64,000 nucleotides of DNA from Cinnamomum chago (Eukaryota; Streptophyta; Magnoliopsida; Laurales; Lauraceae). Numbering within the stretch: position 1 is the first letter of the stretch; each line of letters opens with the position of its first letter. Shown here piece after piece: positions 1-64,000 of this stretch. The notes beneath the pieces are model-generated. The model saw nothing but the letters and a program-made list of their open reading frames with translations, did no database searches and was not told where the DNA came from. Where the stretch lies: NCBI GenBank assembly GCA_038049695.1, contig CP142455.1, positions 65,730,501-65,794,500 of the forward strand. The letters run 5' to 3'. The translations under genes and the position numbers were made by a program.

Positions 1-885
1 TCCCCTACTTTTCGGATTTAGCGCTCGCAGAAATGTTTGAGCCCTTATTCGGATTGGAACACCGTTCGTTCTCTTTGATGAATCGATAAAAAAAATCAAA
101 ATTTTTTCAAAACATACTAAGGTTGCATCAATTGCGTTCTTTGACCAAAGTAGATCAAGAAAAGCCTTGTCCAGAGTGTGGAGACGTTAGACTGTTCGAG
201 GCAAGGGTCCTCCAAATAGGGTTCAATAAGTAATCCTACCCTTACCTGGGGCTGATCTATCTACTAAGGTTTCATAAGGCTGAATTGAAAAGCCTTTGTG
301 TTCCTTCAAAAAAAAATTTCAAAAAAAAAGAACTTCAAAAAAAAAAACTTCGTCACTTTTGGGTTCACATTCGAGAAATCTTGGTTCCCTCCTTTTCGGA
401 TTTAGCGCTCGCAGAAATGTTTGAGCCCTTATTCGGATTGGAACACCATTTGCTCTCTTTTATGAACCCGATTTTGACCTTTCAAAAATCCTATCTAGTG
501 TCCATTCCAAGGATGCGATTTGCAACATTTGTGCCTAGCGGTGCTAATACGCCCTTCCGGGTCTACTGTATTCGCGACCGACACATTTGTATCTCCAACA
601 TTATATCATCTTACCTCGAGTGAGCCTCGCTTCTCGGTAATTTGAATTAAGGTCCACAATTGCTTCTAGTAGTCACTGGAACGCTCGCTCTGAGCCTTCT
701 GAACTTGCATTCAGGACAATTGTATCTTCAATGGCTTTTTGCCTTCTTCACCTCGTTCGGATTGGGCCATGTTCCCTTGAGCGATTTGAAAAGGCAAAAC
801 CATAGTTCTTTCCCATTTATGATCACTATATTCTTGTGATTACTAATGGACGTGGTCTTGTTTCAGAAGTTTTCCAAAACTAACA
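1..885 (+). other. Untranslated leader of the Tat element, with a direct repeat
   Basis: No credible ORF lies before the ATG at 886. Bases 1-80 recur nearly unchanged at 385-464 (offset 384), so the leader contains a partial tandem duplication. A possible splice acceptor (tttcag) sits about 20 bases before the gag ATG. The primer binding site and 5' LTR are not in the window. Confidence 0.6.
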
Positions 886-1311
886 ATGGCAGCTTCGATA
901 ACCATCACTTTTGATGAGAATAAGTACCTGCTTATGCTCCAGGAGAAGCAAAATAAGCGCATCCATAACCACCCTGCTAGCTGCCGAAGTGTCATCTCCC
1001 TCGACAAATCTCAGAACACCGGGTCGACCTCTACTCCCCGGACTATCATCTTCGGGTCGCTGGGACCATTCCCACTTCCCGTAGAGGAAATCGCACCTGC
1101 CAAGAAGCAGAAGATCGCTTCGCAACGTGTCACTACCATGACACCAAGGGCGAACACAAAGAAGCCCGAAGCCCGTGGCAATCCCACGAAGCCTCAACCC
1201 ACAGAGAACCAGGTCTACCGTAAGACTTGGTCCCTAAGACCTTCACCAAAACAAAGGAGGTCCCGAACATCTGCAAGGCCAGCATACCTGTCCCTCTCAT
1301 AGAAAACCGGT
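886..1311 (+). pseudogene. gag: gag, N-terminal segment, interrupted by a solo LTR
   Basis: The ATG at 886 opens a basic, low-complexity reading frame that fits the variable N-terminus of a Tat gag. The first frame ends at a TAG at 1300-1302. A shifted frame entered near 1220 is the one that continues, in phase, across the inserted LTR (1312-4452) into the segment beginning at 4458, when only one copy of the CCGGT target duplication is counted. So the insertion split an already or subsequently frameshifted gene. No conserved domain is visible in this part; assignment rests on position and on continuity with the downstream gag. Confidence 0.65.
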
Positions 1312-2779
1312 TGTCGCGACCCCGGACCGAGAGATCCGGGATCGGGACTAATATTGATATTAGGATGATCCACAACTGCTTAATAATACCATATGATTTA
1401 TTTAATTTCCCACAGGTGTCCGCGATGAGGATATCATAACCATAATTGAATATTTCTATTAAATGCGGAAGCATGTAGCAAATCAAATAGTCAAACCATC
1501 CTTGGTCATAAAAACAATAACACCAGACTAAAATACTGTATCAGAATGAGCAATGATTTATAGCATGTTTCCCAATGGTTGTTAAAGTTAGACAAAATAT
1601 CATTTAATTACATTCCCAAAAATAGAGGCCAACAAAGGCCAATGTACACAAAACAACAACCCAAAAGAATGGTTAAGTAGTTCCCCTCAAAATGTTACGC
1701 TTCTCAAAGCAATCTGATGTCTACATGACATCGTCAGCACGCCACTCGACTAGAGGTTGCGGCGCGCCTACCGCCTCCTCCGGCTCCTCCTCAAGGAAGC
1801 CGACAACGGGACCTGAGTACCAAAGCAAAGGGTCAGACACGACGGTCTGGCAAGAGAAAGCAAGGATACAACAATATCTAATACAAGAAAATCTCTGGCA
1901 AAGCGTATAAATCTGAGTTAAGCAAGAACTCTCATAAAATAGATAAATCATTTGCGATGAACAAGTAAACAATATAAAACATATCAGGTATCCAAGGATT
2001 CGGGAACTAACAAGGTGGCAATCACATAAAGCTAAGTCCTCTGTCACTAAAGTGACAACAGTATCACGGGACGTTGATCTCTGTCACACAAGGTGAGGAG
2101 AAACAACGTATATATATATACAATATAATTATACGGGAACGGGACCACGGTAGCGAACCGGGTATCGGGACGGGGCCACAGTATTAGACCGGGTATCGGG
2201 ATCCAGACTGCAGCTGGCGGGACGGGAGAGGGATTTCCAAGTCAGTGGATCAGACTGACAAGGTATCCAAGCTTAGTGATGCCGACTCATAGGATAAAAC
2301 TCATCGAGGCATATCAAGTATTCAAGTAAAGTAAATAAACGGTAAAAACGGGGGTGCTCAAAGGCACACTGTCTTTCCATATCGGGCAATACATTTCGGG
2401 GCAATTCACTGTTACTATTGTAGCTCCAAAGCTTTCGAGAAAACAAGTCATGCGATGAAATTCCTGGGAATGAGGTGAAACAATACACTATAATGAAATT
2501 CGGGCAAAATATCAATTTAGAAATCCAATTAAGTGAATAGGGGTCCCGTATGTCTATTATAGCCCTTACTTGGTACTCTTTGAGTTTTGAGACATTCCGG
2601 GCTCCTTATGCACTCCTACGATTTTTCCAAAATTTCGAATGACATATTTGTGATATGGTTTCTTTCTCGGATGGCATCAAGCAATGCCTAGTGAATCCCC
2701 TTCGATTGACAAAGCTCAACGCTTTCGAGCGGGGAGCTTTTCGAAATCTGGGGAATTTCGGTTACCTGGCGGTCAGCTG

Positions 2780-3044
2780 GCGGTTAGCCGCCGCTGGGAT
2801 GGGCGGCTAGCCGCTGGCTGACCGCACAGCTGACCGCGGCTGGGCTGCAGAAATGCAGCTTACTGGAAAGCTGACCGCCAAGTGCGGTTAGCTAGCGGTT
2901 AGCCGCCGATGTGTTCGGCGGTTAGCCGCTGGCCAACCGTGGAGCTGATTGAGTTTTGAGGAGAAGAAGTGTGCTCTCTGGAAAAGCCACCGTGACATTT
3001 CGGCTAGCTGGCGGTTAGCCGCCAGTCACCAAGCGGCTAACCGC
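2780..3044 (+). repeat. Cluster of GCGGYTARCCGC near-palindromes in LTR family A
   Basis: Six copies of a 12-mer occur at about 2780, 2803, 2895, 2918, 3011 and 3033. One (2803-2814, GCGGCTAGCCGC) is a perfect palindrome; the others differ by single transitions in the centre. Looser relatives (gctgaccgc) lie between. The cluster is GC-rich against an AT-rich LTR and lies 250-500 bp before the TATA-like box. Confidence 0.8.
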
Positions 3045-3295
3045 CGGGTGACCGCAGGCTGACCTCCAGTGCGGGAATCACCCACTGTGTTCAGATTTTG
3101 AGTCACTTTCCTCCTCAAAACCATCCTCCTCACTTTTACTTAATCCTTGACACAAAACTGAGCTAAAAGCTCCTCCAATGCATCTAATTACACTTCTCCC
3201 AAGGCTCCCATAATTGTTCATGCATCACTTCCTTCATCAACATCCCATTCCATACAAAGAAAGAAGGAAACCATTTCACCATAGAGTACTTTGGG

Positions 3296-3302
3296 TATAA
3301 AG
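3296..3302 (+). promoter_or_regulatory. TATA-like box in solo LTR family A
   Basis: TATAAAG sits in the sequence gggtataaagaag, downstream of the palindrome cluster. Position fits a U3/R boundary of a 3.1-kb LTR. Prediction only. Confidence 0.4.
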
Positions 3303-4457
3303 AAGAGAAGAATTAAATGCCATTCATTACTACACTTATAAGTCATAAATACAATACCATGAATGCACTACCAAAGCTCCATTATTAACATTTATGTCAA
3401 AGCAATGTAATAAATAGACATTAGTGAAAAACACCAAAAAATCATGGAACTTATAAAGATCAAAACATCCACTTGCCTCTAGTCCAAGCTAGTTGAAATC
3501 AAGCCTTTTATCACCTCTATTGCTCAAAGCCAAGCTACAAATCAAAAATCCCAAAAACAACCCTAAAATGGGTTACACAAGGAATGACAATGAACAAACC
3601 AACAATAATGCAAAAGTAGTACCTCATGGCCTAGGAGACAACAAATCTAGAAGATGAGAATGATCACTTACCTTGAAGGTCCTCTAATGGCAATGGTAAG
3701 CTCAATGAAGGTCTTGGAATGGAGGGTTCTCCTCACAAATGGTACCAATGGAAAGCTTGAGAGATGAGGGAGTGATTGGTGATCTCCAATGTTTGATTGA
3801 TGAGCCCTAGGTGTGGCTTGGGGATGAAGAAACAAGACGAAGAAGAAGAAAAGCACAAGAGCAAACCCTAGGCTCAGTTGTGCTGGAACAAGAATGGAGA
3901 GTGAATGAGAAAGAAGAGATGGGTTCTCTTTTGTTAACAAAGGGAGCTTGGGTCCCACAACTTAAGGAACTATATTAGCTGAAATCATTTACTTCGGGAC
4001 CTCGGATGGGTTCGACGAAGAAGGAAGAAATGATCGTCGAAATATCTAATTTCCAAAAAGTATATGTTTCGCGGGTTTCGGGGATATCGAGTTTTGGGTA
4101 CAGACATGGTGTGCAATGACTGTTTTGCCCTTTAGGCTATGAAAATCGGGTTTCGGGATCTCGAATGAATACGGGATTAACATGAAAGTTGTTGAGATCT
4201 ACAAGATGCATGCAACGGGCCAAAAACATAATCCACAATAAATCGGGAAATTCCTCGAGAAAATACAAAGCCGAAAAGGGAACCCCCAAAGGGCCCCACA
4301 AGCTACCAAAGCAAATCAAGACAATCGAATTAGCCCGAAACCATAATCAAAGCTAATCCAAACCCAACTTAACCAGAAATCACTAATCAAGCTTAGCACT
4401 AACACGCAACTTAATTAGCACTAATCGGGTTCACTCGGGTCGGGGTCTTACACCGGT

Positions 4458-6906
4458 TCTATTCTCTTGCATACATGAAGGAGGAGAAACCAGCCTCTTG
4501 CCTAACAAAAAAGGCAACCCATCATGAGTCGGCTTGCTCCTACAAGCCAAAAATCAAATCATACATCACCAGGCCTCTGCAAGAACCTGCCAAGGCCTGC
4601 ACTCCTCCAGTTCGACCCTTTATCTCAACGGGGGCCGAACTCGCAAAATTCAAAGCTTCGCTACGACAGCCGAAGGACCGAGTCCAAATCCTGTCCATGC
4701 CCAGCTTCAAAGGAGACAGGCTTGGCTGTTGCGCTCGAGGGAGTACATCCTTCATTGCCAAAGCCCAGCCAGAGCTGACAGAAGCTCAAATTGCTCGTCG
4801 CATACGTCACCGCATGTCGTATCGACAAAAGAGACTAGAAAGGCAAGGGACCCAATATCCTACCCTCCAAGTCTCCCAAAAATGGGTCGAAAAAGAAAGA
4901 CCCGATCAAATTGTTGCTGTACATATGGTTGGCAAAACCAGAAGATGCCAGAAGTCAGCAACTAAACTTTATGTCCGACGACTGGTGACTCGCAGCGTCT
5001 CCCGGACACGAAGACATCCGGAAGAATCTTCTACTCCTTTAAACCAAGGACAAAGGAGTTATCCTTCCTCAAGCTCTTCAAGAATGAGCCCCAGCTCAGT
5101 CACCAAGACGATCTCTTCGTTTGAATCACGGAGGATGAACGTCTTTGCTACAAACTCTGAGCAACCTCGCAATCCACCTCCGGATGAAACGGCCGCACGC
5201 ATCCAGCAACTGGAGCAAGGTCAGCAGACGATTGAGGCTCTCATGGAGAATCTTCTTCTTACTTTTTAGCGTCAAGAAAACAACCAACCTCCTCTAGATA
5301 ACGAGGAGAATGCAGAAAACAGTGAGTCACGCGCCCTTACCAAAAAGGACGTTGACGATATCCTCGCCAAAGCAAAGGAGGTGGATACACTAAAAGAGCA
5401 TGGGATCAAGCCACCATATCCCTTATGGATGGACTCGGTCCCGTTTCCTGCAAAATTCAAACAACCTACTCTCCAAACATATACAGGGAAAGGTTCGGCT
5501 AGACAACACGTCATCCACTTCAAGATACTGACGGGAGCTATCGCGGACAAGATGCCCTCAAGATCCGTCTCTTTGCAAGTACCCTAAAAGGTACGACCTT
5601 CGATTGGTATTCCACTTTGCCAGAGGACTCCATCCAAAATTGGGTCAGGCTAGAGACACGCTTCCTGACCCACTTCAAAGGTGAGGATCATCCTGTTACT
5701 ATGGCACAACTCTGTAGCCTAAAACAGGGAGAGAATGAGTCAACTTATGACTACAATCACAAGTGGAAGGCGATGGCATACAAATGCTCCGATGTGCTGC
5801 CACAAGCGTCGCTCGTTGACATCTGCCGTAACAAAATGAGAGTAAGGATCCACTCCACGATTATTGGGAACAAATCAAAGAACCTGGGAGAACTCCCAAA
5901 AGCAGCTATGGAGGCTGAAACGGTGATCAAAGACCTCAACAGTCAACAGTCATCAAAGAAAGAGTCGGCTACCATTACGACCTCAAAGCCAAAGAAAAAG
6001 GAGGTTCTTAATGTGCAAACCAAGTCAGCTCCTTACTAGCCAAAGAAAGCTGAAAACAAAGCTGCAGGTAAGAAACCTGAACTCTCTGATGCCTTCATGG
6101 AACGAGTAGAGAAAAAATACCCGTTCGATGAAGATGCTGAAGAAATCTTCGAGGCACTCGTAGCAAATGGTGAACTCACCTTACCTGAGCCCAAAAAATC
6201 AGGAGATGTTGGCAAAACCAACGATCCTCGGTATTGTCCCTACCACCAGATGATCTCGCATTCTCTCAATCAATGCTTCGTTATGAGAGAGAAGATCAAC
6301 GAAATGTGGAAAAATGAAGTCATCACCTTCGACAAAAACTATGGGTCTGCCTCCGTCAACATGGTGTCGTATGGACAAACTTCAAAATCACCAAAGGAGA
6401 AGACCACTACTTCCTTCAAGGTGATAAAAATGACCCAAGCGTCCCAAGAGTTGGTTCCTTATCCAACATCAGACGGACAACCTATATGGGTGCATCCCGA
6501 TCTCCTAGAAGATGAAAATTGGGAGGTCGTCAAAACAAAACCTACCGCTCGACAGCGAAGGCAAGCCAAGAGACAACTCCGCAAGCTCAGGCAGCAGGAG
6601 AAAGCTCAATCAAAGCAAGAAGTCCCTGAAAAGGCAGAGACCTCTTCCATTGCTTCGCTGGGGGCAACGGAAGAATCTAAGGCTTCAAAGGTGGAAAGGA
6701 AATTCACCCTTGGTGATTTCATGCCACCTCAATTCAGAGATGAAACCGCGCAGGGGGCGTCATACTCTTGCAATTCAGTAATTGGATTCTCCATGAATGG
6801 ATACGAGTCCAGTGACACCGACGAGTGGGAGGAATCCCTTGAAACAGGAGAATATCTCTCCGATGAAGAATGGGTTCCCGAATCTCACCTCATGCCGGTA
6901 ATCTAG
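4458..6906 (+). pseudogene. gag: gag of the Tat element (capsid and zinc-knuckle region), broken
   Basis: This resumes the gag frame after the solo LTR. An in-frame TAG lies at 5267-5269, a frameshift near 5550, and another TAG at 6037-6039. The capsid-like part (5551-5940) has the tryptophan-rich helical pattern of retrotransposon gag (FDWYSTLPE, then W-x-R-LETRFLTHF). At about 6229-6276 a cysteine/histidine cluster CPYHQMISHSLNQC fits the C-x2-H-x4-H-x4-C knuckle variant of Tat gag. A strongly basic stretch follows (about 6540-6620, RQRRQAKRQLRKLRQQ) and then an acidic tail (DTDEWEESLE) to a TAG at 6904. Gag would form the particle and bind genomic RNA; this copy cannot make the full protein. 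Confidence 0.85.
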
Positions 6907-8388
6907 TATAACCCATATGGACAACAAGGATCCTAGTCCGATGATGAAGGAGACCAAGAGCCTGTTCAAGAAAATGTTGTTGATTCAGCACCCTTCAACG
7001 CTCCAGTGGAACCCAATCGTGTCGAACCACGAGGGGCAGATGAAAAAGAAGATTTGGCTCCCATGCCTGATCCTGAGAAGTATGCAAGGATCTTGCAGCG
7101 CCTTGCCTTAAAACAAGAGTAAGATCTTCACGATCAAAATCCAGAACTGGAAGTTCCTGAAAATCAACGGATACCTCCTCCCTCAACTCTTGAAAATGGA
7201 GAAAACTGCTGGATAGAGGATCCTCTCACATTTGATGATGAGTCCGACTCCCAACAATCCACTCTGGAGGGATCTCCCATCAGGGCAACTTGCAATGCGA
7301 TAGTTCAGGATGATAGTGCCTCTGAAGCATAATCTACTGAAGACACGTACTCTTCGGCTACGCCTGATAGTATATATTCTGGAGCTACGTTTTCTCGAGT
7401 GACTTCCACTGAGATAACATCTTCTCCGCCTTCGTCCCCTGAAACCGTGACGTCGCAACTCACAGCCCTTTTGACCGATCATCCTGAAGGAACTTTAGCC
7501 GATGGTGACCTGGTCAGTTGGTCCCAGATACCTGACCTCATAGGAGATGTCTTAACCGACAAATTACTTAGTGAAGGAGAAAAGTTGCTGGATGTTGTTC
7601 AGGACTTGTTCCCGGAAAATGCTCCATGTTATGCAATCACTGAGGATGGCAACTCTACTGCAGACACATCTTCAACAAATGAGGAGGATCAACCCTTGGA
7701 TCCCAAGGACGATCTTCCAAATGAAGACCCTTCTCAAGAAGCTCTTGAAGTTGGTAGAGGTACCCGCTCTGGCCGGGATTACCACAAAAACTACAACCAA
7801 TCTTCTTCTTCTTCTTATGTAAATCCTTCGGGAACACAATATGTAAACGCCCCAAGTGACAATAATAATGAACACGCAGGCCCGAAGGAGGCTTTCAAGT
7901 ACAACTTGATTAAGCACTTCAAGCACATACCTGCATGGCTGCACATCCTTGACTTATTACGAATGTCTCCACAAACTCATGATAGTCTCATTTCAAAACT
8001 ACAAAGGCTGAATGCGGATGTCGACAAACATGCCCCACAAGTATTACAAATTGAAATGGACTATAGGGTCAAAAAATTAAATATTCCTTCAAAGGAAGAA
8101 AATAAGAAAACCGAGGGGCCAGGCATCGAATGCCTCTCGGTACAGAAAATAGTAAGTGCAACCATCGCCTTCGGTAAGGGTGACCTCCTGCTAGGCAAGA
8201 CAAAGCACAATCGACCCCTGTACTTCACAGGGCACATCAAAGAAATGCCGATACACAGAGTCCAGATCGACCCAGGTTCTGTACTCAACCTCATCTCTAC
8301 TTTGGCGCTTGAAGAGCTGGGCATCCCACCTTGCAAGCTGAGTCACACGTCTGTATCCATCTTTGGGTACGATGGGAGCGCTCAAAGA
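6907..8388 (+). pseudogene. pro: gag-pro linker and N-terminal half of retropepsin
   Basis: The frame used by gag from 5551 continues here with several isolated stops (for example near 7120 and 7330), giving an acidic serine-rich linker and then an aspartic protease. The catalytic motif reads VQIDPGSVLNLIS at about 8263-8301, with the Asp at 8269; family members usually have D-T/S-G, so D-P-G is unusual and may be a decayed site. After the motif comes the hydrophobic ALEELGI segment typical of the fold. The protease is cut at FGYDGSAQR by solo LTR B1, whose AAAGA target duplication occupies 8384-8388. Confidence 0.8.
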
Positions 8389-8782
8389 TATTAGGAATTT
8401 TGTAGATTGCAATTTGATGGATGCATTATCTTTCTAGCATTATTTGATTTACACACACTTGCATTGTTTTAAATAAACTTGAAATCTTGTTTTATACATG
8501 CATGGTTTTTAGACTTGAAAAAGTATTGATTTATGCATGATTTGCTTTTAAATCTTGGATGCATTTGTTTTGAAAAAAGTTTTAGAAATCAAGCTAGCCT
8601 TTGGTTTTAAAGTTTTGAATCATTTTAGGCTTTGTGTGTTTCATGTTTTTAATCATCTTAGAATGATTTAAATCATGTATTCAAGCTTGGTTTAGTGGCC
8701 CAAAAATCCTCCCAAAGAAATACCTTCAAATGTGCAAAAATTGGAATTTTTGTCAAAAGGGGGGTGGCCCGGCAGTGTCGCC

Positions 8783-8910
8783 GGTCGACGGGTGCAGAGG
8801 TCCCGGTCGACCGGGAACACTGCAGGCAGAAAGTGCCTGGGAGCACCAACGGTCATTTTTCTAGACCGTTGTGTGATCCCGGTCGACTGAGACCTGTTTG
8901 CCGGTCGACC
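8783..8910 (+). repeat. GGTCGACC palindrome cluster in LTR B1
   Basis: Copies of the SalI-type palindrome, mostly within CCGGTCGACCGG, lie at 8783, 8805, 8881 and 8903. Between them (8847-8871) is a separate perfect 8-bp inverted repeat, CAACGGTC/GACCGTTG, with a 9-nt loop. The cluster ends 28 bp before the TATA box. Confidence 0.85.
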
Positions 8911-8937
8911 GAGGACTAGCCGTTGGGCACTTTTTGC

Positions 8938-8946
8938 TATAAATAT
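8938..8946 (+). promoter_or_regulatory. TATA box of LTR B1
   Basis: TATAAATAT lies just downstream of the palindrome cluster. The same box is present at the equivalent place in the second copy (36872-36879), so it is conserved between copies. Confidence 0.6.
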
Positions 8947-10216
8947 GAGTTCTTTCCTTTGCCAAAAGTTGGGGATTTTAAGGCCCTCCTTGAGGGGTTT
9001 TGAGGCAAATAGAAGGGAAAAGAACTAAGGGATGAAGGGGAGCATTAGGAAAGCTAAAGCTTGGATTAATGAAATTAAATCTCCAAGTAGGCTCTACTTT
9101 CCTTAATCATATGTTTTCATGCTTTGTTTTATTTTTGGTAAATCATTTCTAGCATGTTAAACTATGTTTGTGTTGTGTCCTTAACATGTTTTATGTTTTG
9201 AGTTGATTTATTGTTTTGGATACAACACCATTTGATTCAATCCAAGTAGTACTTGAATTGGTAAATCTAAGTAGATCATGTTAATGAAAGAACCTTTGAA
9301 ATTATATGTAACATGATTCCTATACTTGGTTGAATCTTTGGTTGTTGTTTTCCATCATAAGAAAATCACTTTCAAAATTATCTTATGTTTTGGACTCAAC
9401 TTCTTTACAAATCATATGTTTTCATGTTTTGGTTTTATCATTGGTAAATCTTTAGTAACATGATAAACTATGATGTGTTGTATCCTTAGCATGTTTTATA
9501 CTTTGAATAGATCTATTGTTTTGGATGCATCACCATTTGATTCAATCCAAGTAGTACTTTATCTTTGGTAAATCTAAGTAGATCATGTTAATGAAATATG
9601 TAACATGATTCATATACTTGGTTGAATCTTTGGTTGTTGTTTTTCCATCATAAGAAAATCTCTTTCAAATGTATCTTATGTTTTGGATTCAACATCTTTA
9701 CAAATCATATGTGTATTATTGTTTTAAAGTTTCACAACTTGCCTTACTTTGATAAGTATATCACTTTCAAGTTGTATTTATAATTACATATGATTTGTCC
9801 CCTCTTTTCAATCAAATCTATTTTTATGTTTTGAGATACATGTTGATTTGATTGACATCCTTATGCATCACATGTTTAGAGCTAATTCATTTCATACAAC
9901 TTGTGTATCTTTGACATCATTAACAAGTTGTTACTTTTAACATGTGACTTGCATTCCTTCCTCAATCATAAATGTTTTATGAGCTAAAACTTTCAAAAGC
10001 CTTAGGCATACATTTATGAGCTTTCATTTTCAATATGATTGAGGACCACACACACACACTTCATGTACTTTCATCTTTGCATTCATAGTGTGAGTGTGTA
10101 TTAGTTTTTCACTTCCATATCCGCCTAATTAAGAGGCATTGTAATGAGCTTAAATTGAATCTCCATCAAGTGTTTATAGACACTATCTTAGTGAGATAAC
10201 CAACCTTGTGGTTGAA

Positions 10217-10350
10217 GAGGTTATTGCTTAGCCTATAAAAGCATAATGAATAGGTTGATGTTAAGCCTTGAAAAACATCAATGTAAAGGTTATTGCTTAG
10301 CCTTGGAAAGCATATTGTAAAGGTTATTGCTTAGCCTATTGAAAAGCATA
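10217..10350 (+). repeat. Short tandem repeat near the end of LTR B1
   Basis: The unit starts gaggttattgcttagcc. This copy holds one full 70-bp unit, one shortened unit and a partial one. LTR B2 has three full units at the same place, so unit number varies between copies. Confidence 0.75.
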
Positions 10351-10602
10351 AATAGTGGAAATCCGGTGGGGTGTTGGATCACAAGCCGGTAGTGGATGTA
10401 GGCATTGAGGCCGAACCACTATAAATCCTTGTGTGATGGTGCTTGCTTTGTGGTGATTCTTTTGTTAGCTTCCGCATCTTGTATGATAAATCATCACATG
10501 TGACTAGTTTGTTTTAAAGAAGTTAAAATTGATTAAAATTGGTCATAATTGGAGCTCACCCTATTCACCCCCCCTCTAGGGTTTGGGTCCCTGGACTTTA
10601 CA

Positions 10603-11912
10603 AAAGACATATCAACAAAATCTGGTTCAAGTTGCAAATCGGTGATCTTATCTCTTAAGTCACTGTGTATGCAATAAGAACCCCCTCATGCTACAACATC
10701 CTCCTTGGGCGTCCCTGGATACACGAGAATGAAGTCGTCCCTTTAACTCTACATCAATGCATCAAGTTCGTCAGCAATGACGGATCGATACATTGAGTGT
10801 TTACAGACCAAAAGCCCTTCAAAGGCAAAGAAGTCAATTTTGCAGATGTTCAAATGTACAAAGATGAAAAGAAGAAAAGGAGGAAGAAATAGCACCCCTT
10901 GCTGAAAATCTTCATAAAGATAAAGGCAAGGCTCCTCAGCGACCATAGAAAGAAAACAAACCTTCCAGCAAATCTGAAGAAAGGGATCCATCTCCCTTCG
11001 TTATCTCCCTTAAACATTCAAAGCCTTTGGTCATAACAACCAAAGCAAAGATGACGAAGCAAAAGTCTGGGGGCAAGTTTGTTGTCTCTTTCGTGTCAAT
11101 CATGCAAGACACGGATTCAGAGTCAGAGCCAGAATACGACACACCGTCAAGCCAAGCTGACACTCAACAAGTTCAGCCTGCTCTACCCCCAATGGACACC
11201 TGTTGATGTAGAAGATTCTACGTCTGTTTCCTTTGTTGTTCTGGTAACTTCAGCAGGAGAGAAGCCAATCTTCTTCCATTGTTCAGAAGCTTCCACATCA
11301 AATTCCATGCTTGAACCTTTCCAAAACGAATGTATGCCTCAACTATTTCTATATAGTCCTATGGTACAAGCTATTATGAAGAAAATGGGTTACGACACTC
11401 AAAACCCAATCGGTCTGGGGCAAGGTCGTCGTATTCTCACACCATTGGAGCCCTCCTTGACCAAAAGTCAATTGGAAGATTGGAGACTCTATGGTCATGT
11501 AGAAAGATCTTCACATGGGTTGGGGTATTATCCCGACACTCCCATGAGACAGTTGACACAAATGCTGAGGAGTCGATTTGCCGACCAAGCCTTAACATCT
11601 CATGTCCTTGAAGACATCGATCTACCTGGATATCTCTTTGAAGAGTCACCCGTCAAGGATCCAGGAAGCTCTACCAATTGGTATGATTTCTTTGATGATG
11701 AAGAGGAATTACCCGGTGACACATACATGTGGCGATCTGACCCAAAAAAGCCATCATCTCCAAAAGAAGTGCCCTACTTCGACCCAATTTCAACAGGCGA
11801 TTGGGACCATCTCTTGGCAAGCCTTGAGAAGATCACCGACCATTAAGACCCATGGCCAGAAACAAAGCCTTGGCCTGAAAATGCCCTTGAAACTCTAGAA
11901 GGTTTCGTTGAG
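10603..11912 (+). pseudogene. pro: C-terminal protease and G-patch-like segment of Tat polyprotein
   Basis: Beyond the solo LTR the frame has several stops and frameshifts but recognisable protease C-terminal sequence, including a LLGRPW-type segment near 10705. From about 11365 a G-patch-like motif is visible: hydrophobic MVQAIMKKMGYD, then PIGLGQGRR, then HGLGYYP. G-patch domains bind RNA or RNA helicases and are known between protease and RT in several Tat-group elements. The frame of the 11079-11846 ORF ends with a TAA but continues in the same phase into the RT segment. Confidence 0.75.
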
Positions 11913-13020
11913 TTGGATGCCTCCGAAAATATTGTGGAGGAACCACCTTCGAACCTTCCAACAGAAGATCATGTTCAAAAGATAGACTTGGGAACACCAG
12001 ATGACCCACTTCCTGTATTCATAAGCAATAATATAAAGGATGATGAGTTACCCGAGTATATCTCTTTTCTTTGTGAGTTCGTTGATTGTTCTGCATGGTC
12101 TTATGCAGAAATGTCTGGCTTAGACTCCAAGATAGCAGTCCACAAACTCAATATGCAAAAAGATATCAAGCCTGTTAAACAAGGCCAAGGAAGATTCCGT
12201 CCAGACGTGATGGACAAAATCGAACAAGAAGTTCAAAAAATCAAAAGCGTTGGCTTCATCCGCGAGGAACAGCATCCCGAATGGTTGGCCAACATCGTCC
12301 CCATGACAAAGAAAAATGGGCAGATCAGGTCTGTATTGATTATAGAGACCTAAATGGCGCTTGCCCCAAAGATGAGTTCCCGCTCCCCATACCAGAGGTG
12401 ATGATCGACAACACCTGTGGGTTTGAGCGAATGACATTCATGGATGGATTCTCTGGCTACAATCAGATAAAGATGCATCCTGAAGATGAAAAACACACAT
12501 CATTTCGGACCCCATTTGGTGTGTATTGCTATACTGTCATGCCATTTGGTCTGAAAAATGCCGATGCCACATATCAGAGGGCTATGATGAAAATATTCCA
12601 AGACATGCAGCACAAGACGGTTGAATGTTACGTTGATGACCTCGCCGTCAAAAGCAGAAGAAAAGAAGACCATCTAAAAGACCTTCGGGAAGTCTTCCTC
12701 CGACTTCGCAAACACAAACTGCAAATGAATCCCCTGAAATGCTTCTTCGGCGTCTCATCGGGTAAGTTTCTCGGATTCATAGTTCGGAAAGCTGGAATAG
12801 AACTTGACTCCATCAAAGTCAAAGCTATTCTAGAAATGCCTTCTCCAAGAACCTTAAAAGAACGGGAAGGGCTTCAAGGGAGGTTGGCATACATCAGACG
12901 GTTCATCTCCAATCTCTCAGGGAAATGTCGTCCCTTTTCCCGCCTAATGAAGAAAGGTGTGAACTTCGTTTGGGATGCTGAATGTCAAGCAACATTTCAA
13001 GATATCAAGTAATACCTAAC
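11913..13020 (+). pseudogene. RT: Reverse transcriptase domain of the Tat element
   Basis: The RT starts with the usual approach segment (RPDVMDKIEQEVQKIKSVGFI) and contains YRDLNGACPKDEFPLP, FMDGFSGYNQI, the PFGLKNADATYQR block and the catalytic YVDD at 12629-12640. A frameshift near 12330 and a TAA at 13010-13012 break it. RT copies genomic RNA into DNA in the cytoplasmic particle. All catalytic Asp residues visible here are retained, so damage is by frame rather than by active-site loss. Confidence 0.9.
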
Positions 13021-13660
13021 CAAACCACCAGTGCTGGCTGCCCCTACCACTGGAAAACCATTCATCTTGTACACAAGAACTCTCGACCACTCTTTAGGCG
13101 CTCTGCTCGCACAAGAGAATGACAAAGGAAAAAAAGCTGCGCTATATGCTGGTAGGTACGGAGCATCTCTACTCTCTAGTCGAGAAAGAATGCCTTGTAG
13201 TAATGTTTGCCGTACAAAAGCTGCGTCACTATCTGCTGTCCAACACAGTCTACCTGATTTCGAGGATCAACCACTTAAAGGTCCATGTCACAAAAGCAGG
13301 TTCTCTCAATGCCAGACTAGCAAAATGGTCCATCCTCCTATCACAATTCGATATCAGGTATGTACCACAAAAGGCAATCAAAGGCCAAGCTTTAGCAGAC
13401 TTTCTTGCAGAGCATCCATTGCCTAAAGATTCTCCACTAAGGGATGATCTCCCAGACGAACCTGTCGACAACGTGGAGATTTTCTCACCAAATGCCTCCT
13501 GGGACATGTACTTTGACGGTGCAATCAGGACAAATGAAAATAGAAAGCTAATCTCAGGAGTTGGCATCCTCTTTGTTAGCCCCGACAAGCACATGATTCC
13601 ACATGCTTTCTCGCTACTGGCCCATGTTCAAACAATGCAGCTGAATACCAAGCTCTCATC
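13021..13660 (+). pseudogene. RH: RNase H domain and start of the second RNase H
   Basis: The conventional RNase H follows RT directly (GKPFILYTRTLDHSLGALLAQ, then YSLVEKECLVVMFAVQKLRHYLL). A frameshift near 13150 separates its two halves. At about 13500 a second RNase H begins with WDMYFDGA and a typical beta-hairpin. It degrades RNA of the RNA-DNA hybrid. A tandem second RNase H of archaeal/plant type is a hallmark of the Tat lineage. Confidence 0.85.
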
Positions 13661-14098
13661 GTGGGATTGGGACTAGCCCTCGAATCCAGCATCACCATGC
13701 TGGAAGTCTTTGGAGACTCTCAACTGATCGTCAACCAGATGAATCAGAAATTTGAAGTAAGGAAGCCTGATCTGTTGCCTTACTACAACAAGGCACAATC
13801 ACTTCACCAAAGGTTTGACATCTGTCACATCACCCACATCCTCATAGGTGAAAACATTCGTGCAGATGCTCTAGTCGGACTTACCGCATCCATGGCGATC
13901 CAGAAAGGGGAGAACCTGCAAATTACAGGGTGTCAAAGAAGGACTCTCCCTCCTTTCAACACACATCAAGCAGCTGTTGAATGCCACAAATTGGCTGGAA
14001 GTTGGATCTCCATCCTCAAACCTCCGATCGGTGACTGGAGAGATCCGTTCATTGATCACATCATGTTCAGAATCCTCCCTGAAGATTCAAAAGAATAG
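13661..14098 (+). pseudogene. aRH: Second (archaeal-type) RNase H, C-terminal part
   Basis: After a frameshift near 13640 the domain continues with a glycine-rich helix entry (GLGLALE), VFGDSQLIVNQM (the conserved D-S-Q-L) and a final NIRADALVGL segment holding the last Asp. The frame ends at a TAG at 14096-14098 and resumes in phase with the integrase. Confidence 0.82.
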
Positions 14099-15277
14099 GT
14101 AAGCATTCAAAGACGAGCCCCAAACTTCCATTTGGATATACCTTCAAATATGCTTTACAGAAAATCCTTCGACGGAGTACTTCTACGCTGCTTGTCACAA
14201 CAAGAGGCTGAGGAAACACTCAAAGAAGTTCATGCTGGTCTTTGTGGAGCCCATCAGGTTGGGCCCAAGCTTTACGATTAGATAAAAAGATTGGGATATT
14301 ATTGGCCTACCATGGTAGCTGACGCCATGCAATTTGCTAAACGCTACCGCCAATGCCAAGTTCACATGCCTCCAGAATGGCTACATCCTATAGCAATCTC
14401 ATGGCCTTTCGATGCCTCGGGTATGGACATCATAAGTCATATCTCTCCCCCATCAAGCAAAGGCCATCGCTTCATCTTCACCACTACAGATTATTTCTCC
14501 AAGTGGTCAGAAGCGTTTGTGCTCAGTGAAATGAAGACCTCATCAGTCCTTCAATTCTTACGCATCAACGTTATTTGTCGCTTCGGTATACCTAAAAGAT
14601 TCGTTCATGATAGCGGACCACAATTCCGGGATCACCGATTCTACAAGTTTTGCGATAAGTACAAAATCCAAAGTTGTCCTTCGACTTCGTACAATCCTGC
14701 AGCAAACGGACTAGCAGAAGCCTTCAACAAGACACTCTGCAAAATCCTTAAGAAAATGGTCTCTAGTCACAAAAGAGACTGGGGAGACAAACTACTTGAA
14801 GCTTTGTGGGTTTATCGAACCACCGTTCGAGGGCGAACCCATAGCACACCATTCTCTTTAGTCTATGGATGCGAAGCTATTGTCCCTTTGGAAGTACAAA
14901 TTCCTTCCTTAAGAGTATCTTTACAAAATGACATGACGCAAGAAAGCAATGTCAAACTGAGACTCCAAGAACTGGACAATCTCGACGAAAGACGGCTCGA
15001 AGCCTTACAAAGCATTGAGTTGTACCAAGCACCCATGGCAGGGTCTTTCGACAAGAGGATCCGGCAACGCACCTACAAAAAGGGCAACTTGGTTCTCGTA
15101 GTAAAAAGGCCAATGGTTTTCGCCCACAAATCCAAAGGCAAACTCGAACTAAAATGGGAGGGACCCTTCGTCATTGACAAAGTCTTCTCCAACGGTGCAT
15201 ACGCACTTCTAAACATGGAAGGTGACAGATGTATGCTGCCCATCAATGGCAAGTTCTTGAAGCGATACTACCCTTGA
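14099..15277 (+). pseudogene. INT: Integrase of the Tat element, no chromodomain
   Basis: The N-terminal zinc domain shows both histidines (EVHAGLCGAH), but the first cysteine of the C-x2-C pair appears replaced by tyrosine (KRYRQCQ). An in-frame TAG at 14279-14281 sits where a glutamine codon is usual. The catalytic core has Asp in GMDIIS, Asp in VHDSGPQF and Glu in NGLAEAFNKT, the D,D-35-E triad. The C-terminal part includes KWEGPFVIDKV, a GPY/F-like element, and ends KRYYP at a TGA. No chromodomain follows, in agreement with Tat rather than chromoviruses. Confidence 0.9.
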
Positions 15278-15640
15278 AGACTTCCGTCACTGGGTCAGAG
15301 CAGTGCTTGCACGGCCAAAGCCTATCTTCAGGTACTCGCTCGCCAAACTCTCCTCTTTTAGATTTTTCATCCTTATGTTCAGATTTCTAAAGTTTCAAAA
15401 CAATGATTACTTTCATAGTTTCATTGTTAAAAAAAAATCCAAAAATCTAAGTTTAGAAGCCTCTTCTCGGACTTGACCAAATTTTCAAACTTTGAACCCA
15501 AAATTCATGGTTTGAAACAAAATCAGGATTTAGGGATTTCTGCCCTAATCCACCCTGTCTTTTACCACCAAAATGGTTTTAGACCAAAATTTACGACCCT
15601 CGTGTCTTTAAACAAAAAAAAATAGATTTTAAAAAAAATC
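15278..15640 (+). other. Spacer after pol stop, no gene seen
   Basis: AT-rich 3' untranslated sequence between the integrase stop and the stem-loop array. No ORF or repeat stands out. Confidence 0.5.
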
Positions 15641-16052
15641 GCGGGGAAGCGACGCTCAGTCGATACTCGCAAAACCAAAAAATCGGAAGGATGCGAATCC
15701 CATTCGATACTTCCAAAATTTTCAAAATTGCAAAGAAGCGACACTTTGTCGATACTTGCAAGATTTCAAAAATCGTGGAGACGCAACATTCCAGTTGATA
15801 TCCACAAACCCAAAATTCAAACAAAAAACCGAGGTCCAAAAAAAAAATCTGTGGGGAAGCGACATTCCATCGATACCCACAAAACCAAATTTTTGAAAAA
15901 AGCAAGGAAGCGACGCTTAGTCGATACTTGCTCCCAAATCCGCGAGGAGGCGACATTTCATCGATACTCGCAACCAAATGAGCAAGGAGGCGACGTTTCA
16001 TCGATACTTGCAAGGCCATTCAGCAGGGAGGCGACTTTTAGTCGATACTTGC
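15641..16052 (+). repeat. Nine-unit array of covarying 30-nt stem-loop repeats
   Basis: Units start at 15641, 15685, 15730, 15775, 15851, 15902, 15942, 15982 and 16023; eight are exactly 30 nt and one 31. Each reads as a 5-bp outer stem, a 4x3 internal loop, a 4-bp inner stem (CGAC/GTCG type) and a 5-nt loop. Outer stems differ between units but stay paired: GCAAG/CTTGC, GCGAG/CTCGC, GTGGG/CCCAC, GTGGA/TCCAC, GGAAG/CTTCC. Inner stems change in step as well (CAAC/GTTG, CGAA/TTCG). Tandem repeats in this region are known in Tat elements. Confidence 0.85.
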
Positions 16053-16070
16053 ATTTTTTAAAACAAAAAA

Positions 16071-16690
16071 TCGGCTGTAAATGCCAAAAACCCGACTCTC
16101 ACGCCAAAAATTGGCTATAAATGCAAAAAACCCGGCTGTCACGCCAAAAAATCGGCTATAAATGCCACAAAACCTGGCTTTCACGCCAACAAAACAAAAC
16201 TTGGTTTTAAAAAAATCGGCAATAAACAACACAAAATTGGCTATAAAGGCCACGAATTCGGCTATAAATGCCACAAAAAAAATCTGCTATAAACGCCACA
16301 AAATTTCGGCTTACATGCCAAAAACAAATTTCGGCTTTTAGGCCAACAAAAAAATCCTGGCTATCAATGCCACAAACAAAAATCAACTCTCATGCCATTT
16401 CAAAAATCGGCTCCCATGCCATAAACAAAAATTTTGGCTCCCATGCCACAAACAAAACATGGCTCTCATGCCATTTCAAAAATTGGCCTTTATGCCATCT
16501 CAAAATTTGGGCTCCTATGCCACAAACAAAATCAGTTTTTATACCATCCCAAATTTTGGCTTTTACGCCTCAAAATCTCGGCTTCCATGCCACCTCAAAA
16601 TTCCGGCTTCTATGCCACCTCAAAATTCTGGCTTCCATGCCATTGCAAAATTTGGCTTTCATGCCATCTCAAAATTCGGCTTTCACGCCA
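16071..16690 (+). repeat. About 27 short units of TGGC-N6-GCCA type
   Basis: Directly after the stem-loop array comes a run of units about 24 bp long, each with GGC, five or six bases, then GCC, followed by an A/C-rich linker (for example GGCTTTCACGCC at 16678-16689 and GGCTTCCATGCC nearby). Each unit is a minimal dyad with a 3-4 bp stem. ORFs reading through this region are products of the repeat, not genes. Confidence 0.8.
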
Positions 16691-17052
16691 AAACAACCAT
16701 TTGACAAAACGTTTTTCACAAAATGACAAACTTTTGATCAAATTTCCAAACAAACATTCCCATTCAATTATCACAAAAAAATGTCCACAAGCACTACAAA
16801 AGAAAGAGTACCAAAAATATATATGTGTGTATACACGGGTACCAAAAAAAAAAGAAGAGAAAACAAAAGTTTATTACAAAAGTCAGGAGCTCAGTCTCAC
16901 ATGGTCTTCAACCAAAGGCTCCACTCCTCAAGCAGACTTTTGTCCTTAGCCTCTAAAGCTTCCAGGCCACGCTTCTTCAAGATCTTCCCGTAGAATGTGG
17001 TAGAACGGCGCGATCCGTTTGCAGCACGGAGAAGCTCTTCCCAAAGAATCTG
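16691..17052 (+). other. Spacer between repeats and antisense gene, no gene seen
   Basis: A/C-rich sequence with a short TATATA/TGTGTG stretch and an A-run. It would be the 3' flank of the antisense gene. Confidence 0.4.
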
Positions 17053-17813
17053 TCATTGCTCGTACTCTTGAGTCTTCCTCCGGAGATTGCTCTCAGCCTC
17101 CTTGACTTGGCGAATCAGAGTCCCTTCTCTGGCACGAGCTTCCACAATGGCAACTTGTTCCTCCAATAGCTCAAGACGTTGCCTGGTCTCAACGACCTCT
17201 CTATCAATACGGCTCAGATCCTCTGTCAGCCCAATGATAGCCAACTCGGTAACGTTCCTCTCCCGAACGAATTGCTTCCGAGTCCGCGAGATTTCGTCCA
17301 GCTCAGACTTGACATTGCCAGAAGGCTTCAAAAACATCTCATTGAAGAAGTCACCACTAGCGAAGCTCTTGGTTTCATTCCACTTGCTCCCTAAAGCTAT
17401 GACTTCATCAACGAAAGCCTTCGCATCTGCAATGTCCAAGCCGACTTCTTTGCTATCAGTAAGGATGTCCTGTACATGCTTGACCATGCCAAAGCCAGCT
17501 TCCAAATGGCCAGAAGAAAGTGTTTCGATCCACGAGCTCAAAACGCTCTTCAGCACTTTCTTCGCATACTCAAGAGACGGCCCGGACAAAGGCTCGCCCA
17601 TCTCCATTGGTCGATTGCCCGTGTCATATCCTGCTGGAGGAGTAATCATTAAGCTCTTTCTAACCGGAGACACTGGCGAAGGAATCTGCTCGAACGATTT
17701 CATCTCTGTCACATTAAAACTAGAAGAAGAAGTCCCTACTTCTGGTTCAACTGCAGGCATCCCCTGCTCTGCCACTGAGATGGACAGAGGAACTTCTTCT
17801 GTCGCCTCACAAT

Positions 17814-17894
17814 CTGCCAGCAAAAAAAAAAAAAGAGGTATGAATATGATCCTGTTGAAAAAATCAATATCATCAGGGTTGTTACTACAAATAC
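17814..17894 (-). other. Intron 3 of the antisense gene (81 bp, phase 1)
   Basis: Donor GTATTTGTAG, acceptor GCTGGCAG. Its length is a multiple of three and it has no stop, so retention would also give an open frame; the poly-F/L peptide it would encode makes splicing more likely. Confidence 0.65.
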
Positions 17895-18005
17895 CTTCAT
17901 CGACGATTGACGGAATACTTTCTGCCTCCATAAGTTCATCCGAAGCATCGTCAAAGGACGCATCCATGGATGGCTCAAAATCGTCGGAATCCTGTGGCAA
18001 GTCAG

Positions 18006-18081
18006 CTGATAAAAAAACAAGCAACATGTTAGCAGATGACAGCACAGACACAAAAAGAAAGAAAATACAAAGAAGTCATAC
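18006..18081 (-). other. Intron 2 of the antisense gene (76 bp, phase 1)
   Basis: Donor GTATGACTTC, acceptor TTTTATCAG. It joins exon 2 (117 bp) to exon 3 (18005-17895, 111 bp) in phase. The donor is nearly identical to that of intron 1, which hints at exon-intron duplication. Confidence 0.75.
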
Positions 18082-18198
18082 TAGGTGAAGATTCTGGAGT
18101 CACTCCAGAGTCCCTCGGTTCTTCTTTAGATGCCGCAATTGGACCCGTCACTGCTTCATCAGCCGGGACCTCAGGCATCATCAAGTCCTCATCTTCCA

Positions 18199-18278
18199 CT
18201 AAAAAAACGGAGAGAATGCAAATCAAAACAAGAAAATGTCGAAGAAAGAAATGGAAAGAGGAAGAGGAGGAATCATAC
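18199..18278 (-). other. Intron 1 of the antisense gene (80 bp, phase 1)
   Basis: Donor GTATGATTCC, T-rich acceptor TTTTTTTAG. Removing it joins the 18528-18279 frame in phase to exon 2 (18198-18082). The unspliced reading meets a stop soon after the donor. Confidence 0.75.
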
Positions 18279-20929
18279 CTTCATCAACGGTTTCTTCCTC
18301 TCGGCTCCTCTTTTCCGAAGGCTCATCAGCGTCCCCTGACATCTCTTCAGCGGTGGTGAGAAGGACTTCTAAATCAGGAGAGTCATCGTGTCGTCTCTTA
18401 TTACGGCGCTGCCCTCTTTTCCTCTTGCTTCTATGGGTGGATTTACTTGAAGTACCCGCCCCACTGTCAAAGTCAGGAGCTTCTCTTGGTTCCTCACCCG
18501 GTAGTCTGCTTTTCCCAGTGGATTCCATGGAAGTCTTCTTCAGTTCCGCTTACATCCAAGCGTCAATCTTGGCTTCCTCCTATTCGAGCTGTTCTAAGAC
18601 CTCACTAGGTATCTCTTGTACAGCTCCTGGTCTGATGATGTCCTGCTCAGTGAGAAAGCCGATCTTGTGCTTCTCTCCAGAAAGGAAAGCCAAGACTTCC
18701 TCTCGACGGACTCCATCTGATCTGCCAAGACCCTTCCCAGGAGATTGCTTGACATCAAGCTCCTTCTTGGAAAGCCCTCGGTACACAGAAAAGCTTTCCA
18801 CGAACCATTTCGTGAAGCCAGCAGTCCGGAAGGTGGGCAACTCAGGATGGCGGTAGTGTCCTCCGCACTGTAAAAGGCTCATGTATTCCTTCCATCCTGT
18901 AAACCTCCAAAGAGCTTCACCATGCTCGAAGGCGCACCAACAACGCCTTGAGAGAAGCCCAACTACAGCGCGAAACGGGAGGGAACATACGGCTGGATAT
19001 CAACAAAAAGATGTCTCTGGTACACCATCGTACCAACACGTATGTTAAAAGGCCATCCCTTTTCTGCATTGGCCAAAGAGTAATGTCTTCCCGACCCCGC
19101 CCTGGTGGAATCACGGGACACTCCAAAATCAAAAGCCTTCTTCCGCAAACCTGGAGAAAGCTTTACTAAAGATTGCCCGATCTCGACGTCCCTGAACCGT
19201 CGGATCCTCAAACGGGCAGACAAAAGAGATTCGGAAACGGCTGTCCCTCTAGCCAACCGAATCATGAAAGGGTCATCATCTTGTGCAACTCCTAAGTGAT
19301 GGAAGCCGAGACAGTGGTAAACATACCACGAATAGAAAATATGGGCTGAAAATACCCAGTTCATAGGGAGCCCAAGCCGAACCAAGAAAGCAGCAGCCTG
19401 TAGTTCGGTACACAAGTAGGAGTAAAGAGCTGGCACCAAAGCCAACCGCTCTCCGAATGCCATCTGACATGCCGGAAAAATACAATGCAGCCTGATGTGT
19501 GTTCCATCCCCTCCAGCAAAAGCAGCCTCACCCAACCAATAAGTGAGGTAAATAGCGAGATCTCTTCGCAGTGCAAAGGCAGGACAAATGGCGTATGTAC
19601 TCTCGAAGAACTTCTTCAAGTCATCTCGCATAACGGAGATCTTCTTCGACCCTGGGTTCTTGGCCCTAGCATCTTAGGCCACACCTCCAGAAGACTCTTC
19701 ATCGTCAAAGAAGTTGGAGCCACAACTCTTCCAACTGCTACACCGGACTTTCGAGCCCTCCTTCACCTTCAAAAAATCATAAAAGGCGATGAACTGAAGG
19801 TACAGGAGCCTGAACTCCTCAGATTGCTCCTCAAGAACGCTGTCGATGGGCATAAACTCCTCATAGAGTTTGCCAAGGATATGTAGCCCGGTGATGACGC
19901 TTAATTCCTTCAAGGTAAAACCAATCTCACCATTCGTCACAACGAAGGTGTTGCTCTGTGGAAGGAATGACTCCAGCATGGCCATGAAGGCCTCATCGGA
20001 GAAAACCACGGTCTTCCGAAAAGCGCTAACCGCATTAAAGATCCCGACCTCCTTCAAAATGGCTCCACCAACCTGTAGGGTGTGATCAGTCCATGATTCC
20101 CAACTCGAATCAACACTGAAACGGCCACGAAGTCGAAAAGGCTTCACCCAACCGCTGCCGTCACCCAGAAAAATGCCAAGGCCAACCAGTCTCAAACTAA
20201 CCAACGGATGGTCAGAACCTTGGTAGCCACTGGAGGGTATCAACATGTCCATACGGACAGGAAACTTCTCCGCATATCCGGGAGGGCCGCCAACAAAAAC
20301 CCCGATCTTTATCACATTGGTCCTCTTTACCCAGCTTGGAGGATCCTCCCTCTTGGGACACGTGGGAGAAAGACTCATGATCGATACAGTCCGATCAAAA
20401 GTCGACAGGGTAGAAATAGTTCTCTCCTCACCATTAACTTTGTAAGAGAACTGAAAGCATCTTCTTTGGTACGTCAAGTCGTCAGGGACAGCATCGCCAA
20501 AGAAAAAGGTAGGCTTGGGCACAATGCTCTGATCATCCATGACCCAAGGACGATTGCTTACCACAATTCCATAGAACTCCTCATCCTTGAGAGCGATCAA
20601 TCGATGTCTCATCTCATCGCGGTTGAGGGAGTCACACTCTTCTAGGTTTCTCTCCACAAACTGGACCTTCTCCCAGGCTTGCTGTACGACCACATTAGGA
20701 GACGTGGTAGACAGACAAGGTGCATCAGTAGCAGGCTCTTTACCCTTGTTCATTCTGGAGGAACTACCTGTAAAAGGATGGAAAAGAAAAAATCAATCAT
20801 TAAAGTGACAAAATTTTGCTAAGAAAAATTCTAGCGAAATTTTTGCATGATTCCGAGACAATTCCAAAGAAAAGGAAAACATCCCGACAAAGGTAGGAAG
20901 CTTGAAGATGAGCTCAAAGAAACATCCTC

Positions 20930-21125
20930 AAAGAAGGTCTGAACTCAAACATTGCTGCGAGATCAAACAAATCTCATCAAATCTCCACAAACTTGAAGAA
21001 GGGCTCAACATCGCCGCGAGCTCCAAACTTCAAAACTTGCAAAGCTCCTCAAAATCCAGCAAGATCAGGAAAGGGTTCAACATTGCTGCGAGCTCCAAAT
21101 CCCAAAACTCGCAAAAGATTTCCAG
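20930..21125 (+). repeat. Three diverged ~65-bp tandem units
   Basis: Each unit has gctcaacatygcygcgagctccaa-like sequence followed by aaacttgcaaag-like sequence (near 20945, 21005 and 21080). Non-coding, between the antisense gene and the 3' LTR. Confidence 0.6.
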
Positions 21126-21529
21126 GTATGCATCATCATGCTCCCAATCAATTTACTAAAAAGCATGCATCCAAAAAAAATCATGCATTAGATGCTAGGA
21201 AAATTTTAACCAAAGTTTGATCAATTCCAACCCAACTTGGTCAAAACTAATCAAACTTTGTCAAAGTCAAAATTCATGTTGACTTGACCTAGAGATTCTA
21301 GCCTTTTATCTTGATACATCCAAAAAAAAAAAAAATGCATGAACATCTTGAAATGCATAAAACCTCATCATTATGGTGCATAAACCTCAATATCATAGTG
21401 AGCAAATAAAAAGAAAAAAAAAAGGGAGAGGGAAGTTTCAAAAAAAAAATATTTTTTGGGCAGCAGGCCGTGGCCCACTGCCACACGGCAATACGGCCAA
21501 GTCCATACGGACCTGCTCGTACAGCCAAG

Positions 21530-21705
21530 AAAAAACATTTCTTTGAGAAATTTTCTCCAAAAAGAAAGAGTGAGAAATATTCTCTCCCAAAGAGAGATAC
21601 TTTGGGAAAATCTCTCCCAAAAGAAAGGAAACTTGGGAGATTCTCTCCAAGTAAAGATATTTTTAGATATTCTCTATCCAAAAGATATATTTTTAGATAT
21701 TCTTT
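21530..21705 (+). repeat. TTCTCTCCMAA-rich repeat block with local inverted repeats
   Basis: Six or so copies of a ttctctccaa/tctctcccaaa motif alternate with GA-rich sequence. TCCCAAAG and CTTTGGGA near 21590-21610 form one local inverted repeat. Confidence 0.55.
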
Positions 21706-22009
21706 ACAAAATGACACCATGTGAGATCTAAGCCACCTTCAAAAGATTAAGGTCCCATGGGCTAGCCCACATGAGCCAGGTTTGACCACCTAGGCACTAA
21801 AAGGGGTTTCCTTTCAAGAAAAAAAAATTTCTTCTTACCAAGAGCCTACAAAATGGTTCCATGACTCTTTTGAGTCGATTGAACCATTCAAAAAAAAAAA
21901 AAGAAAAAAAGAAAGCCTCATGAGTTTCCAAAAAACCAAACCATCCCACCACATATACCAAATTGAGCCAAAATCTTGAAATTGACATTCTACAAAAACC
22001 AAACACCGG

Positions 22010-22305
22010 TACCCTAGCTTGCCAAATAAAGCTTGTTAGGTCACAAGGCCAAAACCAAAAACAAAAATCCTGACCCCCTAGCTTGCTACATACAGCTTGT
22101 TAGGTCACAAGGTCAAAACCAAATCTGACCCCGCAACTTGCCACATACAGCTTGTTGGATCACAAGGTCAAAATAAAAAAAAAATCAAATCCCGACCCCC
22201 TAACCTGCCACATACAGCTTGTTAGGTCACAAGGTCAAAAACCAAAAATCCTTCTTGATCACCTGATGTGCCACATAAAGCCATTAGGTTCACAAGATCA
22301 AAAGG
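22010..22305 (+). repeat. Five tandem ~60-65 bp units
   Basis: Units contain gccacatacagcttgttagg followed by tcacaaggtcaaaa, repeated at roughly 22030, 22085, 22140, 22205 and 22270. The block lies about 200 bp before the polypurine tract. Confidence 0.75.
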
Positions 22306-22509
22306 AAAACCCAAATCCAACTCCTTCATGTCATTTTCAAAACTTTGCCTTGAGATGGTACGTGATCCTTCTCACTACCATAAAATCCCCTTGGAAACTC
22401 AAAAGGCTATTAAAAAAAATGCTCAAAGACTCTTGGTCAAGTCGAAAGCTCTCCTTCAAGTTTCTCTTCGAGGCACATCGACACCAAAAGTTATTCGTCG
22501 CTGTACCTC

Positions 22510-22520
22510 GAGGGGGCATT
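22510..22520 (+). other. Polypurine tract of the Tat element
   Basis: GAGGGGG followed by catt immediately precedes the TGTTGACACC start of the LTR, the expected place for plus-strand primer formation. Confidence 0.7.
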
Positions 22521-22674
22521 TGTTGACACCAAAAATGTTACTTTGCCTCTTCAACATCAAAAACCCGCATGAAGCCGCATCCTACTACAAACAGGCAATA
22601 CCGCTTAAAGCATCAGATCTCATCAGAATCACTTGAAAACTAATAGATCCTTCAAGACAGCCAAAAGAGGAGTG

Positions 22675-23165
22675 CACGTCAAATTTCAGTCATTCCGACA
22701 ATGTTTGACCCGACTTTGACGCTTCGAAAGAAAATCAAGCCCCTCGGCGGTGAAAACCACCCGGACCATTACTCATCAAACGAAGCACATGGGCGGTTTC
22801 AACATACTTCAAAAGGGTTGCACGTCAAATTTCAGGTTATTCCGACAACGTTTGACCCGACTTTGATACTCCGAAAGAAAATCAAGGCTATTGGCGGCGG
22901 GGAACCCCGGAACCATGACATCCAAATCGGAGCAAATTGATCATCTCAAAATGACTCCAATAGGCTCTCTAACAAATTTCAGGTCAATCGGACATCGGTT
23001 GACTGCACATCAAAGCGCGACATCTTCCTCGCGGCAAAATCAAGCCTAGCAGCAACAGGACCCCAAACGGCTTGAAAACTCAAGCAAAAGCCCATGGTTG
23101 GTCCTATCTACTTCTTAGGAGGCTTCACGTCAAATTTCAGGTCATTCCGACATCGTTTGACCTAG
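22675..23165 (+). repeat. Four diverged U3 repeats at ~147-158 bp spacing
   Basis: The core aaatttcaggtcattccgac followed by a gtttgac element is found at about 22681, 22827, 22974 and 23132. The third copy is most diverged. All lie upstream of the TATA box. Confidence 0.75.
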
Positions 23166-24091
23166 TTTCGACTCTTGACAAAAAATGGCAACTTTGTGCA
23201 GCAAAGTCTTCAGCTTTTCTAAAAAAATAGGAAACTTTGTGCTCCGATTTGCACGGTATCTCATCAGGTTTTCTTCAGGAGAATCAAGCCAAAAAAAGAG
23301 GAGAAGTGTCAAGAAATTTCCAGGAGAAAACGGCGGCGAAAAGACCAAAGAACGGCCGAGAAACGGCGACCAAAAGCGGACCAATCCCCATGGTCGCCGG
23401 CGACCATGGAAATCCGGGTCACCGGATTAGTCGCCAGGTGACCCGTTTTCCATCCTCTTTCGCGTTTTGGAAGTTCTAGCCCTTGTGATTTCCTAAAAAT
23501 CTGATTTTTTATGCTCGAAAATGACTGATCTTCGTCAACATCACGGATCTGCCGTTAAGAGCATGAAATCGTCATCAATCACTCCAAGATCGCCAACCGG
23601 CCAACCAAGAAAGTGCACTTTCTGTCCGATTGATCGAGAAATCGACAAGACAGATGTCACCGGCTCGCTAGCATCAACCAATGTCTGAAGTTGCGTGGTC
23701 ATCCAACATCGATCAACATGAAGATCCATCGTCGATCATCGCAAGAAGAATTTCAAAAGATGCGGTACGGCCCGTGACTCTTCAACTCTTCAGTGACCAC
23801 TTAATGATGTTAATTGACCCAACTAAATACGGTCATTAACTCATTATTTTGGACGGCCCAATCAGAAGCAAGGAAATGAGAGTTACAAGTCCAAATCATC
23901 ATGACATTAAAGTTATGAAACTCCTCTCATCATGGAGATTAAAGGCGATTAAATGCCCATTACTCCATCGGCCAATCAAAAGCCAAGAAAAAGGAGTTAC
24001 AAAACAAAGGATTTAAAACTTGTAACTCCTCCCATTATGTGGTTTTAATGCATTAAAGCCCATAAAGTCACCTAAAGGCTACCAAAATGCC

Positions 24092-24099
24092 TATAAAAG
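24092..24099 (+). promoter_or_regulatory. TATA box of the Tat 3' LTR
   Basis: TATAAAAG in gcctataaaaggagg. It lies about two thirds into the LTR, the expected U3/R boundary. Confidence 0.7.
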
Positions 24100-24590
24100 G
24101 AGGTGACCCCAAGAAGCCAAGACACATAGAGAATCTCAGAATTCCGAACTCAAGATCCAGAAGCCCTGCTAATCTAAAGAAACCCTGCTACAAGAAGAAA
24201 CTTTGCTGCAACAAACACTCAAAAGGAGATCAAAGTCCTTTGCCCCCCCCCCTCCTTTAAGAAAAAACCTCCTCTTCTCCTACTCAACATGGCCAAGACG
24301 TGGCTCTTCAGCCCGTCTCTTCGTTTTTCATTGGATATAGGACCTTCCCTTGGTCTTTATCCTCTAAAAAACTGAAGTCCAAGCCAAGCCAAAGAATCAA
24401 AGCATTAAGCATTCTCATCTGAAGGACGATGGCGAAGTCCATACATGACTTGCGACCGTCGATTTGAACTAGTCCCCACAATCTCCTGAGAAATCAGATT
24501 CATTTTCTTACTTTTCTGTTGTATTTTGTATTTTCTTTAAGAGACAAAAAAATCACAATTCTTGCCTTTCATTTTGATAAGATGTGTAAA

Positions 24591-24670
24591 TCGCCTTTCA
24601 CGGCGCAAAATCGCCTTTTACGGCAAACAAAATCGTCTTTCACGGCAAACAAAATCGCCTCCAACGGAAT
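24591..24670 (+). repeat. Four GCC-N6-GGC mini-dyads in the LTR
   Basis: Units tcgcctttcacggc recur at about 24591, 24611, 24633 and 24655 with A-rich linkers. The loop tttcac equals the loop of a unit at 16678-16689, but the stem bases are exchanged (GCC/GGC instead of GGC/GCC). Confidence 0.7.
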
Positions 24671-24737
24671 TTTAAAAAAAAACTCTCTTTTCTTAAATAT
24701 GTGTGCAACGGAAAGTTAGAAAAAAGGTTGATTTCCT

Positions 24738-24790
24738 TTCTACTTGCGAAGGTGGATCTCCAGATCACCGTTTCTAAATTTCAAGTAGAA
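24738..24790 (+). other. Long hairpin near the end of the Tat LTR
   Basis: TTCTACTTG (24738-24746) pairs perfectly with CAAGTAGAA (24782-24790). Inside, GGTgGATCT and AGATCACC form a second stem of 8 bp with one bulged G and a 2-nt loop. The position is downstream of the TATA box, so it would be in the transcript. Confidence 0.7.
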
Positions 24791-24925
24791 TAGAAAATCT
24801 GGCATACCCGTGCAAAATATAGATGCCCTTTTTTCTCCCCTTTTCCTCCCTCCATTCGATTTCCTCTCGGCGACCCCGGGGACGGATGGGAGAGGAGAGG
24901 AAAGAAAAAATCGGGTCCATCAACA

Positions 24926-27350
24926 ACCAAACAAATTATTTCATATTTACCTTTAGGAAATCATAGATCATTTGCCTATAATCAAATTTACTTAGCAATG
25001 ATCAAAGTAGTATTATAGTTTGGATTAGAGGGGTCTCATGTACCCCGAACCCGATTAGAGAATAAATCAAATCCAGGGAGTGAAGTTTAGGGCTAATTAA
25101 AAATTTTCACCCTTTTAGTCCAAGGATTGTAAGTCCGCTGTGAGGATAATACATTTGAAACCTCATTTAATATAGGAACTGCGGAGCTTGTCATAAATCA
25201 AATTATATTTAATATCAACACAAGGATTTACTCATTCTCATTAATAGTTAAAGTTGCAGCAATAATAATAAATGTAACAAAATATGATAAAGTCTTAAAC
25301 AATGGCCATCCCAAAACCTAGACCATTCAAAGAACTGTAAAAGTCAATAGTGAGAAAGGTCCAGCGAGGAAAAAATAAATGATCAATAGTAAATCTAAAG
25401 GAAGTCCTATGAAGCTCTCTCTTGTGCTTGGTGGGATGACTCTACTCTATGTCATCATCATGCCACTCTCGCTCTTCCTCCGCTGGATCTCCTCACCTGT
25501 TGGCTCTGCGTAGTACTCACTTGTGGTGTCTGCACACCAAGGAGCAGAGTCAATGACATGTTGAGCAATAGATAAGCAAAGTATAAATAAATGTAATATT
25601 CCTCAAATATTAGAATAAAAGACAATGACATAATCATGTGAATACAAGGAAATGAAGCTAGGTATAAAAGCATGAATAATAATCGCAGGAGTCAAATCAA
25701 GATATCCTACATCAACATCAATAAACACCTTCCACGCAATGCCAATACAAGAATCAAAAGGGAGACTTCGAGGGTGTACATCCAAGCCACCTTCAGGGGT
25801 ACCAGTAGCAATCTTATCCAGACCATTGATACCAAAGCCAGTTCCAAGGGAATCCAAGCTCCCAGTCCTAAGAATAGCGGCATGGTTCAAGCCTGCTCCG
25901 AGCTGTTCTATGCAATGGACGTTGTCCAAGCCGACTGCCATCCCGATGTTCGAGTAACCAACCCATCTATAAACCCCCAAACTGCAGGTCGTCATGACAT
26001 GCAATCCACCCCACAGTAGATCCTATTGTGGTTGGAGAAAAGTAGTGAAGTGGTGTTTGACACGAGAATCAAGACAAACATATCTGACTAGTTCAGTATA
26101 CAATAGCGTAATCATAGGGATTATCTCATTCAAGCTAAGTTACAAGACAAGTCCAAACCACTAGCTAATCCCTTATGTTCTAGCCATACATGTTTATGAA
26201 GTACATGACATAGGGTCCTAGGGCACACTCTAAGTTTGGCCCAAGTCCTAACTCAAGGATTTATGTTTCATATTAAATTAAGTGTTTTATGCCGAGTGAG
26301 TGTACAAGGGAACAATAACAACGGATATGATCACAAGTCAAAGAGGAAGTTACGATCCAAACCCAGGCAAGTGTTGTCATCCCTGTACCATACATGATCT
26401 ACCAAAGTACATATGGAAATTGAGTCAATGATACTTCTAAGAACGAATCCTTGGTGCACAATCATGTTGAACATCATTTGTCTCAGTTCCATACGCATTC
26501 AGTTAAACCATGCATAATACACGGACACACCTAGACAACCGTCGAAGCACACCAAGCCACGCACTTCAATCTCATTCACCATAAATGGTCAGGTGAGAGT
26601 CGATTCAACGGATCTAACATCTAAGGCCCAAACATATGTTAAGTCTCTTTTCCCAAAAGACAGGTTCCGAATCATTAATCCATATATCTACCTTTTTCCC
26701 CATCCCTGATCAATATAAAAATCGAACCATTGGATTCTATGTCTCCAGTGGTTTCTAACGATATGTAGAACATAGAAATCCAACGGACGGATACAAATAT
26801 TTGAATTTGTCAAATCCTGCCACAGTACACCATGGGTCATCCGATCAATCGGACAGATGATCCGATCGATCTGATCTCGGACACCTCCCAATTCCTTGCA
26901 ATTGTCCTCTGTCTAATCGATCCAATAAACTGTCCGATTGATCCAACAGCGGACGACTCCGAGATAAAGGATATTGATCCCTGTCCGATCGATCCGATAG
27001 ACTGTCTGATCGATCAGGCAGTGAATTGTAACCATCGATTTGGGTTTTTTCCCTCTTCTTCCTCCAGCCATTCCAAGGGCTAAACCTACACAATTGAGCC
27101 TCCATGCTCCCGCATCAATTACTTTCATTACAATACATCTAATCTACAAATTATACAATTTAGAGCTTACCAATTAAGCAATTAGGCCAAACCAAACCAA
27201 ATCCTAATCTAACATGTTAATCCCAAACCAATACTAGAAACAAGCATGGAATTTGGGTAATCTAGCATATAATCATCATCTATCAAAACCATACATGCAT
27301 AATTAATCATACAATGCATGTCTACTTCACTAGGTCAAAATAATCATAAA
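24926..27350 (+). mobile_element. Decayed LTR-like sequence, family C (Del/Tekay-like)
   Basis: No coding frame is present. Order and composition recall solo LTR A (AT-rich first third, a mixed middle, then a cluster of short palindromes), and a gtaccccgaacccg-like start is seen near 25040. I could not find clean termini or a target duplication, so borders and lineage are tentative. Confidence 0.4.
26841..27017 (+). repeat. CGATCGATC palindrome cluster, family C
   Basis: Related dyads include CCGATCAATCGG (26841-26852), one near 26861, GTCTAATCGATCC, TGTCCGATTGATCC, GTCCGATCGATCC (about 26983) and the perfect CTGATCGATCAG (27006-27017). CCGATC/GATCGG and CTGATC/GATCAG differ by paired changes that keep the symmetry. 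Confidence 0.75.
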
Positions 27351-27399
27351 AAAAAAAACCAACAGTCTTGGGCTATGTTTTCTAAAACAAAATGACGGG

Positions 27400-27881
27400 C
27401 GTTGCTGTCGATTTTTGTGTCACATTTTGTAGTGTAGTGTTAAAAAGCGACGGTCTCGGACTGTAATTCTCTATCAGATAAAATGACAACCTTATGTTGT
27501 GATAAAATTCATCTTCATATATGATATTCTTAGATTGTCGTTTCTTCCCAATAACAACTGCTTTGAAAATGATATTTGATAATAAAACAACAACCAATAG
27601 CTGTAGTTTTTTTTATTACCCCTGAAAAATAAAAAAATCAAAAAATAGTTTTTTTTACTATAAACAATAAACTCAAACAATAATATATGGCATTCATAAA
27701 AAACGCAAACACTTGTATCATCCATCCATAAAAAAACTCAAATAACCATGTCATTCATCCATCAAAAACTCATACACCCATAAAATAACCAAGTATCAAC
27801 TAAAACCATAACATAAGAGTCAATCGTATCTAGCCTTACACCATCAAAATATTTACTTAAAAAAGTACGAGCAGCGAAATA
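27400..27881. other. CACTA subterminal / 3' flank, no gene seen
   Basis: AT-rich sequence with scattered gacgg/cgacgg and gacaac motifs. No credible ORF. Confidence 0.4.
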
Positions 27882-28704
27882 CTAATAAAGTACGGTCCTA
27901 ATTATAGGTCCATCGAGCACATCGCCTATAATGAGAACTTCTAACTTTCGTTCCCCGTCAAACAAGTTAACATTCCCATTAACGATCTCATTTAACACAA
28001 TCTTGTAGAAACCTTCCTTTGGTGATTCCGTACCCTCCAGTCTCCCATAAGCAATTACATTCTTCTTCGTTAGGTGTTGTAACTTACACAAAGATGAGCT
28101 TCTTGTATGAGTGGTTGTTTGGTCCAAGCGTACATATTGACTTTGAGAATCTTTCTTCACCTGCATACATCATTAAGATCACATTATGTTTTTATTTTAT
28201 CAATGTAGACATGTGCAAGAAGGAATCTACTATTTAGGATCAATTGGTTTGTACCTGTGAAGCATTCCCATGTTCGGTCAAAGGCCGCATCTGTGTACCC
28301 GCTTGAGAGAGTGATGCAAAGATCAGGTTGATTTCCCGCCTTAGTTCCCCAGACTCCTTTGCTAGTCGTTTTTCCAAATTCTCTACTTGAGCTTCTAGGA
28401 TAGTGCGCGATGCATGTTCCTTTTGTAGTGCTTTCTAGTAAGGATCTGAATATTTGATTGCGGTCTTAAAAACTCTATCAGCCATGCCTCTCATGCGTCC
28501 GTGATTATCATTACCAAGAATCTGCGCAAAAACTAAACAATGTCAATCCTTGCTCATGATATTATGTATTCATCATTGAATATTATGGTTAATAAGATCA
28601 CATAATATAATTATAATTAGACCACATACCATGGCTACCGCGTCATGATCCAGATCTTTTTGTGCAATTGAGTGGTCATTCTCATACAATATGGCTACTC
28701 TTTC
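27882..28704 (-). pseudogene. TNP1-like CACTA protein, 3' exons
   Basis: Three exons with standard splice sites are visible: 28704-28630 (75 bp), 28521-28255 (267 bp) and 28160-27882 ending in a stop. They are all in phase 0 and chain into one frame. Encoded motifs are ILGNDNHGRMRGM, a coiled coil (KRLAKESGELRREI), and a final CKLQHLTKKNVIAYGRLEG domain with EGFYKIVLNEI, which matches the C-terminal domain of plant Ptta/En/Spm transposase-associated proteins. One in-frame TAG at 28437-28435 breaks it. TNP1/TNPA-type proteins bind CACTA subterminal repeats. Confidence 0.7.
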
Positions 28705-29125
28705 CTGCAAAACGAGTTGTTAAATAGAAATCATAGGTATTTTAACTCACATGTAAATTAGAATCATAGATTTGGGGTTGATGCATCATCATCATAATCC
28801 ATCGACAAAATCTGATTTCTATAATAAAACTCATCATAATAACTTCCTTGTCCCATTGATTTGGGGTTGACTAGTTAAGTGGGAAAAGTTAGAAAACTGG
28901 GTGGTATATATTTCTTCTTTATATAGCTGAAACTTTGATACACCAGCTTAATAAAAGATTGGGTCCATGACTTGATGTGATCATCAAAGGCTAGTCATCT
29001 TTGCATTGATCATCTCATATTTACTCTAAATCTTGATTTTGATAGCAATAAATATGTAGAGTGAATCCGTTTTGGAATACACTAAACCGTTTGTCAGATA
29101 CACACATGAAGAGTGAATTCGTTTT
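28705..29125. other. Junction region between CACTA gene and copia array
   Basis: The right-hand copia border is sharp at 46699, but no 5' LTR exists here, so the left end has lost its LTR. The phrase gatttggggttg occurs near 28769, 28857 and 29227 and may mark the rearrangement. agagtgaatycgttttgga is directly repeated near 29059 and 29110. Confidence 0.45.
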
Positions 29126-31194
29126 GGATACTACAATGTACATACTAAATCTTGTACCATCTAAGTTTATACCTAAGATTCCCCTGGAGTTGTGGTCCGA
29201 GCGAAAGCCTAGTCTACAACATTTATAGATTTGGGGTTGTCCGGCACACGTGTTGAAGGTTAAGACGGATAAGTTGGAATCGAAGTCGGAAGTATGCATT
29301 TTTGTAGGATATCCTAAAGGAACTAAAGGTTGGTTATTCTATAATCCCAGAGAGCAGAAAGTGCTCTTCAGCACCAATGCGGTTTTTCTGGAGAAAGATT
29401 ATATGATTGACCGGAAATCTTTAGAGAAGGTTATCTTGGAAAAAATTTAAGAGCAATCAATTCCAAATCCAAGTACGACCGAACTTGTAGAGAATCCACC
29501 TATACCTGACCCAGTAGTTACACCAGTGCCTCGTCATAGTGGGAGAATTGTCAGGCCTCCTGACAGGTTCTCGTTCTTGGGAGAATCTTACAAGGCAATC
29601 TCGGAAGAACATGAACAAGATCCCTGTAACTATGATGAAGCAATCAATGACATAGACTCGGGACGTTGGCATGATGCTATGAAAGCTGAGATGAAGCATA
29701 TGTACTCCAATTAGGTCTGGACACTTGTGGACTTGCCTATCAATATTAAACCTATTGGGTGTAAGTAGGTCTATAAGAGAAAAAGAGGAATAGATGAAAG
29801 AGTTGAAACCTTTGAGGCCAGGCTTGTTGCAAAAGGGTATACTCAGAAAAAGGGTGTCGATTATGAAGAAACCTTCTCACCAGTAACCCATGCTCAAGTC
29901 CATCCGGATACTCTTATCTATTGCAACTCACCTCGATTACGAGATTTTGCAAATGGATGTCAAGACGGTGTTTCTCAACGGTAATCTTGAGGAAGACATC
30001 TACATGATGCAGCCAAACGGTTTTGTAGCTAAAAACCAAGAGCAAAGAGTTTGCAAGCTGCAGAAGTCCATTTATGGACTGAAGCTGCAGGCATCCCGTA
30101 GTTGGAACATCTGTTTTGACCAGGCAATCAAGTCATTTGGTTTTTGACGAAATCCGGATGAGTCATATGTGTATATGAAAAGTGAAGGAGGAATGGTAGT
30201 TTTTCTGGTTTTATATGTTGATGACATCATTCTCCTTAGGAGAGACATAGGAATGTTGTCGACAGTAAAAGTTTGGTTTCTCAAGACTTTTGATATGAAG
30301 GACTTGGGAGAAGCTAGCTACGTCATAGGGATCAAACTTCATCGAGATCGGAAAAATATGATGATTGGCTTATCCCAAGCTGCGTACTGGTACGGTTTGC
30401 TATGCAAGACTTCAAGAAGGGTATCACACCTTTTAGGCATGGAGTGAACATTTCCAAGGATCAGTGTCCAAAGACACATGAGGAAAAAGGAGCAGATGAA
30501 AGCGATACCATACGCTTCAGCTATCGGTAGTCTCATGTATGTTATGTTTTGTACTAGACCTGATATTTGTCACGCATTGGGCCCAGTCAACAGATATCAG
30601 TCTAACCCAGGTTCTGACCATTGGACTGTTGTGAAATGTATTCTCAAATACTTGAAAAGGATTAGTGATTACATGTTGATTTACGGCAGGGATGAGTTGA
30701 TTCCAGTCGGATACACTGATTCTGACTTTATGTCAGGTAAGGATTCTAGGAAATCAACCTCTGGTTATATGTTTATGTTTGGCGGTGGAGCTATCTGCTG
30801 GAGGAGTATTAAACAGGAATGTACAGCTGATTCCACCTCGGAGGTTGAATATGTATCGGCTTGTGAAGCAGCTAAGGAAGCAATATGGCTCAAAAGATTC
30901 CTTCTGAAACTTGGAGTGGTACCTTTGGCGAAACAGCCGCTCACAGTTTACTGTGATAGCAGCGGGGCAGTCGCTCAGTCCAAGGAACCCAGGAGCCAAA
31001 AGCACGTACAGAAGAAGTACCACTTGGTCAGACAGATTGTGAAGAGAGGTGATATTGCCATCACCATGATAGCATTTACAGACAATCTGGTAGATCCCTT
31101 TACTAAGCTTTTGACCACGAAAGTCTTTGAGCAGCATGTAGACGGGATGGGTATGAGATGCAATTCTGACTGGTATTGAGCCAATTTGGGAGAT
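29126..31194 (+). pseudogene. pol: Copia internal I: integrase end, RT, RNase H (broken)
   Basis: Begins mid-integrase. Recognisable blocks are GCPAHVLKVKTDKLESKSEVCIF near 29230 and the RT start VWTLVDLP, followed by [40 protein letters not shown] (about 30210) and RNase H (EVEYVSACEAAKEAIWLKRF, YCDSSGAVAQSKEPRS). Stops lie at about 29447, 29713, 29767 and 30145, with frameshifts near 29885 and 30385-30480. The frame ends at 31177-31179, and a ttgggagat purine stretch precedes the LTR. Two nonsense codons coincide exactly with those of internal II, and a third codon is a stop in both. Confidence 0.85.
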
Positions 31195-32227
31195 TGTTAG
31201 ATTATATGGTCTTAATCCAGTGGATGATGTTATAAATTAATTTATTTCATTATTTATCAATATAATCATTCTTTACTTTAACGAGATGAATGGTGTTTTT
31301 TTACTTTCTTGCACATAACCAATACGAATGACATGATGGTTCATGAGATGAACCGGAGAACACAAGTATATTAGATGTGACATATGTGTGTGGATGAGAT
31401 CTACATACGGGAGACATATATCACAAATCCTATACTTAAATTGATTCACAACCGGTGATGAGATTGGGCATCTCATCTGATAAGGTTGCAGCACTTTGAT
31501 CACTATGAGATAGTGTGATTTCTCCCGATCATCAGAATGTAAGATTCTGGATCATGGTGCTAGTACAATAGATGTATTGAAGGACTATGAGAAGCACCTT
31601 ATGAAACACTGTCTATACTTTAAGGTCTGCTCTCATAATTTCCTAGCAATAGGCGCTTAATCCTGACACATTAATGAACTCAAGTTTCTATCTATTCATT
31701 TGCCTTGAGTCGCTAATGAGTGAGGCCAACTGTAGGTCGTCTTGGGTACGTGGTAGTAGGACTGTGGGAACATTCAATTGTCAAGATGGAATCTGTTTGC
31801 ATTATCCCCTTGTGCCAATGAATGGATTTATCATTAGTAAGTGCACACTCATCTCAATTAAGAGTAAATTGGATGGTATTGATGATCACTATGATTAATT
31901 AGGTCACAAGGATAATAAGATATGGATCTAATTTGGTGGACATGTCCAATTGATCCATGGATACAGATGGAGGGGCCTACTTGTGGTAATAGGGAAGTTT
32001 AGGGTTTTCTTTATAATTTATTCCTAAGACTAGAGTGTAATTGCATTTATATAGTGGAGTTATTTGCAATTAATTGTGGGCCCGAATTGCACATGAGATG
32101 TGGGTCATAGTTGGAGCTATTTTTCTATGGAATCCCTAGTGGCCCCCACGCTAGCCCAATTATTAGATCATTACTAATTCTACTTGAACTCAAAAGGAAA
32201 GGAATTAGAAAGTTACTATTTCTATTT

Positions 32228-32339
32228 GAAGTAAGACTTCTAAAAGTGATAATAGTAAGTTACTAATTGTTATGGAAGTGAGACTTCTAATAATTATTAG
32301 AAAGAAGATAGTTACTAGTTCTTATGGAAGTGGGACTTC
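32228..32339 (+). promoter_or_regulatory. Array of GAAGTNNNACTTC dyads upstream of copia TATA
   Basis: Copies at 32228-32240, 32275-32287 and 32327-32339 (spacings 47 and 52 bp). The second LTR has them at 41777, 41824 and 41876 (last one decayed), and the minus-strand solo LTR has four at 60534, 60590, 60642 and 60680. All lie between about 35 and 200 bp before the TATA box, so a transcription-factor site array is plausible. Confidence 0.7.
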
Positions 32340-32372
32340 TATTTTAATTAATAAGAGGAGGTTGCATACGGC

Positions 32373-32380
32373 TATAAATA
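32373..32380 (+). promoter_or_regulatory. TATA box of copia LTR
   Basis: TATAAATA in ggctataaatagggg; conserved in the second LTR (41919-41926) and as TATAAAAG on the minus strand of the solo LTR (about 60500-60491). Confidence 0.7.
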
Positions 32381-32831
32381 GGGGAACAAACTCCTTGGAT
32401 GTCCACCTTGGAATTCACACCCAACAGTGCAAGAGTTGCGCTCCCTCCTTTCTCTTTTTCTTCTAGTTTCTTCTTCTGGTTTCCTTAGAGCTTCTAGTTG
32501 ATTCTCTTGGAGATTCCACCATTCTTCTTGAGAAAGGAGATTTGAAACCGATCATAGCGTGAAAGACAACAAGGTCTTGGAGATCCTTAATTCACTACAA
32601 GAAGAGTTCTTCTTCAAGATAATTGTCTTCTTCTCCATTATAGCACTACCGAGCTCTAAAGGTATAATCTACTTCCTTGTATGTTGTGGATTTATTTTGG
32701 TTGCATGGTGATGCTATTTACAATCCTACTGATCTTGATTATGAGTTTGAGGTTCTTAGATCCTAGATTCCCTGCGTCAAGTGGGCCAAAAAATTTTGAA
32801 ACATATCCACGAGGCCACCTACTTCCAACAA

Positions 32832-32845
32832 TTGGTATTAGAGTC
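32832..32845 (+). other. Primer binding site of copia internal II
   Basis: TTGGTATTAGAGTC directly follows the LTR. It matches, with two transitions, the TGGTATCAGAGC site complementary to initiator tRNA-Met that is common in plant copia elements. Confidence 0.7.
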
Positions 32846-33004
32846 ATACCTCATCTCTAGTCTTGTATGAGATGTGAAGAAGGTAGACCTAGGGCTATGT
32901 AAGGATCAGTTTTGGTGTTTTATGTATATATTATGTTTTCTCAATGCACAAGAATGGACGAGTTCGGGTAAAATTGCGGTTTTCTACAAAAACCCCGAGT
33001 TGAA

Positions 33005-33131
33005 TGGTCGACTTTTACCGACGGCCAGAACAGACTTTTACCGGCAGCCAAAACACACATTTATCGGTGGCCACGACTTTTACTGGCGGCCCTGGCCCCC
33101 GCTATAGGCAGTTTTTTTTTTTTTTTTTTTT
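33005..33131 (+). repeat. Four short CTTTTACCGGCGGCC-like repeats and a T20 run
   Basis: In the copia leader, gacttttaccgacggcc-like units recur about every 24 bp between 33008 and 33092, and a run of 20 T follows at 33112-33131. The motif resembles the subterminal repeats of the CACTA end at 58742. Confidence 0.55.
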
Positions 33132-33449
33132 GTGACTATCCGGGGTTGTTCATCATGAGATGATGGATGGTGGCTTCCTAACCCTAGTCCCTATTGTGTA
33201 TGTGATACTAACTTTGCAGATTCATATCCTCTCCATATGGCCCGCAAGACTTTTACTTTCTTTTTATGGTTATTGGTTTATTTATGGCTAAGTGTAAAGG
33301 GCATCATGGTTTTCCTTGGTTTCCTGTGAAAGGGCAATGAATGGTGAATTTCCTTATAACCCTTTTATTTTCATGTTTAGATTACAATGTCAGTCTCATC
33401 GTCGAGGCATAGGAATTTATGTAATTTTCTATTTTTGTAAATTCTGGCA

Positions 33450-33624
33450 ATGTCTGAGTCCGAGACGAAGAAGAAAAGTGAATTTGGACTCCTAATCAAA
33501 GAGTTTGAAGATTACCAAAAGAGTTTTGGAGATGCGCAAAGAGTTTGAGGAATCCCAAAGTTTTGGAAAATCTAAGAAGTCCAAGAAGTCTATTCCGCTT
33601 GGGCCATGTGGAGGAGATGACTAG
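33450..33624 (+). pseudogene. Small ORF upstream of copia gag, frameshifted
   Basis: An ATG at 33450 opens a charged peptide (MSESETKKKSEF, then EFEDYQKSFGDA) that stops at about 33548. A shift of one base near 33537 would continue the same style of sequence (EFEESQSFGKSKKSKK) to a TAG at 33622-33624. The heptad-like E/K/F pattern suggests a short coiled coil. It precedes gag by about 860 bp. Function unknown. Confidence 0.4.
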
Positions 33625-34488
33625 TTTCTATTTATGGATGGTTGCTTTTTTAGAATGTTTTTAAATCTAATCCAAACATAGTAGTTACCAAAATTGGTTA
33701 AATCAAATTAATTTTGAAAAGTATTCTAATTAGTGTTTGTGGTCCCATTAGATGGACCCATTAGTAACACCAATCTTAAAAACTATACTTCCCTTAAATT
33801 TAACTTGACTTGGAACCAATCATTGGTCATATCATGAGATGATTTGATTATTATATATGTGGGCCCTTATACCTAAAAAAGAAATACTCAATTCTAAAAT
33901 ATTAAGTGGGAGCGGGGCATTTAAATTGAGAAATTCACATGGTTTTCCACCATAGGTCCATTGAATGGAAAGTATCAGCTTCGTGCCATCTTGAGAATAG
34001 CCATTCCCCACAGAGGGCTTTTATTTGTCTGGTTACTAGATATGGATCTCCTATGAATAGTGTTGGTGAGACGGGGTGGGGGCCCACTCCCTAAGGAGGA
34101 GATGCCTACAACGGTTGTCATGCAATGCTAGTTGGTGGGTCACTTAACTAAAATAGCGATGTAGTATCCCCAAGGATTTGCCTCATGTATTTTAGAAAGC
34201 AAAGCTAATCGGGAGTCATACATTATTTGGTACGAGATACCTAGATGATAATGAATGATGGGGTTCGTGGATAGTTAGTCTTAATCCTAATTTTGACCAA
34301 CTTTGATCCGCACCAATCTAGTTGGTATTCGCACTCCCTAAGGAGACATATCCTAAGGGATTAGGATTCAAATGTATTCTGAATTTAGTGGTTATAAGGA
34401 TTCCCACATAAATTTGGTAGAATACTAAACCCTAATGTCATTTATATTCTTTTGTTGAATGTATGGTTATGTGCTACAGTTTTTCATC
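33625..34488 (+). other. Rest of copia leader, no gene seen
   Basis: Non-coding sequence between the small upstream ORF and the gag ATG at 34489. Confidence 0.4.
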
Positions 34489-35500
34489 ATGAATTCAAAT
34501 ACTTTCAATCCACTTGCGACCATCCTCAACCAAAATAAGTTAGTAGGATCCAACTACGTGGACTAGAAAAGGAACTTGAATATTGTCCTGACTGCTTCAG
34601 GATACAAATATGTCCTTACTACACCCTGCCCTAAGGGCCTGTTTGGGCACCTTACTCATAGAGTCAAGTAAGGTAAAGCCCCATTTCTCAAAAAAAAATC
34701 CCACCAAAAGCACTTTAATTCAAATTTCCCACCAAATTTTTTCCAAAAAAGTAAAAAAGTAACCTCATTTACTCACTAAAAGACAAAAAAACTCCACTTT
34801 CCAATAAAAAAAGTCAAAAAGATTCCATCACAAACAACTAAAAATAAAATATCATCACATTCCACTTCTATTTTATTATTTCTTCAAAATAACCTTTACT
34901 CCACTCAACTCTACAAGTAAAGCTCCCAAACAGACCCTAAGGAGTTACACGAAATGGATTAAAGTCGATGAGATGGCTAGGTGCTATATGCAGGCATCCA
35001 TGTCTAGTGTTTTACAGCACCAGCATCAATCTTATAAGACTGCCTCCGATATCATATCGAACTTAAAGGAGATGTTTGGTGACCAGGGGAGGCCTGCTGG
35101 ACAGACAACTATAAGGGTGTTGATAAGCACTAAGATGGCTGAGAGAACTCCAGTAAAGGAACACATGCTTAAGATGATGAATTCATTGAATGAGCTAGAT
35201 GTACTGGGTGCTATGATTGATGAAGAATCGCAAATCGACATGATCCTCGAGTCTCTACCAGATTCATTCAACCATTTCAAGATTAATTATAATATGAATA
35301 AGATGAATCTGACTTTAGCTAAGCTGTCTAGCCAGCTGATAGCAACAGAGGGCATCATGAAAAAGAAGCCAACTGCCCTGATGACAGAAAAGTCAGTTAA
35401 AGGCCGGAAAGGCAAAAAGAAATCAGTCCCCAAGGGTCCTAAGGTGGAGAGTGGTGCTACTAGTGGTGTGGCAAAGGCTAAGGGTACGGGAGCAAAATGA
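34489..35500 (+). pseudogene. gag: Copia gag (UBN2-type), with a MITE inside
   Basis: The ATG at 34489 starts MNSNTFNPLATILNQNKLVGSNYVD, typical of copia gag, with a TAG where the usual Trp codon stands (34564-34566). A Tourist-like MITE (34635-34937) interrupts it. The distal part, 34973-35500, has the helical gag core (QTTIRVLISTKMAERTPVKEHML, ILESLPDSFNHFKINYNMNK) and a lysine-rich tail. A knuckle C-x2-C-x4-H-x4-C follows at about 35507-35548, with a TGA inside it. Confidence 0.82.
34635..34937. mobile_element. Tourist/Harbinger-like MITE, 303 bp
   Basis: Inverted ends GGGCCTGTTTGGG / CCCAAACAGACCC continue imperfectly for about 28 bp. The flanks are TAA at 34632-34634 and TAA at 34938-34940, the 3-bp duplication of PIF/Harbinger elements. 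No ORF. It lies inside copia gag. Confidence 0.85.
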
Positions 35501-36332
35501 AAGTGTTTTCAATGTGGTATGACATGACATTGGAAGAGGAATTGTCCTGATTTTTTGTCTAAGAAAAAGACCTCAGGTATGATTAAGTCACTTATTTCTG
35601 AAGTTAGTTATGCAATTAGTACTTCAGAATCTTGGTGTGTTGACTCCGGCGTAACTAATCACATCTGTAATTCGTTGCAGGGGTTCCAGAAAACCAGGAG
35701 GCTTAGTGGTGGAGAAATCATTGTAACTTGGGATCGGATGCTAAGGCAGAGGCAGTTTCAGTGGGAGTAGTAACTTTGTTAATTTTAGATATTAAATTAG
35801 TTTTTTCAAATACATTATATGTACCATCTTTACGGCGGAATTTAATTTCAGTTTCTAGTTTTGTGAATAAAAGTTATTCTATTATTTTTTGTACTGAAGT
35901 TGTCATAAAAAGGAACGGTACTTTTATATGTTCTGGCAATGTAACCAATGGACTTTATTTGATAACTCCCACATAGTATGAGATACATGATATCAAAATA
36001 ATTAATAGACCATCATTAAAGAGGACGTCACCTTCATCTAGTCCAATAAAACTTTGGCACCTGAGGCTAGGTCATATAACCTAAATTGGATTGACAGGCT
36101 AGTGAAAGATGGTATCTTGCCTTCATTGGTGGCAGAACCAATGCCTGTCTGCGAGTCTTCTCTGGAAGGCAAAATGACCAAAAGACTATTTTAATTCAAG
36201 GGTAATAGGGCCAAAGATTTATTGGAATTAATGCATACTGATTTGTGTGGACCAATAAATGTCAGAGCTAGAGGAGGATATGAGTATTTCATCACTTTCA
36301 CAAATGATTACTCGAAATATAGATACATATAC
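35501..36332 (+). pseudogene. pol: Copia protease, pre-integrase and integrase start
   Basis: The protease signature is SWCVDSGVTNHICNS (about 35628-35672), with D-S-G retained. A frame change near 35725 leads to the ISVSSFVNKSYSIIF segment. The GAG-pre-integrase region shows LWHLRLGHI (about 36055), with stops nearby. The integrase core begins with HTDLCGP (about 36236), the first catalytic Asp, and is cut at 36332 by solo LTR B2. Confidence 0.8.
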
Positions 36333-36708
36333 TGTTAGGAATTTTGTGTTTTGCAATTTGATGGATGCACTATCATTCTAGCATCATTTGATTTACACAC
36401 ATATGCATTGATTTAGAAAAACTTGAAATCTTGATTTATACATGCATTGTTTTTAAGATTTGTAAAAGTTTTGATTTATGCATGTTTTTTTTTTAATCTT
36501 GGATGCATTTGTTTGTGAAAAAGGAGTTTTAGAAATCAAGCAAGCCTATGTTTTATATCTTTCAAATCATTTTAGGCTTTTTGTGTTTCATGTTTTTAAA
36601 CATCTTAGTTTGATTTAAAACATGTTTTCAAGCTTGGTTTAGTGGCCCAAAAGTTCCCAAGAGAAATACTTTGATAAATACCATTTTTAGGGATTTTTGG
36701 TCCTAGGG

Positions 36709-36844
36709 GGTCGACCTACAGTGTGGCCGGTCGACCAGGCCCCTGCGCGGTCGACCGGGTAAAGAGTCGTTAGCCCTTTTACAAACGGTCTGTTTTTTTA
36801 CGGTTGTGAAGGCCAAGTCGACCGGGGAAGGGCCAGGTCGACCG
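36709..36844 (+). repeat. GGTCGACC palindrome cluster in LTR B2
   Basis: Sites at 36709, 36729, 36749, 36816 (AGTCGACC) and 36837. As in copy 1, the cluster stops about 28 bp before the TATA box although intervening bases and site number differ. Confidence 0.85.
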
Positions 36845-37843
36845 GGGAAGAGCCGTTGGGCACTTTTTGGCTATAAATACTAGTTCATTCCTTTCCCAAA
36901 AGTTAGCAATTTTAAGGCCCTCCTTGAGAGGTTTTGAGGCCAATGGAAGGGGAATGAGCTAAGGGATGAAAGGGGTCATTAGGAAAGCTAAAGCTTGGAT
37001 TAATGAAGTTAAATCTCTAAGTAAGCTTTACTTTCCTTAACCATATGTTGTCATGCTTTGCTTTATTATTGGTAAATGTTTTCTTGCATGATAAACTATG
37101 TTTTGTTGTATCCTTAACATGTTTATGTTTTGAATTGATTTATTGTTTTGGATGCATCACCATTGATTCAATCCAAGTAGTACTTTAATTGGTAAATCTA
37201 AGTAAATCATGTTAATGAAAGAATCTTTGAAATTATATGTAACATGATTCCTATACTTGGTTGAATCTATGGTTGTTGTTTCTCATCATAAGAAAATCAC
37301 TTTCAAATATATCTTATGTTTTGGATTCAACATCTTTACAAATCTTTGTTTTAAAGTGTCACAACTTGCTTTGCTTTGATAGGTATATTATATTCATGTT
37401 GAATTTTTAATTACATATGATTTGTCCCCTAATTTCAATCAAATCTATTTTTATGTTTTGAGCTATATTGTTGATTTGATTGACATCCCTATGCATCACA
37501 TGTTTTGTACTTAGAATTTCACAACTTGTTTAGGATACAAATGTATATCTTTTACAAGTTATTTTTAACATGTGACTTGCATTCTTTCCTCAATCATAAA
37601 TGTTTTTATGAGCTAAAACTTTCAAAAGCCTTATGCATACATTTATGAGCTTTCATTTTAAAAATGATTGAGGACATCATACATACACTTTGAGCATTCA
37701 TCTTTGCATTCATAGTGTGTGTGCAAGAATTAGTTTTTCACTTCCATATCCGCCTAATTAAGAGGCATTGTAATGAGCTAATTTGTATCTCCATCAAGTG
37801 TATTTTAGACACTACTTAGAGAGATAACCAACCATTGGTTGAA

Positions 37844-38053
37844 GAGGTTATTGCTTAGCCTAAGAAAAGCATAATGTATAGGTTGATGTTAAGCCTTGAA
37901 AAACATCATTGTAGAGGTTATTGCTTAGCCTAAGAAAAGCATAATGTATAGGTTGATGTTAAGCCTTGAAAAACATCATTGTAGAGGTTATTGCTTAGCC
38001 TAAGAAAAGCATAGTGTAATAGGTTGATGTTAAGCCTTGAAAAACATCATTGT
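37844..38053 (+). repeat. Three 70-bp tandem units in LTR B2
   Basis: Units start at 37844, 37914 and 37984, each gaggttattgcttagcc to aacatcattgta. The first two are identical by eye. A fourth partial unit follows. Copy 1 has only one full unit. Confidence 0.85.
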
Positions 38054-38351
38054 AAAGGTTATTGCTTAGCCTATTGAAAATCATAAATAGTGGAAATCCG
38101 GTTGGGTGTTGGATCACAAGCCGGTAGTGGATGTAGGCATTGAGGCCGAACCACTATAAATCCTTGTATGATGGTGCTTGCTTTGTGGTGATTGTTTTTA
38201 TTAAGCTTCAGCATTTTGTTTGATAATCATCACTTGTGACTAGTTTAATTTAAAGAAGTTAAAATTGATTAAAATTGGTCATCATTGAAGCTCACCCTAT
38301 TCACCCCCCCCCCCCCCCCTCTAGGGTTCGGGTCCCCGGACTTTCATATAC

Positions 38352-40725
38352 CTTATGCACTACAAGTCCGAGGCTTTTGAAAAATTCAAAGAGTTTTGAG
38401 TGGAAGCGGAAAAGCAATTAGGTAAAAGTATCAAGACTCTTCGATCATATCGAGGAGGGGGATATCTCTCTGCTGAATTTATGGGATACTTATCAGAGAA
38501 TGAGATTCTATCACAGTTGTCTGCTCCTGATATGCCTCAACAAATGGAGAAGCAAAAAGAATGAACCGGACTCTTTTAGATATGATCAGGTCTTTGCTGA
38601 GTTTCTCAGGATTACCTATATCCTTTTTGGGGATATGCCTCGGATACTACTATGCACATACTAAATCTCGTACCATCTAAGTCTGTACCTAATATTCCCA
38701 AGGAATTGTGGTCCTGGCAAAAGCCTAGTCTACAACATTTGCATATTTAGGGTTGTCCGGCACACGTGCTGAATGTTAAGATGGATAAGTTGGATCGAAG
38801 TTGGAAGTATGCACTTTTGTAGGATATTCTAAAGGAACTAAAAGTTGGTTATTCTATAATTCCAGAGAGCAGAAAGTGCTTGTCAGCACCAATGTGGTTT
38901 TTCGGGATGAAGATTCTATGATTGACCGAAAATCTTTAGAGGAGGTTATCTTGGAAAAAATTCAAGAGTGATCAATTCCAAATCCAAGTACGACCGAACT
39001 TGTAGAGAATCCACCCATACCTGATCCAGTAGTCACACCAGTGCCTCGTCAAAGTGGGAGAATTGTCAGGCCTCCTAACAGGTTCTCGTTATTGGGAGAA
39101 TCTTACAAGACAATCCAAGAAGAACAGGAACAAGATCCCTGTAACTATGATGAAGCAATCAATAACATAGACTTGGGACGTTGGCATGATGCTATGAAAG
39201 TTGAGATGGAGCCTATATACTCCAATTAGGTCTGGACACTTGTGGACTTGCCTGCCAATACTAAACCTATTGGTTGCAAGTAGGTCTACAAGAGAAAAAG
39301 AGAACCAGATGGAAGAGTTGAGACCTTTAAGGCCAGGCTTATTGCCAAAGGGTATACTCAGAAAGAGGGTGTTGATTATGAGGAAACCTTCTCGCCGGTA
39401 GCCATGCTCAAGTCCATCCAGATACTCTTATCCATTGCAACTCATCTCGATTACGAGATTTGGCAAATGGATGTCAAGACGTTGTTTCTCAACGGCAATC
39501 TTGAGAAAGAAATCTACATGATGCAGCCAGACGGTTTTGTAGCTAAAAACCAAGAGCAAAGAGTTTGCAAGCTGCAGAAGTCCATTTATGGACTAAAACA
39601 GGCATCCCGGAGTTGGAACATCCATTTTGACCAGGCAATCAAGTCATTTGGTTTTTAACAAAATCTGGATGAGTCATGTGTGTATATGAAAAGTGAAGGA
39701 GGAAGGGTAGTTTTTTTTGTTTTATATGTTGATGACATCATTATCCTTGGGAGAGACATAAGAATGTTGTCAACAGTAAAAGTTTGGTTTGTCAAGAGTT
39801 TTGATATTAAGGACTTCGGAGAAGCTAGCTACATCCTAGGGATCAAACTTCATCAAGATCGGAAAAACATAATGATTTGCTTATCCCAAGTTGTGTACAT
39901 AGATAAGGTACTGGTACGGTTTGCTATACAAGACTCCAAGAAGGGTAACACACCTTTTAGGCATGGAGTGAACATTTCCAAGGATCAATGTCCCAAGACA
40001 CCTGAGGAAAAGGAGCAGATGAAAGCGATACCATACGCTTTGGCTATCGGTAGCCTCATGTATGCTATGCTTTGTACTAGACCGGATATTTATCATTCAT
40101 TGGGCCTAGTCAGCAGATATCAGTCTAACCCAAGTCCTGACCATTGGACTGCTGTGAAATGTAGTCTCAAATACTTGAGAAGGACTAGAGATTACATGTT
40201 GATTTACGGGAGTGATGAGTTGATTCCAGTCGAATACACTGATTATGACTTTATGTCAGATAAGGAATCTAGGAAATCAACCTCTGGTTATATGTTTATG
40301 TTTGGCGGTGGAGCTATCTGCTAGAGGAGTATTAAACAGGAATGTACAGCTGATTTCACCTCGGAGGCTGAATATGTATTTCCTTGTGAAGCAGCTAAGG
40401 AAGCAATATGGCTCAAAAGATTCCTTCTTAAACTTGAAGTGGTACCTTTGGCACAACAGCCGCTCACAGTTTACTGTGACAGCAGTGGGGCAGTCACTCA
40501 GTCCAAGGAACCCAGGAGCCATAAAAGTCAAAAGCACGTATAGAGGAAGTACCACTTGGTCAGAGAGATTGTGCAGAGATGTGATATTGACACACCAAAA
40601 TAACATTTGTGGACAATCTGGCAGATCTCTTTACTATGCTTTTGACCACAAAAGTCTTTAAGCAGCATGTAGGCGAGATGGGCATGAGATGCAATCCTAA
40701 CTAGCATTAAGCCCAAGTGAGAGAT
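38352..40725 (+). pseudogene. pol: Copia internal II: integrase, RT, RNase H (broken)
   Basis: The integrase core resumes after the solo LTR; the second catalytic position reads RSYRGGGY (about 38436), where family members have Asp, so the active site is lost. RT blocks mirror internal [47 protein letters not shown] (about 39722), then TRPDIYHSLGLVSRYQ and RNase H. Stops at 38969-38971, 39227-39229, 39282-39284, 39656-39658 and 40322-40324 and later frameshifts break it. The copy is followed by aagtgagagat and the LTR. Confidence 0.85.
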
Positions 40726-42129
40726 TGTTAGATTATATGGTCTTAATCCAGTGGATGATGTTATAAATAGTTTTATTTCATTATTTATCAATATAATCAT
40801 GCTTTACTTTCATGAGATGAATGATGTTTTATTACTTTCTTACACATAACCAATACGAATGACATGATGGTTCATGAGATGAACCAGAGCCCGCAAGTAT
40901 ATTAGATGTGACATGTGTGTGGATGAGATCCACATACGGGAGACATATGTCACAAATCCTATACTAAAATTCATTCAAAACCAGTGATGAGATTGGGCAT
41001 CTCATCTAATAAGGTTTTAGCACTTTGATCACTATGAGATAGTGTGATTTGTCTCGATCATCAGAATGTAAGATTCTGGATCATGGTGCTGGTACATTGG
41101 ATGTATTGAAGGACCATGAGAAGCACCTTATAAAACTCTGTCTATACTTTAAGGTCTGCTCTTATAATTTCCTAGCAATAGACTCTCAATCCTGAGACAT
41201 TAATGAACTCAAGTTTCTTTTTATTCATTTGCTTTGAGTCGCCAATGAGTGAGGCCAACTGTAGGTTAACACCTCGGTGTCTTGGGTACGTGGTAGTAGG
41301 ACTGTGAGAACATTCAATTGTCAAGATGGAATCTATCTACATTATCCCCTTGTGCCAATGAATGGATTCATCATTAGTAAGTGCGCACCCATCTAAATAT
41401 AGAGTTAATTGGATGGTACTAATGATCACTATGATTCATTAGGTCTCAAGGATAGTAAGATATGGATCTAATTTGGTGGACAGGTCCAATTGATCCATGG
41501 ATATAGATGGAGGGGCCTACTTATTGTCATAGGGAAGTTTATGATCTTCTTTATAATTTATTCTTAAGACTGGAGTGCAGTTGCATTTATATAATGGAGT
41601 TATTTGCAATTAATTGTGGGCCCAGATTCTACATGAGATGTGGAGTTGGGGTGTCCCAGTTGGGGTCAGCTTTCTATGGAATCCCTAGTGGTCCCCACGC
41701 TAGCCCAATTATTAGATCATTACTAATTCTACTTGAACTCAAAAGGAAAGGAATTAGAAAGTTAATATTTCTATTCGAAGTGAGACTTCTAAAAGTGATA
41801 ATAGTAAGTTACTAATTGTTATGGAAGTGAGACTTCTAATAATAATTAGAAAGAAGATAGTTACTAACTCTTATGGAAGTGAGACTTTTATTTTGATTAT
41901 TAAGAGGAGGTTGCATACTATAAATAGAGGAACCGAACTCCTTGGATGTCCACCTTGGAATTCACACCCAACAGTGCAAGAGTTGCGCTCCCTCCTTTCT
42001 CTTCTTTTTCTAGTTTCCTTAAAGAAAATTCCATATCCTACCTTGGTCGCCTGGTCAGGTCCTTTCCACCTAGCCCTCCCTGCACCATGTCTGGATTCGT
42101 ATCCATAGTATCCCCTACCATTGCTGGAG

Positions 42130-43080
42130 CTCAAATATCCTCTTCTCCATAGCCAGCTCCATCGGTTCCCCCCTTAAACTTGATGACATAACAGCGTCCC
42201 AAAAACTTCTTACATTTGCTAGGATTCTAGTGAGGCTTGACCTTTCTGGACCTAAGCCCTCAGAGATCAAAGTTGATCTAGCAGGAGAATCAGAAATTCT
42301 TCTCTCTATCTCCTATGAAAACCTCCCCCTGTTCCAAATGCCTATCCACAGTTCACTTAGAGAACTTCTGTAATTCTGGCCCCAAACCTCCCATTCCAAA
42401 ATCTTCTATGCCAGTTCAACAGCAAAGTGCAGGCATTTTAGGAAAACCCCCCACCAGACCCCCCTTTTCAGTCACTACTCCTAACTTTAGATCCTGCTCC
42501 TGCTTTGGCCTCCAATGCTCCTTCTTTGGCCTCCCCTGCCAACTCCCTCCAGAACTTCCCTCTATCCTTAGCTAATCCTCTCCCATCAGTCCTATCTTCC
42601 CCTCCGAACATTGTTCCTCCAGGATGTCAACTCCCTGTTTTAGAAACCATGGATCCAGTCATATTGTATAAAAACTCAAACTTCACCTCCATCCCTTCTC
42701 TTATCCCTTGTTCTAATCCTGTCTCCTACTCCTGCCTTAATGACCCCCCCCCCCCCCCCCCAAACTTAACTTTTGACATTCCGGAAAAATTTCCAGAACC
42801 AATTCTTGATACTTCTAATTCTTTCTCCATCCTAGAAAATTGTTCCCTTATTGAACCTTCCTCCTTCCCCCTCCCTAACTCTAGGAACTCTGATACAGGT
42901 GAAGAACCTGCCCAGATCCCTGCTATCTCTCACAACTCTGGCATCTCTTTAGTAATGGATCTCACCCCTTACTCCAAGCAAAAGAAATCCAAAACCAAAA
43001 GAAAATCAGCCAGTTCCAATTCCAGGCCAACTACAAGGAGCTCAAATGGTCCCCCACTCCTTTTTACTAGTTCCAAATGA
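42130..43080 (+). pseudogene. LINE ORF1 remnant (DUF4283/zinc-knuckle type)
   Basis: Frames here shift twice. The first part has the SPLKLDDITAS / ARILVRLDLSG pattern of plant LINE ORF1 proteins, followed by a CCHC knuckle CSKCLSTVHLENFC (about 42330-42372), spaced C-x2-C-x4-H-x4-C. A proline/serine-rich tail with a basic end (KQKKSKTKRKS) extends to the TGA at 43078-43080. ORF1 products bind LINE RNA. The N-terminus is missing. Confidence 0.7.
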
Positions 43081-46000
43081 TCCAAGTCCTCTACTGGAAC
43101 TGCAGGGGTATTTCTAATTATCCAACCATTAGATCCCTCCGCCACTTGGCTTCCTCAAAATCCCCTGATATCATTTTCATTGCTGAACCTAAGACTGTGT
43201 CCCCCTCCCTCCTTTCCTCCATGGGCTATGATGGTTTCTTCTCTAATAACCCCCTTTCTTCAGCCTCTATATGGTGCGTCTTCAAATCAAATTCCAATCT
43301 TGGTATTGCTCTCATTGACTTCTCCCCTCAATTTCTGACCATCTCTTTCATCAACCCCTCTACTACCACAAATTGTCTTCTTACAGGGATATATGCCTCT
43401 ACAAACTATCTCCAGAGAAGAGATCTGTGGAGTTACCTCTCTTCTCAGGCTAACACCAACTGCCCCTGGTGTGTGTTGGGTGATTTCAACTCCATCATCT
43501 CTGCCTCTGAGAAATACAGTCTAAGGCCTTCTCGCCTCAATCTAGAATTCCAGCAGCTGCTTCTCTCCTCGGGCTTGCAGGACATGGGTTTCTCAGGCAA
43601 TAAATATACTTGGTCCAACAATCGCAAGAAGACTAGCTATGTTGCAGCTAGGTTGGATAGAGCTCTCTGCAACCATCTCTGGCTCTCTAGTTCCTCCGAC
43701 CCCCTGCTCACCCACCTGCCCAAATTTTCCTCTGATCACTGTCCTTTGCTTCTCACTCACATCAAGCGGCCTCCAACTCCTATGGCTCCTTTCAAGTTTG
43801 AAGCTATGTGGATCCACCACCCTGATTTTCTCAACCTTGTGGCCGACTCTTGGAACCAAGACACTGCAGGAAACTACCAGCAGGAGTTGGCTATCAACAT
43901 GAAAAACTTGAAGCAGGTCCTCAAAGGTTGGAATAAAAATGTGTTTGGTGACATCAGGCACAAGGTTGCAGCTACAGAAAAGCTTGTTCTAGAGGCTCAA
44001 GATCTCCTTGATGCTGGCCCTACCCCTTCTCTTCATCATTCTCTCGCTAAAGCTAAGGCTTCCCTCCACAATTGTCTCCAACTTCAAGAAACTCACTGGC
44101 ACCAGAAATCTAGAATCAGATGGCTGAAGGAGGGAGATAGGAACACTGCTTTCTTTCATGCCTCTGCCAAATCCAGAGGGGCAGTTAACCGCATTGATAA
44201 AATCCAATCAGATGGTAATTGGGTGGATGATCACAAAGTTATCCAGTCCCTGGCTGTGGATCACTTCTCCTCTATAGCAAATTCATCTCACTCAATGCCC
44301 TCTGATTTCCTTTTTGGGTTAGGCAGTAATGAAGTCAATGAAGACATGAACATCCTCCTCTCTAGAACTCCTGATGCTGAAGAGATTAGGAGTGCAGTCT
44401 TTGCTCTAAAAAAAATAGTTCTCCAGGTCCGGATGGCTTCTCAGACCATTTCTTCACTGCTGCCTAGCACATCATTGGCTCCTCTGTGGTTAAAGTTATG
44501 CAACAGTTTTTCATCTCAGGCAAACTATATAGAGCTTTCAACACCTATTTCCTAACTATGATCCCCAAGTCCAATTCCCCTACCACCTTTGTTGACTATA
44601 GGCCAATTAGCCTCCTCAAGTTTACCTACAAAATCATTGCAAAAATATTGGCCTCCAGACTTTCAAAGATCATTACCCATCTTGTATCTCCAAACCAGGC
44701 AGCTTTTGTCCAAGGCAGATCAATTCATCAACACATAGCCTTAGTCCATGCATTGTTTCAAAAACTACATATCAAGCTGAAAGGTGGCACTCTGTGTATT
44801 CAATTGAATATTTCCAAGGCTTTTGCTAAGCTTAGCTGGCCTTTCCTTTTCAAATCCCTCCAATTCTTTGGTTTGTCTTCCAAGTGGATTAACCTTATCC
44901 GAGAATGTGTTTGCACAGCCAAAGGATCTGTCCTCATCAATAGAACTCCTTATGGTTTTTTCAACTCCTCTTGTGGTTTAAGGCAAGAGGATCCCCTATC
45001 CCCTTATCTCTTTATCGTCGCTGAAGAAATTCTAAGCCTCAACATTCAAAGCTTGGTCTCAAACAACACCAATTCTCCCCTCTCATCTGCTCCCAATACC
45101 CCCCTACCATCTTATGTATGCTGATGATATTTTTTTCTGTTCCTCAAAGCCTAGAAAAGGAGCCTCTTAGCCTTGAAGGAGGTAATCTCAATTTACTAAT
45201 CCAGTGCTGGCTAGTCCATTAACTTGGACAAGAGCAAACTTTTCATTGGAAAATGTAACCCCAGTAAGAGAAGACAAATTTTGGACATCACTAAAATTCA
45301 GGAAAGACCTCTCCACTCTTCCTACCTTGGAGCTCCTCTCACTATTGGTACCCCTAGAAGACAACATTTCACCTCCCTGCTTGATAGATTTATGCGCAAA
45401 CTTTCAGACTGGAAATCTTAGCTTCTCTCTCTTGCTGGTCGCAGGACTCTGGTGAGGCATGTGCTTAGTAGTTTGCCTATTCACATTGCTTTGATTCTTC
45501 CAATTCCTAAGTCAGTGTCCACCAATATGGAGACTATCATGAGGAACTTCCTTTAGTCCGGGGGGGGCGGGGGGGGAGGGGGGGAAGGCAATCAGGCAGA
45601 AAAGAAGTCAGATTAACTGGGCCATGATCACTCTCCCCACCAAAGAAGGAGGCCTGGGCACTAGGCGTGTTAGTGAGCAAAATGCAGCCTCTTTCATCAA
45701 ATTGGGCTGGACAGCCATGTCTTCCAATTCGCTCTGGGCCAACTGAATGGTCGGCAGGTACTTTCCAAATTCTTCTATCTAGCACTCTTCCACCTCCAAA
45801 TCAGGGTCTTGCATTTGGCGAAAAATCAAGAATTTGGCTCATCACATCCATTCTGGCAGTAAGTGGAAAGTTGGTGATGGAAAGCAAGTTGACTTCTGGT
45901 ATGATAATTGGATGCATGACGATAGCATGGCCTCTCTGTATCCTTCTATCAATTTCCCTTCTAATCAGAAGTTCCATTCCCTCTAGAATGGATCCCAATG

Positions 46001-46140
46001 GACAACTCCTCCCGACATTCCAGTTGCAGCTGCTGCTTCCCTGCGGCAACCAACCCAGTATCTCTCCTGGGACCTGTCTTCTAAAGACACTCTGCTATGG
46101 AGCTCCCACCAGGATCAAGGGCTCTCTTTTGTAATTTTTT
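43077..46140 (+). pseudogene. LINE ORF2: endonuclease and reverse transcriptase (broken)
   Basis: The ATG at 43077 overlaps the ORF1 stop (ATGA). The apurinic-type endonuclease has LYWNCRGI, IFIAEPK, TGIYAS, VLGDFNSI, LDRAL and SDHCPLL in order (43080-43750). RT follows with a frameshift in an A-run near 44410, then DYRPISLL, NQAAFVQGRS, and LNISKAF, where the first catalytic Asp is replaced by Asn. YADD is at 45117-45128 in yet another frame. The 3' part to 46140 is shredded by frameshifts. Confidence 0.83.
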
Positions 46141-46699
46141 GTTCCCTATTCCTTAAACCTGGTATGTGTTTTCTTGGCTTCTGTTTCTTTTTTTTTTCTT
46201 TTTTTTCTCCTCCCTCTCGGTGCTGTAGCTCTTTGAGCTTTTTCTTCTGTGGGCTCTTTGCCTCTGTTTCCTTTCCCCTTCTCTCTTAATACAATTTGCC
46301 TTTTAGGAAAAAAAAAGCTTCTAGTTGAGTCTCTTGGAGATCCCACCATTCTTCTTAAAAAAAGAGATCTGAAACGGGTCATAGCGTAGAAGACAACAAG
46401 GTCTTAGAGATCCTTAATTCGCTACAAGAAGTGTTCTTCTTCAAGATAATTGTCTTCTTATCCATTATAGCACTACCGAGCTCCAAAGGTATAATCTACT
46501 TCTTTGTTTGTTGTGGATTTATTTTGGTTGCATGGTGATGTTATTTACTATCCTAGAGATAGTGTTTACGGATCTTGATTATGAGTTTAAGGTTCTTGGA
46601 TCCTGAATTGGGTTTTGTTGCCTTGTGGATACTTGATCCCTGCGTCAAGTGGGTCAAAAGTTTTTGAAACCTATCCACGAGGCCCACCTACTTCCAACA

Positions 46700-47450
46700 A
46701 GTGTTTACTATATCTTCGGCAACCTTGGCTTGGCCCTTTCTACCAGAGGTTTGTGGGCTTTTCAATGCTTTCCTAGCGGCCTTCCCTTGCTGCCTTTTAG
46801 CTTGTGTCTGAGACGTCGAACACATGTGGACATACTTCTCCCAATCTTCTTTCCTTACTTTTTTGGTGGTTATTTTTCCTCTCAACATCAATTTGATATT
46901 CATCTTAAAACTTCGTATGGAGCTTGGACTTCCAATTCCTCCAATGTGAAATTGTCTTCTTTGGCACCCATGCTTTGTTATGAATTGGGACTTCAAACAT
47001 ACTCTGCTTCACAACCAATAAATAGATTAGCCATACACTGAAATAGAACAAGCAACTATGTAAATTAAATGAAGAACAAACAAAAGCACTCACACTAACA
47101 ATCTTCCACATGCGCTCCTTCACCTCAATGGGCACTTGTGACCATTTTTCAATACAAGGAGATATATTATACTTGGCAACTTTCCCTATGGCTATGGACA
47201 ACTTTGGTGCATTAGGACCAATGGCTTGGCCATCGAGTTTAAATGTCACTCGGGGGAGATGATTTACTACAAATAACATTTTAAGTTAGTAATATTATGG
47301 AAATATTACAGAAATTTAATGGCATACCAATACTAATTATCGAATATTAGAGAGATTAATACCACAATACATACTCTCACGGGAAGAACATCCCTGTAAA
47401 GTAGATGTTGTTGCCACTGATGATACCACATGTGACATAGTGCCTGCAAC
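46700..47450 (-). pseudogene. TNP1-like CACTA protein, 5' exons
   Basis: Reading right to left: a short exon about 47448-47393, an exon 47266-47094 (LPRVTFKLDGQAIGPNA, CIEKWSQVPIEVKERMW) and an exon from 47003 (HNKAWVPKKTISHWRNWKSKL, then KKVRKEDWEKYVHMCST after a frameshift). These are the conserved blocks of plant Ptta/En/Spm TNP1-type proteins. The last exon stops exactly at the copia LTR end (46699), and the gene's remaining exons are at 28704-27882. Confidence 0.72.
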
Positions 47451-49637
47451 TACAAGAGTGACATTAGAAGAGTCATGACATTATAAAGAGTGTTCATCTA
47501 TATTTGTTGAGCCTCTGCAATGGATGAAGTACAGGTTACCTATCTGGTGTTTATGTGCAAATTATCAATTCTAAGATTTATTCAAGTATAGTTTTGCATT
47601 TGGAATAGGACCTTGTTGAGTGAGATGCAGACTTGTTTCTCACATACACAATTAGGACATTCACAAATCAAATAATTATTAGCATCAGCAGAAATCTATC
47701 AGTTTATCCTGTTGTATTTTTAATTAAATTAATACAGATACTTATTTTATTCTTATTTGGGATATATATCTCATCTTTGTTTGTCTAGTTACCATACTAA
47801 AGTAAAGAAATTCTAAAAAAAATGATATATTTTAACATATAGATGTAGGAATGTGTCGACTGTTAACCAGCCTGATAGTTACAAATCAAGTTTTGTTCCA
47901 ACTTTTGAGAAAAATTGAGTTTGAGTTGTCCGTCTTTGTATTTGACCAAGCATAGTTGCTGAACTGTGTGGTGGTGTTGCTGCTGCATGGTAAGTTTGGA
48001 TGGGAACAATATAACTATGACATGGATGTAGTATTTTGGTTTACATAGAAGCCTTTCACCAATCTCTAGATTGTTGGACTTATAGAATATTACCAGAGCT
48101 TGGAGATGAGGACATAACATTATAATACTACTCACATTGTATTTATCCTTGCATAAAACATCTTACAAGCTTGCACTATTGATCTGGTTCTCTAATGGTA
48201 TGTATTATAACATTTGTTGATAGGAATAATATAAAAACCTCCAAATGTTATAACTATGCTTAGATGAGATGACTTTGCGGTTGGTGCCATTGAACCCAGT
48301 GTCCAGTGGTTTCTAAAGCATATACTATCCTGATGCCCACATTTACATCAGGATGGCAACACATATACTACCCCACCATGATCACACACATCTAACCTTT
48401 GCCCAGTGTTCTATTAAAATTATTTATGAACTCATTTACATCAAGGATTAGGATAAACATCAGGTCAGTGGGCCCTAGGTTGTTTTTAACCATTAAAAAT
48501 CCTATCTCTCCCATATATGAGGAAAATTCCTAGAAAAATTATAGGTCATTTAGAAAAGTAAAAGAAGTGTCTCTGTTTTCAAAACACCAATACTAGAGAA
48601 CGAGTAAGATTCTACATAATCAAAGTCAATGAAAATGACAATGACTATTGTTGTAAGAGAGTGGAAATTACCTAGCACCAAATACTGATGCAAAAACTAT
48701 AAAGAAACTCCTGTTACAATATAATGCGGCAGGAAAGCTCAAAAGCAGTATAACATCCATGTACTCATGTTTCCACTAAAGCAACCAAAATCCACAAAAT
48801 CACAGGGAATAACCGAATAACATCTTCAAAAAGAAGTATAAAACCATTCCATTAAAAAGCACATACTGATAGCGGAAAAAGAACCAAATCATAATAAAGA
48901 GTAGTACATAAATTCTCGAGCAATAGCTGATCCTCATGATATTTACATTTCCATTTGTTAAAAAGAAAAAAAACCAAATCCAAACAAATATCTTAGGCTC
49001 ACATTTCCATTTACACAACTGGCACAACCGCAGTGGTCTTCCCTAGTGAGCTCGTAACATAAGCATTTCTACTCAATTTTATTATGGTTTATTGGTTCTA
49101 AACTAAGTGAGAATTAAGATGAAATCCTGAGAGCAAGGAAACGGTGATGAAATCTAAACCCTTATCTTGTTGATGTAATTTGTCCTTTACGAGTAGTGCA
49201 CCAAATTACAAGTGTATTTGAAACAGTTACACTATAAAGCAATGAACAACCAACAAAGTAAACCCGCTTGCAAGGGATTCGCGGGGGGTTAGGAAATGCA
49301 AACCTCCCAATTTATTTCGGGGGACGAATTGGTTGTCGTCGGCTCACACCACGAACTCCAATTTCCTTGTACGAATGTGAGGGGCCGCGACAGTATAGTC
49401 CAACCGTCCTCCTTCCCTACAAGCAATTTATTGCAATTCTACTAAACAACTAACTACTTAAAGAAAGTAAATGGATCACCAGCCGACCCGCAACCAAAGT
49501 TATTACAACGCCTTTAATGAATAATAAGCCTCACAATCACTCAAATGATTACGACTTTGATAACAAATACCTAATACAACCAACTAAGAAAGCAAGTAAA
49601 TATCTAAACTAATCCTAAACTAGGAAGTTAGTAAAAT
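47451..49637. other. Non-coding AT-rich stretch, no gene seen
   Basis: Short frames only. It may contain the missing upstream part or terminus of the split CACTA element. From about 49140 on the sequence resembles the region after 52450, so the small CACTA at 49638 probably inserted into one repeat. Confidence 0.4.
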
Positions 49638-49649
49638 CACTACAAGAAA

Positions 49650-50270
49650 TTTAGGCTATTGTGACGAAATTTGATGACGAATTCTTTTTTTTGTCTTAAA
49701 AGAATACCCAAAGAGGACGAAATATAAATTTTGTCGTTTGTTTTCATTTTTTTCAAAAGTATAGGAGACGAAAACAAAATTTCGTCTACAAAAATATGGC
49801 GCCAACTTGTTTTGTGTTGGCGCCAATTTTTTTAGCTCATTAGAGACGAAAATTGTTGTCACAAAATATAATTTTTTTTGCGACGAACGTAATTCGTCAC
49901 CAACAAGGATAAGTTATGGAAGACGAACATATTTCGTCACCAAAATAAGGCGCTAATTTCATTTGCTTTGGCGCGGATTATTTTAGCTCATTGGAGACGA
50001 ACATTTTTGTCACAAAATATAATTTGTTTTTGTGACGAACTTAATTCGTCACTAATAAGGATAAGTTATGGAAGACGAAAATATTTCGTCACCAAAATAA
50101 GGCGCCAATTTCATTTGCGGGCGCGAATTATTTTAGCTCATTGGAGACGAAATTTTTTGTCACAAAATATAATTTGTTTTTGCGACGAACGTAATTCGTC
50201 ATTAAAAAGGATAAGTTATGAAAAACAAAAATATTTCGGCCAACAAAATAAGGCGTCAATTTCATTCGCA
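49650..50270 (+). repeat. CACTA subterminal repeats (three ~120-bp units)
   Basis: The block gttatggaagacgaa-atatttcgtcaccaaaataaggcgc-attttagctcattggagacga recurs near 49800-49920, 49920-50040 and 50040-50160, with a fourth diverged copy. ORFs such as 49968-50318 simply read these repeats. Confidence 0.75.
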
Positions 50271-50352
50271 CTTGAGTCTATTCCTCTCTTACAAGTAGTG
50301 CTTTGGAAAAGCCTTTAAGCTTACTAAAATGCGCCCCCCCCCCCCCCCCCCC

Positions 50353-50763
50353 ACAATCCAACGCCCCTTTTCCAAAACCCATTTCCCCCTTTGTCCCTCC
50401 ATCTATCCCGGTCTCTCATTTCCAAAACCCTTTTCCCCCTTTTCCAAAACCCTTTTCCAGAAGAGGAGAGAATAACCATTTTCCCCATTTTCCAAAACCC
50501 TTTTCCAACATCTCCCACTTATCGTCTCAAGCAGCAGCCCCATGGCCCATTGGCCCCCATCAATCATCATCACCCTCCATCAACACACGCAGTGTAGACC
50601 CATCCCTGATCAGTGATCCCTCTCATTTCTACTTCTCTCAGTCTCTCTCGCCTAGAACTCCCAGACGCAGCCACCATCACCAATCACCATCATCTATGCC
50701 CATCATCCTCCATCCAGGAGTCCGCCACCGCCAGGTACACCTACCTCTCTCAGTCTCTGCTAC
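50353..50763 (+). other. C/T-rich, host-gene-like segment inside CACTA
   Basis: After a run of about 20 C, a pyrimidine-rich stretch with CTCTCTCAGTCTCT and CACCACCATCATC-type sequence is unlike the rest of the element and looks like a plant 5' untranslated region plus start of an exon, with a possible splice donor (ccgccag/gtacac). It could be a captured gene fragment. An open frame exists (50303-50794) but shows no domain. Confidence 0.4.
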
Positions 50764-50948
50764 TGTGAGAACTTGGTCTGGGCGGTACCCTTAACCACGG
50801 GGCGTAACGTATCAACCACGGGCTTCAAACGGTGAGTCTCCGTTAGCCCGCATCAGAAATATCCAAGTTCTGACCTTGGGCTTATAAGTCAAACCCCGTA
50901 TTAACTTAGCATGAGGCTTTTTAAAACCGTACGTCCCCGGAAATCGTA

Positions 50949-51017
50949 AGAACTCCGAAGTTAAGCGTGCTCAGGCGAGAACAGTACTAGGATGGACGAC
51001 CTCTCGGGAAGTCCTCG
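50949..51017 (+). ncRNA. 5S rRNA-like segment, Cassandra LTR 1
   Basis: Starts gaactccgaagttaagcgtg and ends gggaagtcctcg: the 3' two thirds of plant 5S rRNA with internal promoter boxes A, intermediate element (GGATGG) and C. This is a retrotransposon-borne promoter, not an rRNA gene; the 5' part of 5S is missing. Confidence 0.8.
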
Positions 51018-51305
51018 CGCGTGCATGTGGGCCAAAGCGGACAATTTCATGCTGAGTTGGGTGAGACTGTGACAGTTGGTATCAGAGCCGAGGACGGCTC
51101 TATTTCTAGTGGGGGAGAATGTGAGATCTTGGTCCGGGCAGTACCCTTAACCACGGGGCGTAGCGTGTCAACCACGGGCTTCAAGCGGCGAGTCTCCGTT
51201 AGCCCGCATCGAAAATATCCAAGTCCTCACCATGGGCTTATAAGTTAAACCCCATATTAACTTAACATGAGACTTTTTAAAACGGTGTGGCCCCGGAAAT
51301 CGTAA

Positions 51306-51374
51306 GAACTCCGAAGTTAAGAGTGCTCGGGCGAGAGCAGTACTAGGATGGGTGACCTCCTGGGAAGTCCTCGC
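51306..51374 (+). ncRNA. 5S rRNA-like segment, Cassandra LTR 2
   Basis: The best preserved of the three: aggatgggtgacctcctggg is an exact match to the plant 5S box C region as I know it. Box A has gagtgctcggg in place of gcgtgcttggg. Confidence 0.82.
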
Positions 51375-51649
51375 GTGTGCACGTGGGCCAAAGCGGACAA
51401 TTTCATGCTGAGTTGGGCGGGGATGTAACAGTTGGTATCAGCTCTATTTCTAGTGGGGGAGAATGTGAGATATTGGTCCGGGGGGTACCCTTAACCACGG
51501 GGCGTAGCGTGTCAACTACGGGCTTTAAACGATGAGTCTCCGTTAGCCCGCATCGGAAATATCCAAGTCTTGACCATGGGCTTATAAGTCAAATCCCGTA
51601 TTAACTTAGCATGAGGACTTCTAAAATCGTGTGGCTCCGGAAATCGTAA

Positions 51650-51713
51650 GAATTCTGAAGTTAAGCGTGATCGGGTGGGAGCTATACTATGATGGGTGAC
51701 CTCCTGGGAAGTT
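51650..51713 (+). ncRNA. 5S rRNA-like segment, Cassandra LTR 3 (decayed)
   Basis: Same segment with more changes (aattctgaagttaagcgtga, gctatactatgatggg) and a truncated 3' end, where the LTR lost about 38 bp. Box C is incomplete, so promoter function is doubtful. Confidence 0.7.
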
Positions 51714-52106
51714 TCTTGAGTTGGGCGTACGTGACAGAAAATTTTCATCTCTATTTCTTATATTTATGACAAAATATTTTTGTCTCTAATTTCTTCCTTT
51801 AATGACAAAATATTTTGTCACTAATTGCTTACAAGTATATTTCCAACAGAGTGTATTGGAGACGAAAAAAAATTACTTACAAGTAAGTTTTCAACATAGT
51901 GTATTGGAGACAAAAAAAATCGTCACAAATTTATTTTTTTCAATGACGAATTTTTTTTCGTCTCCAATACCTTTTAGCGACAAGGCTTTGGCAACAAAAT
52001 GGGTGACGAAAATTTTTCGTCTCAATTAGTTTCAGTGACGAAATATGTACATTTTGAGACAAATTTGTGTCGTCCTTAAACCCCAAATTTCTTGTAGTGA
52101 ATCTTA

Positions 52107-52449
52107 GGGCACGTTTGGTAACAGGCGAGGAATCCTTAGATCCGATGATTCTTCACTACCACTAAAACAAATATTCCTTGCTGGGAATTTGTATAGTTGA
52201 GGGTTTCACATTGATATTGGTGTGTATTGATGCATATAACTAAGAAAAATAGGGTTAGGTGTGCAAATTAATCCACTTAAGAGAGGGTTTTCAAATCCTA
52301 TGGGGGGTAGTCGGATCTGAAAATCCCAACAAATGAGCATTTTCATTCATCCAAATCCTCAGGAATTTACAATTGCCGAACATGGATCTACCCCAACTTT
52401 ATGAAAATGAAAAAAAAATTCCCTAAAAATTTGGTTGCCAAACATGACC
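52107..52449. mobile_element. Tourist-like MITE, ~343 bp
   Basis: Inverted ends GGGCACGTTTGGTAAC / GTTGCCAAACATGACC. The left flank is TTA and the right is TTG, an imperfect 3-bp duplication. It lies 7 bp from the CACTA border. No ORF. Confidence 0.6.
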
Positions 52450-54311
52450 TTGAAGTTCTCCAATGCACTTTTCCACTTTCCTTTGCTCCAAGCGAGAAAT
52501 TCCTTACAAAACAAACACAAACAATGTGTAGAATCCACTAGGAAAATAAAGAAAAGATAACAAGTACACTAAGCTAAAAATGAGCTCAACTCAATAGAAT
52601 TCAACGCTCTTAATCGACACTTAGATGTGCAATACTTAACCACAAGACTACGGTGTGGTCAAGAACTAAAGGACCAAAGAGTCCGGATTGTCGATCCCAT
52701 GGAGAGAGGATGGAACAAGCGATGAATCCAATTTAAGTAGAATTGAACTAAGATATAGCTAATATAGAGTTTGAAGTGAACAATTAAAACTACTAAACTA
52801 TGTGTGAAAAATGAAATTAAAGTAATTGGACTGTGGAACAAAACAAAAATTGCAACTAAACTACTCTAACTAACAATCTAAAATATGAAATTAATAAGAT
52901 CTAACAAACTACACTAAACTAGTGGATAAGTGGTGGTAGAAATGGAAGATTTAATGTGAAGATGTGGGGTGAAATATGTAGGATTTTAAAACAATTTTTG
53001 TGAAATGTGTATGATTTTAAAATAATGATTCAAATTAACAATAATTAAAAAAAGAAAAATTAGGCAATCCAAAATCCACTAAGTATGTAATTAATTCAAG
53101 AAATGCATGTTCTAATTCAACTTCCAAATCTACAATGCAATCAGCAATCTCTTGCCTAATTGGATTGGATGATATAGCAATGAAGATCAAAGTAAAGAAA
53201 ATAAAAAGCCAATATCTTATATCACCATCTAGCTACCCTAACAATAAATATTCAAAATCAAGCTATAAAATATCAAAGATAAGGGCTCTAGAGCATGCTA
53301 TGTGATAGAACTTAATCCAACTACAAAGTATCAATTGAGATTATCCAAACATCTAGTGCAGAGATAGAGCATGAGAAATGAAAGAGATTAGTACAATTAT
53401 ATCTAAAATCTACTACTTAATCAAGGCACAAGTAGGGAATTTAAACTAAAACATACATGGAATTGAACTAATCACATTACTTAGCTTCAAAAGGAAAGCC
53501 TAATCCAAGAGCTTTAGCCACTGAACATCGAGAAAGAGCTCCAAATCTTCATTAATGATCTTCAATTAGACACTCTCTCTAGATTAGTTACAAATAAGCT
53601 TCTAATTACAATATAAAAGTGTAGAGAAAGTAAAAAAAAAATTGCAAAAAAATTGTCTTGCCAAAAGATTTTCTCTCTCTACAAATACATTCCAATTGAT
53701 TGGATCAGTTCCTTTCACAAGGATTGCTTCCATTTGATTGATTGCAATTTGAAGGCTTTTGATTGGCTCATTTGCTTTCACGTTTTCAAATTTTTGTGTT
53801 ATGTGGTCCTTCAATGTGGAGACTTTTGATTGGTGGAGAGGTTAGAGTTGGATGGAATATTTCCTATGTAATTTTTTTTTTTTTGCAATTGTTGGGGTTT
53901 GAGCCCATAACTTATTTCATACCCACCCAAGCTCTAACCAATACACCAATCACTCATTTGTATTAGAAACTGACTGCTTTTATACTTAAAGTCTTCTCAT
54001 CTTATTTTGAAATTCTTCAACTCTTCCTAAGATTTCTTCATCAAGATTTCTTCATGTAACTTCTTTTATTTAAATCTCTTCTTGATGCCTTGGGACACTA
54101 GCCGAAAGGTTGGGATAGTCGCGGAGTCCGCCTACACAAGAGAAATTACATAAAAATGCGTTATAAATAATAGGAATTGTGCATGATATTCCGATAATCC
54201 ATTAATATGATAGAAGGATAAAATCTTCGTGTAAAGCAAATGATATGCATATGAGATACTGATAAAACTCGGACTAATGAGAGGTAAAATATGCAATATT
54301 TAACACTCATC
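52450..54311. other. Non-coding repeat-like sequence, no gene seen
   Basis: AT-rich with short frames only. Sequence near 52680-52710 (gtccggattgtcgatccca) and near 54100-54310 (ending ttaacactcatca) is of a type I associate with large non-coding LTR derivatives in plants, read on the minus strand. I cannot define borders. Confidence 0.35.
53872..53950 (-). mobile_element. Possible tRNA-derived SINE
   Basis: On the minus strand GGTGTATTGGTTAGAGC (53947-53931) resembles a tRNA D-arm/box A, and GGGCTCAAACCCC (53906-53894) resembles box B; a run of 13 A (plus-strand T at 53872-53884) follows. Spacing suits a Pol III promoter. It is very short and no target duplication was confirmed. Confidence 0.4.
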
Positions 54312-57300
54312 AATTACCAAAGAAAACCCAAAAAAAGAAAAAATCCTTCGAAGATGGCTCCGCTAGGACTTGTAGTCATTAGATGGAGAGATGGGTTTGG
54401 AAAGGAGTGGTGGGTTGGAACTTGCAGTTGTCGGATGAGGAAGAGATTTGAGAAATGGAGTGATGAAAAAAGGGGCTTGGATTTGGGGAAAATAAAGAAG
54501 AAGAAGGGAGGGTTCGATGATGAACAGATGGATTTGGGGGAAAATAAAGAAGAAGAAAGGAAGGAAGAGATGGGGTTCGGTGATGGAGAGGTTGGTTTTG
54601 GGGATTTTGTTGGTAGAGATGGGTCCATTGAGAGAGAAAGAGGGCAGAGAGCGGAAAGGGAAAAAGGAAAAAGGGCGGGAGTGAAATAGTGGAGGGCGGG
54701 GTCTTTCCTTGGCTTTTTTCACACGAGATGAACGACATATATGGACTGTAGTTTTGGAAAAAGATTGACGCTAAAAGTTTGACAGCTAACGAAAAAGGTT
54801 TTTGCACTTAGTTTATGTGGTTTTATGCCCATTTTGACGTAGTGCTTGCCTCAACCAAGAAGAAGATGAAATTGAGGAAAACTGGAGGACAGGAACAAAG
54901 AACAGTTCTCGCAACGAGCCAAGAGACAAAGATGATCTATACGACAGACCTTTCGAATGAACCCAAATTCACAGAGATTGAATTTTTTTGGAAAAACACC
55001 CAATTTTTCCCTAAATTGCAAACTACCCCCTGCTAGGATCAAACGCTCTCAGAATCGCACGAAACTCCGCAGACACTATTCTAATGATAAAAGAAATTCA
55101 CTCATCATCTAAACGCACCTAAATATCTAACAATATAATTAATTTTAATAATAACAAAAGTAAAAGAGTTAACGGGCTTGTTAATGGGCTCAACTGACCC
55201 AGTAAGGTCGAGGACCTTACTGGGGAAATCTCTCTCATCAAGTTAGTTGAGTATAATGTAAATGATATATAAATTCCAAGAAGAGAGGATTCTAACTCTC
55301 AACTATTTTGGTTATTTAAATTATATGCCTACAAGAACTCTCAACTGAATTGATTGCTCCAAATTCTAGACCAGTCAAAATAATGATACCAGGAAGTATG
55401 CAATTGCCATAAATATTGTCAGCATTTTTAGAACTACGAATTTTAGAATTCAGATTGCTTTAAACAAGATCATAGTAAAGTTAAGATCAAAATATCCAGA
55501 AGATATATGTATAGTGAGCGGCCACAAGACATAGGGAATTCTCCATGATGGTTTTCCACAAAAAATAGGTGAAAAAAATAAGAATGAGACTATCATCATA
55601 ATGGTCAAAATCCACAAAGAGGCACCAAAACTAATACAATTTTCATGATGACCAATACAATTAAGGACAAATTCTGGCTTATGATGAGTCCTAAAGAGAG
55701 CATATTTTCATACCCACTTTGGACCATTTTAAGGACTTATTAAAGAGTCTCATTTAGTGTCATATAATGATTTTATGCATTTTGGATTCATTATAGTGCA
55801 TTCATGCATAATTTTCTCAAAAATCACACTTTCTGCATAAATTAATGAAACTTGCCATTTTTGGGATTTTATTTTTGGAAAGTCTATTATTTTGGATGCA
55901 TCAAGTATGGTCCCATGTATAGTCCATTCAAATTCCTTACATAAAATTTTTCTTGAATCCATTTGTTTTAATTTGTGTAGGAGAAATCAAGAATAAGACC
56001 CACAATGATGAAATTTGAGAGAGATCAAAGGTATGACATCTTTCATGGTGGACCACATATCTTGGTATTTTTGGAGAGTTTGAAAAGTCAACAATGAAAA
56101 GCTATATTTGGAATTTCAAGATCAAGAATTGAAACTTCAGATTTGGTAAGATCCAATGCTTACTAAGTTTGAAATTCAAAAATCAAGAAAGAAATTCAAG
56201 AAAGGAAAGTATGCTAAAAGAGTTGACTAGTCAATCAAAGAAGCTTGGAAGGAAACCAAAGATGGAAAGGGAGTCAAAAAAAAAAGAAGGAAAGATCCCA
56301 ACATCCCTCTGGACGTCCACATAGGTCCCACACACCCCCCTTGCACAACTAACAACAGAAGCTTCCATATGCGTACAATTAATCCAGGATTTTTCAGGGG
56401 CAACAAGATTAAAATGTCCATAACTTTTAATCTAACCGTCAGATCGGCACAATCTACCCATCGTTGGAAAGATTGTTTCAAGTAGATATCTGTGGAACCC
56501 AATATTGTGTAAATTGGAGCTGAAACGAGGGAGATATAGCCTCTTAAAATCAGTGCTATAATTTATACTTGGGATTGCAATTTTACACATGGAAAGCACC
56601 AAAAATCTCTCACTCACCTTGCTATTTCTTTGAAGACTTGTTGGCGAAGGAAGGGACTTACCATATAAAGAAAATTTCATACTACGAACTTGGAACAAAA
56701 AAGGAAAGAAAGAGAGCAGAAATCTATAAATTGAAGGCATAGGCATTCCTCTCCTCTGATGGGAAGATAGACCACCTCTATCTAAAATTACTACTACACT
56801 CCATCTTCTTCCTTTCTCTTTCTCTCCATTGAAGTCCTCAAGGAGTTTTGGCCCGAAAATCACACTACACCCTTGGGGTTTTCATTTAGAAGAGTCTTCT
56901 CATCCTAGTATGTAATTGTCTTTGTTTATTTTTTATCTTATGTAAAGACTTTGCATATTAGTAAAAGTGTTGCTTTCTCTTTTCAATTTTTGTTTCTTGT
57001 ACTTGGGTGATTGGTGCTTGATTTGTGTTTTTTTTTTTCTTGTTCGTGTTCGGATTGACGACCCAAAGGCCCTAAAAGCATGATTCAAATTCTGACTCCG
57101 CTTTGAAAAGAGTTTTGAAGGAGAAGAATACACTTCTACTACAGTTTATTTCTTTGCAATACTATATTTAAATTTCAGCTTCACTACATTTAAATTCTTG
57201 TTAATCATTACATTTTAATTCCTCGCAAAAAAAATTTCTTTAGCTTGATTTGATGATCTCTATGCCTTTGCATAATTTGATGGCTGAATATATATATCAT

Positions 57301-57946
57301 GACAGGCATTAGCGGTAGCTGTTGTGATCTAACATGTGCAAGGTACCAAAAAAAAAAAAAAAACTTTGAATTATATGGAAACTCAGATTCGATGTGCACA
57401 GATGGACATCCAATATAGTCCACATCGTTGGATTTTTTAGTACAAAAATTAGACCATATTCATAAAAGATATTTGTGATTTATTCAAGGCAAGTAGTGGA
57501 TAGATCTGATGATTGAAGAGCATGGAAGAATTATGAATTAGCAGGGCATTTTTGTACATGTAGCAGCTGTGAAAAAAACAAATTTACATATTTGAAATCA
57601 GATTTTCTGCAATCAGTTTGGTACCTTGACATGTTGGTTTCTCATGCATTCATAAATAGAAAGTGTATAGAGTAATTGTAGAACTAAAAACAAAATTCAA
57701 AAGATGATTTTTTTTCTTCAAATCCAATCAGAATTAAGTTCTGGTTTCTGTGTTTCAAAGTGATTAAGACAAAAGAAAAAAAATTGTTTTCAGTTATATA
57801 AAAGTTCTGCACTGTCTTAGGTTGCACATCCACTTTATACAAACATTAGTTTTCTGTTTTGCATCTTTTACTTTGGTTTTTTTTTTAATTGGATTCATGC
57901 ATTAGTGAAGTACGTGTTTTTATTTTTCAGCCATTAAATTTAGATT
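54312..57946. other. Non-coding, repeat-like; no recognisable gene
   Basis: 54340-54690 is purine-rich on plus; its minus strand gives open serine/proline-rich frames of no known family that may be a captured or decayed 5' exon. 55640-57100 has the look of another large non-coding retroelement derivative. Nothing else stands out. Confidence 0.35.
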
Positions 57947-58741
57947 TGTTAGATTGTATGACCTCAATCCAGTGGATAATACGGATAAATTGACTTATTT
58001 CATTAATTAATTTATATTTTCATGTTTTATTCATGAGATGAATGGTATTTTATTCTATGTTTGCACATAACCAATATAAAATGACATGATGGTTCATGAG
58101 ATGAACCGGAGCCTACAAGTATATTAGATGTGATCCATGTATTTGGATGAGATCCATATACAGGAGACATAGATCACAAATCTTATACTTAAATTGATTC
58201 ATAGCCAGTGATAAGATTGAGCATCTCATCTGATAAGGTTGCAGCACTGTGATCATTATGAGATAGTGTGCTACGTCTCGATCATCAAAGTGTAAGACTC
58301 TGGATCATCGTGATGGTACATTGGATGTACTGAAGGACCATGAGTATCACCTTGTACAAATCTGTCTTTTGATTAAAGGACTGCTCTCATAATTCCCAAG
58401 CAATAGGCTCTTAATCCTTAGAGATTAATGGATTCAAGTTTCTACTATACATTTACTTTGAGTCATCAATGAGTGACGCCAATTGTAGGTCAACACCTCG
58501 ATGTCTTGGGTACGTGGTAGTGGGGCTATGGGAACATATAATTCTCAAGATGGAATCTATCCTCATAAATATCCCCTTGTGCCAATTAATGGATTTTATC
58601 ATTAGCGAGTGCGCAGCCATCTAAATTAAGAGTTAATTAGATGGTACTGATGATTACTGTGATTAATTAGGTCACCAAGATAATAAAAGATGGATCCAAT
58701 TTGGTTGGATAGATTTATTCCAATAGATCCATGGATATATA
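57947..58741 (+). repeat. Copia family D LTR, 5' half only
   Basis: Starts TGTTAGATTGTATGACC and follows the LTR at 31195 for about 790 bp until the CACTA end at 58742. The remainder of the LTR is not found to the right, so it is truncated. Confidence 0.8.
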
Positions 58742-59260
58742 CACTACAACAATTTACACTTTTGCCGGCGCTAAAAAAGCGCCGGTAAAGGTCCATTAAA
58801 CGCCTGCAATGTCTATTACCAGCAATTTCTCTTGCGCCGGGAAAAGCTCGCCAGTAATAGCATTTGTCGACGAAAAAAAGGCAGCGCCGGTAAAAGTCCA
58901 TACATTGCCGGCGTTTTATTTCGCCGGGAAAAAAGTTTGATTTTTTTAAAATAAATGTTTAGACAAACTTTTCCCGGCGTTATTTTGCGCCGGGAAAAGA
59001 TTTTATTTTTTCAAAAATAAATGTTAGAAAAACTTTTGCCGGCGTTATTTTGCGCCGGGAAAAGTGGTTTCTTTTTTCAAAAATAAATTTAAAAAGACTT
59101 TCGCCAGCGTTAATTTGCGCCGGGAAAAGTGGTTTAGTTTTTCAAAAATAAATTTAGAAAAACTTTGGGCGGCGTTTTTTGAGCTAGGAAAAGATTTACA
59201 ATTTACGAAAATTATTTTTTCAAAATCTTTTTGCCAGCATCTTTTCTCGCCGGGAATATT
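58742..59260 (+). mobile_element. CACTA element left end with hairpin-forming subterminal repeats
   Basis: Begins CACTACAACAATTTACAC. Subterminal units of about 65 bp (from about 58905 to 59255, five units) each contain CTTTTGCCGGCG and CGCCGGGAAAAG around an 8-bp loop, a 10-12 bp inverted repeat. The matching right end was not found. Confidence 0.7.
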
Positions 59261-59978
59261 TTTTTTTAATATAATTTTTTTTATTTATTTGATTTTTAAA
59301 TTTCTTTTCCTGTTTGTCACATAAATAAATTGAAATTTCTAATTCCATTATCCAAGACCACATCTACTACACACCCTACATCCATTTCCATTCCAAAATC
59401 ATCAAAAAATGAAGCAAGAAAATTCATTTCACTTCATATTAATATTCAAACATCCTTGCAACATTGAAAACACTTTACCATTACCATTACAAAATTAAAA
59501 CAAATGCTAACATTCTACTCTGTACCAACATTCAAATGCCAATGAAAATTTACATATTCATATATAATAATTTCATTGTTGCACCATTCCAACACCTACA
59601 CCATTGTTTTAAAAAACTTCATGCATCCCATTTTAACATATAACAATCTGTTACTCTGCATACTTGGCCTTCATGTTGGCTACATCCTAGCTGCATGGAC
59701 TCTTTCAACAAAATTTGAGTACAGAGCTTCATGTGCCCATCACGGCTTATTACTTCCTTCCGCTCCCAACTACCCACTGCAAAGTGGTCATCTCCAAATT
59801 CTGATATAGGAAACCGTTTGCACCTAGCTTGTACCACTGCAAGAACAATTGCCATAGTTCTCAAGATTCAAGATATTTATATCCTGTGATAAAGTAAACC
59901 ACTAGAAAGAAAAAGGACAGCATATATACATCTCCATCATTATTAGACTCTGGGCAACTCTAGTTTCTCCCTTGTCAC
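59261..59978. other. Unassigned sequence, one possible exon on minus strand
   Basis: A minus-strand segment after the acceptor ttcttgcag (about 59842) is open in two frames (one ends GSGRK then stop). I recognise no domain. It could be part of the truncated CACTA or of a host gene. Confidence 0.25.
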
Positions 59979-61743
59979 TGTTGGAAACTAGGTGGGCCTT
60001 CTAAACAGGTTTCAAAAACTTTTGACCCACTTGATGCAGGGATCAATTATCTAGAAGGCAATAAACCCAATCCAGGATGTAATCCCTCAAACTCATAAAC
60101 CATGTACAGCAACATAACCTATCTAGAAGATAGAAAATAGCATCTAAACATGCAACCACGAAATCTACAACATACAAGGATGTAGATTATACCTTTGGAG
60201 CTTTGTAGTGCTCTAATGGAGAAGTTGAATTCTTTCTTTGATGATGAACATCTTCACTAATCAAACTAGAATCTCCAACACCTTTTGATCTTCCATGCTA
60301 TGACCCATATCAGATTCTCTTTTCTCAAGAAGATGGTGGAATCTCCAAGAGAAAAACCCTAGAGGAAACTAGAAGAGAAACTAGAAGAGGGAAGTGATGT
60401 GCAACAACTTGCACAAAGAGAGGAAGAGTGATATGGGCGTGAATCCCTAGGTGGGATTAACATAAAGGACGTCCAAGCCTCCTCCCTATCTCCTTTTATA
60501 GCACTTAACCACCTCCTCTTTCTAATTGAAATAGAAGTCTTACTTCCATAACAATTAGTTGTTTACTAAATTACAATTAGAAGTCTTACTTCAAATATGA
60601 TTAGTAACTCCCTCTTTTACTAATTAAAATAGAAGTCTTACTTCCATTAATAATTAGTAACTTACTATTACCACTATTAGAAGTCTCACTTCAAATAGAA
60701 ATAGTAACTTTCTATTTCCTTTTAGAGTTCGACTATAATTAGTATCTTTCTAATATCTTGGGCTAGCGTGGGGACCACTAGGGATTCCTTAGAAAGCTGG
60801 CTCCAACTGGGACACGTGACCCCACATCTCATGTGCAATCCGGGCCCACAGTTAATTGCAAATAACTCCACTATATAAATGCAATTGCACTCCAGTCTTA
60901 GGAATAAATTATAATGAAGACCCTAAACTTCCACATTACCACAAGTAGGCCCCTCCATCTATATTCATGGATCAATTGGTCCTGTCTACCAAACTAGATC
61001 CATATCTTATTATCCTTGAGCCCCAATTAATTATAATGATCATTTGGTACCGATCCAATTAACTCTTAATTGAAATGGGTGCGCACTTACCAATGATAAA
61101 TCCATTAATTGGCACAAGGGGATATTAAAGATAGATTCCATCTTGACCATTGAATGTTCCCACAGCTCTACTACCATGTACCCAAGTCACCGAGGTGTTG
61201 ACCTACCATTGGCCTCACTCATTGGTGACTCAAAGCAAATGCATAGATAGAAACTTGAGTTCATTAATGTCTTAGGATTATGAGCCTATTGATAGGGAAT
61301 TATGAGAGCAAACCTTAAAGTAAAGACAGTGTATATAAGGTGCTTCTCATGGTCCTTCAATACATTCAATGTACCAGCACCATGATCCAGAATCTTACAT
61401 TCCGATGATCGAGACAAATCACACTATCTTATAGTGATCAAAGTGCTGCAACCTTGCCAGATGAGATGCCCAATCTCATCACTGGTTGTGAAGATATTTA
61501 AGTATAAGATTTTCAATACATATCTCATGTATGTGGATCTCATCCATACACATGTATTACATCTAGTATACTTGTGGACTCCGGTTCCTCTCATGAACCA
61601 TTATGTCATTCGTATTAGTTATGTGCAAACAAGTAATAAAGCACCATTCATCTCATGAAAGGAAAGCAATAATATATATTGATAAATAATGAAATTAATC
61701 AATTTATTCATCATACACTGGTATTGAGACCATAAAACTAACA
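59979..61743 (-). mobile_element. Copia family D solo LTR, minus strand (1765 bp)
   Basis: Reads TGTTAG to CCAACA on the minus strand. Perfect 5-bp duplication GTCAC at 59974-59978 and 61744-61748. No internal region. It carries four GAAGT-N3-ACTTC dyads upstream of its TATA box. Confidence 0.9.
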
Positions 61744-62593
61744 GTCACAAATCATTCAAGTGAGGTTCCAAAGAAGCAAATTAAGTGTTCCTCAATTTAG
61801 AAGTGAGCCTTTTAATTTCCAATTTCCAACTTGGGAAAGAAATGGGTCTATGGTATAAAAATAAATCTAAGCTGGTCGGTCATTGTCATTAGATTGAACC
61901 CATATAAAATAAAGCAAATAAATTTTGCGCTGTAGAACTTTACCAGCTAAAACATGGAAACTAACTGCTTTCTGAGCAGATTACACACTTTTCATCATGG
62001 CCAAAAGACCAAAAAAAAAAAAAAAACATATAGAGGCACTAAATGAGTGCTCTTTGGGTCAAACTAATTGCTTTCCCATCCACCTGAGCATGGGAGAGGA
62101 AGTTTTAAACCCTCAACAAAAGGAAACTGATCAGTTTTCTGCAACCCACTTTTTCAGATTGGAAGATAGTATACATACACTCTTCACCAAGCATAAAGAA
62201 TACAAGGGGCAGAAAATTATATCTGCTCTGGTATAGGACCCCAAAATTCCTCACGTTGGCAAATATTTATCAACGTACACAATTGGACTTCAATAATCCA
62301 AATGAGAGATCAAAACAACATAAAGAGGAAAAGAAACAAAGAAGTCGTGCTTTTTCAAGAGCGTAGAACCATCAAAATCAGGCATCCCTCCAGAGAGCTG
62401 GACTCCTCTTTCTCCCACCTGGATTAACAACAGATGTAAGATTTGTTTATGTAGATGATTGGAGACATAAAAGCTAAGTCGGTAAAATGGGATAAAAAAT
62501 ACCCCCTTGCTCTCTGGCTTCATTTTAACAACAAACCATCTGGACTGATCATCTTTACTAGTTGTTTCCACATGGCTGCAACAATCTTGTGCC

Positions 62594-62598
<5 letters not shown>
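61744..62598. other. Possible host intron; short ABC-transporter-like peptide on minus strand
   Basis: On the minus strand after an acceptor-like ttaatccag at about 62421 a frame reads VGERGVQLSGG, identical to the residues around the ABC-transporter signature, but the next residues (MPDFDGS) do not continue the family. It may be an exon scrap or coincidence. The rest has no gene. Confidence 0.25.

Positions 62599-62671
<73 letters not shown>
62599..62671 (+). repeat. (CT)n microsatellite, about 73 bp
   Basis: Uninterrupted CT dinucleotides. Long open frames here are only poly-Leu-Ser or poly-Arg-Glu. Confidence 0.95.
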
Positions 62672-62676
<5 letters not shown>

Positions 62677-63006
62677 TGTAGTTATGATTTCCTCCTCTTT
62701 CTTTGATATTTCCTTCTTGTTAAGTGGTCTCTTGTGCACCTGCATTCAGGTCATGATAATGATTAATGCACTTTATCTAAAAGAATAGATGAAACAGTAT
62801 GTTTCTCATACAGGACAGGAACCTTCATGGATTAGTAAATAGAAAAGCATTGCTAAATAGGATGTTCTCTTCAGTAGAACACATTCGCAATTATTACTTA
62901 AACAATTTGTGTTCGGTTCTGCATTAAGAAACCTGCTTTCAGCAGATTAAACCCAATAATGCGAAAAATGAACACTCTAAGGATATTCACTGCTAGTCAG
63001 ACTTAC

Positions 63007-63188
63007 TGCAACCATGAGAATTTGTCAACATCCATATAAACCATGGAAAACCAAGTTCGCATCATTTCTTTTCTCCAGTACAAAAAGCTGCAATTTGTAA
63101 TCCCCTCAACTATGCTCTCAAAATCAGCAATAACATCTGCCTTCAATATCAGCTTTTCAATCCTCAAATAATCAATATTCAGATGACC
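63007..63188 (-). CDS. Candidate exon of a host gene
   Basis: Acceptor gaacag before 63188 and donor GTAAGTC after 63007 bracket 182 bp open in the frame GHLNIDYLRIEKLILKAD and onward to FSMVYMDVDKFSW. Composition (Leu/Ile/Asp-rich, with TNCSFLYWRK) looks like genuine protein and not repeat-derived sequence. I do not recognise the family. A neighbour exon lies upstream at 63497-63408. Confidence 0.4.
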
Positions 63189-63407
63189 CTGTTCCACAGG
63201 AACAATAGAAAGGATCCTTAAAATGAATTACAAAGAAAATAATTAATCAGCATAGAATAGTAAAATACGTGCAGAGGTTTCCCAATACACAAACACATGC
63301 TTGCTTGCTTTCCAACACACAACAACTGCTTATAGTATACCAATATCTAGTTTTTCACTCACTGTTATTAGTGCTTCTAACATCTACTTGTCTAGAGATC
63401 AACTTAC

Positions 63408-63497
63408 AATACTTTCGACAGCATCCATAGTAATGGAAAGAATAAGCAGCCTCTTACTGCCACCCCCTCCTTTAAGCATTTGCAGTGATAGTAAAAC
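63408..63497 (-). CDS. Candidate upstream exon of the same host gene
   Basis: Acceptor TTTTGTAG and donor GTAAGTT flank exactly 90 bp open as VLLSLQMLKGGGGSKRLLIL followed by SITMDAVESI. It joins the 63188 exon in phase 0. No family recognised. Confidence 0.4.
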
Positions 63498-64000
63498 CTA
63501 CAAAAGGAAAAAAAATTTGGATAATTGTATGTAAACATTATAATAGTGTTCAATAATTCATTTCATCTTTTAACTAACAGACCCAACCACTCAACAGGCA
63601 GTATGACCAGTCAGTCAAGTAAGCCTGTTGCCCCTCACTTTCAACTGCAGAGGAGAAAATATAAATTTAACTTAAATTAATAAGTGTAAGCCATGCTTCT
63701 TTTTCCCGCTTTTGGGAAATGAAAACAGGTAAGTCATGCAAAAGAGAATTTCTATTTGCACCCACCCACTTTACTGAGCCAACCCACATTTTAATTTTTT
63801 TTTTAATTCCAAGAATGCCCATCTGTGAATTTCCCTAATTACCCTTGCCTTCATGTTCCTCTTCTCTTCAAGCCCTCTGCTTCTTCCTGAGTCCATTTTT
63901 CCTTCATCTTCCTCCTCTCTTCAGGTTTTCATCTTTACTTCTTTTGTACGTATTTCCCTTTAACAGCATATACTTCTTCTTCTACTCCTTCTCATCATTA
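63498..64000. other. No gene seen
   Basis: AT-rich; a possible short minus-strand exon after tctcctctgcag near 63645 is too short to assess. T/C-rich to the window end. Confidence 0.3.

Follow-up and report, generated by a model that had tools for sequence, protein, structure and literature searches.

Tandem repeats in the 3' region of Tat/Ogre/Retand retrotransposons were reportedly described in Macas 2009. Such repeats are common in Tat elements and seed satellite DNA (PMC7004042), and both their origin and their function have been called unknown (PMC11963269). Here we analyze one such array, array A, in a window of 64,000 nucleotides (the whole stretch of DNA that was analyzed). Array A resembles the repeats characterized in the corresponding passages of these papers in the features of the clade, in its place between pol and the 3' LTR, in its short units and variable copy number, and in having antisense frames nearby; the published repeats, however, are described as hypervariable and of unknown function (PMC7004042, PMC11963269), whereas array A has a covarying stem, a conserved internal loop, and a place that is kept in 57 of 60 stretches. 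The main texts of PMC7004042 and PMC11963269 mention no hairpin, inverted repeat, or secondary structure, with "palindrom-" occurring in a cited title only, and we found no report of hairpins or covariation in Tat-type tandem arrays in the open-licence literature. While tandem arrays at this place in Tat elements are well known, the covarying hairpins appear to be new.

Sirevirus palindromic motifs are likewise dyads, situated in the linker region and the LTRs, and their letters vary between elements while the symmetry is kept (PMC2829016). They belong to Ty1/copia elements, however, and are short palindromes that are likened to DNA-binding sites and are 66.5-100% identical within an element; the passages of PMC2829016 on these motifs describe neither an asymmetric internal loop nor covariation within one element. 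We rejected the Sirevirus motif (CGG-CCG core, dyad symmetry, Ty1/copia) as an identity for array A because the host of the array has Ty3 domain order and the internal loop breaks the symmetry. The M-PMV CTE has a 3' position. It is a structured element on retroelement genomic RNA, as we propose for array A, and its copies are additive in targeting RNA to the microtubule-organising centre, but it binds NXF1/NXT1 in animal cells (PMC4829213) and bears no sequence relation to array A. We regard this likeness as an analogy in how the two might work and not as membership. Tandem stem-loops that act jointly are also reported for roX, in a title cited in PMC4710571; roX, in contrast, is a fly long non-coding RNA, and no sequence relation to it is claimed.

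The host element and the layout of array A

The plus strand of the element carries gag, RT, RNase H, a second RNase H-like domain, and integrase, and these are followed 3' of the integrase by arrays A and B, antisense frames, and a probable 3' LTR (Table 1). A second RNase H (aRH) between RH and INT is a mark of the angiosperm Tat lineages Ogre and Retand (PMC6317226). This domain is present in the window, as are tandem repeats between pol and the 3' LTR, a Tat-clade feature also found in 57 of 60 related stretches, and the host element is a Tat-clade Ty3 retrotransposon. The closest named relatives of its integrase come from Persea americana, at 85% identity or less, and two further relatives stand at 88-89%. 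An extra frame has been described with a plant mobile domain in 57% of Ogre and with Transposase_28 in 23% of Retand elements (PMC6317226); in the antisense frames of the window, the PF10536 matches (E 4.4e-6 and 7.2e-5) are both under the gathering score, and a search for PF04195 gave no match. A 5' LTR was looked for within the 64,000-nt window and not found. Just 5' of the 3' LTR lies a further tandem array, at 22012-22303, with units of 55-67 nt and CTTG..CAAG arms, in which no obvious covariation is seen by eye.

Table 1. Positions of the element's features and of the array A units in the window
Feature	Position	Strand	Remarks
RH	13098-13676		upstream of second RNase H-like domain and INT
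Second RNase H-like domain (PF13456)	13580..14098	+	E 1.6e-16 for the match at 13580-14095; between RH and integrase
Integrase end of pol (PF00665)	14282..15277	+	array A begins ~360 nt past the stop
Array A, unit 1	15641..15670	+	outer pair 4 G.T
Array A, unit 2	15685..15714	+	outer pair 2 G-C, inner pair 4 A-T
Array A, unit 3	15730..15759	+	A.C at outer pair 5; no counterpart in the layout of eight units shared by 29 related loci
Array A, unit 4 (31 nt)	15775..15805	+	outer pair 2 T-A, inner pair 2 A-T
Array A, unit 5	15851..15880	+	C.A closing the loop, family-wide
Array A, unit 6	15902..15931	+	outer pair 4 A-T; G.T in 26/29 related loci
Array A, unit 7	15942..15971	+	C.A closing the loop; outer pair 4 A-T, but G.T in 18/29 related loci
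Array A, unit 8	15982..16011	+	C.A closing the loop
Array A, unit 9	16023..16052	+	outer pair 4 G.T in 40/40 window-family copies
Array B	16064..16690	+	~20 short GGC-N(4-8)-GCC dyads with A-rich spacers; directly 3' of array A
Antisense open frame	17053..18075	-	coiled-coil-like by eye; no Pfam family matched
Two adjoining antisense open frames	18963..20792	-	weak plant mobile domain (PF10536) matches
3' LTR, read by eye	22521..24924	+	polypurine tract, then TGTTGACACC ... CCATCAACA
Array C in the LTR	24588..24660	+	~4 short GCC-N6-GGC type units, two exact

Array A consists of nine units at 15641-16052, eight of 30 nt and one (unit 4) of 31 nt, each laid out as a 5-bp stem, a 4x3 internal loop, a 4-bp stem, and a terminal loop. 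This is the arrangement that an earlier note on this DNA had described, and its account of the stems is also correct: outer pair 2 is C-G, G-C, or T-A, outer pairs 3, 4, and 5 switch as well, and the inner stems include CGAC/GTCG, CAAC/GTTG, and CGAA/TTCG. The internal loop is asymmetric in all nine units. Among the 81 pair cells of the array, 75 are Watson-Crick, two are G.T, four are A.C, and none is of any other kind. The A.C cells fall at outer pair 5 of unit 3, where the mismatch is peculiar to the window copy, and at inner pair 4, which closes the loop, of units 5, 7, and 8, where it is family-wide. Rfam gave no family at its cut-off for array A, its one match having an E of 0.9. We also rejected a protein-coding array: a 164-aa open frame spans array A, but because the frame of the units differs among relatives, this reading served only for finding relatives.

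Covariation in the window and at related loci

Two-sided changes occur at six of the nine pairs in the window units, and the covariation is more than chance would give. In 500 shuffles of the 3' letters, the observed values of four out of five measures were never reached, and the fifth, the number of further pair types, was reached in 161. When the partner was slid by 1-3 columns, 19-45% of the cells paired, as against 95% in register. As tandem units are related to one another, we added a tree-aware simulation, a neutral model in which 30-nt units evolve under HKY along the ML tree of the units (4000 runs per tree length). Simulated Watson-Crick cells had a mean of 53 and a maximum of 70 at the fitted tree length, and a maximum of 69 in 4000 runs at 1.5 times that length, compared with the 75 observed. 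The 12 two-sided cells of the array were reached in 0 runs at the fitted length and in 0.025% at 1.5 times, while at least six two-sided pairs, taken alone, arose in 0.2% and 2.8% of runs, respectively. Variable sites make up 67% of the stems, 100% of the terminal loop, and 14% of the internal loop in the window units; variable stems and terminal loop around a near-fixed internal loop are what would be expected of a recognized internal loop on a structural scaffold.

We also searched the genome of the window's own plant (1.06 Gb in 14 contigs). Searches with three integrase relatives (Persea, Iris, and one more) gave Tat copies, many with long open frames, and 60 stretches downstream of integrase were chosen, 20 per query list. 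Using a unit finder keyed to internal-loop letters, we recognized array A in 57 of the 60, with just 3 or 5 units in two; L080, L081, and L084 had no array A. The last of these is a stretch 3' of an integrase match. A model of the window units, run at E up to 1 on the first 20 stretches, gave 167 matches, all on the sense strand of the element. In an alignment that had been fitted to the structure and held 150 of 166 matches, the 69 distinct units changed two-sidedly at seven of nine pairs, in 78 cells versus 20 on shuffling. Later multi-locus counts leave out units with fewer than 6 of 9 pairable cells; together with the loop-anchored finder, this means that the multi-locus counts cannot show loop conservation and slightly favor pairing.

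Eight units were recognized in 31 of the 57 loci, and 29 of these share one layout without window unit 3 and serve as the orthologous set (L073 and L076, whose first units are out of register, were left out). Eight of the 57 have eleven units (L061, L074, L085, L087, L090, L092, L093, and L094), and where inspected these contain a repeated 6-7-8 triplet, L074 repeating a 121-bp triplet of units; in the inspected loci, unit number changes by duplication of units 6-7-8 or of unit 4. The commonest pair differs between the 29-locus layout and the window family at only 3 of 72 places, and sense pairing is kept at all three. One is a two-sided change, outer pair 3 of unit 1, which is A-T in 28/29 related loci and G-C in 35/40 window-family copies; the other two are the outer pairs 4 of units 6 and 7 (G.T in 26/29 and 18/29, respectively, versus A-T). 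In the last unit of eight loci, outer pair 3 is G.T, the intermediate between A-T and G-C. Covariation in homologous copies, which the earlier note had proposed to look for, persists at related loci.

A similar coupling can be read in translated public contigs, where V/H replaces A/R at outer pair 2 of unit 1. Either A/R or V/H is found there in 8 of 9 contig proteins, the window counted in; one of the eight starts with M, which was read as a GTG start. Among units in the same frame, 26 of 31 are coupled and 5 uncoupled, and in the other frame all 36 units have only K/L, E/S, R/L, or G/P (window units counted in for both); these protein-level numbers are not counts of events because many of the contigs are mutually orthologous. 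One plant-like translated array (P0127) stands in a record named Yersinia pestis and is presumably plant contamination. Integrase relatives were sought in viral_contigs and genome_contigs and none was confirmed. A candidate occurrence of the unit pattern in virus contigs was set aside, as its 7 stretches are about the number expected by chance on a rough estimate.

We compared pairing in copies of different apparent age, counting eight pairs and omitting the loop-closing one in both sets. In 11 loci whose integrase lies inside an open frame of 2,688-3,030 aa, 106 units hold 801 Watson-Crick, 43 G.T, 4 A.C, and 0 other cells, so that 844 of 848 pair in the sense. The old set consists of the best 40 of 1993 first-look candidates from an array search of the same genome, the window among them; the other 39 are old copies with 91-94% identity to the window across the array, and nine units could be aligned in each (unit 6 is cut in L026). 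Here, 163 of 2869 cells are without a sense pair. Since the old copies are worse paired than those with long frames, pairing goes with apparent youth. The earlier note had regarded loss of pairing in intact young copies as fatal to its reading; in the 11 loci with long frames, pairing is kept.

Many dead copies in the same genome also show what decay looks like without selection, an internal control that is rare for RNA structures. Where one side of the most frequent pair has changed in the 40 old copies, the outcome is G.T in 111 cells, A.C in 110, another mismatch in 62, and a Watson-Crick pair in 10; dead copies decay irrespective of strand. Two-sided changes in the same copies kept the pair in 5 of 7 cases. 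Shared variants, defined as alleles in four or more of the 40 copies, number 21 at 162 stem sites, 23 at 141 spacer sites, 3 at 46 terminal-loop sites, and 2 at 63 internal-loop sites. At stem sites they are no rarer than in spacers, which counts against the structural selection that we favor below.

The likelier folding strand

The earlier note had placed the hairpins on sense-strand RNA, citing the G.T at outer pair 4 of units 1 and 9. These cells are present, but as a strand argument they are one-sided, as the four A.C cells, which pair only as antisense RNA, were omitted; with 2 G.T for the sense and 4 A.C for the antisense strand, wobble pairs of the window alone cannot settle the question. 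Over 57 loci, the outer stems contain 216 G.T versus 29 A.C, of which outer pair 4, in mid-stem, supplies 180 G.T, and the remaining four outer pairs have 36 G.T versus 29 A.C. At inner pair 4, 182 of 464 cells are A.C and 3 are G.T; losing a loop-closing pair merely widens the loop. When all nine pairs are considered, the strands hardly differ in their number of broken cells (252 of 4176 for sense, 261 for antisense). Minority pair types in the 29 orthologous loci show no G.T excess, with 14 single and 3 double occurrences of G.T and 14 single, 2 double, and 2 more widely shared occurrences of A.C.

Folding predictions separate the strands. Among the 54 loci with at least 7 units, window included, the mean probability of the target pairs is 0.627 on the sense and 0.386 on the antisense strand, and sense is higher in 53. 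In 10 chosen loci that include the window (40 shuffles each), z ranges from -4.2 to -7.7 for sense and from -2.3 to +0.8 for antisense; with 100 shuffles, the window itself has z of -3.35 and -1.94, respectively. A fold on one strand that is stable against dinucleotide shuffles is a hallmark of structured RNA, and it is the sense strand that has one. The MFE is lower for antisense in 10/10 loci, the sense strand being ahead solely relative to shuffles, and among isolated units sense RNA is more stable in just 272 of 473. Together, these predictions make the sense strand the likelier folding strand, favored mainly by folding; the strand named in the earlier note is thus the favored one, though not on the G.T basis that it gave, as the outer-stem excess over 57 loci rests on outer pair 4.

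Possible roles of the array and of neighboring repeats

We consider it probable, though by no means secure, that array A serves a Tat-clade Ty3 element as a multivalent site for protein binding on its sense, genomic RNA and that selection on structure has kept it. Protein binding, the partner, and the step served (export, packaging, translation, or stability) are what we infer here from the hairpins. The sense transcript would bear mostly 8, and up to 11, hairpins between the integrase stop and the antisense genes, each presenting the same asymmetric internal loop (GANG opposite AUA) as a putative ligand face. Stem letters would be free provided that pairing holds, and the A-rich linkers would space the hairpins, such that several molecules of one protein, whether Gag of the element or a host factor for RNA binding or export, could bind side by side. 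Hairpins bound in this way may flag the full-length RNA for a single step in the life of the element; with retroviral transport elements as the analogy, our first guess would be export or capture of genomic RNA. The earlier note's claim that the hairpins were under selection stands as selection on structure while the element was active, but of the roles it listed, a block to read-through toward the antisense gene is the poorest fit, since genomic RNA must cross the array to reach the 3' LTR, which makes a sense terminator unlikely. These results suggest that the element puts to use, as RNA, a stretch that would normally pass for neutral repeats. With evidence that its evolution preserves an RNA fold, array A is no longer just a familiar oddity but an RNA element open to testing, and it is a candidate cis-signal for plant retroelements of a large class.

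Other explanations would place the dyads at the level of DNA or of mutation. Inverted repeats bound as duplex by a dimeric protein, whether antisense-encoded or a host factor, would make the array a transcriptional or chromatin element like the Sirevirus motifs, which its location between pol and the 3' LTR and the array C dyads in the LTR do resemble (PMC2829016). Antisense frames with plant mobile domain-like stretches exist, and array B holds a fixed GGC..GCC dyad. We nevertheless find this explanation unlikely: a dimer that reads sequence should conserve the letters of the arms, whereas the outer arms vary with pairing kept, and neither the strand asymmetry of folding in 53/54 loci nor the family-wide G.T at outer pair 4 is expected of duplex DNA. 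Slightly less likely still is maintenance by mutation without function, in which one arm is rewritten from the other by template switching, at reverse transcription or at replication, so that paired stems persist or arise. Such switching is able to create and maintain hairpins (PMC8794818), and the two double transversions that set unit 2 apart from most units (outer pair 2 and inner pair 4) are consistent with a single-step event. If the inner stem were copied into the outer one by fold-back, however, the 4x3 loop would become symmetric, yet it has remained asymmetric in 9/9 window units, and shared changes in the internal loop are rare (2 alleles at 63 sites versus 21 at 162 in stems, 40 copies). 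The G.T intermediate at outer pair 3 in the last unit of eight loci fits stepwise change, and pairing is poorer in old copies than in those with long open frames.

It seems to us improbable that the hairpins work for the antisense genes, either in the 3' region of their transcript or as a separator of converging transcription units. On that strand the target pairs have a mean probability of 0.386 versus 0.627 for sense, the z values of -2.3 to +0.8 in 10 loci lie in or near the shuffled controls, and outer pair 4 becomes a mid-stem mismatch in units 1, 6, and 9 and often in 7. Set against this are the situation of the array past the ends of the antisense frames, the C.A at inner pair 4, which pairs on the antisense strand only, and the lower antisense MFE in 10/10 loci. 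Least probable of all, and already strongly disfavored, are ordinary hypervariable repeats, in which a hairpin-forming founder was amplified by strand transfer and has been drifting since, with pairing merely inherited. Variable-number tandem repeats are usual at this place in Tat elements, as passages of PMC7004042 and PMC11963269 describe, and the number of array A units does vary among loci; drift from a paired founder, however, predicts about 53 Watson-Crick cells, with a maximum of 70, where 75 are seen, and an orthologous unit shows a two-sided change.

Structural selection on a row of hairpins might extend beyond array A. Array B has 19.1 dyads per locus versus 0.09-0.16 in three control arrangements (58 loci, window included) and 14.5 versus 0.3-1.05 in the 40 window-family copies; the 58-locus counts test dyad excess and not covariation, because only exact GGC/GCC arms were counted. 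The loop letters of array C units match those of some array B units, with the middle pair reversed. L080, from a diverged Tat family, has its own repeats after the integrase (180-600), with 5-bp inverted arms and a TAYNANGCC-like loop. A permutation test of this array is weak (p 0.03-0.09, one doubtful unit kept), and its z is -3.27 for antisense versus -2.23 for sense, with an MFE structure that is not built from the inverted-arm hairpins. On the basis of the L080-type repeats and of arrays B and C, we tentatively raise the possibility, which we hold to be short of probable, that, in this case at least, the repeats called hypervariable in Tat elements form a class of multivalent cis-acting RNA elements: always at one place after the integrase, each family would keep a row of protein-binding hairpins while the letters, unit number, and hairpin type are replaced, L080 representing a second type. 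The best 40 of 124 candidates for the L080 family are strongly clustered, 37 on C4 (90.4-97.7 Mb) and 3 on C2 (0.39-0.85 Mb), yet this clustering is not exclusive, as L081, whose array is almost identical, is located at 6.45 Mb on C10.
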